A stretch of DNA of 64,000 bases from Psococerastis gibbosa. Its lineage: Eukaryota > Arthropoda > Insecta > Psocodea > Psocidae. A model generated the notes under the pieces. The model made no database searches. It saw only the letters and a program-made list of their open reading frames with translations, and was not told the DNA's origin. Shown in pieces: positions 1 to 64,000 of this stretch. Position 1 is the first letter of the stretch, and every line of letters starts with the position of its first letter. The position numbers and the translations under genes were made by a program. The stretch covers positions 46,234,888 through 46,298,887 of the forward strand of contig OZ020488.1 of the NCBI GenBank assembly GCA_963971405.1, given 5' to 3'.

Positions 1-22
1 GCAATAGCGTCCGACGAAAAAT

Positions 23-430
23 TCAAGGCTGATAGACGAGCCAGTAGAACATCATGCTGGTTAACGCTGTCAAAAGCTTTACTTTTATCCAGTATAATGT
101 CATAATGGTGACCATCCCACCATCCATCACATTTAATAACGCTGTTGTGGTACTGCAACCTGCACGAAAACCAGATTGGAAATTGTCTGTCAAGCTGTTG
201 AATTTTAGGTACTCAATCATTTGCGAATGAACTATTTTTTCTAGAGCTTTTGACAAGATAGGAAGAAGACTGATCGGTCGTAAGTCGTTGAAAGATTCTG
301 GTTTCTCACACTTCGGCAATGGTTGAACAATAGAGGTTTTCCAAGTTATGGGAAAGATGCTTGATGCCAAAGATTGGTTAAAAATGGTTACAACAGACGG
401 TAAAATGTGATCTATTAGGCGGCTAATCAT
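23..430 (-). pseudogene. LINE reverse transcriptase fragment
   Basis: This is the N-terminal part of a LINE reverse transcriptase. RPISLLPILSKALEKIVHSQ matches the conserved fingers segment, and FQSGFRAGCSTTTALL the segment before the first catalytic aspartate motif. The frame ends at 23, and later motifs, including the YxDD box, would lie beyond the left edge. An in-frame TAG separates this piece from the upstream basic linker, so the parent ORF is already broken. Confidence 0.8.
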
Positions 431-855
431 GTTTGCGTTTATGGTGTCAAATCCAGCGGCATTAGATTTAATTGAAGAAATAGCCTTCCGAACCTAATGA
501 CGGGATACTGCCTTAAAACAGAAAGACGGGCAAGTCGGCTTGGGCTGAGACATAATATTTTCAACCGTACTGTGCACTTCATTTATAAGAGGTATAGGCA
601 CTACGGATGCATAGTGACTATTTAATTTGTCTGGATCAAAATGTGAAAGGGAATTCGTTGTTTTCTTACCAACTCCAAACTTTTTAAGACCTGACCAAAG
701 TTTCTTCCCAGACAGTTCGCAAAGAGAGTGAGCTTGTTTTAATTTGGCATTCCTGATGGCCTGTGACACCCTGTTTCTGAGTTTTTTGTACCTGGTCCGC
801 GCATCCAATGTAGAGTGGCGTTTGCAAAGAGAGAATGCTCGATCCCTATCCTTCA

Positions 856-2035
856 TTAGAGTTTTGATGACTGGTGTGTCACCCTACGTGTGACTACTGG
901 TGCAAATCTGTCATACAATGAGATTATCATTGAATTCAGCCTTTCTATTTTGTCATTAACACTGGAGAGTACCTGAATTTCGTGCCATGGTAGGAGTGCC
1001 GCTAATCTCATAAAATCCTCTTCACTGAAATCTTTAAAACTTCTGTAGGTGATAAACTTTGGTGGTGGTTTAGGGGGCTTAATAGAGTAACTTAGATAAA
1101 TCAAGTCATGGTGAGAAAAACCTGGAGCGACTAACTGCCCATGATTCAGTGCGCGCCTACTATCACTAACAACCATTATGTCCAATAGAGCATTTTCGTG
1201 GGTGGGAGATAGCGAAAGAGGTTGCATGTCACATGACTCGAATATGCTCAACAAGCTCCTCGTATCAGGTTTCTCCTTTTTTAGCAAGTCTGCGTTGTAG
1301 TCGCCAGTTACAATAATATGATCATACGCAGTTGAAAGCTCCAGAAGAGCTTCATGAGTAGAGGAAGAAGAACGCAATGATCCACAGTAAATGATTACTG
1401 TGGATCATTGCGTTCTTCTTCCTCTACTCATGATGTTCTCCAAGTTCCACGAAGTCACCAAGGAAACTCTCACAAGAATCCAGATGAGCTGATTCATACT
1501 CTAAGAATGCACTATCAACGCAAGGAGGCCTGTAGCAAACACCAAATAAAAGCTTTTGTTTTCTCAAAATTATTTCCATGAATATAAATTCACACTTTTC
1601 GTTATACTGCCCGTTTGACAATTCGAGGACTTTGGCTTTAATGCTATTGTGTACGAATATCCCAACGCCACCACCACCCTTCCCAATGCGATCATTCCGA
1701 AAGAAGGAGTATTCGGGGAGAGCAACCAGGCTAGAGTCCAAAGAGGGCTTCAGCCATGTTTCACTGACCGCTATAATATGAAATTTACAGGAGAGAAAGG
1801 AGACTTGTAGGTAATCAACATGAGCTAAGAGGGATTGTGAATTAATATGAGCAATATGAAGTGCAGTAGGGTGAAGTTGAGCAACTGATAGTAATGAGTC
1901 CTCTAACGAGGATCCATTTTCAATATTAATAGTATTCTCCGCTGAATCAGCGTCTATTAATGAATAATTATTCAGGAGGAATAATAGCTCATTAGAGAAT
2001 AATTCAGGATCATCAGCCATGGTTTGGTGACTCAA
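856..2035 (-). pseudogene. LINE ORF2 endonuclease domain, interrupted
   Basis: The endonuclease/exonuclease/phosphatase domain nicks target DNA to prime reverse transcription in LINEs. The first piece (2035-1424) starts with MSHQTMADDP and carries the N-terminal half of the domain. The second piece (1377-856) carries GDYNADLL and SHHDLIYLSY, which fit the metal-binding and catalytic histidine region. They are in different frames and separated by a perfect 39-bp inverted repeat, so no single open frame spans the domain. The ATG at 2035 may not be the true ORF2 start, because related sequence continues upstream to about 2088 in another frame. The copy is non-functional as it stands. Confidence 0.75.
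1352..1433. repeat. Perfect 39-bp inverted repeat with a 4-nt spacer inside the LINE
   Basis: The left arm 1352-1390 and right arm 1395-1433 are exact reverse complements and flank the spacer ATGA. The arms contain AGGAAGAAGAACGCAATGAT. It would extrude as a long hairpin. It sits exactly where the LINE endonuclease frame changes, so it replaced or added sequence within a coding domain. It has no transposon termini or target duplication that I can see. A template-switch event or an assembly artefact are both possible. Confidence 0.9.
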
Positions 2036-2089
2036 ACTCCGGCAATGACTCAGAGCACTTAATGTCCCTTGCCGGTTTTTCCCCTAATA

Positions 2090-3170
2090 TACAGGTAAAA
2101 CTTCTTTTATTATTATTATGTTGCTGATTTGTTTGTTCAATATGCCACACAAGGAGTTGTCTTGCGCTCATAATTCTGGCCTTCCTTATTAATAAGCTAA
2201 CTGCATCATCATTGTTTACAGTTGTTAGGTACTGAAACGATTTTGTGTGTCTTGAAATAGCCACTATGGCGTGAGGAATGCTGTGGTAAATTTCCAGCGG
2301 CAACGGATTCATTCTGCACAAAACAACGTGTTCAGATGTTTTCCCTTGACTCTGGTGGACTGTGCAGATTTTGGATGGGTTTAGAGCACTTACCCTCTAG
2401 TTCTTTTGAAACTTTGCGTTTCTCAGCTTGAGTAAAATGTTAAAATGAGTGAACCAGGTTTTAACTGGTAAAACTCACCATTAATAGATAACGTTAGGGC
2501 CACTGAATTTACGATTGGATTTCTGCTTATGATATTCGGGTAGGTCGTGGACAAAGCGTATGCTACATCTACAGGGCACCTCCTGGTCTGAGTAAGGAAA
2601 GCTTCCGGACTGCACAGCCCAGTGACATTGTGAAAATTTACTTTGAAAGGGCTTCTCTCTAGGTATGGAATTTGCTTATTATCTCCGAGGAGGACAATTT
2701 CCTTTGCGTGAGTAAGATTAGCGACAAAGCCAATAAAACCGGCATGACCAAGCGAAATTTCATCAATAAAAACCCTTTCATACTTTTCCCCTCGATAATT
2801 GATTATAAATGATGAAATAGTGCGATAGTCCTGGAGAAGCTGTAGATTTTTGTTGTTTGGAAATCGCTTTTCTGTTGCTATTCTTATATCTTTTACAGCC
2901 TCCCTAGTGTGGGTCAGTAGGCTATTAGATCCCGCCCTGGGCTGTGCTGCTGAATGATGTAATGCGATTTGCCTGATCCGGGGCAGCCCTCAACGAAAGT
3001 CAGCTTAGACATTGGACGTGCGAATATGTTCACCTTGCCTATAGACTGCATCAGTTCAGCATTCAGCATTAGCTCTGTCTTATCTGTTACCAAGATATAT
3101 TTTTCTGCAGTATTGAATTTTTGTATGATAATTGATACATTTATTAGAATGTTGAGTTGAAATATTCGCA
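2090..3170 (-). pseudogene. Endogenous viral element: virga/nege-like RNA virus superfamily 1 helicase, broken
   Basis: The minus strand carries, in the right order, the motifs of a superfamily 1 helicase of alphavirus-like positive-strand RNA viruses: motif I GCPGSGKS (2965-2988), motif II VFIDEI (near 2757-2778), motif III LLGDNKQIPYLER (near 2655-2695), motif V TVHQSQGKT (near 2335-2360) and motif VI AISRHTKSF (near 2235-2265). GDxxQIP and SRHT are typical of tobamovirus-like helicases, and virga-like elements are known in insect genomes. The copy is broken: there is a stop at 2914-2916 with a frame change beside it, then two more frame changes near 2430 and 2370. No methyltransferase or polymerase domain is visible, so only the helicase segment was captured or survives. 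The sequence runs into a LINE at the low-coordinate end and a GC-tract repeat near 3175 at the other. Placement in a viral family is inference. Confidence 0.85.
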
Positions 3171-3174
3171 TGCC

Positions 3175-3500
3175 AGAGTTGGCAAATCCCTGGGTCCGAA
3201 CTCCCCCCCCCCAAATCACCATGCCCTCGCGACGCCCCTGGTAGAGCTATATGGAAGGTGGCAGGCCACGAAACCAATGGAGGTGGAAAGTGACGAAAGG
3301 TATCTGTATGGTGGCTTCGGCAGAGTAAAACAAAGAACCGGGATGTCGAATAGAGGTGGTAGTGGTATACCCACCGGCCACCTTAAGCTGTGGTGCCCAA
3401 GAATAAGATGAAAACAACAGAATATATATCAATTCAATCCCCCGCCCAAAAGGTTGTAAACCTGTATTGTTTGAAGAATTGGAATACATTTATTTGAGTT
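3175..3500. repeat. Fragments of hAT-like GC-tract MITEs
   Basis: A C-tract near 3204 followed by GCGACGCCCCTG resembles the terminal end of a hAT-type MITE read inward on the minus strand. The stretch 3450-3490 (TGTAAACCTGTATTGTTTGA and on) is nearly identical to the inside of the hAT MITE at 17623-17815. No paired ends or target duplication were found, so these are fragments. Confidence 0.4.
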
Positions 3501-3693
3501 TCAACACTGAATAGAATGGACTTTCATTAATAAATAGGTAGGTACCTAAATAAAATCTCCCTCAACTTGTCTACAACTCGTCTTTATTATTATTAAATCG
3601 CAGATTTATTTGTTTGACCATTTGCCCAGTATACTCCGGTCTCTTCCAGTCCTATCGTCCCCAGGCTTAGATAAATAAGTAAAGGAGCAGGAG

Positions 3694-3899
3694 CAGTGCC
3701 GGAATAACCCCTGGTGGGGCCGTGGCACAACATATGCGTTTAATTTCCCGCAAATTTCAAAACTTTGTTTGAAAATTGTTTTAAACTTTTAATTTATTTC
3801 TGTTTTTAAAAATATCTCGCTTGTGGGGGCCGGAATTTATACATTCTTGTGGGGGCCGTGCGCCTGTGCCTCAAGTACCCATGGGCTAATCAGGCATTG
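3694..3899. mobile_element. hAT-type MITE with 8-bp target site duplication
   Basis: A 206-bp non-autonomous element with imperfect terminal inverted repeats (CAGTGCCGGAATAACCCC at the left; CAATGCCTGATTAGCCC read inward from the right). It is flanked by the exact 8-bp duplication AGCAGGAG at 3686-3693 and 3900-3907. CA...TG ends and an 8-bp duplication are diagnostic of the hAT superfamily. The inside is AT-rich with two GTGGGGGCCG-like blocks and no coding capacity. Confidence 0.85.
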
Positions 3900-3907
3900 A
3901 GCAGGAG

Positions 3908-4984
3908 CTAGGCTTAATTAAGGCAAAATAACCATCATAACGCCGTGGAAATGTAGGATCTCAAAGAAGATAATTTATTGAGGTATAATCAATAGCATAA
4001 ATTCATGAAATCGTAAACTCTACCAGAGGAAAGTCAACTTTCTTGTGCAATAAAAAAATTCCAACCCCTGATATATGTTTTGAAACAGGGTGTATATTTT
4101 TGAGCATCCAGTTATTCAAGAAAAGGCACTAACAGCTACTGCCGAAATAATAAAAATAAATAAAGTGGTTGCAGCGATTCTTAACGGTCTGTACAGCCAG
4201 CGAAAGTTAAGTTATAAAAAGCTGAAAAGTGGCAAAGTTTCAATTGCAAGGTCTCGTCCCACGAATCGATATGTTGCAATAGAAGGACTTTTGTTACAAA
4301 CTTTAACTAACAAAAAGTTTCTCAGAGCTACCTTTATAAACCATTAATTTATCTGATTCCATTTGTGGTTTGTGCCATCCAGTAGAGCTAACTTATCTCC
4401 CTATCGATACTCCACAGCAGTCAGCAATTGCTGAAAGGAGGCCACAAGATGAAATTTGTACAGAAATAATGACATGAAAGGAGATGTTTCTCCCAAACGA
4501 TATTTGTAGTGTTATTGTACATGTAATGTCAAATAATAGAAAACTATTTGGCTGGAGGAACAGCTCATCTCCGTTGCAGGCAGTTTTGCAGCAGATTTGA
4601 GTTGGCGTTTGAGCAGACAGCGAGAAATACAATAATACATTATTCTTTCATCCCATCTTGGGAATCTTGTTTTCTTGTAAAGACGCTCCATATCTCTCTG
4701 TTATCAAATCCAAAAATGCGATATTATGTATTTTCATCTACTGTAAATTGAGACTACCTACTCAAAAATGTTACACTTGCATTTACGGCAAATAAATTTC
4801 TATTATTATCTTCTACAACAACAAAAATCTTCAAAACCAATACGCTTGCTCGGGAAAGTAACCAATTATGTTTTTTTACTCCGTTTAGTACCTACAACAT
4901 GCATGAAGTTAGAATGCATCGAAAGCATTCTTCCTCAGACAAAATTTTATTTATTCACTTTTCATTAAAATTGATACTTTTCTT
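3908..4984. other. AT-rich intergenic stretch, nothing firm
   Basis: I see no gene or classified repeat here. Short open frames exist (for example 4090-4347 plus, 85 codons) but show no recognisable domain and no coding-like composition. Confidence 0.5.
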
Positions 4985-5105
4985 ATTTTTTACCGACAGA
5001 CATTTAGTAAAAACAACTTTTTTGGTTCCTGGGATCTTAAGACGTGTAAATCCACTGAAATCTCAAAATCGACCAGCACAAAGCTTTCCTTATACTAACG
5101 TATAA
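4985..5105 (-). repeat. R2 interspersed repeat, fragment
   Basis: Read on the minus strand this gives the family's opening (TATAAGGAAAGCTTTGTG, then GATTTCA and GATTTACACG). The same order is found at 15515, 50420 and 61965. Confidence 0.6.
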
Positions 5106-5574
5106 AAATAGGAAAGCAATAATACAATAATAGTGTATTGAAAAAAAAACATTAACATTATTATTTATGCATTATAATTATTAACTTTTAAGGATTGGTG
5201 TTAAGTAGGTACAGTACCGGTACCGTATTTTCACATTCATCATGAAGAAAGTTGCTTTACAAAAATTACAATTCATTATAATATTTTCTATAAATAATGC
5301 TCAGAATTGTCTATGTTAATGTTAAAACATTTATTTTTATTTTTTATTATTATTATAAAATGTTAAATGCCAAGATACATCCTTTCCAATTTGTAAACCC
5401 TAATTTGACGAAAGTCCCAGAAATAGGCGAGTGACATTGAGTTTTATGAATGTAAAAATACAGGTACGTTAGGGGTAGACAAGCCGTAAATCCGTCAGTT
5501 ATTATATTCGCAACTCCTAGCAGTACAGGTACAGTCAAATTTGGATTGCTGCTGTTGGGGGTCGATGGGCGCAC

Positions 5575-5810
5575 ACTCAGCAGTCGCGCGCGAACCCTCA
5601 GCACTGGCTGACACAGCTTCCTTCTAGCCCTCTTCCGTAAAACCAGGCTCTTCTCAACTCCTGTGCACTCCCCCTAATATACTTTCTATACCGTGCTCTA
5701 GTGCTTATCGTTTCTTCTTTAATTTCTTTGAGTTTATTACTGTTTGCTAACCATAAGGACTAACTTTTCATTCAACAATTGGCGCCGGGATGGGGAGCAG
5801 GTTACCAACA
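5575..5810 (+). repeat. Possible LTR end and primer-binding-site remnant
   Basis: A pyrimidine-rich stretch ends TTCAACA and is followed by ATTGGCGCCGGGATGGGGA (from about 5778). That has the look of an LTR end followed by a tRNA primer-binding site. I find no second LTR and no gag or pol frame downstream, so this is at best a solo or decayed remnant. Confidence 0.25.
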
Positions 5811-6540
5811 ACATTGATATTTCGGAGAGCTGTAAGTATTAACTTCGTGTGCATCCTGTACATTAAGCTGCAGTAGATTTATAACTAAGCTGCCTTTAAA
5901 CGCTGAGCTAGTAGCTGTAGGTCCGGATTTCATTCACCAATATCTATTGGTGGCTAAAATAATAACGAGAGTAAGCTATTTACTATAAGAGTAGGCATTG
6001 TGACTTAATATTTCATTGAAATCTGATTGTAACTGCGGCCAGGGTAGAAACGGACAATTTCATTTCATGTATTAAGTACATATTTATTTTCTATTCCCAC
6101 CAAAGCAGAACTATAAATCAGTAATTATAATTTATTTATTTATTTATTTATTATTAATTATATTAATTATATATTTGGCAGAACTCATAGTTCTAACAAC
6201 TACAACTTTCGGAGTCAGATACTGGAATAGAAGACCCCGGGTAATGCTCCATGTTAATAATAATAATAAAATCTTGATTTAAAAAAAAAAAAAGATATAA
6301 CGAGATTGGGGCAAAGGTCGAACCGTTGCGGTCGACATGTTCACAGTTGTTATACGTAGTGTCACTGACTGTGTCCGGCTGCTGATGAAACGGCTGGACG
6401 AAGTACGCTTAACCATCAGCCATGACCACGGATTCTTCTGTTCCATGAACTAAGCCGAATATGTAAACAGAAAGTTTTGCTATATAAGGAAATATTAAGT
6501 ATTATTATTATTATTTATTTTTTTCATTAAAAAAAGATTA
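5811..6540. other. AT-rich intergenic DNA with simple repeats
   Basis: It contains ATTT-type low-complexity sequence near 6130-6165 and an A-tract near 6281. Nothing coding was recognised. Confidence 0.5.
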
Positions 6541-6544
6541 TTCG

Positions 6545-6690
6545 CATATAAACAATTGAATGAATGTATCTTATTTACCTCTTCAGTCGCCTCTGTAGCT
6601 AATACCTTTGTTGAGTTACGACAAGTTTCCGATCGCATGATGTGTAGAGACTCGCACAAGTACAAACAAGCCATCGAAGACCCTAATTGG
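6545..6690 (-). repeat. SINE-C copy (tRNA-like head)
   Basis: Family members share a head like GATGGCAAGGTGGTAGCGTG (box A-like) and the segments GTGCGAGTCTCTACACGCCA and CGATCGGAGACGTG. They end in GAGGCGACTGAAGAGGTCAA. Other copies are at 7253, 9283, 39873 and 63594. This one reads on the minus strand. Confidence 0.6.
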
Positions 6691-6942
6691 CTTATTAACA
6701 CTAATTAACGGTTTCTCCTGATTGTAGACGTGTAATTATGTTCAACAGTATGCCCACAGTATAAGCTTAAATTGATTCCGAACCCCTAATTACTATAGCA
6801 ACGAAGACAGTTCCGAGAGTGGAGGCTTGGTCATTTGCGGTACCTCAGCCCGCATATTCATGAGTGAAACCCGAAAGCATGTAACTTCTGTAATTGTTTG
6901 TTGAATACATAGCACAAAGGGCAAATCAGAAATTATTCAGTG

Positions 6943-6967
6943 GGGGCGGGGGGGGGGGGGGGGGGGG
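6943..6967. repeat. Long poly-G tract
   Basis: A GGGGGCGGGG start runs into an uninterrupted G-tract of about 18 bases. It is one of many such tracts in the window. Confidence 0.9.
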
Positions 6968-7252
6968 TTAAACTAAACTGCATCAGTCGAGTTGTGTGAC
7001 TCTAGGTACTGTGCTGTACTGCTTCTCATTAGCTACGATATCTGTCATGATCAATCATTGCACACTCCATCATGATCAAGATCGAATTGACAGCTGAGCA
7101 CTGTGTACCTTGTGCTGTGTGAGACAGCATGTAGGTAGGCCTGCGTGGCTATGTAAGTATACAATATACTAGTACATAATATTTACAGCATATCCGTACA
7201 AACATCAGCTGTGTTACGAAGTGGCAACTTCATTATGTGCCTGTTCAGCTTC

Positions 7253-7395
7253 AATGGCAAGGTGGTAGCGTGTTTGTGCTTGAGCGAGTCTGCACGTGCC
7301 ATGCGATCGGCACCGTGTCGTAACTCAGCACAAGTATTAATTTACTCATTGAGGCGACTGAAGAGGTCAATTGGTCACATTCATAACCTTTAAAA
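7253..7395 (+). repeat. SINE-C copy
   Basis: The head AAGGTGGTAGCGTG, the middle CGATCGGCACCGTGTCGTAA and the tail GAGGCGACTGAAGAGGTCAA align with the other copies of this family. A T-rich end follows. Confidence 0.6.
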
Positions 7396-9282
7396 AAAAA
7401 GTTGATTCTCATTAATGCAATAAATTGCGCATCTATTCTGAGGTTGCCATTTTGAGCTTTAGAAATACACAAATACTATAACAGCTATGGTTCGTATTTA
7501 GTCACCGGAAGGTGAAAAAAAACGGTACGAGTGAACCCTATTTATCTATTGGTAAAATAATTGTATGAGTGGTTCCGGCCATCCATGGTAAATTATGGTA
7601 CTAAGGAGTTATAATTTTTAACTCCCAAATTTTTCCCTTAATTTTAAAGTTCAAATGGGCCGAGCTAATGTTATACTACGTAATAACGACATGGGATGCA
7701 ATGTATTCAGGAGAACTAATTAATACGGTATATTTGTAATAAAAAAAACCCGGTTGAGGAAAGTAACGTTGGCCTCGATTTCTTTCATTTTTTGGAGTGC
7801 TGAATCCGTTTTGCCAGTTCCCACTAAAACTTAAGGCCAAACCGGTGGGGGTCACGTGACTGGCCTGGAAATGTCTTTGCAGAGGGTTCGTAATATATGT
7901 TATAAACCGCAGGGGTTTAGTAAAAATCGATAGAAGGGTATAGTATGCGCGTAGACATGTTTACACTATTGACTGAACCAAAAATTACAATTACATTAGG
8001 TCTAAAATTTGAGCATCAAGCAATTAAAAACATACCTTTTAGAACATTTTTACGTTCCCCACAGGGAAGAAAAACCTCCAACTTTTGTAATGAAATGCAC
8101 TTCAGTCAGAAGCTCAACACTTAATTTGAAAGTAAAGCGCCAGAAATAGGTAAAACTGCAATTATTTGAAATAATACAAGTCAAATACGGAACAGGTACA
8201 GGGGCTTTGTTTATAAAATGGATATTCAACGATCCCGTGGCTGGAGACCGTTATCAATATGGCTGCTAGTGTAGCCTGCACAAGATAAGACGTACGCAAT
8301 TCGGCGAGGAAATAGCCTGCACAAGCTAACTACTAAACTACAGAGTTTTGACCGGGTCCAGGTATCCGCTTTGCTATGCTGCAATGTGTAAGACTTCGAT
8401 ATTTTTTGCGTTGGTACTTATCTCTGATAGTTGGCTTTTGGTTAACGGGTGCCTCGTAAGGCATATTATAGCTCCTGCCGCTCCAGTTCTATTATATTTC
8501 CATGTATTCCACGCTCAACGATCAAGGTCACAACCCTCCGGCTTGGCCTTAAGGGCGGAACATTGTCAAAAATGCATTGAAAATAAGCATAATATGTCTC
8601 TCTGTAGTTTTCTCGCTGTAGCTCAGAAACTATCAACTTTTTCAAGAACATTTATCGACCGGTACTCTAAATTAAGGACCATAAAATTTTCTACAAATGC
8701 TTCAACGGTTTCATATGGATCAATGGTTTGAGCCAACGAGTCCTCCACATGCCTTACATTGTCAAATTACATATGATTTCTTGGTAAATGTAAAATGGCT
8801 TGTTCAACAATCATCAAAATTAGATATACAGTATAGCCTAATTACAAAATATTCCGAGATGTCCGACAGGCGACTTTCCCCCTCCCCCGGTAGAGTCTAG
8901 ACGCATAATTACATTTGAGAATTCTTAGAAAACAATCTATCTCATGAATACGTTTAATTCAATAAATTAAATTAATAATAGGTTTTGGCTGGGCAATAGA
9001 CGATTGTAACTCTCTCTTAATACTATCCTGGCTGTAAAATTCATTCTGTACATATAAAGACGTGAAATCTAGACAGCTGTCATAATACAATATAATTCAG
9101 CTCTAAAAAAATCTAAGAAGTTTCTTCAGTGTACGGGCTGCGAGGGATTACGTTAGTTATTGTAAAAGATGGCTGATGGGTTATCACTTTTATGATTAGT
9201 AACCAATTGAGACTTACGGGAAGCTACACAATTCTCTACTCGGTCACGTGGTACCTTTGTCTTTTGTGTCTTTAATCGCGTA
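7396..9282. other. Intergenic DNA, nothing firm
   Basis: No gene was recognised. The longest open frame (8348-8731 plus, 127 codons) has no domain. It contains a CTTGGCCTTAAGGG block resembling sequence near 28060, which points to old repeat DNA. Confidence 0.45.
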
Positions 9283-9435
9283 TAAACAATTTAATGAATG
9301 TATCCGATCAACCTCTTCAATCGCCTTATTAAGAAACCTTATAGGTGCTAGTGTCGAGTTACAACGCGTCTCCGATCGCAAGGTGTGTAGAGGCTCGCAC
9401 AAGTACAAGCAGGCTACCACCTGGCCATCGAAGTC
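9283..9435 (-). repeat. SINE-C copy
   Basis: The reverse complement carries the family order: GATGGCCAGGTGGTAGCCTG, GTGCGAGCCTCTACACACC, CGATCGGAGACG. It matches the copies at 6545 and 39873 closely. Confidence 0.6.
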
Positions 9436-11540
9436 GCTATTACAATATATTGTCAGCCGTATTGAATAAATTACTTACCTTTATTTGTTACTACCTGTCT
9501 CATCCGTCAACTACAAACGTATTATAGTATATGTCATATAGTTCTAGTAATGTAGGCATCAGACAATATTGATTGGCCCCTCACCAAAGATTTAAAAAAA
9601 CGTCATGTGCGAGAAAGTGCTGGTCGCGGGATGGGAACAGAGTTGCATTCTGTCTCGTTATCCCTACTCAGCGCCCGTTATTTGTCACAAGTCAAGTTCA
9701 ATAACTGTGGAGGTCACATAATTTGCATCGAAATGTAGAGGAATATTTTTTCTACTTGATCACATCGCATTAAGTGACTGTATGATCGATATTTCCTGTG
9801 AAATTGGATTTCTGGACCCTTAAGGGTCGTTCAAAATTCTCTTCAAAACACACTTCACCCTGTACATTGACAAATATTCTATTTTATGTTTGTGTAGCTA
9901 GAAGAATGGCTTAGCATGGTTGGGAATTGGGATCTAAAGCCTGCAGCTGGGAAAACGCAGGTACGTTCAAAAAGGGAACGAAAAGAGGAGCGGGGGTAGG
10001 AACAAAAAATAATGTGTTAAAAATAATGTCCTTAAAGAACAAAAATCGATGTGGAAATTCGGTTGTAAGCAAACTTCCTGGAATTCACGCATTTAAAAAT
10101 TGCCTCTCACAATGCTGAGGAAAATAATTTTGGTTGAGATATTGTTAAGTGAGGCGTGCGGCTGCGGCTCCCTTTTCCTATCAGCAGTCCGTGTCTCATC
10201 ACCGCGCAGGACCTGATTATGGGTCGCACTGATCTGTGCTAAACAAATTGCCATGGAATAATTTAAATTGCTAAGTGACATCATTTGTGCACTAATTTAT
10301 TGTGCTTCAGGGGGTAGTAAGCTGGGGTTAATTTCCCTCACTCTTTCCTAAGCTTAGGTAACTTTAAATCGAATGAAAGGCACGACATTTCGTCTATCAC
10401 TTAATTAATAATATTATTATATTTGTTTATTAATAAAATTAATATTGAAGGGATTTCTGACGACAAAAAAGAGATTCTAGCTCTTCTGTGACATTGTGAC
10501 ATTTTATGTGTTCAAGAAACGCGTAGGGGGAACTGTCGAGAAATAGACCAAATGCAAGTGGTATGAAACACATGCAAGTGCCACACCTCAAACATACGGA
10601 CACGAAAAGTACAATTTGACATGACATGTCGGTCGCAGAGCCATCACTTAGATGGCAGAACGCAGAAGAAATGTTTCTCTACATTTTGATATAGGCGTGA
10701 CGTGAAAAATTACGGCGTTAGTGACAGCCACATAAAATATCAAAATCGGTATAAAGAGCCAAGTCTTGCACTTTATCGCATCTGATTGTTGACTCTTATT
10801 CGATAGATTTTTCATGTGATATTTGGCGTTGTACCAAAATTACTTATTATTTTCTCTTAAGCCAGAAGTTTTAAGCTGGTGATAAAATATAAATTATATT
10901 ATAATATAATATGTATATTATAATGTATATAGTATACAATCCAATCCAGTCTGCATTCATCCATAGAAATTTACGATGATAAACCATTCAAAAGTATTCT
11001 ATTTGATCCAATTTGTCACGGATGTTTGCATTATATAGTTATGGCGTCTGTCAGCAGCACTAAGAAAATATAGCCGACAGTTCCGAAATTGTGCCCATCG
11101 TATGTCAGTCACTGCTGTAGCAATTTTTATAGCAGAGATTGTGCTAAGTCGCGGACTGCAGTACAGTAACGTTTGCCTAGCCCAATTGAATTTGTTACAA
11201 TCGCTGCCATCCATTAAAAAAAACAACGGAATATTTTTTTAATAGGTTTTCGGTGAATCTGTCCGTAACAAATTGTGTTTTTCCACTTGAGTGAACTATG
11301 AAAGCTTCTCGTACTTTCTACTAAGGAATTCAAACTGACAGTTAACTTGATTAGAAAATATTACATTGGCTAGGCTCGCTGCTGATGCAAAAATACGCCA
11401 CAGTTTAGACCGAGTTGAATGAGAGAATCTCATTATATACTCTCTGGCAAAATTACAAACAAAAAAGAGCAAATACGAACCTGACGAGAACCACACCTCA
11501 TGGAGTATAAAATCATTTCAATTTCAAATATGGGACATCA
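9436..11540. other. AT-rich intergenic DNA, nothing firm
   Basis: A TATA-rich stretch lies at about 10885-10945. Short open frames only, none with a recognisable product. Confidence 0.45.
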
Positions 11541-11544
11541 GGAC

Positions 11545-11735
11545 ATGTAGAGTAGTGGTAACGACTCCGACTTCACCCGAAGGGTTGTTGGTTCGAGTAC
11601 CACACTTGCTACATTTTCTGGCCATGCTTCGGAGAGCATGTAAAGCTGGCGGCCCCGGGCCTTCCTAGTTTAGTGTAAGAGTGGGCTTTATAGCCCTAAC
11701 TCCGCTAGGTAGAATTAGTAATAGAACAAAAGAAG
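11545..11735 (+). repeat. SINE-A copy (tRNA-like head plus conserved tail)
   Basis: The head has a box A-like TAGAGTAGTGGTAACG and a box B-like GGTTCGAGTACC. The body reads CTGGCCATGCTTCGG, CATGTAAAGCTGGCGG, CCCGGGCCTTCCTAGT, GTGTAAGAGTGGGCTTTATA and ends in AGTAATAGAACAAAA. Copies with the same order lie at 37012 (minus) and 49947 (plus). The internal promoter layout points to a tRNA-derived SINE copied by RNA polymerase III. Confidence 0.7.
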
Positions 11736-12262
11736 TCAACATTTATAAATTTATTTATAACAAAACAATACGATATATATTTCCTTTAAATTATACAATA
11801 CATGTAAAGTATAAGATAAAATCGTCAGAGTATCGTCAAAGTCAGGTAGTTCTGTCATTGTGATTGTGCTAGTGCCTCAGTGACAGTGTAAAAAGCTTTC
11901 TCTAAGAGATGGTTTCCAAGCAATTAAGGGAAGTTAGAAGCATTTCTCGCCGCTCTCAGTTCAATCGAGAGTTTTCTAAGGTAGGCGAAACCTTGTAGTA
12001 TAGGATCCAGTCGCTCACACTTGGCTGTGCGTGGCGCTGGCCTTACAAGGTCGCCCCGTTGCCTCGTGTTGTAGGTGTGAGTGTCCCCGTTTTGTTTAAA
12101 TTTCCCCCCACCTCTCAGGCTTTAAGATATGTAAGATGCAGCTAAATATGTACAGACTTATTTTATTTTTCAATTTCAAAGATGTATGAATTTTTGTATT
12201 TTCTCGGCGATGAGACAATATGTTGGCTGTGTGGTGCACTGCAGTACGGCCGTTGTTTGCTT

Positions 12263-12395
12263 TCCTATTTATTCGTTAGTATTAGGAAAGCTTTTCTGAT
12301 TTCGAAATTTCAACCAGCAACACAAAAAAACTGGTTTTCACGAAATGTCCGCCTGTTCAATCGTCGGTTTGTGGGCTAACTACGCGATGGATTTT
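12263..12395 (+). repeat. R2 interspersed repeat, fragment
   Basis: TTCCTATTTATTCGTTAGTA, AGGAAAGCTTT, GGTTTTCACGAAATGTCCG and GGGCTAACTAC follow the order seen in the fuller R2 copies. Confidence 0.55.
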
Positions 12396-12606
12396 GATTA
12401 CATTAAAATGTAGGTAAGCAAAGTCATGTGTCGGAACCATTTTTTTTATTTTTATTTTTTTATTTCTTTTACTGATGTGGAGGAATATCAATTCTACAAT
12501 GCTTTCCTTAATATAAAGATATTTATTTTGAACATGGAATGTAATATTCAGGGACGGCGAGCAAAAAGTGAGGCGGTTGATTTACGGTTTTAACCCCTTA
12601 TGAGAA

Positions 12607-12733
12607 ATGTGCGACTGGGAATGGGAATTTAGTGAGGAGGACTTGGACCGACGCCAAGTGTGCAACAAGTGCAAGCAAATCCAATTGCAATCCTGTATGC
12701 ACTGCAGTAGATGCAACAGTATGCATGTTGCAG
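12607..12733 (+). CDS. Candidate first coding exon, cysteine-rich, unknown protein
   Basis: An ATG at 12607, two codons after an in-frame TGA, opens a 42-codon frame that ends at a good splice donor (GTATGTAC at 12734). The peptide has an acidic start (MCDWEWEFSEEDLDRR) and then VCNKCKQIQLQSCMHCSRCN, which contains CxxC, CxxC and a further CxxC-like spacing of a zinc-binding type. I do not recognise a family. No partner exon was identified: the intron phase would be 1, and the next clear exon downstream (tetraspanin, 17154) begins in a 5' leader with its own ATG. It could be a chance open frame or part of a mobile element. Confidence 0.25.
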
Positions 12734-13010
12734 GTATGTACGTATAAGTTACAACGGCCGGCGTCATGGAATTTGAGACTCAAATACTATGTTCAGAGTC
12801 TGCGTAAATTTTAGTGCCACTGAAGAAGTGGACAGCAGTTGCTGACGAAGCGATTGTACATTTCAATTTAAAATTGACCACGATGATATTATATACAGTA
12901 TGTAACAATGTTTCGTTACATAAATATACAAGCTTAGGACATTTGATTTTTGGTTCCATACTAAGCTATACATTATAGGATTATATGGTATATATGACAC
13001 TGACCCACAA

Positions 13011-13083
13011 GGGCTTGTGGTCCAGAGGTTCAGATGACACCCCGGTTAGGCGTAGATCGTGGGTTCGAATCCCGCCAAGCCCA
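13011..13083 (+). repeat. tRNA-like SINE head (degenerate, tRNA-Thr-like)
   Basis: A 72-nt unit folds much like a tRNA. The acceptor stem GGGCTTG/CAAGCCC is perfect with discriminator A. The T-arm GTGGG-TTCGAAT-CCCGC contains a perfect box B. The anticodon stem has one mismatch, and C replaces the invariant U33 before GGT. The D-stem has only three pairs. A T-tract follows, as at pol III terminators. The defects and a related head at 24655 argue for a SINE or tRNA pseudogene, not a working tRNA. Confidence 0.6.
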
Positions 13084-13091
13084 GTTTTTTT

Positions 13092-13235
13092 CCATATCCT
13101 CTAAATTTGGTTATACTAAGCAAACCTAGCGGAGTTCGGGCTATTTAAAGCCGGCTTTCTTACACTCAACTAGAAGGACCCGGGACCGCCTGCTTTCCAC
13201 GCCCTTCGAAGCATGGCCCGAAATATAATAAAAGT
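13092..13235 (-). repeat. SINE-A tail copy, inverted relative to the adjacent tRNA-like head
   Basis: The reverse complement gives GGGCCATGCTTCGAAGGGCG, GCAGGCGGTCCCGGG, CTAGTTGAGTGTAAGAAAGC and the CTAGGTTTGCTTAGTA end of SINE-A. The head is missing. It points towards the tRNA-like unit at 13011-13083. Confidence 0.6.
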
Positions 13236-13559
13236 TGACTTGATAAAATATTACACACAAAAAACACATAAAATTATGTCATGACAGGTCGTCCAAACAA
13301 TGGAATCATTCTCTTGTGTTCTATTAATTTTAATTTCCCGCGCACATTTTAACACCGTCACATGACATGCACCTTCCTAAAATTAAACCCCAGTATTAAA
13401 TAAACCCCGGTAGTATTATAATCAGAAATTGCCATAATCGGACAGCTGAAGTCATTTATATTTTCAATTAGGCTACATAGCGTAGTACAGAGGAAAAGTG
13501 GGGTCGACGTTAGTGCGGAATGTGTTGTGCACTATGATACCATTTACAAGGGAGGAAAA

Positions 13560-14100
13560 AATCACCGCCCTGGGGTCTGCGCTTACATGAAATCTCCCTA
13601 TACACCTGATCGGCCAGAAAGGGAGATCAAGATGGCGACCAATGTTTGAATTCCGGAAAATTTCTTCACAACTTTTCATTTCATGACCCCCTGAGCCTAA
13701 AACCACCCTCTGTTCAAAATGTTATATATACATATTATATATACAATACTGCATAGGTGTATGTATTTCTGTATATCGATTTTAGGAAACACTCTAACTT
13801 CTGTAAACATCATCCGATTTTGATGAAACTTGGCACAAAAATTGATCATACAAATGTTTTGATCGAGCTTGTTAATCAGCTAGATCCATTATTTAGTTAC
13901 AAGATGGCGGCCGATTGAAACCATCTAAAATTCATATCTTAGTTAATATTGGTCGCAGAGGAATGAATTAAAATCTGCCTGAAAGACCGTATTATTATTA
14001 CCTACGATAATGGTAATCTACACTTTTTACGACAAATCAACGATTTCAAGATGACGTCCAGTCAAAGTGTAAATAATTTGATATGTAAAAGTATATAGTC
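13560..14100 (+). repeat. R1 interspersed repeat
   Basis: Landmarks in order: GATGGCGACCAATGTTTGAA, TTCATTTCATGACCCCCTGA, GCCTAAAACCACCCTC, a TATA-rich block, TTTTGATGAAACTTGGCACA, AAGATGGCGGCCGATTGAAA, TTGGTCGCAGAGGAATGAAT and AAGATGACGTCCAGTCAAAG. The same order recurs at 14500 and, inverted, at 29060. It is non-coding and of unknown class. Confidence 0.7.
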
Positions 14101-14494
14101 GTCATTGTTTGGAACTAGGGCTCTATATTAGACAGGTATTGTCATCCCCCATTTTTTATCCATTATAAGTCTGGTATATAAGCCAAGCATTGGGTGTTTA
14201 CCTATTTATTATTAGAAATTTATCGTTGTTAATTTATTGTTATTTAAAAAACGTTCTACCAATTAGGGAAGCGTTTAATAAAAAATACTAAAACGTGTTT
14301 TCGCTTTTTTCAATCTTTTACTTTTCTTAAAATTAATTACAATACTTATCATATAGGAAATATAGGGAAAAAATGGCGGATGACAATACCCGGGTATATA
14401 GTGCCTTAATTATTTGGAACACAAGAGTGTTTTGTGTGTTATGTTGTGGTCGGGAAAATAATGAAGTATTTTATATTTTAGGGAGATTAATCTA

Positions 14495-14995
14495 CCTATT
14501 GAGATGGCGACCAATGTTCGACTTTCGGAAAATTTCTTCACAACTTTTCATTTCATGACCCCCTGAGCCTAAAACCACCCTCCGTTCAAAATGTTATATA
14601 TATATATATATGTATATCGATTTTTGGAAACACTCTAACTTCCGTAAATATTATCCGATTTGGATGAAACTTGGCACAAAAATTGATCATACAAATGCCT
14701 TGATCGAGTTCGTTAACCAGCTAGATTCGCTATTTAGTTATAAGATGGCGGCCGATTGAAAGCTTATATAATTCATATCTCAGTCAATATTGGTCGCAGA
14801 GGAATGAATTAAAATCTGACTGAAAGATCGTATTATTATCTACGATAATGGTAATCTACACTTTTTACGACCGACAAATTAACGATTTCAAGATGACGTC
14901 CAGTCAAAGTAAAAATAATTTAATAAGTAAAAGTTCATAGTCGTCATAGTTTGGAACACAAGAGTGTTTTGTGTGTTGATGTTGTGATCGGGAAA
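14495..14995 (+). repeat. R1 interspersed repeat, second tandem copy
   Basis: This repeats the landmarks of the copy at 13560 with a longer TATA stretch (14592-14612). Two same-strand copies 400 bp apart suggest tandem insertion or local duplication. Confidence 0.7.
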
Positions 14996-15032
14996 ATAAT
15001 GAAGTTTTTTTATTTTCTATTACACATAGCGT

Positions 15033-16357
15033 CAGGGGCGTAACGTTGGGCGGGGGGGGGGCACGGTCCAACTTGCCCCCCCCCCCCAGCTCCTTTTGGC
15101 TTTACCCCCCCCCCCCCCAGCTTCGAGCATTGTAAGACGTGGTTCTTACTTCATAGTCCCCTTTGCAGCAATATGAATATAAGCATTCTTTTTTTAGCTT
15201 TGTAAAATCTACAGCTATACTTTAAAACTATTAAAAAATGTGTAAAACTCTACAATTTTTCTATTATATTATCAATTTTTTCTTCAATCCTGCCTTTTTT
15301 TTAACCATATAATATAATAATATATTATAAAAAATAAAAACATTTCTTTCGCCACTCTGGGAAACTTCAAAGTTAGTAGAAAGAGTCACCGCGCGTGAAA
15401 AGCATAATGGAAAACGATGATGTCATTTCTACTTTGGTCCGTTAAGGCCCATCTGTAGGATCTTGGGTGAGGGTAATGGATCGAGTAAATGTGCTTGTGT
15501 TTATTGCTTTCCAATTTATAGGTAGTGTAAGGAAAGCTTTGTGATGGTCCAAATTTTCGATTCCAAGATTTCAGCGGATTTACACGTTTTGAGGTCCCAG
15601 GAACGAAATGTCTGTCTATCGCTCTGTCTGTTCATCGATTTTCGGGCAAACTACTCGGTTCATTTTGATGAAATTTGGCATATACATAGGTTCACAAAAA
15701 TCATACCTCGAGACTATTTTATTTTTTTGGGCTAACTCAATTTGGGGGGGGGGGGGGGGGGGTTATTCTCAAAAAACTCCAAAAAACGTCTAAAAAAATT
15801 ATTTCTCAAAAACGGCTCCAACGATTTCTTTTAAATCCACATTATATATTATATATTTAAGACGTGGTTCCTCCGGTTTGCAGCAATATGAATATTCCTT
15901 TGCTAGCTTTGTAAAATCTACATCTATACTTTACTTTTACTAAAATACCCAAAACTCCACTATTTTCCACTTATATTTTGAAATTTTTCTCACGGGGGAG
16001 ACCCACGAGCCCTGCTCGTTGGTTAAAGTCAATTTTATTTCTATACAATGTACAACGTCGTAATGATAACATTACGATTTATTCCGCATATCCGCAAAAT
16101 ATTATCTGCCTGTGCCCGCAGCCCCACACCAAAGCTTAATCCGCCCATGAATTGAAGTTTGATGTGCCTACGCTATCTTATAATATACGAGTAACACCAT
16201 AATCTATATAAAAAAAAATACACTGAAATTTTTGTAAATGTGTGATTCCGTGATAGGGGAAGCCTATACATGAGAAATATCCTTGCGAAAAGCCTGACGA
16301 CGGCATAAGATTTACTTACTTTTGCCCCCGCCATCATCCTAAAACTTTACGCCTCTG
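15033..16357. mobile_element. Probable hAT-like non-autonomous element carrying G/C tracts and a nested R2
   Basis: The left end CAGGGGCGTAACGTTGGG and right end CTTTACGCCTCTG are mutually inverted in the style of hAT termini. I could not find a matching 8-bp duplication (CATAGCGT against ATCTGAAG). The inside has a long G-tract, two long C-tracts (15076-15090, 15104-15120) and a duplicated block beginning AAGACGTGGTTC (15130 and 15862). An R2 copy lies between the duplicated blocks. There is no transposase frame. Confidence 0.45.
15515..15855 (+). repeat. R2 interspersed repeat, nested copy with poly-G tract
   Basis: It reads AGGAAAGCTTTGTGATGGTC, TTTCAGCGGATTTACACG, TTTTGAGGTCCCAGGAACG, a GTCTGTC-rich stretch, GATGAAATTTGGCATATACA, TTTTTGGGCTAACTCAATTT, a G-tract of about 18, then AAACGTCTAAAAAAATTATT and AACGGCTCCAACGATTTC. 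This order defines the family. Confidence 0.75.
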
Positions 16358-17153
16358 ATCTGAAGCCTCAGTTGGCCTCACTTGCTAGTATACGTAATGT
16401 AAAATATGATGCCATTATGTTGATTTGTTTGCTTTGTACGAGTCTAATTAAGTTAATCCTACTTCTTAATGTGCTGGTATTATTTTTAACAATGCCTCGA
16501 CCAACAGCAGATGTGATGAACCTTTCCCAACATAGCCGTAATGCAATACAATACAAATAGTCCCTGACCAGCCGCAGCCGGAATTGCAAATAATTGTGCA
16601 AAAATATAATAAATTGTAAATAGCCGCCCGAGAGGGTTTTGTACGAAAAAAAGGAGGAGGCACTTAAACTGTCCAGCTCAGGGTCGTACTCATCTAATAT
16701 ATACAGTGACGCGCCAATAAGGTGTTGGAACTTGCAACAAGAGGCAGTCCGTGATGGGCTCAGCTGAGAGGGTCACGTAAAACGTAAAACCAATGGATAA
16801 CAGCAGAAGAAACTATAGTAATGTTACAGACAAGGAAAACCATTTAAATAGCGCGTAAACAAAACAGGCACCATCAAGACTGCTGCCATCTCATTTTTTT
16901 AGCTTAAAATTAAAAAAAAAAATTACCAGACTGTGTCACGAATTTTGAACATCATCGCATCATCTAGACTATTATTGTACTCTGAATATCCGAATAGGTA
17001 CTGGGTAGGTTACGCTTGATTAAGTTCAGTTCAATAGATTTTATCAGTCCATAATTTTATCTTGTACAACGAAGAACGAATAATATTAAGAAATACATAC
17101 ATACCTTCCACAATTTACAAAAAAATGCTGACACGTTTCTTCTTCTTTTTCAG
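16358..17153. other. AT-rich DNA upstream of the tetraspanin, nothing firm
   Basis: No repeat family or coding exon was recognised. An untranslated first exon and the promoter of the tetraspanin should lie here or further left, but I could not place them. Confidence 0.4.
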
Positions 17154-20100
17154 GAATGAATTCGAGGAATGGCTGTCAGCTGTGAAGCCAAGTGTGGAAA
17201 AAGCATTCTCATTTCGTTCACTTTAGTGCACTGGGTAAGTAATAAGTGTACAGAGCTGAACTGGGCCCTTGTGAAAATGTCAAACTTGCCTTTGAAATCC
17301 CTTTTAAGCTTAGAATTCTGTAAACAGGGCATCCGCAAGCGATAGATCCGAAAGGGGAAATGCGAGGACCCTACTTTGCTCATTCTTATTATGGGGTGCA
17401 CGAAGTCAGTCCGATAAATCGTTTGGCTTCAGGATAGCTATACCTAACTACATCATGCATTGGCTACCTCTTACTTTAGTAGAAGACATTGAGCAGCAAC
17501 ATAATAACCAGCAATGGCAATTGGTAGGCTAATGCTTAATTTGGCAATCGGGTAAATCGGCATTTTGTATTTCTATAGTATGCAGTAAAATAATGTAAAA
17601 CGTTCACTTTAAGTAGTGTCACCATGGCCGTGCCCAGGGGGGGGGGGTGGTCCAAGGGGTCCGGACCCCCCCCCATACAATATATCATTTTATGTAAACC
17701 TGTATTGTTTGAAGAATTGGAATACATGTGTTTGTACACTTTGAGAACTTGCATCAATCAAATACGTAAAAAAAGTTTTGGACCCCCCCCCAACAAAAAC
17801 CTGGGCACGGCCTTGAGTGTCACTTCCTATAACTTCTAACTATAGTCGGTGAACTACTCGTACTAGGAGGGAAAAGAACGGTATGACACATATGACCTAT
17901 TTATTACGGTACGATACGGTAGCATCAATAAATCAGTAAATGGACAAATTATTATTCTGATCAGCTATCAGTAAGAGATGCATAGGGTACATAACTTACG
18001 TACAGCTTGTCAAACAATGGCATAGCGATAGAGTTGTCCTCGTGATAAAAATTGAGGAAACAGAAGAGGTTTTCAGTTTTCCCAAACAGCCCGTTGGAAT
18101 GCAAGGTACATGACAACCCTCCAGCACAGCCTCCCAGGGCGCACGATTAGTACCAAGTTACATCCATTCAAGAACGTAGCCAGGATTTTATATGGAATAC
18201 CCCCAGTAAAACGGTGGTTCGGCCCCCCCTCCCCGGAAATTTTTAAGAATTTACATGCAAAAACAAAGAGTTTTAGTGTTTTTAGAGGGAGAAAAAAAAA
18301 TACAGGTGAAACATGAAACAGAACAATACAAGGATTTTTCTTTTTTTTTACATTTCGGGGGGGGGGGGGGCTTCAGCCCCCAAAGCCCCCTCTCTGGCTA
18401 TGTGCCTGCATCCATATCCACAACTTCATTCACGACACCGCACATAGCTACTGGCACTTTCCACAGCGCACATAGTTCTACACAATACGCAATACATTAC
18501 AGATATTAAAAAAAAATTATATTACGGCCACTTACGGCAGGCCGAGGTAGGCTACAGCGCAAGCTTAGTCACGCCTAAGTAGTGAATTCTTCTTCTTCTT
18601 CTGGCTCTACAGCCCTTGATGAGCTTTGCCTTGCTCGACAACACTTCTCCAGTCATCTCGATTTTTTACAACGTTCCACCATTAACGGACTCCCAACTCA
18701 CGAAGGTCAGTTTCTAACTCATCCTTCCAGCGTTTTCGAGGAAGCCTAAGTCGTGAGTACATCATTCAACTTCCTTGCAAGGCATTACTGGACCGAAGAT
18801 ACCCCTAACTTAAGGGCCATCACCATGAAGTCCTTTACTTCCGTGACCGAGTCCCGCAATCTATAAAGTAAATCTATTTTAAGTTAATTTATTACGCTCT
18901 TATTTAATCGAAACTATGTACATATGTTTCTTCTATTTTGACCCCCAACTACCCCCCCCCCCCCCCAAATGTTCTGGATCCATCCCTGAAGCAGAGTCCA
19001 CAATATTGACATTCGTTGAATGTAAAACTTTACCTTGGTGTGCCCAGATATCAGACGTGACGAGTTTGTCAAATTCTTGGTGAGAGAATAATGTAGTGAT
19101 ACAGACGGAAAACTTAGTAAAACACGGGGAAGGTACTTAGCAAAGCTTAGGAATTTAGGTCGGATAAACGATATGTCCCAAAGGTGCCCCTCTGACCACC
19201 AATAAAAGGTATAAAAAATGTAACATCGAATGTAAAAATATAATTTATTTATTATGTGACAATTGACCCCGCTTATGAGCTGATTCAAGCTTATAGAAGG
19301 TCGCAAGTGACGGTTACAAGAAGACGGGCTCACCAAATTGCAGCTTCAGTACGGGCGAGCCTAAAAGGCACTTGCAGAAAAGTAAAACTTAACTGCAGTG
19401 GTACCGGAAAGAGAGGACAATTCCAATCATGTTTGCATACTTTGCCAAAACATAAAACTGTTACGGAAAACTTCTGTTATTCTTTTGAGAGCTAAATCCA
19501 AGAATATAAAGGGCTTACATACAATACATTTTATTTCTCACTGTAAGATTGAAAGTTTTGCGTCTTATTTTGACGGGTTCCATTGGGTAACAAGAGCTCT
19601 AAAAGGGATAATGGTCTGCTAATTTTTGGTATTACTGTAGATATATACAGTATATATTTTTTATAGCTGGCCGGGGGTGCCATTCTGGTGCTGGGAGCGT
19701 GCATCCTCCTGCAGCCCGCCAAACTGTTCCTGTTCAACTTCGTGACATCGGACAAAGTGCACTACAAGGAGTACGGCCTGTACCTGGCCTACTTCCTCTT
19801 CAGCCTTAGCGCCGTCATATTTATTGTCGGCATCTTCGGCTGCTGCGGCGCCATTGAAGAGAACCGGGGACTGCTTGTTGTGGTAAGTGCTTAGTGTAAA
19901 CATCATGTGGCGTCATACAGGGTACCTACGCCAGTACCTGGCTGACTTCCTCGTCAGCCTCAGCGCCGTCATATTCGGCTCTGCGGCGCCAGAGAAGAGA
20001 ATCAGGGACAGCTTGTTGCATGCGATACATGCCGCATGTGTGCCATTGCACCAGCAACAGCTCTCCGGGTAAATTAAACCTTATAAGCATATTAATGTTA

Positions 20101-23100
20101 CTTCGCGGTCATTTCAGAATCATCCTGATATTACTCGGATGTTTGATCTATTTCACTTTACAAACTAAATAACAGTTGTGCGTTAAGAGGACATCGTATC
20201 TAGACTTCGGTCACTCCTACGGCTTGACCCAAAACGTGGTACTAGCCATATACTATATATATACACATATATAGTATAACACTGTATAAGGAGGTGGTCG
20301 AAAATTAGAATTTGGAGATGGAGATGGGATGTTCTCATGGTTGGATTGGTGGACGGGGAGTTTTTGGTTTCATTACTTTATCAACTATCTTCTTAGGAAA
20401 TTCGTTGGCTTGGGCTCCCTCTGAAGGTGAGAATCCTTCGAGTTGCTGGCAGTCGCAGTCAGTTGTCTATTGACGAGGATCTTTGTTCAGGCGACTCTGA
20501 TGTAACATTTGTGTTTCAGTATGTTATGTTACTTCTCCTGACCAACATGGTAGTGGCTGTGTTCACAGTTCACACTGGTGTACCGGGACTTCTGGCTGGC
20601 TGATCTCAACGAACGACATCTTAGCAGTTTTGTATTGGCGAGGATCTTTGCTCAGGCGACTCTGATGTAACATTTGTGTTTCAGTATGTTATATTGCTTC
20701 TATTACTTCTCTTGACCAACATGGTAGTGGCTGTGTTCACACTGGTGTACCGAGACTTCTGGCTGGTCGATCTCAACGAACGACTTCGCAGTCAGTTATT
20801 TACTGACTACGGCCCTCGTTCGGGCAACGAAATTTATTCAGCCTTCACGAATGCTATGGACTTCAGTCAATACAAGGTATGGCGATATAGAGCAACCGCA
20901 CCTCCCCATCACCTTAGACCCCATAATCGCAAAAAAAGACACACGATTTGATACTTTAAATGCAACCTTAAATTTCCAGTACGTTTCTCGTCTCTCCGAT
21001 TTTTTTATAGGTAGCCTACAGTATGTTATTTCATACTGTACAATAAAAAAAAACCTTTAAAGATATGTGATAATTTCCTTTTCTGTGTGTAAGCCCATTG
21101 TAATTGGAGACGAGTACAAGATTCTCTAGCCAAGCTGCTGAGGTGTTTGTGGGAAGGACTGCTGCTAGAGAATAGGTAGTCTCAACAATTCCGTTTTAAC
21201 ATCCCGAACAAGAGCACATACAAACAGTAATAGAACAAAAAATTCAAGATCTATTTATTTATTTTACCCGTATGTAAATACAGGGCGAGACTTCATACAC
21301 AATAACAGTATACGTAATACGTATATGTAAATACAGTGCAAAACTCCATGTTCATGTTCGAATGTTTCTGCCTTATTTATAATACCGTAATGTACGAGAT
21401 GTATGAGATGTATGAGACGAGTTTGGCATTGCTATCCCAATCAACCTATCCGCCCAGTAGTTTCGTATAACAGTGCCACAGCCAGCAAAGTAGCTAGTTT
21501 TCTCAACAAACACATTCGCGAGCTATCAAACTTCACACCCCGCCACAGCGTCAAAAACTCATTCGAGTTGGTTTCCCGCCTTAAGCACCTTTCCTTATCC
21601 AGCAATGCCAAACTCGTCTCTTTCGATGTCAAAAATCTGTTTACTAATATTCCCGTACCCGAAGTACGTAAATTAGTTGCCCAGTCACTCTATCACAATA
21701 ACACCTCGAACAGCCTTATTTCTGAGACCCTCCTTCTGTTAGACACATGCACCCATCAAAACTATTTCCGCTTCAAATCCGACTACTACCAACAAAAAAT
21801 AGGTCTACCTATGGGTTCTTCCCTTTCTCCCCTTCTTGCTGAAATTTTTATGGATAACTTCGAACACAAACTTCTACACAATAAAAATCCCCTAGTTAAA
21901 TGTATATCTTTCTGGACAAGGTATGTGGATGATATCTTCTGCATTTGGACAGGAAGTAACAGACAACTAGACAATTTCTTAAGTTTTATCAACACAATTC
22001 ACCCAAAAATCCAATTTACCATGGAAGTAGAAGAAAACAACTCCCTGAACTTCTTAGACCTCACCATCACCAAAAATAATAGTACCCCAGACTTCAAGAT
22101 ATTTCGTAAAGAAACCCATAGCGATAATATAATCCCTGTTGATTCTTCTCACCCATTCCAGCACAAACACGCAGCATTCCATAGTATGATTTTTCGACTC
22201 CTTAACATCCCTATGAATCAAACCAACTATAATAATGAATTAAATACAATAAAACAAATTGCCCAAAATAACAATTTCAATCTCAACCTAATAGACAGAA
22301 TCCTACGACATCACAAAATCAAACACAACCTCAAACTAATTTACCCCCCAGGGAGCTTAAACCCGGTAACCAATAAATCATATTTCAGGATACAATACAT
22401 AGAAAAAATCACAGAAAAAATTAGTAACCTCATTTCTTCTACAACAGACAAAACACCAGCCCCGTACAATCGCAACAATTTGGCCAATAAACTCATGAAC
22501 TGCAAAACCAAACCAGAAAAAGAAAAAGGCAATGGAGTTTATCGTCTAAATTGTAACGATTGTAACGCAATTTACATAGGCCAAACAGGCAGAAGCTTTA
22601 AAACTAGGGTCAGAGAACATATAACAGGTATAGGAGACACCAACACCAACAGCACATTCGCGAAACACCTTAACTCGGAAAACCACACATTCGATCCTCA
22701 CAATTGGACAGCCCTACACAAAATAAAGAAAAGTTACACTTTAAATTTTTTTGAAAATGTTGAAATCAAAAGAGCTTTACACAATATGGAAAAATTAACA
22801 AACGACATAACATTCACACAATCATCCCCTCTAATAGATCTAGCTAGTAGGTTAGGAATAGGTAACCAGCCACGCCCCCTCCCACCCCCTCCTCCCCCCG
22901 CTCCCAGTCCTATATAAACCAAGGTTTCCTCTCCCTAGTCACATTTGCATCTTCTCCTCGAGTTGAGCAAGTCTCAAATCGCAGATAAGGTGTAACTGTG
23001 CTAGTGGGTTTCCCTCTGTAGATGGCAGTTCTTGCCGAAAGCGCTCAGGGTTTTATACTAACACAAGTGGGTTTCTTAGACAAAGTTAATTTCTTAACGA

Positions 23101-26100
23101 TTATTTGGGTTTTACTAATTCGGGTTGTTATAACAAGTTTTTCTAAAACTCTAAGTTTTTGTTATTTTTTGTTTATTTAATGTGAAGATTAAATAAATAA
23201 GTTGTATACAAGTTATCTAGTTGGTAAGTAATGATAAAAATAAAAAGTAATACTATAAAGTAATACTGTCTGCCAATACATATCATTCTTATATATCTTA
23301 ACTAAGTCTTTATTATTTAAAAATGGTAATCTTATAAAAGGTAGTCTATTGGATTCATTATAGCTAATGTTTTAATAAATTTACGTTTGCCATCGGTGAT
23401 GTCTAAATGTTCACCATAGATCACAAAACGTAACCCTGAATCAGGGTTATTTCATGAATGGTGCGACACAATAACAACAGGGCACGGATAGAAAGGCACT
23501 GATTCCATCTGCCTATTCAGAATTTAATAAAGGAACTAAAGAAGGCATTGGAGGGGAGCAGAGGGGAAGTGAGGAAAGGGGGAGGGGTGCAGAGCTTCAC
23601 CACCCCCTCCCCCCGGACATTCTGTGGAGTTAAGTGACTTGTTTGCTGACGAGCAAGCACGTTATAAAAAGTGTTAATCACTCGAAACAATTAGTAACAC
23701 TTGCTAACTACTCTTTTTGATGTAAATTTCCCTTCTTTTGCTTTTAGTTACTGGATATAGTAGCACTAGGAAGGCAAACACAACTATGCATAGGTCGAAA
23801 TTTTCGATTTTGCGACTTCAAAGGAATAACACGTTTTGAGGTCCCACGGGACCTGTTTTGGAGTCTTGCCAAATATTTTGTGCAGTTCTGTCCGTCAGTC
23901 CGGGTCCTTTGATTTAATGAGGGGTTTACCATTGGGCATGCAGCATGTAGAAACACAATTCAACAAGCTGAAACTCTTGACGTGCAGCAAGTATGTCCAT
24001 AAAACGAAATGAACCATGGACACCCTGTTGCTAGGATCACTGGTCTCAATTATCACGTACGTTCAAGGTGAGAATGCCGAAGACCTGTCAGAACATGCAA
24101 ACACTTACTCAGATCTAATGGGAGTACATGGCACGATTGTTACGATATAGCGACGAATCATCCCGCATTATCCCACTTAACTGAACGTTAATGACGCAAA
24201 TTCGTAATATATAATTTATTAGTATGAATAGATATAATGTATGCTGTAGTCTTTGTCACACATTTTCAGTCGCTTCCTGCTAATACGATACGTATATACA
24301 CGATCCACCGAAAAAATAACAGTAATGGCTAGATTTGCATTATAAAAGGTAAAAAATCAATTTAGTTGTGGGCCTAGTACCGTAGTAATGATATTGCTGA
24401 TATTGCCATTAGTTAATAATGTGTTAGTGTTAAATGTGTGTTTTGGTCAGTTTGAGTGCTGTGGCATCAACGGCGACGAGGACTACCAGCACACGAGGTG
24501 GTGGAACGAGAGCATGTCTTCCACGGAGAGAAGGAACGTGCCGTCCACGTGCTGCACGCCTGCCCTAGAGGACGACGTGAGTGCAAATACATTATTATGC
24601 AATACCATCCATATTATCGTCATTGTAGGCCTAGATAATGTAAGTGATAACACGATGCCCTGAAAAGGCATAGATCGTAGGTTCGAACCCTGCTCCGTCC
24701 AGATTTTTCTCGACTTGGCCCTTTTCGGGATGCCACTTCAAACCCGAGTCAATTAGGTGTTAAAAAATACAGCGTACATTCATTTCATTGAAGAAACACA
24801 GTGTTTCTTATCTTTAAATATTTGGCCGCATTGTAATAAAGTAAACTTGAAACTATAATTATACATCCGCAGGTAAAGTAATATTTAAAACGATCCATAC
24901 ATAGGTATCTCTAAATATTATTTCACTGAATGGATGTATCATAAGCTTAACATGAGTGGTCAAATTCTCCACTAGTAGCAGAACCACCCAGTGGTAGTGA
25001 CCGTTTGCCGGTACCAACTCCGCCAACCAACGTGCGTTATGGTAACGCTGGTCAATACTTATATATACGCTTAGAATTCGACATGAAACCAACGGAATTG
25101 TCACATGTTTACGGTTTTGGAACGAGGGAAAGATGGCAAAAGCATAAATATCAAAATGTATCAAAAACTAATTTTAGACATGGAATTTATAATGGATAGC
25201 TCAGCCCTTATCGAGGGGTTTCCACTTAGCACTTAACTCCGAGCCCGCGCCTCATTTAAAATTGAGATGCCAAACACCGAGCTGCCACCCTGACTTCCGC
25301 AGGCCCTAGCACGGAGCGGTTCTGATGTATTGTGGGCAATAATAAATTATTAGTAAAGCCAGTAAAGGCTTTTCCTAAGATATTCATTTTCGTCCTGTAA
25401 CTTGAGATTTTCTCTGGACACACTGGGCAAAAGTCCAATGTAATCACACACGCTTTCACGGCCGGAGTTAGACGTGATGAAGCAGTAGAATCTGGGATAA
25501 TAGGCCGTGGTCATCCTGAAAGCGTGCTTTCAAACGTTTCGTCAACAGCTGCGGTCGACATCTTCAGTGGAACAGCGTAGACTTCTATTCTATCTCGGAG
25601 GCCCAGCAGCAACTGAGCCTGCTGAGCCTTCGAGATACAGTCTTAGAAGTCTGCACACAAAGAATTATTACAATTACGCACCCACACACAAAATAAGCAG
25701 AGCTAAACATAATAACCATAGCGACATTAAATTTTTTTTAAATAATCATCCCACATAATTACATACAGTAGCTACCTGAATCTGGTTATTTGACGATCTT
25801 ACTTAATACTTTTACCCATACGGTATCGGTATGTGATTGCTTACATAATATATTTATTTAGTTATTTAGGCTACTACCCAAATTAAAAGGTAACGAATTC
25901 TGCTGCACCTCAGCCCAACATCCTGTCCCTAATTGCTATAAGGTAGACACAAAATTTCTATATTTATTATTGCCTATGCCTTAGAATATGAAACCCCCGA
26001 ATGATAAATGTAATGCAATTCAGACCATAGACTATACGCAATCGCTGCGACCATTTGTATAGTACTGATTGGATTTAGACATGGCCATTTAAATTTGTTA

Positions 26101-29100
26101 GATACTAAAAAATATGGATTGCGCAGCTGTAATCCTCAAAGCGCATGTTGGTGTATACTGTGACGTAAATATTGGTCATTTAGTGCTCATTTCTAAATCT
26201 GGTCGACGACCGTCCTATCACGCTCAGGGCCCGTATCGACCCCCCCCCCCTCCCACCCCTCCCTCCGGTTGGTAGTGAAGCCCCGTCCAAATTGTTCAGT
26301 TTCCTCTCGACATTGTTCCTGTAATTGCGAATACATACAAAGATCGGGACAACTCCTAAAATTCCTCGTATAGGCTTTTCATACTATAGGAAATTGTTGA
26401 GATTTCATCATGTACGATTAATTGGGGGCTACTTTCCGCAGCCACTTGTACCGTTAAGAGCAAATCCCACTATGGTACGCGTATTTAGTACCAAGTCGAT
26501 TTTAATAGGAAATGTCCATCGTAGCGTCATCAAAAATATCTATTAAATTAGCAGAAATGCTCCTCTACATTTCGATATATGACATGTGATCTTGACTGAC
26601 ACCAATTCGTGAGCTCCATCCTCGGGACTACTACATCAATAGCTTTTTGTACTATCAAATTCAATTCTGCCTTAGAAAGAGAATCATATCATGACGTATC
26701 AAAATGCCCAGAAAAATTTATTTCGTGTCTGTCGCGCTATTATTGATTGATGTCGGAATTAAAGATTAAAGAATTAATGAATGATAATGATTGATATTCC
26801 AAATGATATTTGACATTATCATACATTTTTATACACTCTCTCCTTCTCACATTTTCTCTTAAAGTTTTGACTCGGGCCGGACCCGGATACAACTAATGTG
26901 TTGTGCTGACCATTGTCCTCAATTTCGTTATAATGATTGACTCTTGACAGCTATAGGTGTAAAGGTAATGCACGTGGGGACCAGTCAAGCTAAGTTCTAT
27001 GGTTTAGACTCAGGTACCTAATGGTTCACTGGTAGGCGAAAACGCGGCTGTGAAACATGTTGCAGACACCAACATCCCGCAAGTAGAGGAGTAGTCAACA
27101 TAGAGCATCCTCTGCCAGACCTTAGGCCTACAACTTATTGGGTTGTGTTTTTAGTTTGTATTTGTTTTTAGTTGGGCCAATTTGCGTAGACTGTTCTGAC
27201 AGGTGGTTACTTTTACAGCCTCAGTCGAGCAGTGTTGGCAGCCCCATCAGCGTAGTCAGCAGGGTCTTCCACGGGACGGTGAGTTTGCTGTAGCCTACAA
27301 TTATGTATAACTATAAATAAGTTATTTAAAAGAAATAATATATAGTAGTGAGCATAGTAAACTGTGAGCTCTTATTCAAGTGATAATAGCCTAAAGCAAG
27401 CTCAACCTCCCGCGAGTCATCATCAAACACTTTCGCATAGAAATCCAGTGGGGACCCCTACTACGCCCCTCATACTTCAAACACCAATTCCTGCACGTTC
27501 ATGATTATGCAACTGTGTTACCACTACATTTGTCTAAAATAGTCCAGCCGTTAGGAAACTGGCCTGTGAAACGGAAGGCTGAGATTCGAAACTCAACATA
27601 TAGAGGAAAAAGTTTGATCCGGACCTGGACCTGGGTCCACCCAATACTAGTGGCCAACGGACAACGGCAATAGGGTTTCGAACGTCGATTGTCCAGTTCT
27701 CTAAAACCGGTAAGGAAAACGCGACTGCCGGGTATGTTGGTGACCATAACACACCAAATAGAGTTCAAGTGGTCAAGAGAGAGAGCATTCTCGACCTGTC
27801 GTTACGCCTAGACTTCCAATGGGCTGTCGTGCCCGAGAGTCACGGTCACACGCACCCCTCCAGTCTCAGGACGGTAGGCGAGACTTATTTTAAAAACGCA
27901 TAGCAGCAGCCCGATCATGGCGATTCGGGATTATTATAATACCGGGGAATATTTGCCATTGTATTGCATAACAAGGACAATAGTTGGCTTTTTTTTCTTG
28001 TTTTCCATGTCAATATTTGTTAATATTTAACTTATATTAGATTCGATGTGCCACCCTCCCAGGCTTCGGCTTAAGGGGGCACAGGTCGTTATTTCACATG
28101 TTCATTTTTGTTGAGAAATACACGGTTTTCTATTCTATTCTATATTCTTTTATACCGAAGTCGTAAGGTGTTAAAATATGTGCGGGAAATTCAAATTAAA
28201 AAATCCCTTTCGGCTCTGGCCGATCAGGACTATCAGGAGTAGGGAGATTCCATGCAAGCGCAGACCCCCTTTTTCCTCTATGCTACGCTATGTATGTAGA
28301 TAACAATAAAAAAATAATGAGGAACCAGTAGAATCCGGGCTGATGGGCCGGGACCCGATGACGTCAGCAGGTGTTTACAGGATTCCGTGTTCGTGTGGAG
28401 AAGTCTATATAGGTACTACGAAACGAAGCTTAAAAACCAGGATTGATGAACATAAACGAAACTGCCGTCTTCTACAGTCGGAGAAGTCTGCAATCGCTGA
28501 GCATGTTCTAACACAAACCGGTCACATAATACAATTTCAAGATGCTACAGTACTTTCTACAACTTCTTCATACCACCCTCGGTTACACAGAGAGGCTATA
28601 GAGATCCACAAGCACCCGCATAACTTCAATAGGAAAGAAGAAGGATTAAAGGTCAATAGAATTTGGTATCCAGCCTTAAAGAAGACTACAGCAAAGAAAC
28701 TGGTGTCATCATCCGGAAATCAGGTTGAGGTAGTAGGGAGCCAATCAGGAGCGAGGATGACTCCGCCTCCACCCCCCACCACCCCGCATCTTAGTATAAA
28801 TTTCAGAGCACAACCTCCTGCCCTCACAGTCGCTGCTGAGCCTCCGAGATACAATCTTAGAAGTCTACGCAGTTCCACTGAAGATGTCGACCGCAGATGT
28901 TGACGAAACGTTTGGAAGTTCACTTTCACTTCGACCACGGCCCATCAGCCCGGATTCTACTGGTTCCTCATTCGACTCCGGCCGTGAAAGCCTTTGCAAT
29001 AAAAAAATACTTTATTCATTTCCCAACCACAACATCAACACACTAAACACTCATGATTTTTTACTTATCAAATTATTTTCACTTTGACTGGACGCCATCT

Positions 29101-29560
29101 TGAAACCGTTGATTTGTCGTGTGAAGTGTAGATTACCAATATCGTAGATAATAATACGAGCTTTCAGTCAGATTTTATTTCATTCCTCTGTGACCAATAT
29201 TAACTGACATATGAATTATATAAGGTTTTAATCGGCCGTCATCTTAGAACTAAATAGTGGATCTAGCTGGTTAACGACCTCATCAAGACATTTGTATGAT
29301 CAATTTATGTGTCAAGTTTCATCAAAATCGGATAATATTTACGGAATCTAGAGTGTTTCCTAAAATCGATATACATAAATACATACATACGTATACATGC
29401 ATTGTATATACTGTATATATGTATAACATTATGAACGAAGGGTGGTTTTAGGCTCAGGGGGTCATGAAATGAAAAGTTGTGAAGAAATTTTCCGGAAGTC
29501 GAACATTGGGCGCCGTCTCAATAGGTGGATCATTCGAATACAAGAGAATAGTTGCATTGT

Positions 29561-29619
<59 letters not shown>

Positions 29620-32600
29620 TGAAGAAAATAGGCCTACTATAAAAATTAAAATCTACAGGTAGAATTTTGAAATATAATATGAATTAGAATTAATAATAAT
29701 TAATTGATAATTAATCTAAGGGAGAAAAAATTGAAAACTCACCAAAAATATTAATTTGTCAATTTGAATTTCCCGCGCATTTTGCACTAATTGGTTTAAA
29801 ACAGTAAATAATCCCCGGTAGTATAATGATTACTAAATTGCCATGATTGGGCTACTGATGGCCCACTGATAACTGATAACCAGCTTTTGCCACGTAGGAA
29901 AGAGCGTATATTAAAAGAAGGTAAAACGGAAATCAGAGTGGCTGGTGGCGAAGGTAACAAGACGCGTAATAGAAGGACGCAAAATCGTGTTTTACTTCCG
30001 TGAGGGAACACACAGGTACCAAGTTTCGTCGCCCTATTAAGTTTCAATTACTTACACCACTCATCATTAAATTTTGAGTATTGGGGCTCCAACAAATTAA
30101 CACTGGCTATGCAATAGCACAGTGACAACTTTTAGCTATTTTAATTGAACTATTTGGCGTGGTAATTGCCAAGCACATCACACAGATCAGTGCAGTCTGT
30201 ATACTAATTACGTGATATATAATTTTCCGTGAATACACGGGGGAGGGGAAGGACGATGGTAATTGCGAGTTTCAATGCATACCTTCATTATTTGAGGTGG
30301 CTCAGTTTTCACGGGTTTTGTCCACGTTTAATGGCAAACTCCGCTCTAGCACTTGACAATAGCTCTCTAATTGTACGCTATTGTTGGATACAAATGCTAA
30401 TCAATATTCTATTCAAAATCAATAATTCGCGAGGCCCATGGAATAGACAGCATAATTGAAGTAGGGCAGTATGTAATATTAGCCCACATTAACGTGGTGA
30501 ACAGGCGAAGTTCTCTCAAAATAACTGGTTTGCATGTCCACGTATTTAACTTGTCAAAATGGAGATGCCTCATGCAGAAAATGTTGCCTTTTGTTTTTCA
30601 ATCAGCCAATCAGATTATTTATTGAAATGAGAAAATGTATTAAATTTAGAATGACGTCATCACGAAAAGGCTGAATGTACCTTACGTATATTATTACAGT
30701 ATCTAGGCATGGACAAACCGTAGTATTGGAATTCCTTACAAAACTTATCCATAGATATGGAATCTGTAGTGTAAGCTTCACTGTTGCAGCACTAGTATGA
30801 CCATTGGCGGGATAGAGTTCAAAGAGGACTTAACTACGTTTGTGGTGAGCACCCTGCCGGCCGGTCAACTCAACCATTAAGGTTCCGTGCTCAAATTAAA
30901 ATTGTTTAGCTATACCAATGAATCAATTGGTTCAAAGTTTCATATCGCACTATGTCTTCGTGAAATTCTTAAATGTTACCGGTACGACTTAGAATGAGGC
31001 AATGTGCTATGGAACGGAAATGCAAATAGATTTAAGCCACTTCAACTTTATCGGGGGAAAGGCTTTGCTAAACCTGCTGTAAAGTAAAAGGGTTTAAGCC
31101 AGAGGGGGTGTGGGGGCGAAAAACAGGACACCGGGGCAACCTGCTGGCCAGACCGTCACTTAAATTTTAAGCATACAGGGTCTGTCCGGAAAGTAATTTC
31201 AGTGAATTTTTTTTACGGAGACCGTACACAAAAGCGCTCGCTTTATTGGCTCAGATTTTGGTGGAGGCATCTGGCAACAAGTTCCAACAAGCGTCAGCTG
31301 GCTACCGATCGTTGTAGTGGTCACATCAGTTGTTCCTTGTTAGTCGGTACAGTAACCCGGTGCAAGAAGAAAAAAAGCGTTCGCTTGAGCAACGGATGGC
31401 GATCACGTTTTGTGTCTAACTGGAGAACAGTGCTGCGGAAACCATTAAAATGTTGAAGAAGGCTTTCGACGACGATTGCCTTTTGGGTAGGCGAATTTTC
31501 CGGTGGCACAAGGCCTTTGCAGAAGGTCGGGAAGACGCCAACGACGAGCCCCACGTTGGACGGCCATCAAACTCCACTACCAACGACAATGTGCAACATG
31601 TGCGTGACTTGTTGAACACTGATCGACGTGTAAGTGTCCCTTTGATTTCCGATAAATTAAACATTACTAAAACCTTCAACAGACAACAGTAGTGGAGGTT
31701 GATGGCCGTCCAGCGCGGGGCTCGTCGTCGGCGTCTTCCCGACCTTCCACGAAGGCCTTGTGCCACCAGACAATTTGCCCGAAAGGTAATCGTAGATAAA
31801 AGCCTTCTTTAACATTATATAATGGTTTCCGCAGCACTTTTCTCCAGTTTTACACAAAACTTGATCGCCATCCGATGCTCAAGCGAACGCTTTTTCTCGT
31901 TTTGCTCAGGGTTAATGTACCGACTCACATGGAACAACTGATGCGACCAATACAACAATCGGTAGCCAGCTGGCACTTGTTGCCAGATCCCCCCACCAAA
32001 TCTGAGCCATTAAAGCACGCGCTTGCGCGTACAGTCTCCGTAAAAAAAAAATCACTGACATTACTTTCCGGACAGACCCTGTAAGAGCAGAAAAATTGCC
32101 AAAAGTATATCCATCAAGCCATCGTCATTGAGTGTAAGAGAGGGTTTTATTTGGTTAAAAAGTATTTCTAAAACAAATGTACGAGTATTAAGTTAAAATA
32201 ATATAATACATTACCGTCTCCTAATTAGCTTTGTAAAGCTTACTGTCACTCATGGTAAAAACTTAAAAATTCCTAGCCTAGTACAGATTTACGTTATACA
32301 GTAAGCTTAATAATAAAACGGACGAGGCAAAATTAACCGGTTGCGTTTTTTCTATAATTATAACGAAAACTGTACCAAGAATTCAAAGTTTTACTATGAG
32401 TCAAAATGGTAAAAAGAAAAAGCATTAATCTTAGAGTATGCACAAAGTGACCCCCTTAAAATTGTTTCAAGGATTTTCATCTGGAAGGCTGATGGTTTGA
32501 GTCTCAGCACAGACCATGTAAGTCAGGTGATCTCGGGCCAGCCTAGTTGAGTGTACAAGAGGGCTTTAGAGCCAAGTCTATTTAAATTGTATTATTGTAT

Positions 32601-34405
32601 TGCAGGTGGAGGAACCGTGGCAGAGCCCCAGCCTCAAGGACTACATTGCGTGTCAGGACGCGGACCCGGCTAAGCACGCCAAGTACAGGCGAAAGCAGGT
32701 GAAACAATTCACTTTAAAACTTTTAACAATGAAGGTGACACTAATAACTGACAGTCGTATAGTTGTCACCGTTTCATTGGACCAAAGGCTTCATGTATAT
32801 GCAGGCATTGTTCGTGTGACCATGGCAACATACATTGCCTTATCAGGTCGCTAATGGGCCCATGGAATGCGGCCTTATTATTTTGTTTATCGTTATTGAA
32901 GGGTTTTTATGGACGTACAACTCCTTGTGTGTGGCCCTTCAAACTTCACCCTACCGACGACCCCATCGGGTTTCGGACAGTAATACTATTGTTTCCGAAT
33001 GCATTTCTGGTTCAGTCCTCGATGTTAACCCACATCGAATGCAAATGCCAAGGCAAACTCATACATGCTTACCATTGGCATGGCAACAGGCTCAACTTAA
33101 ACAAGAACCTATGGGAACAAGTCGGAAAGCGGGCAAAGTATGAATACTCGGACAGCTGACTGACCGTAACCACTTCAGCGGGTCTCCTACAATGTCTACC
33201 ATTGTGATAAGCTTCACTCAAGGGGTTACGCCTTATCAAGACAGAGCTCACTCCGCGAGACGTGACAATAGTTCACTTAGAGCCCCTTAAACCACCCTTC
33301 AGCAAAAGAGGTGAAAAGCGCCTAGGGAAGTTGTCACTTCAAAATCATGACTTAGGCCTACTGCAATTAATAACTTCAAAAGAGCGTCTAAAAAGAAAAA
33401 CGAAAAGGGAACGCTAAACCAAGTCAATATAGTCAATAAGTCAATATACCAGGATCTATTTTAGCCCTTTATTAAAATTGGAGAAATTTACCTCCACTTA
33501 CAATATATAGTAAATTTGATATAGGAAGAAGGCTGGTTATATAATAAGTGTTTATTTGGGTTGGTTCACAGGGTTGTATTGCCGCAATCAATGAGTGGTT
33601 CAGGAGGGAGAGTTCCATTCTGGCCGTAGTCGCCATTAGTGCTGCCGTCCTGCAGGTAACCTGACTAACAATATAGCGTAGGACCCAGTTTATTTACAGT
33701 CTACATGGTATTGTTTTCCTGCTTACATGTACTAGTAGTTATAAGGAAAGATGGTCGAAATGTTCGATTTCGAGATTTCAGTGGCTTTACACGTTTTTAA
33801 TTTTACACCTCCCAAAAAAGGTTTTCACGGTCTGGTTTTTACGAAATGGAATGAAAATTACAAGTCTTCGATTAGCCGAACGGTATTAGCGTACAAAAAT
33901 TCAATGTACCTACAGCAATATTTCTTCTAACATGAGTTATCTCATTAAATGGATGCTGATGACTGTACGATGGATGTTTGCTGCAAGTATTGACGGGCTA
34001 CAGTGGGCTGCCCGATCTTCTCTTGCAATCATCATCATCATCGTGATCAATTGCAGTTGCCCGGGTGTAACATCCAGTTCTCAACATTCAGCACTTTCTC
34101 TGGTAGTCTGGTACCAGTCCCACTCTTCTGAAATCGTCCTCAATCTGGTTTCTGTATCTATTCCTTGGTTTTCCTCTTCTTCGTGCTCCTTTTTTCAGCG
34201 ATTCCCTCGCGCACGTGCTGCTATGCATTTGCTTTTTGCATGTCCGAATTAACCATTACAGTCTCCTTCCCGCTCTCCTATTCTTTCACCCAAAACTCTT
34301 CTGATCACTTCATTTCTAAGCTATTATACAATATGGTATGGTTTTCAGATGATCGGCATGATTCTGGCAGTGTGCCTGTGCCGTAACCTGACAATGGACA
34401 TATAG
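17154..34405 (+). CDS. Tetraspanin, complete, eight coding exons, 297 aa
   Basis: A four-pass membrane protein that organises partner proteins into plasma- or endosomal-membrane microdomains. Coding exons: 17169-17234, 19667-19882, 20685-20876, 24451-24576, 27219-27278, 32606-32698, 33572-33655, 34349-34405. Every intron is GT-AG and every junction is phase 0. The ATG at 17169 follows an acceptor at 17153, so an untranslated exon lies upstream. Order: MAVSCEAKCGKS and TM1; a short EC1; TM2 ending at CCGAIEEN; TM3 (YVILLLLLLLTNMVVAVFTL); the large loop with the diagnostic ECCG (residues 160-163), STCC, IAC and GC, six cysteines able to form three disulfides; TM4; and a short tail CRNLTMDI. Length and layout match the family. 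I cannot name the subfamily. Exon 5 (20 residues, no cysteine) is a small in-phase insert in the variable part of the loop. Introns hold most of the mobile DNA in 17-34 kb. Confidence 0.9.
17623..17815. mobile_element. hAT-type MITE with 8-bp target site duplication
   Basis: The ends CATGGCCGTGCCCAGG and CCTGGGCACGGCCTTG are flanked by AGTGTCAC at 17615-17622 and 17816-17823. It lies in tetraspanin intron 1, carries G- and C-tracts, and belongs to the same family as the pair at 47289-47630. Confidence 0.9.
18165..18410. mobile_element. Probable hAT-like MITE with GC tracts
   Basis: ACGTAGCCAGGATTTTAT at the left and TCTCTGGCTATGTGC at the right are imperfect inverted ends. CCCCCCTCCCC and a G-tract of 14 near 18357 lie inside. 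No clear duplication was seen. Confidence 0.4.
18588..18745 (+). repeat. Interspersed repeat, possibly LINE 3' tail
   Basis: CTTCTTCTTCTTCTGGCTCT, ACAGCCCTTGATGAGCTTTG and CCTTCCAGCGTTTTCGAGGA appear here. The first two recur inverted at about 41565-41612 inside a SMARCAL1 intron. A related-looking stretch with ATCATCATCATC and CCTTGGTTTTCCTCTTCTTC lies near 34030-34200. Confidence 0.4.
19917..20030 (+). pseudogene. Decayed duplicate of tetraspanin exon 2
   Basis: About 35 bp after the real exon 2, a stretch repeats its second half (TACCTGGC, then ACTTCCTCGTCAGCCTCAGC, GCCGTCATATTCGGCT, GCGGCGCCAGAGAAGAGAAT). An internal deletion removes the CCG-type cysteines, and no donor is kept. It has lost function as an exon. 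Confidence 0.7.
20520..20633 (+). pseudogene. Decayed tandem duplicate of tetraspanin exon 3, acceptor retained
   Basis: The unit 20471-20633 repeats at 20637-20798, starting from GAGGATCTTTG in the intron and including the acceptor GTGTTTCAG. The first copy has an insertion of about 7 nt (CACAGTTCACACTGG against CACACTGG) that shifts the frame into a TGA soon afterwards. The second copy is the intact exon. If spliced in, the first copy would end the protein early. Confidence 0.85.
21439..22917 (+). mobile_element. Penelope-like element, 5'-truncated, intact RT plus GIY-YIG frame
   Basis: Penelope-like elements copy RNA into DNA with a telomerase-related reverse transcriptase joined to a GIY-YIG endonuclease. 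The frame is open for about 490 residues. RT motif A is SFDVKNLFTNIP, motif B GLPMGSSLSPLLAEIFM, the catalytic box RYVDDIFCIW and the following LNFLDLTI. The endonuclease follows after a linker: GVYRLNCNDCNAIYIGQTGR with R and EH downstream, ending in a proline-rich tail and TAA. The N-terminal part before IRPVVSYNSATA is missing. The ATG at 21403 is host DNA, not the true start. The lack of frameshifts suggests a recent insertion, but without its N-terminus it is unlikely to be autonomous. It sits in tetraspanin intron 3, same strand. Confidence 0.92.
23012..23050 (+). ncRNA. Hammerhead-ribozyme-like motif in the Penelope-like element 3' tail
   Basis: CCCT and AGGG can pair as stem I, flanking CTGTAGA (canonical CUGANGA, with U for A6). 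A stem II hairpin GGCA-GTTCT-TGCC follows, then GAAA and the palindrome AGCGCT, which could form a stem III between two copies. An extra U sits before stem II. Hammerheads are known in Penelope-like elements. The A6 change argues against activity of this copy. Confidence 0.4.
23755..23960 (+). repeat. R2 interspersed repeat, diverged fragment
   Basis: GGTCGAAATTTTCGATTTTG, AATAACACGTTTTGAGGTCC and a GTCCGTCAGTCCGGGT block follow the R2 order. The rest is diverged. Confidence 0.5.
24650..24735 (+). repeat. tRNA-like SINE head fragment
   Basis: AGGCATAGATCGTAGGTTCG followed by AACCCTGC matches the second half of the tRNA-like unit at 13011, including box B and a following T-rich stretch. It lies just after tetraspanin exon 4. 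Confidence 0.5.
25446..25665 (-). mobile_element. Penelope-like element 3' tail / pseudo-LTR fragment, inverted
   Basis: This is the reverse complement of the tail of the element at 28356-29000. It shares CACGGCCGGAGT, the GGCCGTGGTC block, the hammerhead-like core and the TACAGTCTTAGAAGTCTGC C-terminal coding end. No reverse transcriptase portion accompanies it. Confidence 0.75.
25526..25573 (-). ncRNA. Hammerhead-ribozyme-like motif (minus-strand copy)
   Basis: On the minus strand: TTCCA, CTGAAGA, a T, stem II GTCGAC-CGCAGCT-GTTGAC, GAAA, then CGTTTGAAA. The core CUGANGA and GAAA and stem II are kept. Stem I is weaker than in the copy at 28873. The palindrome ACGT could make a two-molecule stem III. 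Confidence 0.4.
25760..26975. other. Intron DNA, nothing firm
   Basis: Part of tetraspanin intron 4. A C-tract lies near 26240-26252. No coding exon or classified repeat was recognised. Confidence 0.4.
26980..27125 (+). repeat. SINE-D tail fragment
   Basis: CACTGGTAGGCGAAAACGCG, GCATCCTCTGCCAGACC and neighbouring blocks resemble the ends of the copies at 27535 and 56525. It lies just before tetraspanin exon 5. Confidence 0.4.
27535..27830 (+). repeat. SINE-D copy (tRNA-like head)
   Basis: A box A-like TTAGGAAACTGG and box B-like GAGATTCGAAACTC are followed by TGGGTCCACCCAATACTAG, GAAAACGCGACTGCCGG, TTGGTGACCATAACACACCA and GAGAGCATTCTCGACC. The same order, with divergence, is found at 56525-56730. 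Confidence 0.5.
28185..28290 (-). repeat. R1-associated fragment
   Basis: ATTAAAAAATCCCTTTCGGC, TCTGGCCGATCAGG and GGGAGATTCCATGCAAGCGC match sequence at 60985-61075 and, inverted, part of the R1 region near 13560-13620. Confidence 0.5.
28356..28903 (+). pseudogene. Penelope-like GIY-YIG endonuclease domain, partial ORF
   Basis: The frame encodes the endonuclease end of a Penelope-like polyprotein. AGVYRIPCSCGEVYIGTTKR is the GIY-YIG core with its two cysteines. RIDEH and the later acidic EAIEIHKHPHNFN complete the domain, and a proline-rich linker and NLRSLRSSTEDVDRRC close the protein at a TGA near 28901. The reverse transcriptase is absent because of 5' truncation. An ATG at 28343 lies in the inverted tail fragment, so it is not the native start. 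Confidence 0.8.
28873..28917 (+). ncRNA. Hammerhead-ribozyme-like motif, best of three copies
   Basis: Stem I TTCCA/TGGAA (5 bp) encloses the core CTGAAGA (fits CUGANGA). One extra T follows, then stem II GTCGAC-CGCAGAT-GTTGAC (6 bp, one G-U), GAAA, and AACGTT, a palindrome able to form stem III between two molecules. The cleavage position would be the T before TGGAA. It overlaps the end of the Penelope-like ORF. The extra T before stem II is shared by all three copies: either a family trait or a sign that the match is imperfect. Confidence 0.45.
29060..29540 (-). repeat. R1 interspersed repeat, inverted copy
   Basis: Read on the minus strand it has the R1 order: CGACCAATGTT-like start near 29510, TCATTTCATGACCCCCTGAG, GCCTAAAACCACCC, GATGAAACTTGACACATAAA, AAGATGACGGCCGAT and CAAGATGGCGTCCAGTCAAA. 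Confidence 0.65.
29563..29620. repeat. AAT trinucleotide microsatellite
   Basis: An uninterrupted AAT/TAA run of nearly 60 bases in tetraspanin intron 5. Confidence 0.95.
29621..31170. other. Intron DNA, nothing firm
   Basis: The block 29760-29870 (TTTCCCGCGCA, CCCCGGTAGTATAATGAT) resembles 13335-13440 and may be another old repeat. No exon was recognised. Confidence 0.4.
31176..32081. mobile_element. Palindromic mariner element (two inverted 5' halves)
   Basis: Both ends read CAGGGTCTGTCCGGAAAGTA inward, and TA duplications sit at 31174-31175 and 32082-32083. The two halves are inverted copies of the same 5' half of a mariner. Each carries the transposase N-terminus: the left arm has ETIKMLKKAFDDDCLLGRRI, FRWHKAFAEGREDANDEP and HVGRPS, a helix-turn-helix region; the right arm has the same on the minus strand with stops. 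The arms meet near 31690-31700. The catalytic DD34D part is absent from both, so it cannot transpose itself, but the complete inverted ends could be mobilised by a related transposase. It lies in tetraspanin intron 5. Confidence 0.88.
32480..32595 (+). repeat. SINE-A tail fragment
   Basis: GGTTTGAGTCTCAGC (weak box B), CCATGTAAGTCAGGTGATCT, CGGGCCAGCCTAGTTGAGTG and AGAGGGCTTTA end about 10 bp before tetraspanin exon 6. Confidence 0.5.
32700..33570. other. Intron DNA, open frames without recognised product
   Basis: Two overlapping open frames of about 100 codons (32835-33143 and 32854-33159 plus) show no domain. They lie between tetraspanin exons 6 and 7. Confidence 0.4.
33742..33855 (+). repeat. 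R2 interspersed repeat, fragment
   Basis: TTATAAGGAAAGATGGTCGA, TTCGATTTCGAGATTTCAGT and GGCTTTACACG match the start of R2. Confidence 0.55.
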
Positions 34406-34730
34406 CAGGAAAAGCGCGCCGCTGAGCAACAAAACTCGATGGACTAGCCTCAGCTGCTTCTAGCAACCGACCAATGATCCACGAGCTCCGCAAAACTCTC
34501 CCTCGGAATAATAAGTGTGCTTCTAAGTGTTTTACCGTCATGGAATAGTCCAGTGGCCACAACATGGTAGTCGGCTGGATTGAATCGCTTTTGAATGTCT
34601 CAATGGAGATCTTACGTCGTTGAAGCCGTCATCAAGTTTATTTATCCTGATTGGTGTTTGTATTAAACACTTCAATCACATGATTGGCAGCTATTTTGTA
34701 TTCATATACGGTACGTAAAAACTCCATTAA

Positions 34731-34892
34731 GGCGGGTATTCCACATACGTCAATCGTCAATGAAAAAATGAAAAATGACGTTTTAGCAGACATTAAAGAC
34801 ATACTAAAAATTCTGCTACCACGTCAATTTACGTCATTGTTACGTCATTTTTCAATTTTTCATTGACGATTGACGTATGTGGAATACCCGCC
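34731..34892. mobile_element. Harbinger-like MITE with long inverted repeats
   Basis: A 162-bp element whose arms begin GGCGGGTATTCCACATACGT and continue through a CGTCAATCGTCAATGAAAAA-type region for about 50 bp. It is flanked by TAA (34728-34730 and 34893-34895), the 3-bp TWA duplication typical of PIF/Harbinger. Found about 330 bp downstream of the tetraspanin stop. Confidence 0.8.
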
Positions 34893-36100
34893 TAAGTCAG
34901 AGTCCTTTTTCTTGGCGCAAATCGTGGCTTCCATGTTTCCGAATGACAATACACAGGTTGTTGACAAACTCATGTTCGCCCATTACGTTCTTGCGTTTTG
35001 AGAATTGTACAGATATTGAGATGGGACAATTTATTAGAGTCCGATTTACTAACTGAATGCGGATGAGACCTTATTTTGAGCGTCAAATAGAAAGTTAGTG
35101 GCTAGTGTGGCGGTCTAAAACACGCGTTTTGCTATGCTAGCAACAAAAAATTGTGCGCGGTCCTCCTCACTAATAACCGACAATAACTGCCTTGTACTTT
35201 ACCATATGGACCATTTTCGCGCCAAAATTAGGGCTCCCTCTTAAGGCTTCACACAGGACATGACCTTAAGATAAATGCAGTAACCTCGTATTATTTTAAT
35301 TAACTATATATATACATAGTTTATATATAGTGTATATAGTAATGGAAACAACCCGGCTTGTGGAAATAGGAGACTTGAATAATAACTAACTATAGAGGAA
35401 TTGAATAGGTTCAAAGCAGTACCGTAGCTTACACCAAATGGGTAGCCGTCTAAAGGTTTCTACGAAACTAATCCGAACCTATTTTTAACGCCATAAAATT
35501 TCACTTACAGTGAATTGGGTCCTTAGAAAATCATCTTAATTTGCTTGAAAATAAAGTCGGAGGTGTACGAAAAAAATCATGTCGATTCAACAACCATCCT
35601 CTTCGATATTGATTAATTAAACCTTAAAATTATTATTAAATTTACAGTGAAAAAATTTAAAAACTCAGACTTGTTGCGATTGGCGACGGTATCCATGCAC
35701 TTCAATCCAATCAATACATTAATTGATAAGTACACCAACCGAGCTGTATTCTCGGCCTCCTGCTAGTTGTAATTGACTGACCAGTGCAATGGTTAAGTGG
35801 GAAAAGTCAGGGGAAATAGAAATAGAAATAAATCAAATACATTGGAAATGTTTGTTTGTTTATTTTCTATTCTCCCTGACTGTACCACAGGAGAGTGAGT
35901 ACGCTGCATGTTAGCCCCACCTTTTTTTTAATAGAAGCAAATTGTATTGTAGCCATATTATGCCGGCTAGTAGCCAAGGAGAAGTGCCACCAGGAATTCA
36001 ATGAGATCAAACACAGTGTTTTTATGACTTTTTGTATAGGAAAGGAATAAACACAGTGTTTAAATTCTTTCATAAGCTCCGCTTTGCAGCTCGACGTATT
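34893..36100. other. Intergenic AT-rich DNA, nothing firm
   Basis: No gene or classified repeat was recognised between the MITE and the tRNA-like unit. Confidence 0.4.
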
Positions 36101-36104
36101 GGGC

Positions 36105-36172
36105 GAAAAAAACATGTCCCAACCGGGAGCCGAACACGGTTAACCCGGGTGGTATGCTACCACTCTACTATA
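36105..36172 (-). repeat. tRNA-like sequence, minus strand
   Basis: On the minus strand: GTAGAGTGGTAGCATACCAC (box A-like), CCGGGTTAACCGTG, GTTCGGCTCCCGGTTGGG (box B-like with flanking stem). It has pol III promoter-like blocks but no complete cloverleaf, so it is a SINE head or tRNA pseudogene. Confidence 0.4.
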
Positions 36173-37011
36173 AAATTTACGAATCTGTCGATTCCGAACT
36201 CACAGTTCATGTCAGTGCGTTAGTAGGGAACTCTGTGAACTTTTATTTCTTTTCACTTTTGGGTTAATTTTGTACAGAATCCAGCAGGAACCCGCTCTAT
36301 CTACAATAGCCAGAATATTTCTAATTCCGTAGTCTAACTTAGAAGGAGAATTAAATCAGGCAAATAGTGTTGTTTACTATGGAGGCACATCCTTTACTTT
36401 ATAGCATTTTATACCTCTCAGGTCAGGCTCAAGGGGACCGAGAGTGCACGGAAATTTAACATTTCGCAGATTTAGTAATAATGGGTCGTTATGTTATTAA
36501 CTGCTAAGACGGTCGGCCGCTGCCAAATTAATAGGCGCCTAGTTAGTTAGCATGGAACATTTGTCCTCAACATTTCCACAGTAAAGAATTGGTAGAAACT
36601 GGTTAGGCTTGCCAGGGACACAATCCAAGACCACAGAAAGCATAGATGTGCACCACACCTGAAATGATTGAAAAAAAAAAAACGAACGGTGTAACAATAA
36701 TATGCCTCCGACAGTATCATCACAAGAATATTTCACAGGTCCCCGTAAGTTGGGACCCCAAACTTCAGCAAAACGCATTGCCTGCCAAACGTGCATTTAC
36801 GGGTATTGTGGAATACGACTTTAACTCTGTTATTTACATTTCAAACTAAAATTGATTAAAAGCGAAAATAAAATAAATTATTTACTTAAAACATTAGGCA
36901 AGCTGTATAATATTTATTTAGCAACAGCTGTCGCCTTCTTCTCGGCCGTCCTAACCCCGACCGGACTGGTTCCCCCTGTGAACTTGGAATAAACATATAA
37001 ATAGATAATGT

Positions 37012-37187
37012 CCTTTTGCCCTATTACTAAGTCAACCTACGGGCCATAAAGCCCTCGTACACTCAACTAGGAAGGTCTGGGCCGCTTACTTCACATGCCC
37101 TCCGAAGCATGGCCAGAAAATGTAGAAAGTGTGGAACTCCAGCTAACTAGAGAAAGTCGGAGTCCGAACCACGACTCTACAAGTCCT
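37012..37187 (-). repeat. SINE-A copy
   Basis: The reverse complement gives ACTTGTAGAGTCGTGGTTCG, CTGGCCATGCTTCGGAGGGC, GTGAAGTAAGCGGCCC, CTAGTTGAGTGTACGAGGGC and the GTTGACTTAGTAATAG end. Confidence 0.7.
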
Positions 37188-38665
37188 GCTTTAAATGACT
37201 GACTGATATTTAATGCTGCTGGAGTAAAAGATATCACCAAAAAACATACGACTTTGAACTGTTGAAAAGGGATAACAAAATTTCAGCATGATCGAAAATA
37301 TTTTTTAAAAAGTTAAGACAAAGATGAACCAATGATGATAAACACTAAAAGATAAGGCAGGGTGTTTCTTTTTAGCCGTTCTCCTTCTAGGCTAGGCTAG
37401 GAACTTCTGGACAACCCCTCATACACTATAGCTGAGCTGCTTTAAAATTTGCAGCGAAATAATCAGGTACGACCCGTTTGTGAAAGCTACAGTAAAGCAA
37501 GCTTTTATTAAATCGTTACATTTTATCGTGTTATGCAATTTATGAAAGGAAATGGCAGGTCTGGTATTATATATAGGCTATAAGTACCGTATCTAATGTA
37601 CCTATTTGTGCCAAAAGCAAATTGAGCTTTTTTAAATGTTCTAGGTAAGTAATATTAAATACCTATTTAGTCATAGATGTGAAAGGTAAATGTTACCTAC
37701 AACTGGCAACTACCCACTTTTTTTAAAGTACAGTAATTTAAGAAACCGTAAAAGGTTTTTTGTAGAGGGCTGGCTATTTGTTTTATTTGAATGAATGTCA
37801 AAATTCGATAGACACTACAAGAAGAGGAAATTTAAGCACCAAGTAGGCCGACTGACATTTAGTATTATTTTACGTACAGCAAGACAAGTTTTACCTTCTT
37901 ATCAATTATTAAATATTGGTTTACTGCTGGTGAGATTACAATGAACATATTTAGTCAATAGAAAAATTCCTGTTTTTAAACAGCCAACCAGAAGATTTAA
38001 TTTAATTTTAAAAGACGTCATCGTGAAATGGCTGTAAGCAGCAGACTGTATTTCTACATGAAAGATGTCGATTAGATATGGCCACTTTTATACAAAATTA
38101 TTACTTTATTGGAATCATTGGTGTACCTAAATGACGAAATAAATGTTTTTGCAAAACTGAACGAATATTTTTTAAAATTTTTAATAAATATATTATTGTG
38201 GACGTATAGTACGGAATTCCCTTACTAATTTTATTGCGAAGTACTACGTTGCACAGTTTTTTTATGGGAATATTAATCTTTAGTCAGATGCAGCATTTTA
38301 AATAATTACCACTGCCTATGGTAACATGTGCGAGATGGTACAGTATCTAGCTATAGACAGTAGCAGCAGCTAGCAGGAAAATAAATATATTACGCACAGC
38401 TAGTTTTGAGTTTCACGAAATAACCCATGAAATTCCCCCGGCAATGAAATAGGCCAGTATTGAAGATAACTACATTATAATAGATAATTTTCATGGAGCA
38501 GGACACGGGTACCAGTATAAAATGTCAAAATTACCAGTAGCCTAGATAGTTTTTTTGGGTCGAAAATAAGTTAAACTTCAATCAAATTTGAACAAAATTT
38601 GGCAGCTTTGTACAATAGTGTACCTACCAACTACAAAATGAGCCAGGTAGTCTCTGAAATTTTAT
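37188..38665. other. Intergenic DNA 3' of SMARCAL1, nothing firm
   Basis: AT-rich, no recognisable gene. The SMARCAL1 3' UTR begins at 38665 and runs leftward; its end could not be placed. Confidence 0.4.
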
Positions 38666-41600
38666 TCAACTAAACTTCGGTCTTTTACATTCGTACGCAT
38701 TTACAATAGTTTCTAAATCAACAGAATCAAAGACATCGTCGTCTACGAATGCATCCTCAAATACTGCTTGAGCGGGAAATTGTTCATTCATTGCCACACA
38801 GGGGGCACCAGGCTTCGCTGACCCTGGAGCACACGTTTTTGCTGACTCGGGAACACAAGGCAAGTCGTCAGCAATGAGCAAATCAGCAATAGCGCTATCA
38901 GTGTCTGCGTCAGTGTCGAGGTTCACAACGAAACTGTCGAGTGTAGCCTGGGGGTTGCGGTCCTTGTGGTAGTCCTCGTTGGCACTCTTGAAGCAGTCCT
39001 TGTTGAGCCCGATGGCGTTAAGCACCGTCAGCTTCGACTGGACCAGGTTCCACAGGTAGTCGTCGGCCGTGCCCTTGGCAATTAGGTACTCGACAACTAC
39101 ACTGTCTAGCTGGCCTATGCGATGCGCTCGGTCTTCAGCCTGCATTAACTCCTAGAAACACATATTGATATGTGTGGTGTGCTTCACCCTTTCCAGCTTA
39201 CTCTTAATCTGTACTGTACATATTTTGGGTCATACCAGTTTGCATCAGCCATGCAAAGCTTTTGTTCTCTGCGTTTATCAATCAATTCCACTCAACGTTA
39301 TTCTTTTTTGTATGGTGTTTATTAGAATTTCAAACCTCTTCATATTGTACTGCACTAAAGCCGGGGACATGCTATCCAACTCACCGAAATACAGTGCATT
39401 TTGGGAACGTTCTGCGGCATTAACAGCTGCCCAGAGGTTAGCTTAGCTAGGGGGGGGGGGGGGCTATAAACATTGAAACCTAACACATGGAAATACATAG
39501 GATAAAAGTAGTTGAGGCTTAGAACTAGCTGTAAACGGAACATTCAATATGTACTGTATCCAACACTCATTTGAAGAGAAATTCATTACAAAAATAGTAA
39601 GTTTAATTGACTACTCACCCCAGGATTCCAAAAAAGCTCCGCAAAAATGACTAGTTGCGCAGCAGTCAGTGTTATGCCAGAGTTGGCCGCTTTAATGCTG
39701 AAAGTTTTTTTTTTTTTTAATAATTATGTGCTATGATAATGGGTGCACTCAGAGATGAGAAGATAACAGTAGAATAACGTAAACTATTTGTAGTTTTAAT
39801 TAGCATGCGCACTGCACACTATATTTTGAATTAATTTCTTTTTTATTAAAAAAAAAGGTTAGCCGCATGCAAACAGTTTAATAAATGCATCTGATTGACC
39901 TCTTCTGTCGCATCTGTAGGTTGTACCCGTGATGAGTTACGGCACATCTCCGACCGTACGGCGTGTAGAGACTCGCAAAAGTATAAGCACGCTACCACCT
40001 TGCAATCGAAGTCGATTTATTATTGTTTTATAGTAAACATAATTTTTTTTTTAAAGTCAGAGCATGACAATTCCTCATTTAGACCTCAGCCCGCTATTTC
40101 TTGGCTTCAAAGTGGCAATTTTTTTTCATAAGACAACAGTTCTGGATTTTCCTTAATAGTAGGGATATTCTGATTACAAAATAAAGTTTCACTTCGGACA
40201 CTTCTTTAATACCCGAATCAGGGTAACTTACTCTCACGCGCGTGGCGCAATAATTCGGGCCTATTTTGACCCCCTCCCCCCTTTAAATTTTTTACTACAC
40301 TTGACTTACCTTAGAACGGCTACTCTGGTGGCGGGGTCCTTCTGAAAGCGCTCGCACAACTGCGCACGCGCCTCCGCGCTGGTGGCGCCGTCTATGCGGA
40401 TGTGGTCGACCCTGCGGTCGAACAGCAGCTCGCACACTCCGTCCAGCATGGCTACGTGGTGGGCAAATACCAGCATTTTGGCTGCCGTCTCCAGCTTGTC
40501 GCCGACGTGCTCGCACACCGCCTCTAACTTGGCCGATGCCGTGGCCGCGTAGTACTCGAGTAGTGTGCCGCGCTGCTCCATACCGCGCTGCTTCTCCATT
40601 TTTTTTGCATAGCCCTGGAAGAACATTTCGCATCATACAGCGCAATTAAAAGAAAGTATGGAACGCTGGATGTGGAATCAACCAGAAGGGGATCAAACAC
40701 TGACGTATTCGATCGAATGAGAAGCCGCGGAATATGTATGATACCGTAGTATAACATTTAATTTGAAAACAAAAATATTTTAACATACAACAAATACAAT
40801 AGACGCTGTATTTTGTGCTACCTATATTTTTGTATATTTCATAATGTTCCGCTTCCACCAAGTCACTAGAAAAAACCACACTTGGATCCGTGCAATAGGT
40901 CGAAGCAGTTATGAAAATGACCTGATTATGCTGGCTGGCTAGAAAATCGTGAACATAAACATCCAAAAACAATAACATCCCGGTTAATTAAATTGGCAAA
41001 TTCTGAAACCAGAAGACACAGGCATCTCGTTCTCTCTTGACAGTTTACGTGCATGACCCAACAGAAATAAACCCACCTCAAGCTGCTGCGTGAGAGTCTT
41101 GGCAGTCTTCACTTGCAACACAACAACTTTGCGCATTTTAGACGGGAGTTGTGACAAAACTTGACTCTTGAGGCGACGAAGCATAAACTTGCGTTGTAGG
41201 AGCAGCTCGAGCTCGGTGGCACGCGACGTCCCTGAATAGTCCCACCCGAATTTGCTCTTCTTACCAGCGCAGTACCGCAGTCCGAATTCGTGCAAATGCT
41301 TGAACATGACTGGGTCAATCATGTGTACCTGCCGAACAAATAGATCTCACGAGTATTAATTGTGCGTGAGTGCCCGATCTGTTAGGTACTCCTTTTTGCA
41401 GAAACACTACGAGGACTAGAAGGACTGTGATTTTGACAGAAATTAGGTCCAATGTGTGATTTCATATACAATTAAAAATGTTGTAAAAAATTAAGGAGGT
41501 AGCTTGTGCATTCGTATTTTTCGTCAGAGCCCTACATAGGAAGAAGGAATGGAGGGAACAGGCCAAAGCTTATCAAGGCTATAGAGCCAGAAGGAGAAGA

Positions 41601-44600
41601 AGAATTATATAATTAATTATAGACAATTTATACCTGCGGGTAGAGCTCACAGGGCCGTGACAGCGCTGGCGTGCCGCTCAGGAGGATCACGTGACTGCAC
41701 ATAGGCGTCAGCTCCATGGCTGCCTTCGTTCTCGCCGTTTTCGTGTTCTTTATAAAATGGGACTCGTCCTGCAACCATACGTTGTCCAGCGACGTCAGAA
41801 TGTCCCTGTATCAATGCTTGGGAAATTTTAAGACCCCTCCGGAGTTGTAATTACAATTATATTTCACAGAAAATATTGGTCGCAGAGTCGTCAGTGAAAC
41901 CTCATAATTATGTTAGAAAAATATAGAACACGGTCGATTCTACGAGTCGCAATTTGCCGGATTGTAGGGATAGCGCTTGGTGAATGGTCCGTGCAAAACC
42001 ACAGAGTTAACGCCTATTGTTTCATATTATGAATCAATACAAAGATGTTCTATTCTATTCGGATTCAGAAGATTACTATGATCTGGCGTGTCTAGGTGTA
42101 ATGCTTGCATTTTCGTTCACGCCAGCTTTCGATAATGTCTAGAAATCTTCTGGTAACCCAATGGCTACAATGGAAAATTGCAAACTAGGATGATGGTCAC
42201 TGTGCACCGGACAATAACACCAATTTAACACAGGTATGGCAAAGAGAGTGCGCTAGTAATGTTGTGTATTTCAGGTCAATTTTCCTCCCAGTTCTCCCGC
42301 TTTCCGTAACCGTGGCCTGTCAGTGTTAATAAATGCCACATACTGACTACACACCTGTGGACTAAGGTAATGCCATGTAATGTACAGAGTACAGAAAACT
42401 CATCATCAATCTAAAAGTAAAACAACAATATTCAATATAAGGACCCCAAAATGGTACCCGTTATCAATATTTCATGAGCTGCTCTTTCAAACACTGTTAG
42501 GTATTGTAGGCTAGTTTGGCGTCTCGACGGGTAACAGTGTGTAAGGTGTGTATTGTAGAAGTGTACTCTTATGCAACCAATCGATGTTTCACCGCCGCGT
42601 ATTCGAGGGACACTGAAGAGCCTGAGGAGTGAGGACTGGGGTTGGGTAAGAAACGCAATGAATACCCCAGCCCAGGCAGGGGCGGATTAGGGTGAAACCA
42701 TTACAGTTTTGTTTTTATTTTGGTGACGAGGTCGACCTGCATCCTGCGATGCATGGATGCAGGTAAAATGGCATTAAAACACATTTGACTTGACTTGATT
42801 AAATATAAAATATTAAAATATATAAAATATAATATACTAAAGTTACTTACAAATATAATAACTCCAAAACGTTTCCTCTTGATGGCATCTATGGTGGACT
42901 TGAGGAGATCGTAGGATATGATGACGACATTGGCCTCCTGGATGACGTCACTGCCACTGGTGACGACAACGACGTGGAACGGGTTGACGGACGGCAAGAA
43001 CCTGTGGATGGCCTCCTCCCACGGGAACCGCATCGATGACGGGCATACGATCAGCAGCGGCCACTTTTCGACGAAGTAGTGGGCAACGCCCAGCGCTTGC
43101 ACCGTCTTTCCCAGCCCCATGTCGTCTGCTATTAAACACCGCCCTTTTCTTGATACGCCAAACCTGCAGTGTAAAAAAGATACTAATGTATATTGTGTCT
43201 ATAGGAGACATCATATAAATGAATTCAGTATACAGTGACTTCGTACTCAATTATTTTCGGAACGTATGCTAACATTATCTGAATTTGGGATTTAAATTTA
43301 CAATAGTTACATTCCTTCATTGCACTCTTTTTCATGTGTGACGCATATCAGTGCTAGGGGTACTCACATGTGGATTGTGGTAAGATGGGAAAATAAAATA
43401 GAAATAAGAAAGTAAATAAAATAAGGAATGAAAAATCGTAAAAAAATACAATGCATTTTATATTTATTTGCGTACTTCATATTTTTATTTTCCTTGACTT
43501 TTCCCCACTCTTTGTTTACCGATTGCTTTTGCATGAAGCTTCTACTTTTAGGTACCTTTTGTTCTAGCTGGGACCAAACCACCTTGATAGGTTAACGACT
43601 AATGATCAATTCATACTCACTTAACGCCTTCAACTTGAAAAGGAAGCAATGCACGCAGTAGAACGGGGTCAATTTTGTTAATATCTATATTGGTATCCGG
43701 TTCAGCGGGTAGGAAGGCACTAACGACTGACTTTGGGAGAGGCTCCAATTTAAACACTCGACCCACAACAGCAGCTTTGGAAATAAGAGAAGCATGCATA
43801 TCCAATGAAAAATTCCACATCTTTGTTGTCTTATCTAAAAATACACATTATTATATACATGGCGAAAACAGCAAATGCCTTCGCTGGCTGTACATATTCC
43901 AGTTTACGGCAGTTAGGTTCACTTCAGCTACCCGTAATGAAATCACCACACTTGGTTACACTGTACATTAATTATTTAGCTTAATAGGAACCAATTTCTG
44001 ACAGGAATAAAGGTCGGCGAAGAATAGCTGTTTCATGTCGAAATTTGGCAATGATATCATTGCTTATGACCATTGTAGCGAAAGGAGCTTGCCACTTGCC
44101 AGAGACATGGAAAAACATAAATCCTTCATTGAAATGGAAATTGTCTATTGTAAATGGGACGTTTTTCGTTCTCTTGTTGTTGTTGTTGTCTGTGAGTATA
44201 AGTAGCGTAGAGACGCTAATTAGTCTCTCCATGTATCACATAATATTAATCACAGTTTAACTTGAGTCTATGCAATAACGAACTATTTCATGATTTTGCA
44301 TTTTCACATGATTTTCACCCGTGCTTGTTTACAGCGGGATAGCTGAAGTGAATTACTCTCGGAACTTTTTCTTTCATATTCAAAAAACATAACTTCTGTA
44401 CTATAATCTAAAGCTTAGAACTATTCACACACAAAATATGAAGCATTGAGAATCCCATATTTCTGACTTACCATAGGCACGACCCGGAATAGATTTTAAA
44501 AGTTCAATAACATTTGGGTTAAAACCAGTAAGGGAGACAGCAAATCGAGAGGTAGATATCAAATCACAAATACCAGATACAACAGCATCATTATCAACCT

Positions 44601-44823
44601 TTCCACTTATATTTATTTTATTATTTGCTGTGGTACATGACGTAGGCTTGAACTTAGACGATACCGTGCTGCAGCTAATAGTGCTAATACTGCTGACAGC
44701 TTGACCGTTATTTAAATTATTGTTTTTCGCTATCGGTACAGATAGCTGTTGTTGCCGTTTTCTTTGGGCTTCCCTCCTGTTTTCTTCAATTCGCTGTAGC
44801 TGCTCCTTAGACAAAACTTCCAT
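38666..44823 (-). CDS. SMARCAL1: SMARCAL1/HARP annealing helicase, complete, eight exons, 711 aa
   Basis: An SNF2-family ATPase of the nucleus that rewinds RPA-coated single strands and remodels stalled replication forks. Exons (minus): 44823-44472, 43834-43621, 43163-42851, 41768-41634, 41328-41077, 40614-40310, 39697-39619, 39151-38666. They sum to 2136 nt, an exact frame with GT-AG introns. The N-terminus [20 protein letters not shown] is the RPA32-binding helix. A single HARP domain spans the exon 1-2 junction (about residues 83-137; [16 protein letters not shown], then WNFSLDMH). The ATPase carries MGLGKT (Walker A), DESH (Walker B; residues 294-297) and LLSGTP. The C-terminal lobe ends with [10 protein letters not shown]. 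After that comes an acidic tail. Insect proteins have one HARP domain, vertebrates two; the length is close to the insect form. The start is the first ATG before the RPA motif. It is divergent from FMR1. Confidence 0.95.
39440..39465. repeat. Poly-G tract in SMARCAL1 intron 7
   Basis: A G-tract of about 15 bases near 39450-39464, in the intron between exons 7 and 8. Confidence 0.85.
39873..40015 (-). repeat. SINE-C copy in SMARCAL1 intron 6
   Basis: The reverse complement shows GATTGCAAGGTGGTAGCGTG, GCGAGTCTCTACACGCCGTA, GTCGGAGATGTGCCGTAACT and the GAAGAGGTCAATCAGATGCA tail. A T-rich run precedes it in window order. Confidence 0.65.
41860..42690. other. SMARCAL1 intron 3 DNA, nothing firm
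   Basis: No repeat family or hidden exon was recognised here. Exon 3 joins exon 4 directly in phase 0. Confidence 0.5.
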
Positions 44824-45275
44824 TGTATGTGTTCACTAATTGAATTTAACTAATTTATAAGGGAACAAATTTTTAGAAACTTCATTTTAACATCCATTGT
44901 TTGTTTTGTATACAGAAATTATACAAATAAAATGGCGTTCCATAGACATATTACAAAAGTCTTTATAAAATTGAAGTCAATGGTTTCAACCATTCATTTT
45001 TATTATTGCTGAAAATAAAATATATTACATTTTTTATCAGTTTTTATTGTATGTACAAAAATGTGACAGTATAAACTGAAATAATTATATAAATTTAAAA
45101 ACTCAACAGCATTTTATATCAATTAAATTTGCTATGTTGAGCTTATAATGATAATTCACCTAGTTCATGGTAGAACCGCAAGGGTACGCTACTTTACCCA
45201 CGGTATTTTGTATAAGCTCAGCATCGGTGTTTCCCATGGTTTGGCCAAAAAATTTTACGTCGGCCTGAAATCAAA
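44824..45275. promoter_or_regulatory. Shared intergenic region between divergent SMARCAL1 and FMR1 start codons
   Basis: Only 452 bp separate the two opposed start codons, so both promoters and 5' UTRs must fit here unless upstream untranslated exons exist. The interval is AT-rich. I see no convincing TATA box or initiator at a fixed distance and no CpG-rich core. The assignment rests on gene geometry alone. Confidence 0.6.
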
Positions 45276-48200
45276 ATGGATGACCTTGCTGTAGAGGTTT
45301 ACGGCGATAATGGAGTGTATTATAAGGTAAAATATGCCATAAGTACTTAAATTTTAGGTTGAATAGCATTACCAAATGTTTTTCTATACATTCAGCTATA
45401 TTTTTCTGTAGTTTGTACATGTTAATTTTGCTTATTTGGTGTCAAGCATGAGGCTCTCGTTCACTCGGCTCAACGCGGCTATGGACGCCATATCTTTTGA
45501 CAGGGCGTGAATTTTACCATGTGCATTTATACTCCGCTTGATGAATAAGATTTTGTTGCTATCTCGTTATCGTTTAGGCTAGGGGTCAATTAGCAAATTT
45601 GGGAAAGGTCTCTGCCTCCAGGATAAGATTGTTGGTATGCATACTACTTCCATTAAAACAGTACCTATTCTAAATTCTCCTAGATTTACTGCAGGTCTTA
45701 TATTTTGTATCTAATTGTCTTTATAGAGGATTTTCTAATAAATAGATGATGCTTTCCCATTGCAGCTGATAAATTAAATATTATTAAGTATTAGCCTACA
45801 TCGTCTAAGTAATATAATTCTAATAAAAATACTAGGCGATGAAAGTGTAGTAAAAGGAAAGTAAACTCAGATTTGCATAACAGTAGAAAGAACAGGCAAC
45901 TTAGTAAAGCCTTTTGCAATGAAATTGTTACTACTGCTAATGTTGATATTATTGATTGTCGGAGGATGTGAGGGAATTTGGCGCGCGCACACGCGCGCTA
46001 TGGTTAGGTATCTATCTATCTATGTACAGTAGTGATGAGGTAAAGGAAATGGGGCCTGCGTGAACAGTAAATTAGAAAAATTGCTTTGCTGCTCTATAAT
46101 AAACTATGTGATGTCTTTTGTCATTGAATCACGTTGGAAATAAAATTTTCAAAACCACTTCATTCATTCTCAAAAAGAATGAAAGCTGACCCTACTGACA
46201 TAAATTTTGGTAATACCACTTACGGTTTGCAGCCGCAAACCCTATTGGAATGGACTGCAGGAGCATGCCACGGACAACAGTTTAATTCTGCCGTGTGTCT
46301 AGATTAAAACGTGGAGGAAGATTTCAAAACATTTTGCTTTAGTAAGACCGAACTTTTTTGGCCAAACTAATTCAAGTTCGTTCTGCTGCCGCAAAGAGAT
46401 GATAATGGCCATAAGAAAATGCAAGCTTTCGCAGTAAATTAACATTTCCTTGTTAAAATTATTACTGTAAAAACATACGAAAAACCGCTTTATACTGAGT
46501 TAACGGAGTTCATTCAACAGTTGAAATTCTGTCTCACGAACAGCCTGCGATTTGAGAAAGCTTGAAGTTTTTTGGAATTTTTCTTTTTGGCGATTTTCAT
46601 ATTTTTGCGACTGCAGAACGAGGAATTAATTAATTTCGTTGAAAAGACTCAGTCGTAATTTGTGAAATTTAATTTTTGGTGTGAGCCGTGTGACGTTCAT
46701 TCCTGAAAGAGGAAAGCAGTGTTTCATTTCTGGTCGCACAGTAGATAGTCTCTTAGAAAAATCATTGATAGAGGTTTTCCTTCATCACCCATTCCTAAGC
46801 CTAAGTTATTGCACCGAGTAATTATTAAATAGATTTTTTTAGATCAATATGCTGCAGACCATATGTACCCTCATTATATCCATCAATGGAGAACTTTCCT
46901 TTAGAAAATCCATAATGAACGGCCTTAGGGCACAACACGCGGTCCCAACCGAGAAGGGTCGGTGGACACCGAATCATCTCCTTCATTATAATTTTTGAAT
47001 TAGAAATTAATCTAATCTAATGAAGACTATGCAAACACAAATAAATGTATTAGTCACGCTAGATGTTGACACTGGCAGGACTCTGAATGGTCCAAAAGTC
47101 AAACTTGAAGCATTTAGGTCAAATGTTTGTTTCAAATTTGTTGAGTAATAACAATCAATAACTTCGCAATAGTCTTATTATTTACTTGCCTTACATTTTT
47201 TATGTACTGTAAAAGCTGATTGGCCCCTCTTCCCCATGCACACCTGTATTATGTACATATTAATGCCACAGGAAATATTGATTGTAATCAAGGCCGTGCC
47301 CAGGCTTTGATTTTTTTAACGTAATGAATTAATGGATAAATTCTTCAAACCATACAGGTTTACACACAAAAATTGATTTCGAGGGGGGGGGGGGGTCCGG
47401 ACCCCATGGACCACCCCCCTGGGCACGGCCCTGATTGTAATGCTACGTAAGGATGAAGAAATCTCAATTTTTAAATACGAAACTGTAATCAAGGCCGTGC
47501 CCTGGTTTTGATTTTTTTTACGTAATGAATTAATGGATAAATTCTTCAAACCATACTGGTTTACACACAAAAATTGGTTTCGGGGGGGGGGGTCCGGACC
47601 CCATGGACCACCCTCCTGGGCACGGCCCTGATTGTAATGCTACGTAAGGGTTGAAGAAATCTCAATTTTTAAATGCGAAACGTGATTATCAGTAACATCA
47701 ATTGGGCACAGTTATGGGAGGACATACCTGGTTAGTGATGGCACATATACAGTATTTCATCAAAATCAAAATCGCATGTGTTGTGTCCTCAACTACAACT
47801 CTACCATGAGTATTTAATTTTGTAGCCAATGCAGATGGATCTGTAACCAAATAATGCAGCCACAATAGGTATTTCAATTTAAAATGCTATCAAATTAATT
47901 GTCTTAAACTGGACCTTTCTATCTTTCTTAAATATAGGTTCCCACTGCTCACAGTTTGATCCCGATTAACTGTTCAATGAACTATTTATTAAAATGGGTT
48001 CTGTTTATTTCAGGGTTTCGTCACTGACGTTTTTGAGAATGAAGTCTTGGTATCTTTTGAAAATGAGTAAGTAGCCATTATTCTGATGTTTTCTTATGCA
48101 AATCATGAATATTCAATTTTTATCGCATTGAAAAAATCTATTTATTTGTATTAACTTTTTCTGTTTCAATTGTAGCTGGCAGCCAGAACAAAGGTTTTCA

Positions 48201-51200
48201 TTTGGTTTGGTGCGCCTACCAGGACAAAATGGAAATTCAAAAGTCGACTACGTAGAAAATCAAGAAGTAAGTGCCTGAAAATTTGGTATCCCTATCTTCC
48301 AGGTGATGTAAACCCTACACAAGCCGGCTGATAACGTCACCAAATTGGTAGTTCTCGTTTAGTTCTCATGAGAAACATTTTGAACTATGCAATTACTTGA
48401 ATTAGAACAACGAAAAATGAGCCCTTTGGACAGTGTTGGCAAGTTACTAGAAAATAGTAGAATGCTCGTGACTTTGTGTTATTTCATTGTAATGAACAAA
48501 CAAAACATCAGTGTTTAAAAAAAGTAATAATTTTTCGTTCGTTCATTGGCTAGTTAATCCTATCCTTAAGTAATATGACAGGTCGCTGCAAGTCATGAGT
48601 CCCATGAGGAAAATGCGTCTTGCTAATGTCTGGTATTATACGCAGACAATAAATTTATGTTGCAGGTAGAGGTGTATTCGCGGGCCAATGAGTCGGACGC
48701 GTGTGGATGGTGGAAGGCGGTCATCAAGATGTTCAAGGGGGACTTTTACGTGGTAGAGTACCTCGGCTGGGAGAACACGTACACGGAGATCGTCCCAAGC
48801 GATCGACTGCGGCCCAAGAACACCGCCGTGCCTATCGACAGCAACACCTTCCACAAGTGCGAAGTCGAGGTCCCGGAGGATCTGCGCGAGTAGTAAGTAT
48901 TGGCTGACACCCAAACCCGAACCTTTTTTGAACGCCCGTATCTATAGAGTAAAGAGTAAGAATTTTTCCGTGCCACAAGTAGGCTAGAACGCGAGTGGTC
49001 AGAGAGTAATTCTGCCAATGGTTGCCTATCAGCTATAGTGATTGAACAGATGATTAACCTCTATGATTGGAAAATCATCAGCAACTAAGGATGACTTGCA
49101 CTGTGGCTAGTTTTATATCTCCTGGGCGGTGTTTCCGTCAGTTGCCAAGGTAACGTAAAAAATTCCACTCAAGGAACAAATTGACAAAATATTTTAAAAG
49201 AAGGAATAATCACAATTTTGAAAATTTGTATTAAAAATTCTGAGTGAAAGTCATTTATGAGGCAACCGATAATAATTGAACTGTTACGTAGTTGCAAGCA
49301 ATTGTCAATGATGTACTAAACCATGTCTCTAGTAACATAGTTTTAAGTGTCCATGATCGGGAAATATTCGATGTGTATAATCATTTAAAATGGAAACTGA
49401 ATCAAGTGTTCATTTATGTACTTTAAGTTTGATTTGTTCAAAAAGGTACACACGCATCTTCCGAAATGTCTCAGTATCTCGAATGTTACAAACAATTTTG
49501 ACAGGTTTTATGTGGACAATCCTTTTACCTAGAAAAGGACCACTCGATTTATATCAAAACCCATTTCTAAACAAAAATTGTAATTAAAAGCTTTGTATTG
49601 ATACGCGATATTTTATATATAAAAAAAAAACTTAAACTGCACTGTCTTGCTGCCCTTTTAGAAAATAACTTCATTTCGTGGTTGTTCTACTGATAGCCTG
49701 ACTCGTCTACGTATTGGCTGGTCTGTATATTGACGGGCGTTGTATCCCCCTTTCACATAGCGCGTCATATTTAACCATCATGAAAAAAATTAAAATGTAT
49801 ATCACTCGGTGAATCAAAACCCCACATAGAAGATGCGAATGAATGAAAATGAATAAAATAAAGTTTCATGGCAGCTTACTGGCAATGACGCCGAAATAAT
49901 GTATGTTGACTCTTTTACGAGTAAGTTACGAGACTACGATTGACATGTAGAGTAGTGGTGGCACTTTCACCAGAAACGTTGTTGGTTCGAGTCCTACACT
50001 TCCTACATTTTCTGGCCATGCTTCGGAGGGCATGTAAAGCAGGCGGTCCCGGGCCTTCCTAGTTGAGTGTAAGAGAGGGCTTTATAGCACTAACTCAGCT
50101 AGGTTGGCTTAGTAATAGAACAAAAAGTCCTTATTTATTTATTTATTTATTTATTCATTGTTGTTACCTGTGAATTGAACTAGCAGGTAAACAGGCTTTT
50201 GAATGACCCTATTCAGGTGAATGAACAATTTATAGAATAGAAACTTTATCTAAAATAAAAACACTAAAGTTCAAAACATTTTATTTATATAAATAAGTCA
50301 ATCCTATTTCTGAGGGAAATGTGCCGATATGATGGAATATAATATAGATTCAAAACAGTCTCTATTTTCCCTGATACTACGTATAAATTGGAAAGCAATT
50401 ATCAGAGGTTAGATAACGACAAGGAAAGCTTTGTGATGGTCGAAATAGTCGATTCTGAGATTTCAACGGATTTACACGTTTTGAGGTCCTAGGAACCTAA
50501 AAAAGTGGTTTTTATGAAATGTCTGTCTGTCGCTCTGTCTGTGTGTCTGTTCATCAATTTCCGGGCCAACTACTCGGCCGATGTCGATGAAATTTGGCAT
50601 GTAGGTTCACAAAAATCATAGCTCGAGACCATTTTTATTTATTTTGGGCTAACTCAATTGGGGGGGGGGGGGGGGGGGCTTTATTCCCGAAAAATTCCAA
50701 AAAAAAACGTCTAAAAAAATCAAAATCGGCTCCAACGATTTCTTTTAAATTCACATATATTGTAGTCGTTAGTAATGTTAACAAAATGGGGGGGGGGTCG
50801 CTTGCCCCTTGATAGTTTTGATAGTTTGCTTCTGGGGGTAAAAAAATCAAAATAACTAAATTTTCATGAAGAATGACTAAAAAATAATTTTTCTGTGGAA
50901 CTTTTCTATCGATGATTTCTACCTTCAGGTATGTTTTAGGTGTTCAATAGGATAACGAAAACGGACAGGTTGGATTCCCAAAAAAATATTTGCTTGGGTG
51001 CAAAAAATTATTTTTTGAGAAATTATGGAAAATTCACGCTCCAATACATTTCGTGTCATGTGCCACTGTTACTACTGTTACAATGTGGTCTGTTCGTTCC
51101 AGAATATGCAATTGAGTTTTAAGGGGATTTAAATATATATTGAGGTGGACCCCCCCCCCCCCCCCCCCCCCTCAAGGGATCTGAAATTTAACCATAGGGA

Positions 51201-54200
51201 AATTATTTCCTATGAAATTACGCATGTAATAAAAAAAAATATCTACTAATTTATAAATTGGAAAGCATGTTTGAGTAAACTCGGAGCGGTTGTTTTGATT
51301 CCAAATTATGTCTCGCTGTCCCCCTTTGTCTCTTGTACCTCCATTTAGCAATAGGCCACATTCTCTCAACTGTTTCTGTATGAACTCCTGTATCAGGATC
51401 AATAAAATTGTATTTATGATGAACCTTAGCATGTAGGAATCGTTCTTTTATTATTCTAGTTCCTTTGTAACTCCAATTGTCAGAATAAATTGTGCTAGCA
51501 TCTGCATTGTTTTCAATAATTTTATCAAGAAGGGTAGAGGTAGTTCTATTAGAAACAGTGACAACAAAACTTTTGTTTCTCTGCAAATACCGCCAAACAC
51601 CTACTCTTCAGGTAGTACTTGACCACACTTATTTTTACGTTGAAAAAACAAACTTTCATCAATTTTCACAATGCAACCGAGCCCACCTATCTGGTTTGGC
51701 TTTTTCTTCATATCCAAGACACATAATTGTTACAATCTAATTTTATCTGATAATTCCAGCTGATTCTCAAAATTTTATCGATGTCAAAAGCAGTATATGA
51801 ATATTATTATAGCTGAACAAAATGGAATTCTGCTCAAGTCAAACCAAGTCTATTTTATTTCTAAGTCCCACTTGCCGATCACATTGTCTTAAATTACATT
51901 TCCTAAATTTATGTTTATCAAAATATAGTTTTTTGGCATGGGAATTGAAACATGTTCGTGTTTATAAGGTCAAATATTTCGCTCTTGATGGTATAAAATG
52001 GTATCTTGTTCGGTTATTGACAAATACCAAATACGCATTTTCGTATACCTAAAAATTGGGTTAAAAAATCAGCTATAATGAAACCAAAAGATAATTTCGT
52101 ACGAGTACGAACAACCAGATTGCTCTTTAGCAATTAGCGCATTAGCAGAATTTTTGCTGCTGTGGCTTTAATTCGTAAGTACCGAACGGACAACCGCGTT
52201 ATATCCCCCATTGTGTAATATCACCCACGTTTACCTTACGTGCAATCCAGAAAATTATTTGGTGAGAACTTGCTATGTTACACGACTGATTCCGAGAGTG
52301 GCCGGGACAACAGAAATGAAACTACCTATAGATGTTTACTCAATGGAGTAAGCTTGTAGGATTTTAGATGAATTTCAATGCTGTACGTAGATTGTAAGCC
52401 AATGATTGCGTTGTTGTGCAGTGCTAAGATGGAGAGCGCACACAAAGAGTTCCAGAAGGCGGTCAAGGCGGGCAGCTGCCGGTTCCTCCCCGAGAGAGGA
52501 GTGCTCGTCTTGTTATCCCGGCACGAGACCACGAAGGAGAAGGCCGCGCTCGTCCAGGACATGCACTTCCGCAACCTCTCACAGAAGGTGCTGCTCCTCA
52601 GGCGGATGGAGGAGGCCACCAGGCAGCTCGAGACCACCAAGCTACACACCACTGGCGGGTGAGTAGAGTACGAGGGTTAGGCCATGAAGTGATCAGGGTG
52701 CTGCTCTTGGGGCGGATGGAGGAGCAAGCACAGTGTTTGTTGAGATGGCTCCCGGTGGCAAGTTGCGACATGAAGACTTTGTTTCGTAAAGCTATGCGGC
52801 TTAAACTGCCGTAGGCCGCAATAATTATGGTACTTTCCTGCGAGCCCTCACATGGTAGTTTTCATTTTACTCATTGTGATGATTGGGGTTTGACGGTGTG
52901 TGTAGGTGCTCGGACGAGTTCTCGGTGAGGGAGGACCTGATGGGGCTTGCGATAGGGGCGCACGGGACCAACATCCAGCAGGCGCGCAAGGTCCCGGGCA
53001 TCACCAACATCGAACTCGAGGAGAACTCGTGCACCTTCAGGATAGTTGGCGAGGTGAGTCTGACCAGTGCGAAATGTTGCCTCATCCAATGTCTATTGAT
53101 TGCGTATTTAGATGGCACAAGTTTGTTTGTTTCTTGTTTTTATTTTTCATTTCCATTGTACGTATGCCTATATTTATGTCGCCAGTCTGTAGTCAATACT
53201 TGTTTTATAGTGCGTGTACAGTAAAAGTCCTCTATTCAAGACATGCGACATTTACGAAATGATTTCCAATATTTTTGCTTCGGTTGGAATTCGGCCACTT
53301 TCCCTAGAACGGAAGACGTGCATTTCTGGAGAAGCCTAGAAATAAATGATAGCTTTCGGTATCTGGGACATCACTACATCTACTTACGTTTTTTAATTTC
53401 TTTTGTGTAGTCCTTGGAAGCTGTTAAAACGGCGAGAGGCATGCTAGAATACAGCGAAGAGTCCATTCAAGTCCCCCGAATCCTCGTTGGCAAAGTAATT
53501 GGAAAGAACGGGCGTATCATACAGGAAATCGTAGATAAAAGCGGAGTTGTAAGTATTTTTGTCGTTCTACGATTGGACTAACTTGTAGAAGTACTTGTAC
53601 AGTGGGATGGACTCCGAATTTCATTAGAAAGATTGGCATTTCGAGTCTCGTGTGTGGGGGGTATGCAATACAGTGGGGAGTTCCAAAAATTAGTTCGCTC
53701 TAAATGGAATGAAAATGGCGGCCATTTTATTTGACTTATGTACAGAGAAAATATATATTTTTATATGTATGGAGAAGAGATAGTTAAGAATATATTTTGC
53801 TGGTTCGACAGTTGAGTATGGTAGTGGTACAACGAGGTAACGATGACTGTTTGAACCCACTGCAGGTGCGCGTGAAGATCGAAGGGGACAACGAGCCGCA
53901 GCCAACGATCCCACGCGAGGAGGGCCAAGTCCCCTTCGTATTCGTCGGCACGGTCAAGTCCATCGGCAACGCCAAGTTCCTGCTCGAGTACCACCTGGAG
54001 CACCTGAAAGAGGTGGAGGCGCTGCGGCAGGGCAAGCAGGAGATCGATATGCAGCTGCGACAGGCCCATGGCACGGGCCCCGCACCCCCCTCCCTCCCCT
54101 TCAACCGCCGCAACGAGCGGTAAGTTGCGTTTCATGTGAGCTGAGGTCCGCCTCTATATTAACAGTAGATTATTGCCGGGATATGCTATCAATTTAATAA

Positions 54201-57200
54201 GACTTTACCTTTAAAATTTTTGTATAAATCTTCCCGCCATTTTGAGAACTGAAACCTACCCCTTCCCCTACGCGTCTTGGGGCAAAATGTTTTTAACCTT
54301 ATTGCACTTATTGCTCAGCTCCCTACCATCTTGAAAACCAAAACCAAATTTTTCTTAACTCACAAGCAATGTCTAAAGTAAAGTTACTGTGAATTGCCGT
54401 CTTCCCCTGCTTATCATTTGTAGCATCCTCATTGTGTTATTGCGGGGTTATCTGTGGAGCTTCGCAATGACATGAGCACATGTGTCTACCTACGATATTG
54501 CCAGCCTCTGTCTTAGGGTTCTATGTGTATCCACAGCCCCATTTCCATTCAAGTTCCGTATCTGCTATTAATAGAAACAGAATTTTGACTTTCCACAGGG
54601 GCTACAACGCGGACATGGACGGCAGCGGCCGGGGGCGAGGAGGCCTCTCGCGAGGCCGTGGCTCCAGTCGGGGACGAGGCGGTGCCCCCTCGCGGCACAG
54701 CGGCGAGGCACGCTTCAGCTCCGGTAATCTCCCAGAATACCTCAACTCTAGGGGAGGGGGTGGTGGCGGTGGGGGTAGTAGGCGGGGGCGACAGCCTACC
54801 CCCAAATAATGGCCGGGTGGCATTGGGGCGGGCGCCAGTGGTCGGCATTGTGTTGGAATACTTGTTGCCGGCCTTGTCCATATCTAAGGGTGTTGCCGTA
54901 TTAGTTTTAAATAATGTGGTTGACATTAGCCCTAATAATGATTTTTACAATGTATGGTGCTCTTTTCGAAATGTTTGGTGTACATTTTTATCCACTTTGC
55001 TAAATTATCGTGGTATTGCACGATATTCCGTGTATACCCCGTGTGAGTGACGACATTGGTTTAGGGTCGTTCTAATTGTTGGTCACACGACCTATAAAAA
55101 AGAATGAAGCCTGGATCGGCAGCCAGTGGCTCCCTCGCCCAGTCTTTTTAAGCATATGCCGTCACTGTCTGATTTTACTTGTTGTGGCATAGGTCTACGT
55201 GTTTAGGCTCACGGCATCAATGGCATGCCTCATTTCTCATAAAGTTCCTCTGTAGTTATCCATTCAGTCGTTTTCTCACCTGAACTATCAACAGTAGAAA
55301 AATAAGGATTTTATGTATGGCTAGATATTTCTTTATACTTAGCAGCAATTTACCAAAAAAGTTCCGTATTTGTTGTTGCTCAATGGATCGCAGCACTTGC
55401 CAAACAGAACCCAAGCTGGGCCTCAGTGCTGTGTATCCTTATTGGCGAGTATGTTTTCCTATGAACCGCTGGCGCTCGTTCGTTACAAAGCATGGTGTGA
55501 TGTGTTATTTTTAGCCGATATTCTTATGCAAGAGGTATTAAGTTTATAAGTGGGAGTATCGTTATTGATTGTTAAAAAATAAAAATAAAACCTGATGGTG
55601 GAAGAGCCAATTTGAATTAAAGAAACTACTTTGTCAACTTTGATAAGACATAATTATAATTACTTACAAGAAGGTGGACTGACTGTTGAATCTGCTGTAT
55701 ATTTGACACGCAGAAGCAGACGACGCTTGCCAGAAATTGTATGTGTTATCAACAGCTTACTTGACACAGGAGCATTTCAAACAACCCTATTGCCTATACT
55801 CGGGTAGTGGAATTTGTTTGAAAGTGGTTGATTAATTGTAATAAATTGGCTCTTCCGTCATGTTGCTTTTCAAAAATTTAATAAAATTAGTAACGATTCC
55901 TCGTAGATGTCGATAATGGGGTGAGCTAGGGCGGAGCTGGTAAATTTGTAATTTTGGTGGTTGCAGTTGCCCCGAGCCCGCCATGGAAGTCGTATTCCGT
56001 AGCAGTGTCTACCGGTCGATAAGCCCCTGCCACCTGCTTAACACTTACTTAATTCTACATATTTTAATCACCAAATTTTGTTAATATTAATTAACGATCG
56101 AATAAATTTATTCCGAGTTCAATGTGCCAATCTCTAATAAAGTTAATTATTAAGGGGATATGGAGCATAGATATTGGTCACCCCTGGATTAATTGATTTA
56201 TATTTTTATTTAATTTACTGCGTGCGCTATAAAGATTTTGTCTGTGGAAACTACTTTATACACAATATCATAGGGTAAATTTAATTGTTGGTGTTTTAAT
56301 TATTTAATGAACTTAACTGGGGATCCAATATTTACGAATTGTAAAGTTCATGAAGAAATTGGCAGCAACAAAATGTACAAATACCCTGTATTGTATATGA
56401 AGTAGTCTTCTGCAACTTGTGTAGACCAAATCTTTATATCTTACGTAGTAAATTAAAAAAATAGAAACTACTGACTGGTTTTAGATGATCCATGGGTGAC
56501 CAATATCTACGTCCCATGTCCTCTTAAGTAGATATTATGTACCGAAAGGTAGAGATTCGAGACTCGACTTACCTGGATAAAAATACCCCTTGACTAGGGG
56601 CCACCCAACCCAAATGGGTACCTTACCTTACATGGTAGGACGGAAATGGGGCAGTTGGCCTAGTTGCTGACCACAACATTCCAAATTGTGCACTGGTTAA
56701 GTGAGAGTATCCTCTACCAGTCCTACCAGTTGCGTATTTTTGAAATCAATAGATATCCGTCTGGGGGAATAGAAAAAAAAGCTGAGATTGCTGCAACTCA
56801 ACTTTGGCCTAGTAATGTTGTGGTTTAATAAATATTAAATGGCAGGCTGACAGGGAAATGTAGGCACTGCTACGGATTTCAAGGAAAGGGGGGCCATTTA
56901 CGTGAGAGACGCCGGCTGTATTGGTATACTAGAAGACAGGTTTGGTGTGCACCCTTTAACTGGTTCCCTAATCCACTGTCTTTTGTCGTTTACCACTATG
57001 GCGTGGTGCGCAGCAACCCCGTCTTGTATTATGTTGCCCTTGTGTATTTTAGTCAGTACGATGCTAGCGTCCACTGCACTAGCTGTCAATACCATGTTCG
57101 GTGGCTGCCATCTCTGAATGCGCCAGTTGGCTGTAAACATTGCTGGTTATGATTGGCAAATAGCGTATCGTACTCATTTTGAACTCATGTTGTCTACTGG

Positions 57201-60200
57201 TTTTCTCGAGTACGTGGCCCACTTGTTGTCGGATTGTCAGACACCACCTTTCACCCTTTCCCAAAGCATGGGAAATCCATTGGACGCCATTGTGTGTGAC
57301 AATTTCTGTCCCTAGGTCGGAACCGGTCTCCTTCCATATTTTGGCTAAATCATATTGAAGTAATCCTGCCTACGATTGCAATTGTCATTTACAATGGAGT
57401 TTGTGTCCGTTCGAATAACTCTGCCGTTGCCATGGAGACATGGTAACGTCTAATAACTTGCTTGATGGTTATTTCAGAAGGACCCTTACTACCCGGGTGG
57501 CCAGCTGAAAATAACTGTTCCTTTGCTTACTAACTCAAGTTGGGTGCCTTTGCATAATGATCTGTTGGAGGTAGCCTAAGAGTTTTCTTTGGATAAGCTA
57601 CTTTTGAGTTGAGTATGCAAAGCCACCTCACTAGGTCCTTTGAAATGAATGCATATGATAAGTATCATATCTAGCCTTAACTGACTGTCAGAAACATTGG
57701 ATGACATCTGAAGACCCTGCTGATATCTTACTGTGAGAAATGCAACACTGTGTAATGTACGTGTTTAATGACGTATTTGAATCAGCAGTGTTTCGTTCCT
57801 TTAAAATGCTGGGCAGATTAAATTAACAATTGTGGTTCGTTGAGACTGAGGTGAGGCAAGCTCAAGACATGCGGTGCGCCATTCCTTCCGTTTAGTATTA
57901 CCTACTGTATGTAATTTACCCCCCGGGCTTTCAAGTTGAGTGCTCGGCGACCACCGAACAGTTGAAAGGCAGTATTACTCATCGTGAATGGCCCGCTTGG
58001 GCCATCAATACTCCCTGTGCAATTTTCCTTTAATCTCTAAGGCCCGGTACACACGGACGACGTCTTTTCCATTGTAGCCATAGGGCTAGAAGAAGATTTC
58101 TTGTAGATTTCTCAATGATTTCGGAAGCCGGCGTGAAGTGGGTTTCCACATCACACACGTGTTCTGAATTAGACTCTGTTGTTTTTTTTATTCACCAAGC
58201 CCTATCCCCAAAATGAAAAAGACATCGGCAAAATGAGACTGGGAAATCGTCCGTGCAAACCGGGCCTTAGGTGACTCTCACCAAGTTTTGTTTTTTCCAT
58301 GTAGAGCGGAATCCGAACACGTGTTCCACTAGGGTGGAAACTGTAAATTGTTATCCTTCGGTGGTTTATAGTAAATCCTAAACAGGGTCATTTTTAATTA
58401 ATAGTGCATGCAACGAAAGGTGGTCGCTTAGAAAATTAACCAATTCAGAATGTATGTAAATATGTCATTTTAGTCGTTATTAAAATTGGGGCACTGTTAT
58501 TTGTATGTGTTGAGTAATATTAAAAGGAGGGGGGGGGGAGGTGAGTTGCTAGAAAGCCCGGGTACCTTAATTTCTAGTTGTTTATCCACGTGGTAACACG
58601 ACGGAGCAGACGGGACATTTCTTAAATTTGCCTCAACCGGTTTTGTTGCGTTTTTATTTATTTATGGAGGCTTAGTGTTTATTTCGAAGACATGTTTCTC
58701 GCGCAGCCTTGTATTTGACAAAGCCCAACCAATCAGCGGCAGTCTCGGGCATTAGGGGATTATTTTGTTTCTTTTTAACCTTAATTTCGATTAATTTTAA
58801 CTTAAATTCAGTTAAAATAAGTTGAAATCGATTTATTAAAAAGCAAAGCCTTCCTTATACTTACGTCTAAATTGAAGATACGTGTTTTGGCGTGAAGTGT
58901 GTCGAGTCATAGAAAGTTAGTATTTATTTTGACTGAAACGCTGGAGACTGGGCTGTTGTTGGAGCAGTGTAAGAAGACTGAGGTTGTGTGACACTAAATT
59001 AACCTAACCTTATCTCAGTAATTTGCTTTCCTACGTTTATCTTTTTCTTATGTCGGGGTAGATATTGTGGCCTATTGTGCCCCTTAACAATACTTTGTTC
59101 CTCAACGCAGTTTTTCCTTAATGTAGGGGTAGCAATTCGCCCACTTGGAAAAAAAAGACAATTTCTTTGTTTTTAGCATCCGTCGGGGATCGAACCTTTT
59201 TCACGTTACATTTTTCTTACCTCAGGTAGCTGAACTAAGTCCTATTTCCTGGCAGTTTTCCATAAACACGACCATTGAGCCCATTGGACATGACGATAGA
59301 AAAATAATTCCCACAGCGTTAAACTTGCTCGGACTGCAGGTTGCTGCAAGTCTAGATTTGCAATAAGTGCTGTGTTACGTTGAGTTGTGTTACATTGTAC
59401 CGGCTGTCCTTTTACAGATCACCAATAAAACGGCCAGTTCCATCTAAGCCAAAATAGTGTCCAATACAAGTTATGCGACAAGAAGTGATGTTAGGTCTCT
59501 CCATTTGTTACCTACCACCACCCTTAACCATGTTGTTTTGTAACATACCTTACAGGGTATCGTCCCATAATACATTGCGACCACGAATTGAAGCAAACCG
59601 AACACTGTGTTGGTGCGATTTCATTAATGTATATTTATTGTATAATGAATTTGGAAAAAAACTCAGTGTTTCATTGCTTTCAATTCGTAGTCACAAAGTA
59701 TTTCTTTTTTAAACGGAAAATTTTTGTAAAAAAAAAAAATAAATACATAATTGAAATGTGGGATTTTTTGCTTGATGGCAAAGAGTCGTTTTTGGTGCCC
59801 CGTTTGGTGTTGAGCTTGCGGTGTTGGGGCGGTAGTGGTGGTGGTTGTGTGCAGGGGTGCCAAAATCGGGTCATTGTCTCCTACCCTCCATGCCTTATTA
59901 ATTACAATGATCTGGGCACCCCTGCCCCATGTACAGGTACTGTAGTGCTACGGACTCAGACTTTGACTTTGTCAGGAGTCTTATACTTTCTGTATGTTCT
60001 GACCATGATTGGGAGGGCAAGAAAGGTAGGCGGTTGTCTATTTGTAAAGGTTGATGGCAATGGTGTAATACTATTTAACAAAGGGTTAGTTGGACTTACA
60101 TTGCCTGTTGTGTTAATAGTCATTAGAGGCATGGGCCTCATGGTCATCGAACAATTAGGGCCCCCTTCCCGTGACAATGGGCTCCTCCCTAATTGTTCGA

Positions 60201-61680
60201 GAGGGCTTTATGCTGTGCTAGGTTAGTTCAGTATTGGAGCAAAAACGGTTTTTTTTTCTATTTGCTATTTGCCACTCTTGTGCAATGTTTAAGTGGGGTT
60301 AATTCTATTTATTCGATATTCGATTAATCAATTTGAATGTCCTCTCCATGGCGCATGGACATCTCTAGGAATTTTTATGTTATTCTATGGACTGGTGGAA
60401 ATTAGATTGCCGTATGGAGCGGAGGTTTAATGCATATAATAAATGTAGAGTTTTTTATTTGATGGTGCCAAATTGACGTCAACTGTCAAACGAATGTGTC
60501 AAAGTTTTGGGAAAAACTTGCAGTATGATAGCGCTGCAGACTGACTCATTTAGGCTATTTAATTACAACTAGGATTGCCTAACAATTTGTCTGACAATCC
60601 GAACTATTTCATCTCACCTTGGTTCTTCTGACTCACCTCTAAGGTGTGTAGATCGAATTCCGTAGGCTATTTGCTCAATTTTTGGTCAAACTTTGGAAGG
60701 CATGAAAAGTAGGCGGTTCCTTTGTTGACTGGAATAATATAAATTAGGGTTGCTTTCGTAGTGTACAAATTGAGAAGTCGTTTTACTAGCTCACTGATTT
60801 TTTTTTTTAATAAATACCAATGATGAGCGTTCAATAGACCTTCAATTGCAGCTTTTACAAATCTTCAAGGATTGGCGAAATTTGAAAAATATTGTTAAAT
60901 ACTAAAGCATGTTGGGATTCGGTAAGTATTAGTTTTGGAGAAAACTGTTTTGAGTAAAGTAATTTTTCCGGTAAGCCTGTAAATTAAAAAATCCCTTTCG
61001 GCTCTGGCCAATCATGAATAAAGAAATTCCATGTAAGCGCAAACCCCGGTTTTCCTCTAGCTTCGCTATGTATGTAGGCCCGTAGGGTGGTTTTAGGCTG
61101 AGGGGGGCATGACATGAAAAGTTTTGAAGATATTTTCCGGAAATCGAACATTGGTCGCCGTTTCAATTGGTAGATGAATCTCCCTAAAATGTAACTTGTC
61201 ATTTGGGATGGCTCCCACCATATTCGGTAACGCTACGTAAAGTCTTTCTCAAGTAAGCCACCATTTGTTTTCCTATTCCATGTGCCATAGCCTTTCAACG
61301 ATGATGCCACATTTATGGGTCAAAGTCAATGGAACAAGTTTTGAGGTTTTAGTTCATCTACTACTATGATGTAACGTTATTAGTTTGTGTCGTGTGAGGC
61401 GCTTGCTCTCTGCCTGTTATATTATAGATACATAAATTGCATTGTATATTATTTTATTTGCCTGCAGGTGCTCGTGAGGATGGGGCAGAGCAGCGACAGA
61501 GGTATCCCCTTCCGCCACGGCAGCAGTACGGGGGCCGGGGGGGCCCGGACGAGCGGCGGGGAGGCGGTGGCGACAGGCGTAGTGAGCCGCGGTCGTCGGG
61601 GCCACCTGGCGGCAGGCGCCCGCCCAGGCGAGTAAGCATGGACGGCCACACGGATCACGACGGCTCCGGTGCTGAACAAG
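45276..61680 (+). CDS. Fmr1: FMR1 (fragile X ribonucleoprotein) gene, ten exons seen, 3' end probably beyond window
   Basis: An RNA-binding translational regulator of neuronal and germline granules. Exons: 45276-45326, 48014-48066, 48176-48266, 48666-48892, 52422-52658, 52906-53053, 53411-53548, 53866-54119, 54599-54723, 61468-61680. All junctions are GT-AG and phases agree throughout. Exons 1-4 encode the paired Tudor/Agenet domains ([42 protein letters not shown]). Exon 5 encodes KH0, exon 6 KH1 ([18 protein letters not shown]), exons 7-8 KH2 ([40 protein letters not shown]). Exons 9-10 encode RG-rich sequence. The visible frame is 512 codons plus 1 nt. Exon 10 ends at GTACGC (61681) with an alternative GTAAGC donor at 61632. 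I did not find the final exon. Reading through the exon 9 donor ends the protein at 54809 instead. Confidence 0.93.
45330..47280. other. FMR1 intron 1, left part, nothing firm
   Basis: A GGCGCGCGCACACGCGCGC palindromic block lies near 45978-45998, followed by a short CTAT repeat near 46005-46022. Otherwise there is AT-rich sequence without recognised features. Confidence 0.45.
47289..47433. mobile_element. hAT-type MITE, first of a tandem pair
   Basis: The ends CAAGGCCGTGCCCAGG and CCTGGGCACGGCCCTG are flanked by ATTGTAAT on both sides (47281-47288, 47434-47441). Central G-tract, no coding capacity. It lies in FMR1 intron 1. Confidence 0.92.
47490..47630. mobile_element. hAT-type MITE, second of a tandem pair
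   Basis: Almost identical to the first copy. The right flank is again ATTGTAATGCTACGTAAGG and the left flank ACTGTAAT. Because the flanking host DNA is repeated too, the pair arose by tandem duplication of element plus flank, not by two insertions. Confidence 0.9.
49050..49940. other. FMR1 intron 4, left part, nothing firm
   Basis: No exon or classified repeat was recognised. Confidence 0.4.
49947..50130 (+). repeat. SINE-A copy in FMR1 intron 4
   Basis: GTAGAGTAGTGGTGGC, TTGTTGGTTCGAGTCC (box B), CTGGCCATGCTTCGGAGGGC, AGCAGGCGGTCCCGGGCCTT, CTAGTTGAGTGTAAGAGAGG and GGCTTAGTAATAGAACAAAA. An ATTT repeat follows at about 50132-50155. Confidence 0.75.
50418..51180 (+). repeat. R2 interspersed repeat, longest copy, with G and C tracts
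   Basis: From GGAAAGCTTTGTGATGGTCG through CACGTTTTGAGGTCC, GTCTGTCTGTCGCTCTGTCT, GATGAAATTTGGCATGTAGG, a G-tract of about 18 (50660), GGTCGCTTGCCCCTTGATAG and GTTCAATAGGATAACGAAAA to a C-tract of over 20 ending at 51170. The copy at 61965 shares the order to TAGGTGGTGAATAGAGTAAC. No coding frame. Confidence 0.75.
51240..51785 (-). pseudogene. Merlin (ISXO2-like) DNA transposase remnant
   Basis: The minus strand encodes parts of an ISXO2/IS1016-type DDE transposase, as found in Merlin elements. The first segment (about 51715-51600) has [20 protein letters not shown], with the first catalytic D in KIDES, then a stop. The second (51586-51251) has [11 protein letters not shown] (second D), INFVDP-type [19 protein letters not shown] (third acidic residue, E) and [10 protein letters not shown] stop and a frame change separate the pieces, so it is inactive. 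No terminal inverted repeats were identified. It directly follows an R2 copy in FMR1 intron 4. Confidence 0.82.
54599..54809 (+). CDS. Fmr1: Alternative FMR1 terminal exon (read-through of exon 9 donor)
   Basis: If the modest donor GTAATC at 54724 is not used, the frame continues through NLPEYLNSR, a run of seven glycines and [10 protein letters not shown] to TAA at 54807-54809, giving a 469-aa protein with its own RG-type tail. Downstream sequence to about 55590 contains AATAAA-like signals (55577-55590), so a 3' UTR is plausible. The alternative joins exon 10 in phase 1. Insect FMR1 genes make several C-terminal forms, so both may be real. Confidence 0.5.
54810..56520. other. FMR1 intron 9 or 3' UTR, no classified repeat
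   Basis: The first 800 bases could be the 3' UTR of the short FMR1 form. Beyond that I see no exon. Confidence 0.4.
56525..56735 (+). repeat. SINE-D copy in FMR1 intron 9
   Basis: GAAAGGTAGAGATTCGAGAC (box B-like), GGGGCCACCCAACCCAAATG, GTTGCTGACCACAACATTCC and GAGAGTATCCTCTACCAGTC follow the order of the copy at 27535. Confidence 0.5.
56880..57330. other. Unidentified region with open frames on both strands
   Basis: Open frames of 60-80 codons occur here on both strands (for example 57140-56898 and 57264-57079 minus). On the minus strand the two would join by a frame change. I recognise no domain. It may be an old element or chance. Confidence 0.2.
58041..58266. mobile_element. MITE, probably Harbinger-like
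   Basis: The left end GGCCCGGTACACACGGACGA and right end TCGTCCGTGCAAACCGGGCC form inverted repeats. They are flanked by TAA and TTA, which fits a TWA-type target. About 226 bp, non-coding, in FMR1 intron 9. Confidence 0.7.
58270..60095. other. FMR1 intron 9 DNA, nothing firm
   Basis: A G-tract lies near 58530. AGCAAAGCCTTCCTTATACTT near 58845 resembles the inverted R2 start. A 212-codon open frame at 59588-60226 has no domain and ends in SINE-A tail sequence. Confidence 0.4.
60185..60245 (+). repeat. SINE-A tail fragment
   Basis: GAGAGGGCTTTATGCTGTGC and TAGGTTAGTTCAGTATTGGA match the last part of SINE-A. A T-tract follows. Confidence 0.45.
60620..60745 (+). repeat. SINE-A diverged fragment
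   Basis: GATCGAATTCCGTAGG (weak box B), TTTTTGGTCAAACTTTGGAA, GGCATGAAAAGTAGGCGGTT and TTGTTGACTGGAATAATA keep the SINE-A order with divergence. Confidence 0.4.
60985..61200 (-). repeat. R1 fragment
   Basis: It matches the 28185 fragment at its left part. It then carries GTGGTTTTAGGCTGAGGGGG, CATGACATGAAAAGTTTTGA and TTTTCCGGAAATCGAACATT, the reverse complement of the R1 landmarks. Confidence 0.6.
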
Positions 61681-61964
61681 GTACGCACTCTCAAGGTACC
61701 TGACCTCACAATGTAGGAGACCGGGTGTCGATACACAAGCCCGCAGCATTCGAGCACTATCGATTACGTAGTTTAGTATACACGCTATTGTACAGAATAA
61801 ACTGCACTGTATCGAAAGCAGGAGCCTCGCTATCAGACCTCGTTTAGAAAGTCCTTGTACTCGTAGAATGCACGTACCGTAGTTTAGTTGTTATTTCTGG
61901 ATATGAGTCAGCTTCACCTCTAATATTCTAATGCTAATCTATTATTTCTTTCCTATTTATACGT

Positions 61965-62460
61965 AATAAAGGAAAGCTTTGTGATTGTGTCGATTTAGTG
62001 ATTTCAGATTTGAATAAAATTTGGCATGTAGGTTCAAAAAAATCATACCTCGGGAGCATTATTTTTATTTTGGGCTAACTCAATTTGGGGCGTCCAATCC
62101 AAAAAAAACGTCTAAAAAATTTATTTCCCAAAAACGGCTCCAACTATTTTCTTAAATTCACATAATATTGTTGTCGTTATTAAGGTCAACAAAGCCCAGT
62201 AGGTCGCTTGCCCCTTGATAATTTGGTTCTACGGACAAAAAAAAACACAATTATCTATCGTTGCTTTCTTGCTTATGTTTTAGGTGGTGAATAGAGTAAC
62301 AAAACCGAACAAATTGCTTTCCCAAAGATTTTTGTTTTAACGAAAATTAATTTTTTTAAAGAATTAATAAGATAATTCTTGCCGCAATACATAGCGTAGC
62401 TTACCGTCACTATTATTGTTTCGTATCGTATGATATGTATATGTATTAGTCTGCCCATTC
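61965..62460 (+). repeat. R2 interspersed repeat copy lacking the poly-G tract
   Basis: GGAAAGCTTTGTGATTGTGT, AAAATTTGGCATGTAGGTTC, TTTTGGGCTAACTCAATTTG, then GGGGCG in place of the long G-tract, AACGGCTCCAACTATTTTC, GGTCGCTTGCCCCTTGATAA and GGTGGTGAATAGAGTAAC. Confidence 0.7.
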
Positions 62461-63590
62461 TTTACTATACAGTCGTCCCAACGATAAATTCAGTGCTTTT
62501 GGATAGGGAAACTAGAAATTTGAACCTCAACGAAATTTAACCCTTGAACAATCATTTACTAAGGAACTATTACAGTACCTAACCTAATTGATGAATAGGA
62601 CGGGTTCACTCGCACCGGTTCATTTGTTAGGAATTAGGAAATCCTTAAAACCATTAATAATAAAAAATTTCAATGTTGGCTCCATAAGAAGGTGATTTAT
62701 GTAATGAAGAAAAAAGCCAAATTATAAGTATCAAAATCGTTTATTTAGTTAGTCAAAAATTCTCTTGAAGTTTGGCATTATTCTCAACTTATTTCTTCAT
62801 AAAAGCAATCACTTATTTTGAGAACCCTTGCCTTAATGCAGTAATAATAACAGTAAGAATAATCTGGGAAACTTTTATTCGTAAGAAGTGTCCGGCGGGG
62901 GAGCTTAGTCATTACATAGACATGGATAATAATATGAAGTGAAATTCACTTCTTGAACAGTATAAGAATAATAATGTCGTGGAGGTCTGCTTATTGACAA
63001 CGACCCGGACATTATTATATATATATATATATATTATATTGTTTCCGCACCAATTGTTGGCTGTAAATGTCAACGAGAGTCCAGTATATCAATACATAAT
63101 ATATGTGACTGTGAATGTGGGGACATTTTAATGGATTCCTGTGAACGCAGAGGACATTGTTGCATGAGTTAGGCCACCCATATCCAGAATGACTGACTGT
63201 AGCTAACGTTTCGAAAAGTAATGGAGAGTTGCATAAATTGGAAATTGGACAATGTTGTGGACTGTGGTAAATTACTTTTTGAAATTGTGCCTGTGCCTGA
63301 AGAGAACCTTGCGCTATCAGACATGCTGTATTTACTACCCTTTATGGCAACCTGCAGTACTGTTGGGCTGTCATGAAAATTGCTCACTGCTTAAATGCTT
63401 AAATGCCAAACTTGGTCCATCCAATCGCCATTCAGGGTCGAGTCAGGTTAGTTTCTTCGATCCTGCATTGATCAATAATTGTGACAATTCAACCATCGAT
63501 ACTTATATCAAAATATATAATAATAATAATATTATTGGGAAGGGAAGGCTAGGTTGCATCTTCGAATTGTCATATAATGGAAGTATATGG
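62461..63590. other. DNA downstream of FMR1 exon 10, nothing firm
   Basis: A TA dinucleotide run lies at about 63015-63036. I found no further FMR1 exon with the required phase and no other gene. Confidence 0.4.
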
Positions 63591-63593
63591 CTT

Positions 63594-63735
63594 CGATGGC
63601 AAGGTGGTAGCGTGCTTGTACTTGTGCGAGTCTCTAAACGCCATGCGATCGGAGACGTGGCATAACTCAACACGGGTACTAACCCATAGAGGCGACCCAA
63701 GTGGTCAATCGAATACTTTCTTTAAATTGTTAAAT
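63594..63735 (+). repeat. SINE-C copy
   Basis: GATGGCAAGGTGGTAGCGTG, CTTGTACTTGTGCGAGTCTC, GCCATGCGATCGGAGACGTG and AGAGGCGACCCAAGTGGTCA. This is the clearest statement of the family head. Confidence 0.65.
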
Positions 63736-64000
63736 GCCATTAACCTTTTATTTTAAAAAAATATATAAAAAAACCATGTAGTTTTACGATGGAAAGAGTT
63801 ACAATTTGTTTGGCGCCAGTCCATGTACAAATTGTTGACTGTACATATACTGTTTATGACATGGGAATGATAATTGTTGACCCTTCAGTATCAGCATGTT
63901 GCATTGAAGGCTGCCATTGGTCGTGTCAATTGTCCATTGACTTGCCTCAAATTTAAAATGTGTGGTCGCATCTCATATAGAAAACTATAGTTTGAATGTG

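What the first reader, a model, noticed from the sequence alone, without database searches (positions are those of the whole stretch)
2090..3170. Endogenous helicase of a virga/nege-like RNA virus
Seen: six ordered superfamily 1 helicase motifs on the minus strand (GCPGSGKS, VFIDEI, GDNKQIPYLER, a TQAEK block, TVHQSQGKT, AISRHTKSF) in an otherwise eukaryotic repeat landscape, with about three frame breaks. Known: GDxxQIP and SRHT are hallmarks of alphavirus-like helicases, and virga/nege-like fragments occur in insect genomes. Inferred: an ancient germline capture of a positive-strand RNA virus with no DNA stage, so a host reverse transcriptase did the copying.
Basis: partly seen in the sequence, partly recalled or inferred. 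Interest (0 to 1): 0.75.

Follow-up and report, generated by a model that had tools for sequence, protein, structure and literature searches.

The report
Broken LINE retrotransposon carrying virus-type helicase
The virus-like helicase is most likely not a stray fragment of a virus but one gene of a decayed jumping element (a LINE) whose ancestors took up a helicase gene of RNA-virus type, and copies of it are spread through this genome.

Summary
In detail: six ordered SF1 helicase motifs lie on the minus strand at 2235-2988, over four frame pieces, and match Pfam Viral_helicase1 and the tobamovirus helicase. The interpretation does not hold. The helicase stop overlaps, in ATGGCTGA (2020-2013), the start of an endonuclease/reverse-transcriptase frame on the same strand. 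Four other places in the same genome keep this junction at 94-97% DNA identity, and 18 of 25 other helicase places examined have a LINE EN or RT downstream within the 1.5 kb or so held. The window copy is a 5'-truncated LINE (cut at 3123) with a (TAA)7 tail about 1.2 kb left of the window. Longer copies show three overlapping frames: gag with CCHC knuckles, helicase, EN-RT. A virus-type protein with helicase and RdRp gave 45 matches in the genome, all on its helicase side. This kind is published: SF1H in ORF1 of Jockey-type LINEs of Hemiptera and Orthoptera (PMC5563155). Extras not met in my searches: nearly the same gag-helicase cassette (gag 90%, helicase 82-95% identical) joined to ORF2s whose RTs are about 35% alike, a helicase-Ulp1 LINE, and two tandem arrays made from it. 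What the helicase does remains inferred.

The parts
1..3123 (-). Window part of a 5'-truncated, decayed LINE; it continues about 1.2 kb to the left of the window to a (TAA)7 tail near C13:46233643
   Evidence: blastn against own-genome copies: 9 distinct places begin matching exactly at 3123; RT continues in L031 7566-8384 and the tail is at L031 7144-7164
2917..3123 (-). Helicase frame piece 1 with motif I (GCPGSGKS)
   Evidence: PF01443 E 0.033, below cut-off; motif; 88-97% identical over 67 aa to L002, L003, L005, L008 and L030, lower in more distant copies
2426..2989 (-). Helicase frame piece 2, motifs II and III (VFIDEI, GDNKQIPYLER) and TRRCP
   Evidence: PF01443 E 2.4e-12; 3vkw E 7.4e-9
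2371..2436 (-). Short helicase frame piece with the TQAEK block
   Evidence: tblastn 91% over 22 aa to L003 helicase; motif at 2419-2433
2013..2396 (-). Helicase frame piece 3, motifs V and VI (TVHQSQGKT, AISRHTKSF) and C-terminus with stop codon 2013-2015
   Evidence: PF01443 E 3.8e-9
2013..2020 (-). Overlap of helicase stop and ORF2 start (ATGGCTGA)
   Evidence: read; same arrangement in L003
1427..2020 (-). ORF2 start and first part of APE-type endonuclease
   Evidence: PF03372 E 0.0017, below the curated cut-off; the longer L003 frame passes it, E 2.6e-8
1352..1478 (-). 127 bp extra in the window copy inside the endonuclease, overlapping a 45-nt inverted repeat (arms 1346-1390 / 1395-1439)
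   Evidence: gap in blastn against L003, L006, L008, L025/26; the repeat finder
859..1404 (-). Second part of endonuclease and linker
   Evidence: PF14529 E 3.8e-5, below the curated cut-off
497..883 (-). Linker between endonuclease and RT
   Evidence: no Pfam family; its start is collinear in L003, L006, L008
26..493 (-). First part of the reverse transcriptase
   Evidence: RVT_1 E 1e-5, below the curated cut-off; the next frame in L031 passes it, RVT_1 E 7.2e-15

Best explanation
The feature is the helicase frame of a 5'-truncated, inactivated copy of a three-frame LINE (gag with CCHC knuckles; helicase; endonuclease-reverse transcriptase). Shown: same-strand order and overlapping frames, repeated in other genomic copies; the viral type of the helicase; the 5' cut and the 3' tail. 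Inferred: the copy was made by target-primed reverse transcription by the LINE's own enzyme. The helicase module (N-terminal domain plus SF1 core, about 420 residues) was taken up from a virga-like virus by an ancestor of these LINEs, probably once for the 32-row branch of the tree, and has since evolved under purifying selection as a LINE protein. Function, inferred only: made from the element RNA by stop-start coupled translation, it acts as an NTP-driven RNA or RNA-DNA unwinding enzyme in the element's ribonucleoprotein and helps copying (about 50%); suppression of host small-RNA silencing is the main alternative (about 30%). This particular copy is broken and should make no whole helicase. 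The confidence below is for what it is, not for the function.
Against: 7 of 26 distinct places show no EN or RT by tblastn in the DNA held (L002, L004, L005, L017/24, L020/23, L021, L027). No target-site duplication was recognised by eye at the two ends. Three of the 35 non-virus rows (P0026, P0036, P0042) fall outside the LINE branch, so one capture for all LINE helicases is not shown; holding P0036 and P0042 with the 32 is not rejected (p-AU 0.19). Most rows in that branch are unnamed predicted proteins whose own contigs were not seen. No RNA, protein or activity data were available. dN/dS among the recent copies L009-L015 rests on 1-17 differences per class and gives 0.13-0.97, so it does not show selection there.
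Confidence: 0.94

Rival explanations
1. One reading: a stand-alone endogenous fragment of a virga/nege-like RNA virus, which only by chance lies beside a LINE.
For: The helicase is viral in type; the window copy alone cannot tell chance juxtaposition from one unit.
Against: The same junction recurs at 94-97% DNA identity in 4 other places; gag is found upstream in 14 of 26 places; the nearest rows in the tree are own-genome LINE copies and unnamed relatives of the same length, not viruses; no RdRp part was found by P0030, nor by PF00978, though that search rang in no control genome.
Confidence: 0.03
2. Same element, but the helicase's role is suppression of small-RNA silencing of the LINE (or antiviral defence for the host), as proposed by Morozov and colleagues, and not help in copying.
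For: PMC5563155 (parts 1-4 of 7 read) states that a P. xylostella LINE helicase domain weakly suppressed silencing in N. benthamiana; PMC6338049 (passages) says the domains seem to have no essential function in retrotransposition.
Against: Nothing here tests it. The open L010 frame keeps the motifs and an N-terminal fusion with EN-RT exists (P0029); both fit either role.
Confidence: 0.3
3. A cellular SF1 helicase (Upf1-like) or a Helitron/other DNA-transposon helicase.
Confidence: 0.01

Closest known systems
Jockey-family LINEs with SF1H in ORF1 of Hemiptera and Orthoptera (Morozov et al. 2017, PMC5563155)
   Same: Viral-type SF1 helicase frame directly before an overlapping EN-RT ORF2 (2 nt overlap reported in Nilaparvata lugens); many copies; the six motifs kept.
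   Different: Here a separate gag frame with CCHC knuckles precedes the helicase frame (L003, L010); in parts 1-4 of the paper and a term search of its text I found no separate gag frame described (its figures are not held).
TRAS/R1 LINEs of Lepidoptera with C-terminal SF1H in ORF2 (Lazareva et al. 2015, PMC4686597, abstract)
   Same: Tobamovirus-like helicase captured by a LINE.
   Different: Position differs: C-terminal in ORF2 there, separate frame before ORF2 here. PMC5563155 considers the two as independently originated.
Tobamovirus / virga-like replicase helicase (3vkw)
   Different: No methyltransferase or RdRp seen in the LINE protein; an extra N-terminal part (about residues 1-205) without an assigned fold; fused or linked to LINE genes.
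NeSL and Utopia LINEs with Ulp1-like protease (PMC4640811, passages)
   Same: A Ulp1-type protease carried by a non-LTR retrotransposon, as in the L028 family.
   Different: L028 has Ulp1 C-terminal to a helicase in a protein before an APE-type ORF2; NeSL and one Utopia family have it N-terminal, with a restriction-like endonuclease in Utopia, and the word helicase does not occur in that paper's text.

Membership tests
LINE with virus-type SF1H before ORF2 (Jockey-type, Morozov 2017) | SF1 helicase of viral type with motifs I-VI | tested here: met
   open relatives
LINE with virus-type SF1H before ORF2 (Jockey-type, Morozov 2017) | Helicase frame adjacent to or overlapping an EN-RT ORF2 on the same strand | tested here: met
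   window 2013-2020; 4 places with unbroken DNA homology across the junction; 19 of 26 places with EN/RT downstream
LINE with virus-type SF1H before ORF2 (Jockey-type, Morozov 2017) | ORF2 belongs to the Jockey lineage by RT phylogeny | not tested
   No reference set of LINE reverse transcriptases was at hand; Pfam gives RVT_1 and Exo_endo_phos families only
LINE with virus-type SF1H before ORF2 (Jockey-type, Morozov 2017) | Host is an insect of Hemiptera or Orthoptera | not testable with these tools
LINE (non-LTR retrotransposon) in general | Dispersed copies, 5' truncation, simple-repeat or poly(A) tail | tested here: met
   117 matches, of which 48 lie outside two arrays (my count); 5' end at 3123; TAA x7 tail
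LINE (non-LTR retrotransposon) in general | Target-site duplication | tested here: inconclusive
   none recognised by eye; the search for the flank elsewhere did not complete
Endogenous viral element of a virga/nege-like virus | Other replicase parts (methyltransferase, RdRp) nearby or in the genome | tested here: inconclusive
   For RdRp none found: P0030 (helicase and RdRp) gave 45 of 45 matches on the helicase side only (45 of 185 candidates scored); PF00978 0 matches, but no control rang. Methyltransferase PF01660 not answered
Endogenous viral element of a virga/nege-like virus | Nearest relatives are viruses | tested here: not met
   nearest rows in the tree are L003, L010 and P0001-P0003, not viruses; sampling of viruses is 11 rows

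The most novel reading that the evidence does not exclude
The gag-helicase pair is a portable 5' cassette that LINEs of different ORF2 lineages have acquired from one another, because the captured viral helicase gives a copying advantage to whichever reverse transcriptase it is joined to. In this one genome the cassette sits before at least three different ORF2s. Families A and C share gag at 90% and helicase at 82-95%, yet their RTs are 35% alike (over 112 aligned aa) and their EN parts show no match; A and B share gag at 60% and helicase at 62%, with RT 37% and EN 25%. A related helicase is fused to Ulp1 in a fourth LINE (L028), and helicase is fused directly to EN-RT in P0029.
Probability: 0.35. 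Interest if true: 0.62.

Novelty: new member of a known kind. Interest (0 to 1): 0.4.

Why it matters
It removes a would-be paleovirus and replaces it with an example of a gene of RNA-virus type that lives in a retrotransposon and has stayed under selection there. It also warns that virus-type helicase hits in animal genomes should be checked for a LINE ORF2 next door before being called endogenous viruses. If the cassette exchange is real, it shows a captured viral enzyme spreading between LINE lineages and not only within one, which makes its benefit to copying a testable question. Reticulate ORF1 evolution in the CR1 and L2 lineages of Jockey-superfamily LINEs is already published (PMC4120745, abstract), so the exchange would be a new case of a known tendency.

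Tried and rejected
Stand-alone viral capture: rejected by the repeated helicase-ORF2 junction and disfavoured by the lack of any RdRp match. Cellular SF1 helicase: rejected by profile and fold.

Searches that led nowhere: viral contigs with L010 helicase (2 stretches matched a pattern, none confirmed) and with alignment A2 (28 stretches, none confirmed). A protein search with residues 160-460 of L028, which hold the N-terminal part, found none at E <= 1 among 2603 candidates, although an HMM of that part, built from 27 relatives, matches L028 at 6.9e-64 and its last third matches P0026 and P0030 at 1.5e-7 and 1.4e-6 (E-values for a set of only 16 sequences); so the empty answer says little. 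The first 205 or so residues of P0001 were covered by few or none of the listed fold matches (inconclusive; that part was not modelled alone). dN/dS inside the recent L009-L015 group was too sparse to use. The shared start of ORF2 in L005, L016 and L017 first looked like the same LINE continuing; the EN and RT in L016/L040 proved to be another lineage.

Rows dropped or partial: in the tree 46 rows were used: all 42 P proteins, three open frames of G000 loci and the window's middle piece (188 aa); none was removed by hand. In one search the three loci that hold the window itself (L001, L031, L032) were left out. One search listed 117 rows and gave loci for the best 30 only; the other 87 rows were not tested for linkage. 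One search compared 9 loci chosen for long open frames.

Full report
What is there. Pfam Viral_helicase1 is hit by the pieces at E 2.4e-12, 3.8e-9 and, below cut-off, 0.033, and the middle piece matches the tomato mosaic virus helicase in the PDB at 7.4e-9, with chains named helicase and nsP2 protease (6jim, 7y38; the chikungunya complex by the title) next.

What lies next to it. Directly downstream on the same strand are pieces of an APE-type endonuclease (1427-2020, 859-1404), a linker and a reverse transcriptase (26-493, continuing left of the window in L031), that is, LINE ORF2. The window's own ORF2 pieces score below Pfam's curated cut-offs; the longer frames in L003 (PF03372) and L031 (RVT_1) pass. 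The helicase stop codon and the ORF2 start overlap in ATGGCTGA, 2020-2013 (read).

One unit or a chance neighbour. 69 of the 117 lie in two tandem arrays (27 on C3, 42 on C14; my count from the table) and 48 elsewhere. The 30 loci given fall into 26 distinct places. With about 1.5 kb of flank, 19 of 26 (window included) have EN or RT downstream on the same strand and 14 of 26 have the gag frame upstream; 7 of 26 show neither EN nor RT. Some of the 19 rest on short or distant matches (L007 42 aa; L016/29 EN 33%; L022 RT 24%). DNA homology to the window runs unbroken over the helicase-ORF2 junction at 4 distinct places (94.3-97.1%), and 9 distinct places begin to match exactly at window 3123, so the window copy is cut at its 5' end there. 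Its 3' end has TAA x7. 5' truncation and a simple-repeat tail are what target-primed reverse transcription leaves (established knowledge of LINEs). No target-site duplication was recognised by eye.

Anatomy from less broken copies. L003 and L010 show three frames that overlap by a few bases to about 140 bases: a gag-like frame with CCHC-type knuckles, the helicase frame (685 aa open in L010; in two overlapping frames in L003) and EN, with RT in the neighbouring stretch. The RT region next to L010 is itself in two overlapping frames, so these copies are less broken, not proven whole. The knuckles are read from the sequence; Pfam gives only sub-threshold hits. In both L003 and L010 the ATG of the helicase frame lies just before the gag stop, which suggests stop-start coupled translation (inference; known in other LINEs). 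Several near-identical copies with an open helicase frame exist: L010 and L011 differ at about 2 sites in 685 codons. This related family was therefore probably active recently, though the window copy is dead.

Selection and origin. Between the helicase frames of L003 (family A, that of the window) and L010 (family B), pS is 0.76 (saturated) and pN 0.26 over 461 codons: purifying selection while the LINEs diverged. Among the recent copies L009-L015 the ratio is 0.13-0.97 on few differences and shows nothing. A virus-type protein with both helicase and RdRp finds 45 places in the genome, all within its residues 157-487, none in the RdRp part (45 of 185 candidates scored). A search with the RdRp family gave 0 but rang in no control genome either. 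The methyltransferase search did not complete. This fits a captured gene, not a captured virus genome.

Cassette exchange (the most novel reading). Families A and C (C seen in L005, L016 and L017, on three contigs, sharing the same downstream DNA at 91-96%) have gag 90% and helicase 82-95% identical, but RT 35% identical over 112 aa and EN without any match. A and B: gag 60%, helicase 62%, EN 25%, RT 37%. RT is usually the most conserved LINE domain (established knowledge), so the 5' half looks exchanged between ORF2 lineages. Caveats: one copy each was compared, the EN and RT frames of A and C are partial, C was followed into RT in one place only (L016/L040), segmental duplication was not excluded, and no clade tree was made.

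Comparison with print. Morozov et al. 2017 (PMC5563155, parts 1-4 of 7 read) describe SF1H in ORF1 of Jockey-type LINEs of Nilaparvata, Homalodisca, Gerris and Ceuthophilus, with the helicase frame close to or overlapping ORF2 in Nilaparvata, and consider them independent of the Lepidopteran TRAS captures of Lazareva et al. 2015 (PMC4686597, abstract). They report weak silencing suppression by a TRAS-type domain. The window element is a new member of that kind. Metcalfe and Casane 2014 (PMC4120745, abstract) already report reticulate ORF1 evolution and possible transfer of whole ORF1s in the CR1 and L2 lineages. Ulp1 in LINEs is known from NeSL and Utopia (PMC4640811, passages). In the listings, which cover open-licence papers only, I saw no title or abstract start on a helicase-Ulp1 LINE, a separate gag frame before SF1H, or exchange of an SF1H cassette; most of those papers were not opened.

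Verdict. Real and well resolved, but of a published kind: a decayed LINE with a virus-type helicase, not an endogenous virus. What the helicase does for the element remains open: help in copying about 50%, silencing suppression about 30%, the rest other or none.

Noticed in passing
L028 1-3117 and L034 2-2076 (G000 C21 about 242-248 kb): A second LINE lineage in the same genome: one 1130-aa open frame (1038 aa of it held in L028) with a virus-type helicase and a C-terminal Ulp1 protease (Peptidase_C48 E 1.4e-12), followed by EN-RT-like frames.
   Followed up: partly
G000 C3:25.59-25.89 Mb (L037) and C14:20.23-20.88 Mb (L038): Two long tandem arrays; the stretches read have units of 3393 bp and 5337 bp (repeat copies 99.6% and 99.98% identical) built from the L028-type helicase frame, ending before Ulp1 and sharing stop codons; satellite-like use of a LINE gene.
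   Followed up: partly
L005, L016/L040, L017: Copies with nearly the same gag and helicase as the window family; in L016/L040 another EN-RT follows behind a spacer of roughly 400 bp, and L005 and L017 share that downstream DNA.
   Followed up: partly
window 1346-1439: 45-nt inverted repeat (96% complementary) at 127 bp that other copies lack, perhaps a template-switch event.
   Followed up: partly
window 21391-22914 and 28310-28900, plus strand: Penelope-like element (name recalled): RT followed by GIY-YIG in one open frame of 508 aa, and a second GIY-YIG piece just below cut-off.
   Followed up: no
window 42704-44832 minus and 52883-54120 plus: Likely host gene exons: SNF2-related and HARP (SMARCAL1-like), and KH / FXMRP1_C_core (fragile-X-related); only the SNF2 hit passes its cut-off; gene names recalled.
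   Followed up: no
window 51254-51607 minus; 24346-24660 plus: IS1595/ISXO2-like transposase piece and a tetraspanin-like piece, both below the curated cut-off.
   Followed up: no
L031 3914-7093, minus strand, just downstream of the element: Another LINE-like EN/RT on the same strand directly 3' of the element (RT 36% to the window RT); whether the element inserted into it was not resolved.
   Followed up: no
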